The notes beneath the pieces were generated by a model that worked only from the letters and a program-made list of their open reading frames with translations, had not been told where the DNA came from and ran no database searches. Source: Bacteroidales bacterium (lineage in GTDB: Bacteria > Bacteroidota > Bacteroidia > Bacteroidales > UBA932). From it: a stretch of 6,199 bases of DNA. The DNA lies in NCBI GenBank assembly GCA_017429885.1, contig JAFROA010000226.1, positions 1-6,199 of the forward strand. The letters run 5' to 3'. Position numbers and translations under genes: made by a program. Below are positions 1-6,199 of the stretch, piece by piece (the first letter of the stretch is position 1; each line of letters begins with the position of its first letter).

Positions 1-366
1 GCAACCGTCTCCACCTCCGGAGTCGTCACCGCCAAATCCGCCGGCTCCGCCACCATCACTTGCACCACCGAGGATGGCTCAAAGAAAGCCACATGTGCGG
101 TGACGGTCAGTGCGGCAACGGTTTCTGTAACTGGTGTATCGTTGGATAAGACTTCATTGAGTCTTGAGGAAGGCAAGACCTCTACCATTACGGCGACGGT
201 CTCGCCCTCCAACGCCACCAATAAGGCCGTAACCTGGTCTTCCAGCAATACATCCGTCGCAACCGTCTCCACCTCCGGAGTCGTCACCGCCAAATCCGCC
301 GGCTCCGCCACCATCACCTGCACCACAGAGGATGGAGCGAAGAAAGCCACCTGTGCGGTAACTGTA
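1..366 (+). repeat. 258-bp tandem repeat encoding Ig-like (Big_2) modules
   Basis: The segment starting at base 1 recurs at base 259, giving an 86-codon period. The first 59 bases of the two copies are identical. The next 49 bases differ at 9 positions, mostly third codon positions. Further copies probably lie upstream of the window. The pattern suggests recent duplication or gene conversion of Ig modules. Confidence 0.85.
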
Positions 367-963
367 ACAGGTGCAACAACAGGAACCGAGAACGGACATG
401 CATGGGTTGATCTTGGTTTACCCTCCGGAACAAAGTGGGCTACATGCAATATTGGTGCTTCAAAACCAGAAGAAAGTGGGAGTTTCTTTGCTTGGGGCGA
501 AACTTCAACGAAAAATGATTATAGTTGGAGCAGATACAAGTGGTGTAAAGGTTCCTATTTCCAGCTTACGAAATATTGTAAGAGTTCAGGATATGGAACT
601 CCTGATGGCAAAACTACGTTAGATTCAAGCGATGATGCTGCTATTGTTAATTGGGGTGGATCATGGCGCACACCATCAAATACTCAAATGAACGAACTTA
701 TTAATTATTGTAATTGGAAGCAGGATTCTGAAAATGGTATAGATGGTTATTTGGTTACCAGCAAAGTCAATGGGAATAGTATATTCTTGCCTTCAGTAGG
801 GTATTATATGGGAAAGACTTTTTCAAGTGGCTATAGAAGTTATTGGACTTCATATACTGAAGGTATGGGTGGTGCGAATTGCCTTTATTATTCTGGAACA
901 ACTATTAAGATCGGCTCTCAAGATAGAGCCTATGGGTTACCTGTTCGTGCTGTTATTAAATGA
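1..963 (+). CDS. Big_2-like Ig repeat protein with C-terminal FISUMP-type domain (5' end outside window)
   Basis: The frame is open from base 1, so the true start lies upstream and the ATG at base 100 is internal. The 320 visible residues begin inside one Ig-like repeat (ATVSTSGVVTAKSAGSATIT). A complete Big_2-like repeat follows at about residues 42-123, with the typical 'SLDKTSLSLEEGKTSTI' opening and 'AVTWSSSNTSVATV' core. From about residue 132 to the end there is a domain of the Fibrobacter succinogenes major paralogue type: GHAWVDLGLPSGTKWATCNIGA, GSFFAWGET, WGGSWRTPS, YWTSYTE and a closing GLPVRAVIK. Such proteins are normally exported or surface-exposed in Bacteroidetes, and the domain is thought to bind a ligand, but its function is unknown. 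In this phylum the combination often sits on larger receptors, so a missing kinase or lipoprotein N-terminus is possible. The Ig part is GC-rich and the FISUMP part clearly AT-richer, which suggests domain shuffling. Confidence 0.85.
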   Translation, partial: ATVSTSGVVTAKSAGSATITCTTEDGSKKATCAVTVSAATVSVTGVSLDKTSLSLEEGKTSTITATVSPSNATNKAVTWSSSNTSVATVSTSGVVTAKSAGSATITCTTEDGAKKATCAVTVTGATTGTENGHAWVDLGLPSGTKWATCNIGASKPEESGSFFAWGETSTKNDYSWSRYKWCKGSYFQLTKYCKSSGYGTPDGKTTLDSSDDAAIVNWGGSWRTPSNTQMNELINYCNWKQDSENGIDGYLVTSKVNGNSIFLPSVGYYMGKTFSSGYRSYWTSYTEGMGGANCLYYSGTTIKIGSQDRAYGLPVRAVIK

Positions 964-978
964 CAAACATATTATCAC

Positions 979-1521
979 ATGGAACAATTAGAATCAACGC
1001 AATGGCTTGAAATGTATTTAGAAAGAAAACTCTCACAAAATGTCTCACTCGATAATTCTAGATACAAAGAGGTGAGAAACTTTATGCTTCTTTGGAATAT
1101 CTTTGAACGAGTATTTCTTAATAATAATGCTAATGCCGGGAGGGTATGGAATATTCAGAACGAAATTGTACCATGCCGAAAAGATCTTGATCATTATTAT
1201 TCTTTTCTTATAAAAGAGTATGTAGAAGAAGTAAGTTTTAAGAAACTGAATTTTGATTATAAGGTAGACGGTAGAATGCCAGAACATCAGTATGGGAAGG
1301 ATGTCTTTGAGAGATTAAGGAAAGAAACCCCGTCAGAGGCAGAAAAGAAACAAGTATGTCTAATGGTATTATGGCGCTACAGAAATAACCTGTTTCATGG
1401 AGGTAAGGAAATCTCAAATATCTGGAAACAGGGAAACATATTCTTAGAGGCTAATAGGTTCTTGGTTAGTCTTCTTTCGCAAAAAACAGGAGTATCATTA
1501 CATTATGAAGTTGATAAATAG
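979..1521 (+). CDS. Putative HEPN-domain ribonuclease-like protein
   Basis: This 180-aa protein appears all-helical, and I do not recognise a named family for it. Residues 131-143 read LWRYRNNLFHGGK, with R135 and H140 forming the R-N-x3-H motif that is the active site of many HEPN RNases. The helix around residues 35-47 (FMLLWNIFERVFL) resembles the first HEPN helix. HEPN proteins are typically RNA-cleaving toxins or effectors of toxin-antitoxin, abortive-infection and CRISPR systems; here that role is inferred from the motif and neighbours. There is no signal peptide or membrane segment, so it should act in the cytoplasm. The start lies 15 bp after the preceding stop with no visible Shine-Dalgarno sequence, as is usual in Bacteroidetes. 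The next internal ATG (1012) would remove 11 residues. The gene is AT-rich compared with the kinase downstream, and the following gene starts 17 bp after its stop, so the cassette is probably one transcript. Confidence 0.7.
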   Translation: MEQLESTQWLEMYLERKLSQNVSLDNSRYKEVRNFMLLWNIFERVFLNNNANAGRVWNIQNEIVPCRKDLDHYYSFLIKEYVEEVSFKKLNFDYKVDGRMPEHQYGKDVFERLRKETPSEAEKKQVCLMVLWRYRNNLFHGGKEISNIWKQGNIFLEANRFLVSLLSQKTGVSLHYEVDK

Positions 1522-1538
1522 ATGATATTGGATTTGAT

Positions 1539-2264
1539 ATGGGCTTAATAGACAGTAAGTTCCGGAGGGCTCGTTTGGATCAGTCGCCTTGGTTGTTCCA
1601 TTTTATTAATGGGAAAGATAGTGATCCTTTTAATACATTGAAAAAGATTCTGGAAGAAAAAAAGTTGATTAGTAGTAAAGGATATATTTGTTTTTCAGCT
1701 TCACCTCTTACTGCGATTACCAAGTTCTTTAAGGTTAAATCTACATCTACAAACAAACCTATGTACTATCCTTATGGGCTAGGCTTTTCTAGGGATCGAA
1801 TGGTGAGTGATTTTGGTACAAGGAATGTCATTTATTATGGTTCTGGCGAGAAAGATAATATCTCAGATTGTTTATTATGGCGTTCTGAACAACTCGTTAT
1901 TGATAATTATGACTTTGAATATCTAAGGGAATGGAGAATTAAAGGTAACGAGTTTGATTTTTCTTCTTTTCCTGTGGAAGATATCGTTATTGTTGCCCCC
2001 AGTCAAGACGAACTGAATGCTTTGTTTGTAGAAGAGAATATAGAATTTACACCTATCATTGACTATATCAATGAAGATATTGAGCCTGATTGGACTGATA
2101 TATACACTCGGAAATGGAAAGGGATTGCGGTGGATAGAATTGGTAACGAATATTTAGATGACTATGCCCTTTCTTCATCTATAATCGGTCAGGTAATAGG
2201 GGAAGACATGGAGGATAAGTTGTTTCAGGTGTCACCATTATATGTTAGCGGTAAAAAGAGATAA
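1539..2264 (+). CDS. DUF2971/AbiGi-like protein of the HEPN cassette
   Basis: This 241-aa, probably cytoplasmic protein has the motif order I associate with DUF2971 and AbiGi-type proteins. The N-terminus reads 'WLFHFI', then 'LKKILEEKKLISSKGYICFSAS' (residues 34-54). It continues with 'YYPYGLGFSRD' (76-86), 'RNVIYYGSG' (95-103), 'LLWRSEQL' (112-119), 'YLREWR' (128-133) and 'EDIVIVAPSQDELN' (147-160). The arrangement (aromatic-H-F/Y-T/I start, C-F-S after a turn, G-x-GFSRD, later REWR) also appears in the following AbiGi-like gene, so the two are probably distant paralogues. The biochemical activity is unknown. The layout vaguely recalls ADP-ribosyltransferase-type folds such as DarT, but that is speculation. 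It lies 17 bp after the HEPN gene and 29 bp before the next gene, consistent with an operon. No signal peptide or membrane segment is seen. The label is from memory of the family, not a search. Confidence 0.6.
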   Translation: MGLIDSKFRRARLDQSPWLFHFINGKDSDPFNTLKKILEEKKLISSKGYICFSASPLTAITKFFKVKSTSTNKPMYYPYGLGFSRDRMVSDFGTRNVIYYGSGEKDNISDCLLWRSEQLVIDNYDFEYLREWRIKGNEFDFSSFPVEDIVIVAPSQDELNALFVEENIEFTPIIDYINEDIEPDWTDIYTRKWKGIAVDRIGNEYLDDYALSSSIIGQVIGEDMEDKLFQVSPLYVSGKKR

Positions 2265-2293
2265 GTTTTATTTATTCTAAGGATGATAGCCAA

Positions 2294-3009
2294 ATGCATA
2301 GAATATATAGTGACTCTATTTTCCATTATACGGATTGTGAGGACGCATTAGTCGGGATATTAGAAAAAGGCTTTCAAGTGAGATGTTGTAAGGAACAGTT
2401 TATTGATCCTGCTGGTCATTATGCTTATATAGATATTCCTCTGGTGAGTTTCTGTGATATCCCTCTCAATTGTATTCAATACATAACATATGGTGGATAC
2501 GCTATTGGGTTGAGTAGGGCATGGGCTAATGAAGCGAAACTGGCTCCTGTTTCTTATTATTTAAATGCAAGAAAACTTTTTCTAATCAATCAATGCGAAA
2601 AGCATATGAAGAGTATATGAACAGCAAGACAAAAGACTCTCGAAGGATTCTAGCTTACATGAAACCAATGCGAAAGTATAAAGATGGTAATTATGGTGTG
2701 AAAACTCTTTCTAATGGGAAACAGATTGTTTTGCGGAGAGATAATTACATAGAGAGAGAATGGCGGAAAGCCTATCTTTCCCGATGGGACCAAGGAGATT
2801 ATTATTTGAACAAGCCAAGCTACGTAACCTTTAAAAGTGAAGATGTGTCATTTATTATAGTCCAGGAAAGCGGGGAGAGGAGTAGCATAATATCAAGAAT
2901 AAAAGAGTTAACAATGGTCGGTGGTAGAAACACTTCACCTTCGGGAAATGATATTGAGAGTTTAATATCTAAGGTTTTAACGATAGGCGAGATAAAGAAG
3001 AACTTTTAG
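2294..3009 (+). pseudogene. AbiGi-type abortive infection gene, split by a frameshift
   Basis: Two overlapping frames together make one AbiGi-type protein of about 238 residues. The first frame (2294-2620, 108 aa) carries the N-terminal hallmarks: SIFHYTDCEDALVGILEKGF, PLVSFCDIPL, YGGYAIGLSRAW and APVSYY. It then runs into an unrelated tail and stops. The second frame, usable from about 2533 and with its first ATG at 2593, carries the rest, including YMKPMRKYK and YIEREWRKAY, matching the late EREWR motif of the family. A one-base loss in the T run at 2577-2581 would explain the split. Adding one T reads continuously as NARKLFSNQSMRKAYEEYMNSK. AbiGi is described as the antitoxin-side partner of a lactococcal abortive-infection pair with the AbiGii nucleotidyltransferase; no AbiGii gene is seen here, and the neighbour is a HEPN-like protein instead. 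AAGGA at 2279-2283, 10 nt before the ATG, could be a ribosome site. No classic slippery heptamer is visible, so mutation or sequencing error is more likely than programmed shifting. Confidence 0.7.
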
Positions 3010-3196
3010 ATGTCCTCCGATTGTTTCTTTGATAGAAGAGAAGGATAAGGTGTTACATCATCCGTGTTTATTGTGCATGAATGGGGTCTGGATAGGTTTC
3101 TGGTGATCAAGGCCTGGGGCGTGTTTTCCTATCTTGTGCGAGAGAAGAGAGTTGCCAGAGATGTTTGGCGGAAATTGTTGAGAATGAAATAAATAT
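3010..3196 (+). other. Intergenic region upstream of the kinase, with a 42-codon open frame
   Basis: This 187-bp gap marks the change from the AT-rich cassette to the GC-richer kinase gene. A short frame from GTG 3064 to TAA 3190-3192 encodes about 42 residues (VFIVHEWGLDRFLV... ending WRKLLRMK) and stops 4 bp before the kinase ATG. It could be a leader peptide, the remnant of a gene cut by insertion of the cassette, or chance. No convincing TAnnTTTG promoter was found; TAGGTTTC around 3094 is only a partial match. Confidence 0.3.
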
Positions 3197-5503
3197 ATGA
3201 AACTGGAAGAAGGTGAGATAATCCAGTCCCGTTACAGGCTGGTGTCGCTGAAGGGCCGTGGATCTTTCGGTGAGGTGTGGCTGGCGAAGGACGAGCAGAC
3301 GGACATGGATGTGGCTGTCAAGGTGTATATTGCCTTGGATGACAAGGGATTGGAGGAGTTCAAGGCGGAGTACAAGAACTCATATTCCCTTAACCATCCG
3401 AACCTTCTGCACGCCTATTACTTCGATGTGGTGGACCGGCAGCCTTTCCTCGTGATGCCGTATTGCCCGGACTCGGCGGAGTCACTGGTCGGGAATACCG
3501 ATGAAAAGACGCTGCTTCGGTTCATCCGGGATGTCGCCTCTGGCCTGGAGTACCTTCATGCCAGGGACATTATTCACCGTGACATCAAACCGGACAACAT
3601 CCTGGTGAACCAGGAGGGAAACTTCGTGGTGACTGACTTCGGGGTGAGTTCGAAGATGAAGAGCACTCTGCGTCGCAACTCTACCCGTGCGATGGCTGGG
3701 GCTGATGTGGCCGGGACGATCGGGTACATGGCTCCGGAACTGTTCTCCCGCAACCCGGACGCTGTCAAGGCCACGGACATCTGGGCGCTCGGCGCGACGG
3801 TATTTGAGATGGCTTCCGGGGAGATGCCGTTTTTCGGCCAGGGTGGTGCTCTGCTCCTGCGGGGGGCGGATATTCCAGAATTGAGAGGGGAGTGGTCGGA
3901 AGGCTTCCGGAATATCGTCGATGCCTGCCTCGCCCGTGACACTTGGGACAGGCCGACGGCGGCGAGACTTGCTGGGTGGGCGAATGATTTGCTGAATGGT
4001 CGGCCGGTATCACTCCAAAAGTCAGTAGCGCCAGTAGTTGATAATTCTTCCACGGTCAGGATCCAGACACCGCCGGAGGAACCGCAGACGTCTCCCGTCG
4101 TGGTATCCGATAAGAAACCTGCTCTTTCTGTCCATACTGTTGTCGGTAATGATGCGTCTGAGAAGCCAAAGAAATCTTCTTTTAGCAAGATACTCCTTGT
4201 TGTTGCTATTATTGCCGGGTTGGGGGGACTGATTAAAGTCGCAATGACGCCTAAGTTGGGAAAGTCCAATGTAATTGAAAAATCCGCAGAAGACTTTAAG
4301 CTTCCGATAGGCAATAACATTTACCACGGCGTAGCTTATCTAAACGGAGGTAAGTCGGTTAAAATAAAGAAGATAGAACTTGATTTCGGGACAAAGGAGG
4401 GCAAGATCTATTATAGTGATAAACCTCTTTTCCTGGACATTGAGGCAAGTTCTGAGACTTCGAAGACTAAATTGATAATTAAGGAGACAAATCCCGATAT
4501 GAAAGCCTTATCCAGTTTAGGCGAGAAGGTGTCAAGTATCTATGAGGGAGTCATCAATGCGGACGAAAGTATTACGGGCAGTGGGAAGAACTGGAAAGGA
4601 GAGGATTTCTCTTTTGTCTTTTTCCCGGGAGAGGCGAAGGAGAAAATCGAAGCTGAACCTGTTACTCAAGTAGGTGAGAAGGCTTCTCCGTCCAAAACTA
4701 AGGAGCAGGCAAAACAAACTCCTGCACCATCACCTAGAGTCAAAGCTGAAAAATCTTCTTCGAGTACAGCATCTCCATATCTGAACAAGACAAGTCTTGA
4801 ACTAGAGGTTGGCGAATCCTTTGACCTTGTGGTGTTCGGCTGGGAAGGTGAGGTTACATGGGAATCTCACTATCCATTAGTCGCATCAGTCAATGGAAGT
4901 GGCCATGTCTTTGGCAGGAATAAAGGGGAGACGAAGATCGTTGTTACGGTTGGAGCGACTAAGTTGTTTTGCGACGTGTCTGTGAAGTCAAGCAGTAAGA
5001 AAGTCTCAGATGCGAATGTTTTTGAGCAGAAGTCTATTAGTATTCCATTGGGAAAGAGTGTGCAACTCACTTTTGATAGTGCCTATGGCACTGTTAAATG
5101 GCGTTCTATATCTCCAGAAGTTGTATCGGTCTCTTCTTCCGGTGTAGCGACGGCCTTGTCTATCGGTGAGGCAAAAGTCTGGGGAGAGGGGTATAATGGG
5201 AAAATCCAGTATACGGTTACAGTTGTTCCGGCCTATCCATCACAGAGTCAATCAAATGGTAAGAGAACTGTTTCAGGTTATGTGCGTGATCCATCCGGGG
5301 CTCCTATCGTAGGGGCAGTGGTCATGGTTAAAGGAACGACTAACGGCTCTATGACTGATGCGAAAGGGGTGTATTCAATCAAGGCTGCATCTGGTGAAAC
5401 CCTTGTGTTCTCATGTATTGGCTATCAGGATATTACCAAGACTGTCGGGAACGAGAGCTGCATGGATGTGATCTTGCCTCAGGGTAAGAGCAAGCGCCGT
5501 TGA
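3197..5503 (+). CDS. Transmembrane Hanks-type Ser/Thr protein kinase with Ig-like and CarboxypepD_reg-like domains
   Basis: This 768-aa protein should phosphorylate Ser/Thr residues on cytoplasmic targets in response to a periplasmic or envelope signal. The kinase domain spans about residues 13-267 with all key motifs: glycine loop GRGSFGEVW (20-28), VAVK with K42, a likely alpha-C glutamate (E54 or E58), HRDIKPDN (127-134), DFG (147-149), GTIGYMAPE (173-181), DIWALG (194-199) and the late Arg (R252). It therefore looks active and is of the RD type, with S/T residues in the activation loop (T157, S162, T163). A Pro/Ser-rich linker leads to one membrane segment at about 332-350, with lysines on its N-terminal side placing the kinase inside. 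Outside follow an unrecognised beta-rich region (about 361-480), a Lys/Pro/Ser linker, two Big_2-like domains (about 528-597 and 605-677) and a CarboxypepD_reg-like domain (about 690-765; VSGYVRDPSGAPIVGAVVMVKGT). The kinase part is GC-rich and the remainder drifts to lower GC, again suggesting a modular gene. No Shine-Dalgarno sequence precedes the ATG. Confidence 0.92.
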   Translation: MKLEEGEIIQSRYRLVSLKGRGSFGEVWLAKDEQTDMDVAVKVYIALDDKGLEEFKAEYKNSYSLNHPNLLHAYYFDVVDRQPFLVMPYCPDSAESLVGNTDEKTLLRFIRDVASGLEYLHARDIIHRDIKPDNILVNQEGNFVVTDFGVSSKMKSTLRRNSTRAMAGADVAGTIGYMAPELFSRNPDAVKATDIWALGATVFEMASGEMPFFGQGGALLLRGADIPELRGEWSEGFRNIVDACLARDTWDRPTAARLAGWANDLLNGRPVSLQKSVAPVVDNSSTVRIQTPPEEPQTSPVVVSDKKPALSVHTVVGNDASEKPKKSSFSKILLVVAIIAGLGGLIKVAMTPKLGKSNVIEKSAEDFKLPIGNNIYHGVAYLNGGKSVKIKKIELDFGTKEGKIYYSDKPLFLDIEASSETSKTKLIIKETNPDMKALSSLGEKVSSIYEGVINADESITGSGKNWKGEDFSFVFFPGEAKEKIEAEPVTQVGEKASPSKTKEQAKQTPAPSPRVKAEKSSSSTASPYLNKTSLELEVGESFDLVVFGWEGEVTWESHYPLVASVNGSGHVFGRNKGETKIVVTVGATKLFCDVSVKSSSKKVSDANVFEQKSISIPLGKSVQLTFDSAYGTVKWRSISPEVVSVSSSGVATALSIGEAKVWGEGYNGKIQYTVTVVPAYPSQSQSNGKRTVSGYVRDPSGAPIVGAVVMVKGTTNGSMTDAKGVYSIKAASGETLVFSCIGYQDITKTVGNESCMDVILPQGKSKRR

Positions 5504-5562
5504 TTGTAATTCACCTTTCTGGTCCGGGAACGTGCTGTGTTTGTGTGGCGATAAAGTTTGAG

Positions 5563-5710
5563 TTTACAAACCAAGGCCTTGCGGACATGCCACCGGGGTG
5601 GCTGGGGCGGTGTTTATGTTGGCGAGTGTGGCCATATATGACTGGGCTCGCCTTGGCAATAGGCCTTGCATGGCCGTAGGTTGCGAGTGAAGCTGGCCTT
5701 GGTTTGTAAA
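5563..5710. repeat. 148-bp structured element bounded by a perfect 16-bp inverted repeat
   Basis: TTTACAAACCAAGGCC at 5563-5578 is the exact reverse complement of GGCCTTGGTTTGTAAA at 5695-5710. Inside lie further complementary pairs: GCCACC/GGTGGC (5589-5594 with 5597-5602), GGCGAG/CTCGCC (5621-5626 with 5647-5652), and GGCC/GGCC around TTGCAT (5662-5675). The last alternatively pairs with GGCCAT at 5630-5635. AGGCCTTGC occurs twice (5574-5582 and 5661-5669). The whole could fold as a long stem closing a multi-branched head. No target-site duplication or transposase is seen. It could be a REP-like or MITE-like repeat, a bidirectional transcription barrier after the kinase gene, or a structured RNA. 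Confidence 0.65.
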
Positions 5711-5722
5711 GTGGGAAAAAGG

Positions 5723-5755
5723 GATCAAGATTCTTCGCTTCGCTCAGAATGACAC
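5723..5755 (-). repeat. Copy of the dispersed 'VILSEAKNL' intergenic repeat
   Basis: The stretch contains ATTCTTCGCTTCGCTCAGAA, whose reverse complement belongs to the familiar TCATTCTGAGCGAAGCGAAG class of repeat found scattered in many bacterial genomes. When translated it yields spurious peptides such as VILSEAKNL, which is what a minus-strand frame through 5511-5765 shows here. The ends ATTCT and AGAAT can pair as a small hairpin. It is not a gene; its role is unknown. Confidence 0.65.
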
Positions 5756-5773
5756 TAAAGCCCATATAAATAA

Positions 5774-5805
5774 TTTGCTAATGTGCTAAATATTAGTTAT
5801 TTTTG
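5774..5805 (+). promoter_or_regulatory. Bacteroides-type promoter of the AbiEi-like gene
   Basis: TTTG at 5774-5777 is followed after 20 bp by TATTTTTG at 5798-5805. This exactly fits the Bacteroides sigma-ABfr consensus TTTG-N19-21-TAnnTTTG. Transcription would start around 5810-5814, giving a leader of roughly 55-60 nt before the ATG at 5870. The surrounding DNA is very AT-rich. Confidence 0.65.
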
Positions 5806-5814
5806 CGTTGTAAT

Positions 5815-5867
5815 GTTCATTTTTATATAGTTGTTCATTATTATTGAACTTTAAGTAATTTTTGAAC
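5815..5867. promoter_or_regulatory. Nested GTTCA/TGAAC operator candidate
   Basis: GTTCA occurs at 5815-5819 and 5833-5837, and its complement TGAAC at 5845-5849 and 5863-5867. Both pairs are centred on base 5841, and like-oriented sites are 18 bp apart. The array lies between the predicted transcription start and the start codon of an AbiEi-like winged-helix regulator. This fits negative autoregulation, which is known for AbiEi antitoxins that bind inverted repeats in their own promoter. Binding here is inferred. Confidence 0.55.
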
Positions 5868-5869
5868 AA

Positions 5870-6199
5870 ATGACGAAATCGGAGATGATATTGTTCCTTT
5901 ATCTTATTGATGATAAAGAGAATGCTGATAAACCATTGAGAAAGATAGCTGCTGAGACCGGGTTGTCCTTGGGCTCTGTCCAGGGGATAATAGCAGAGTT
6001 ATCTCGGCAGGGGTTTATTGTGCAGATTCACGGGAGAAAGATGCTTCGCAAACGTTCGGCACTAATTGACCGATGGGCGAGAGGATATGCTGAAGAGAAT
6101 AAATCAAAACAGTTTATTGCCAGATTCCGGTTCCTTTCGACCGCTATTAAAGAAAACTGGCGGGAGATAAAACTGGGCTCAGATGCTTATTGGGGTGGA
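5870..6199 (+). CDS. AbiEi-family type IV toxin-antitoxin antitoxin/transcriptional regulator (3' end outside window)
   Basis: The frame is open from ATG 5870 to the window edge (110 residues). Residues 1-58 form a winged helix-turn-helix: a first helix EMILFLYLID, then LRKIAAETGLSLGSVQGIIAELSRQGFIVQIHGRKML. It continues with RSALIDRWARGYAEENKSKQFIARFRF and ends at DAYWGG. This is the pattern I associate with AbiEi-type antitoxins, where 'W-x2-GYAE ... RF ... WGGE' is conserved. AbiEi antitoxins repress their own operon and counter the nucleotidyltransferase toxin AbiEii, which would be expected just downstream, outside this window. The start is supported by a consensus promoter and a symmetric operator candidate immediately upstream. 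No Shine-Dalgarno sequence is visible. About half of the protein is probably missing. A related solitary regulator of the same family cannot be excluded. Confidence 0.75.
   Translation, partial: MTKSEMILFLYLIDDKENADKPLRKIAAETGLSLGSVQGIIAELSRQGFIVQIHGRKMLRKRSALIDRWARGYAEENKSKQFIARFRFLSTAIKENWREIKLGSDAYWGG

Follow-up and report, generated by a model that had tools for sequence, protein, structure and literature searches.

The three genes studied here, which encode a likely HEPN ribonuclease, a sister of AbiGi and a broken AbiGi, are probably independent defence cargo of low GC content that occupies a swap slot flanked by a Big_2-repeat gene on one side and a kinase gene on the other, rather than a conserved three-part system. 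They lie in a window that is one whole contig of 6,199 bp (C181), taken from an assembly of 466 contigs that is 68% complete, and the main ORFs of this window are all on the + strand. The first-pass annotation had proposed a three-gene design in which a HEPN protein is coupled to two AbiGi-like partners, and had named the lack of conserved linkage in other genomes as one result that would speak against it. The proposal was not borne out: no such linkage was found in the loci examined, and the third gene is broken.

The window opens with the C-terminal part of a large Big_2-repeat gene of the surface-protein type (1..963, +; Pfam Big_2, E 2.3e-25), which forms the left flank of the slot. Gene 1 (979..1521, +) encodes a 180-aa predicted HEPN ribonuclease with the motif R135-N-x3-H140, and gene 2 (1539..2264, +) a 241-aa AbiGi sister with a predicted DarT-like ADP-ribosyltransferase fold and the candidate residues H21, Y76 and E131. 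Gene 3, the broken AbiGi, consists of an N-terminal piece (2294..2620, +; PF10899, E 1.1e-12) and a C-terminal piece in another frame that bears an EREWR motif (2593..3009, +; PADLOC AbiGi, E 1.1e-5). The ORF coordinates confirm the 180-aa frame with R135-N-N-L-F-H140 that was described from the sequence, together with the spacings of 17 bp from gene 1 to gene 2 and of 29 bp from gene 2 to the AbiGi start at 2294. The right flank DNA of the slot (3071..4008, +) is 90% identical in G599 and 91% identical in G809, two genomes of the same genus, and the slot is closed by a Ser/Thr kinase gene with kinase, Big_2 and CarboxypepD_reg domains (3197..5503, +; Pfam Pkinase, E 1.4e-43). Further downstream, a 27-30 bp dispersed short repeat at 5727-5756 is found again in L093 and L112 and three times in L096, and a winged-helix ORF that weakly matches the AbiEi_2 antitoxin (E 0.012) is cut by the contig end (5870..6199, +).

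The window contig covers just one part of a larger kinase locus, from the Big_2 end through the slot to the kinase. Window DNA at 3071-4008 finds matches in 8 of 205 genomes of the same genus, at 90% identity or more in three (the window's own, G599 and G809). To the left, window positions 119-500 are 88% identical to G599 (L094) and positions 1-791 are 77% identical to G809 (L112); because the 3' part of the Big_2 gene diverges gradually, the left boundary of the slot is blurred. The kinase relative in G599 is 62% identical over residues 1-684. Gene order in G599 is ZnR/FHA, FHA-kinase, FHA/trypsin, a small gene, PP2C, kinase, Sel1, two Big_2 genes, slot and kinase, an order that G809 follows (the first gene by DNA alignment only); the domains were scanned on the paralogous contig C153 (L096) only. 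The slot contents differ among these genomes. In the window they are the HEPN gene, gene 2 and the broken AbiGi; in G599, four ORFs (139, 107, 139 and 168 aa), none of which matches Pfam; and in G809, a 228-aa protein whose start is strongly hydrophobic, together with a HEPN gene (E 1.3e-36, 29% identical to gene 1). That the flanks are 77-88% (left) and 90-91% (right) identical while the middle differs argues for independent cargo, as does the GC content of 0.33-0.39 from about 600 to 3,200 of the window against 0.54-0.62 where the kinase gene begins and 0.42-0.49 further into it. The different partner of the same-slot HEPN gene in G809 also speaks against the earlier view that the HEPN protein is tied to AbiGi-like partners.

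A locus built of ZnR/FHA, FHA-kinase, FHA-trypsin, PP2C and further kinase genes recurs in the genus (L096; L093/L094 in G599; L111/L112 in G809; L095 in G494; L116 in G570), with Sel1 and Big_2 proteins in several of the genomes. On C153, in the window's own genome, a second, intact AbiGi (L096:5726-6448, -; PF10899, E 4e-6) stands between the Sel1 and Big_2 genes of the paralogous locus, at a position that is a 12-bp gap in G599 and G809; a Fic-domain gene is found nearby (L096:1763-3283). An alternative reading would make the HEPN gene an output of the kinase/PP2C/FHA locus, with phosphorylation signalling controlling the effectors encoded in the slot. This is consistent with HEPN-family genes, at only 29% identity, in the same slot of two genomes and with an AbiGi inside the paralogous locus of C153, but we regard it as unlikely: the genome of G599 contains the locus but gave no HEPN match at E 0.001, the HEPN gene of G570 lies on a different contig from the kinase locus of that genome, and no such kinase locus was seen by eye beside HEPN relatives of other groups. 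Literature searches on FISUMP or Cryptobacteroides with defence gave nothing of use.

Independent cargo is further supported by the lack of linkage in other HEPN, gene-2 and AbiGi loci. Profile searches of the flanks placed neither gene 2 nor AbiGi beside the HEPN gene in any of 21 other HEPN loci, and a HEPN gene was found in none of 15 other AbiGi loci and none of 4 other gene-2 loci, the G192 locus being in both counts. The flanks searched were about 1.5 to 8 kb long and were cut near the gene in L007, L020 and L024; the AbiGi locus L045 was covered over only 1.7 kb. Eight plasmid HEPN loci stand outside the 21-locus profile count, and their annotation lists no AbiGi. Wherever the gene-2 profile and the AbiGi profile both matched a locus other than the window, they matched one and the same ORF, and the window's genome is the only one of 393 in the order with both a HEPN and a gene-2 match. 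A conserved three-gene cassette is therefore rejected, there being no linkage in any locus examined outside the window. We give little credence to the idea that the genes form a true three-gene defence system, rare or fast-evolving, that was missed as its close relatives sit on short metagenome contigs. Three gene-1 relatives (43-62% identity), with longest contigs of 3-11 kb, do fall outside the linkage count, and the gene spacing is tight; against this stand the absence of linkage from every locus examined outside the window, the different partners of the same-slot HEPN gene and the broken third gene.

Gene 1 is likely a HEPN ribonuclease because R135 and H140 are conserved in 22 of 22 family members and its predicted model is confident and all-helical. 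In the alignment of the family, which reaches down to 19% identity, N136 and G141 are likewise present in 22/22, and E43 is invariant (22/22). Ten further members were compared: nine, among them the G570 member with C in place of the N next to R, fit the strict motif pattern (by script), and in the tenth R-N-x3-H survives in a looser version. Judged from these alignments, the RN-x3-H motif is more than chance. The HEPN superfamily motif is given, in the accessible text of the survey, as Rx4-6H with a polar residue after R, and as R-x4-H (PMC3710099); gene 1 carries it as R135-N136-x3-H140 in 22/22. Structure prediction, suggested earlier as a check on the HEPN fold, places R135 and H140 not far apart but both within helix 120-140 of the model. 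What remains of the first-pass annotation is a likely HEPN protein that has AbiGi-type neighbours but no AbiGii in the window.

Comparisons with known proteins bear on a further alternative, namely that gene 1 is not HEPN and that RN-x3-H is coincidental in another helical fold. With the model as query, VIA ranked a RasGAP first, the HEPN toxins 8xdj and 8yuf in rows 2 and 3, and AbiV in row 8; the structural Z was weak. A Pfam HEPN match was found in none of the 22 family members, NCBIfam and PADLOC held no named match for the window protein (the one member scanned), PDB sequence searches gave nothing useful and none that names HEPN, and Foldseek searches returned no significant match. A link to Apea HEPN, the sole HEPN family compared by profile among families that differ widely, was nil by hhalign against a 5-row Apea alignment. 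The missing library and PDB names, the weak Z and the first rank of RasGAP would fit a different fold, but with R, N, H and E43 invariant in 22/22, an all-helical model, HEPN toxins and AbiV among the VIA rows, and ABC-ATPase and restriction-modification contexts of the kind listed for HEPN (PMC3710099, accessible text), we consider a coincidental motif improbable. HEPN matches occur in 3 of the 393 genomes of the order, the window's included; one relative of gene 1 was found in a viral contig, and no phage record matched. With no named match in the libraries scanned, the gene-1 family appears, from its alignments and model, to be an uncatalogued, broad HEPN-type family.

The neighbours of gene-1 family genes vary between loci. 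In three proteobacterial loci an AAA_13-type ATPase lies directly upstream of the HEPN gene, an arrangement that resembles a split RloC/PrrC (L017:5324-8447, L018:5387-8510 and L119:1311-4465); the AAA_13 domain was scanned in L017 and L119, and L018 was assigned by 93% identity to the L017 ATPase. The L017 ATPase matches the PADLOC candidate PDC-S06 (E 3e-233). L119 is a Pannonibacter plasmid whose ATPase is 36% identical to that of L017 and whose ATPase and HEPN genes overlap by 4 bp. Eight of ten plasmid records with HEPN loci were viewed: five (L119, L120, L124, L125 and L126) have annotated RelE/Xre, DUF262, GIY-YIG, Shedu or Lit genes within 4 kb, and three (L121, L122 and L123) have no such defence genes within that distance, L123 having an AAA ATPase downstream. 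In L124 the HEPN ORF itself differs from the annotated gene. Elsewhere, the HEPN gene is near a type I specificity subunit and a DUF262-type protein (L009), a TIR-type protein (L016) or a methyltransferase (L017), and in L005, L006 and L014 it sits among what we take to be housekeeping-type genes. In L006 a HEPN-family gene and a small uncharacterised gene (6715-9388) lie between two ribosomal-protein-like genes, presumably those for S10 and L3. A repetitive surface-type gene also recurs before the HEPN gene, which lies 57 bp downstream of a BACON/LRR gene in G570 and 19 bp after what we assume to be an LRR-type gene in Alistipes (L005); one gene separates the two in G809, and none of this type was seen near the HEPN gene in G231 and G347. 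By eye, serine-recombinase-like ORFs are beside the HEPN gene in two unrelated genomes (L012:7568-7948 and L016:7519-7962). Wadjet, suspected by eye in L019, was discarded as two proteins scanned there had no PADLOC match; three more of the ten proteins scanned with PADLOC (from L020, L013 and L011) likewise had none. We predict that the family couples to different sensors in different genomes, such as the RloC/PrrC-like ATPase.

Gene 2 had been described as a DUF2971/AbiGi-type protein. No library match upholds this, neither in Pfam (AbiGi or DUF2971) nor in PADLOC, NCBIfam or PHROGs; profile-profile comparison and one bridging protein do. The gene-2 alignment matches the AbiGi alignment with a probability value of 95.8 (E 6.5e-9, 79 columns), this alignment already including the bridging G192 protein, and the gene-2 sequence alone against the AbiGi profile gives a probability value of 14. 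The bridging ORF of G192 is matched by both the gene-2 profile (E 6.8e-7) and PF10899 (E 1.4e-14). By these comparisons gene 2 belongs to a sister family of AbiGi that falls below the Pfam AbiGi cut-off. An ADP-ribosyltransferase (ART) fold is likely for gene 2 and, by extension, for AbiGi because the gene 2 model ranks DarT first: DarT enzymes occupy VIA rows 1-4, and 44 of the 50 listed rows are, as we read them, ART-fold enzymes. The residues H21, Y76 and E131, candidates for an ARTD-type H-Y-E active site, are conserved in 65, 64 and 66 of 66 sequences and lie in strands 18-24, 76-84 and 131-135 of the model. At the sequence level a link of gene 2 to DarT was dismissed (hhalign probability value 0.1 against a 7-row DarT alignment), so that DarT-like refers to the predicted working only, and none was found for AbiGi. 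Judged by title, no paper found in the literature links AbiG with ADP-ribosyltransferases or DarT (most subscription journals lie outside the search), and nothing related was found on DUF2971. Matches to gene 2 occur in 4 of 393 genomes of the order, the window's included, and in no other genome among 249 of the family and genus. A viral or phage origin was rejected, with no relative confirmed in viral contigs and none in phage records. Distant relatives adjoin SLFN_AlbA_2 proteins (L025:6618-8222 and L026:2042-4394).

The predicted ART fold brings in a modification-type toxin-antitoxin system, in which gene 2 would ADP-ribosylate and silence the HEPN protein as MntA AMPylates HepT, the broken AbiGi being a decaying second copy. 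Genes 1 and 2 are adjacent on one strand, 17 bp apart, and precedents are at hand in MntA/HepT (PMC7641770) and in the pEK499_p136-like family, where HEPN stands beside ART-like and Macro genes (PMC3710099), as far as the accessible text of both papers goes. We nevertheless find this reading hard to credit: none of the 21 other HEPN loci contains gene 2, none of the 4 other gene-2 loci contains a HEPN gene, and a Parabacteroides plasmid carries gene 2 by itself where its conjugation genes end. Less probable still is the combined proposal that AbiGi and its sister family are DarT-like ADP-ribosyltransferases, that gene 2 silences HEPN by ADP-ribose and that the pair sits in an exchangeable slot of the kinase locus, as an ADP-ribose counterpart of the AMP-based HEPN/MNT switch.

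For gene 3 the description as AbiGi type held and the assumption of a whole protein did not. It matches the AbiGi family (PF10899) in two overlapping ORFs of different frames, which cover consecutive parts of the AbiGi profile (columns 6-98 and 130-256), and its own-genome AbiGi match contains one internal TGA. Read from the profile matches, the two ORFs are a single AbiGi gene, broken in the present assembly, the break being of either organism or assembly origin. It is probably inactive, because the N-terminal piece bears the conserved candidate H and Y, whereas the candidate E, with the EREWR motif, is on the C-terminal one; no clear slippery site for programmed frameshifting was seen by eye.

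Of the 393 genomes of the order, 14 carry AbiGi, the window's included. Fourteen AbiGi loci were viewed more widely, and the neighbours vary. In a BREX-like setting (L053:503-7004), AbiGi has an Eco57I-type methylase on one side and a protein that weakly matches PglZ on the other. It is found near a KAP NTPase (L054), methylases (L051 and L052) or an endonuclease (L050), and between a putAbiC-domain protein (E 1.4e-10) and a weak SIR2-like match (L056:2201-5178), with non-defence genes at other loci. In another genus (L055:3562-7114) AbiGi is directly followed by a BspA-type LRR and Big_2 gene, as on C153, so that at both loci small defence-type genes lie beside repetitive surface-type genes. 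The absence of AbiGii from the window was confirmed, with no AbiGii-type match in its seven ORFs (Pfam and NCBIfam). It is no special feature of the window, because 16 neighbours from 14 other AbiGi loci, scanned with Pfam, also lack AbiGii; on an E. coli plasmid, the 403-aa protein encoded after AbiGi gave no Pfam AbiGii match either. No description of the AbiGi mechanism was found in the accessible part of the AbiGi literature. Lactococcal abiGi and abiGii, each cloned singly, were not toxic in E. coli in one screen (PMC3985639, accessible text), so that activity of an AbiGi enzyme would depend on a trigger or on a target of its own host.

As independent cargo, gene 1 would be a HEPN ribonuclease effector that works solo. 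With R135 and H140 in its site it would cut RNA without a metal ion, lying dormant before infection and then attacking RNA of the host or of the phage. Gene 2, the intact AbiGi sister, would be a DarT-like, NAD-dependent ADP-ribosyltransferase that modifies a target, and gene 3 a dead AbiGi relative. Exchange of the slot contents by recombination in the repetitive Big_2 gene is plausible. As a unit the proposed system is not supported, and the leads that remain are the uncatalogued HEPN-type family, the fold prediction for the AbiGi group and the variable slot in a conserved kinase locus. The HEPN-type family, found in several defence neighbourhoods and sometimes beside an RloC-like ATPase, is a candidate for defence catalogues; the predicted relation of AbiGi to an ART-fold family makes its biochemistry directly testable; and the swap slot invites a search for more small defence genes in the genus.

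Set against known systems, the window differs from DarTG in that gene 2 has no sequence-profile match to DarT and no macrodomain match is present among the window ORFs (Pfam). It resembles the Lactococcus AbiG system (AbiGi and AbiGii) in the AbiGi matches of the gene 3 pieces and in the sister family of gene 2, and differs from it in having no AbiGii, a broken AbiGi and a HEPN neighbour that is not conserved. Like the toxin of the HEPN/MNT (HepT-MntA) systems, gene 1 is a solo small HEPN-type protein, with the solved HEPN toxins 8xdj and 8yuf in VIA rows 2 and 3, whereas none of the seven window ORFs has a nucleotidyltransferase match (Pfam and NCBIfam). In RloC and PrrC, by the accessible text of the survey, an ABC-type ATPase is fused to a HEPN nuclease (PMC3710099). 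The gene-1 family, in contrast, encodes a separate small protein without such a fusion, and the window holds no such ATPase; the likeness lies in the R-x4-H motif and in the gene order of L017, L018 and L119, where the family member comes immediately after an AAA_13 ATPase.
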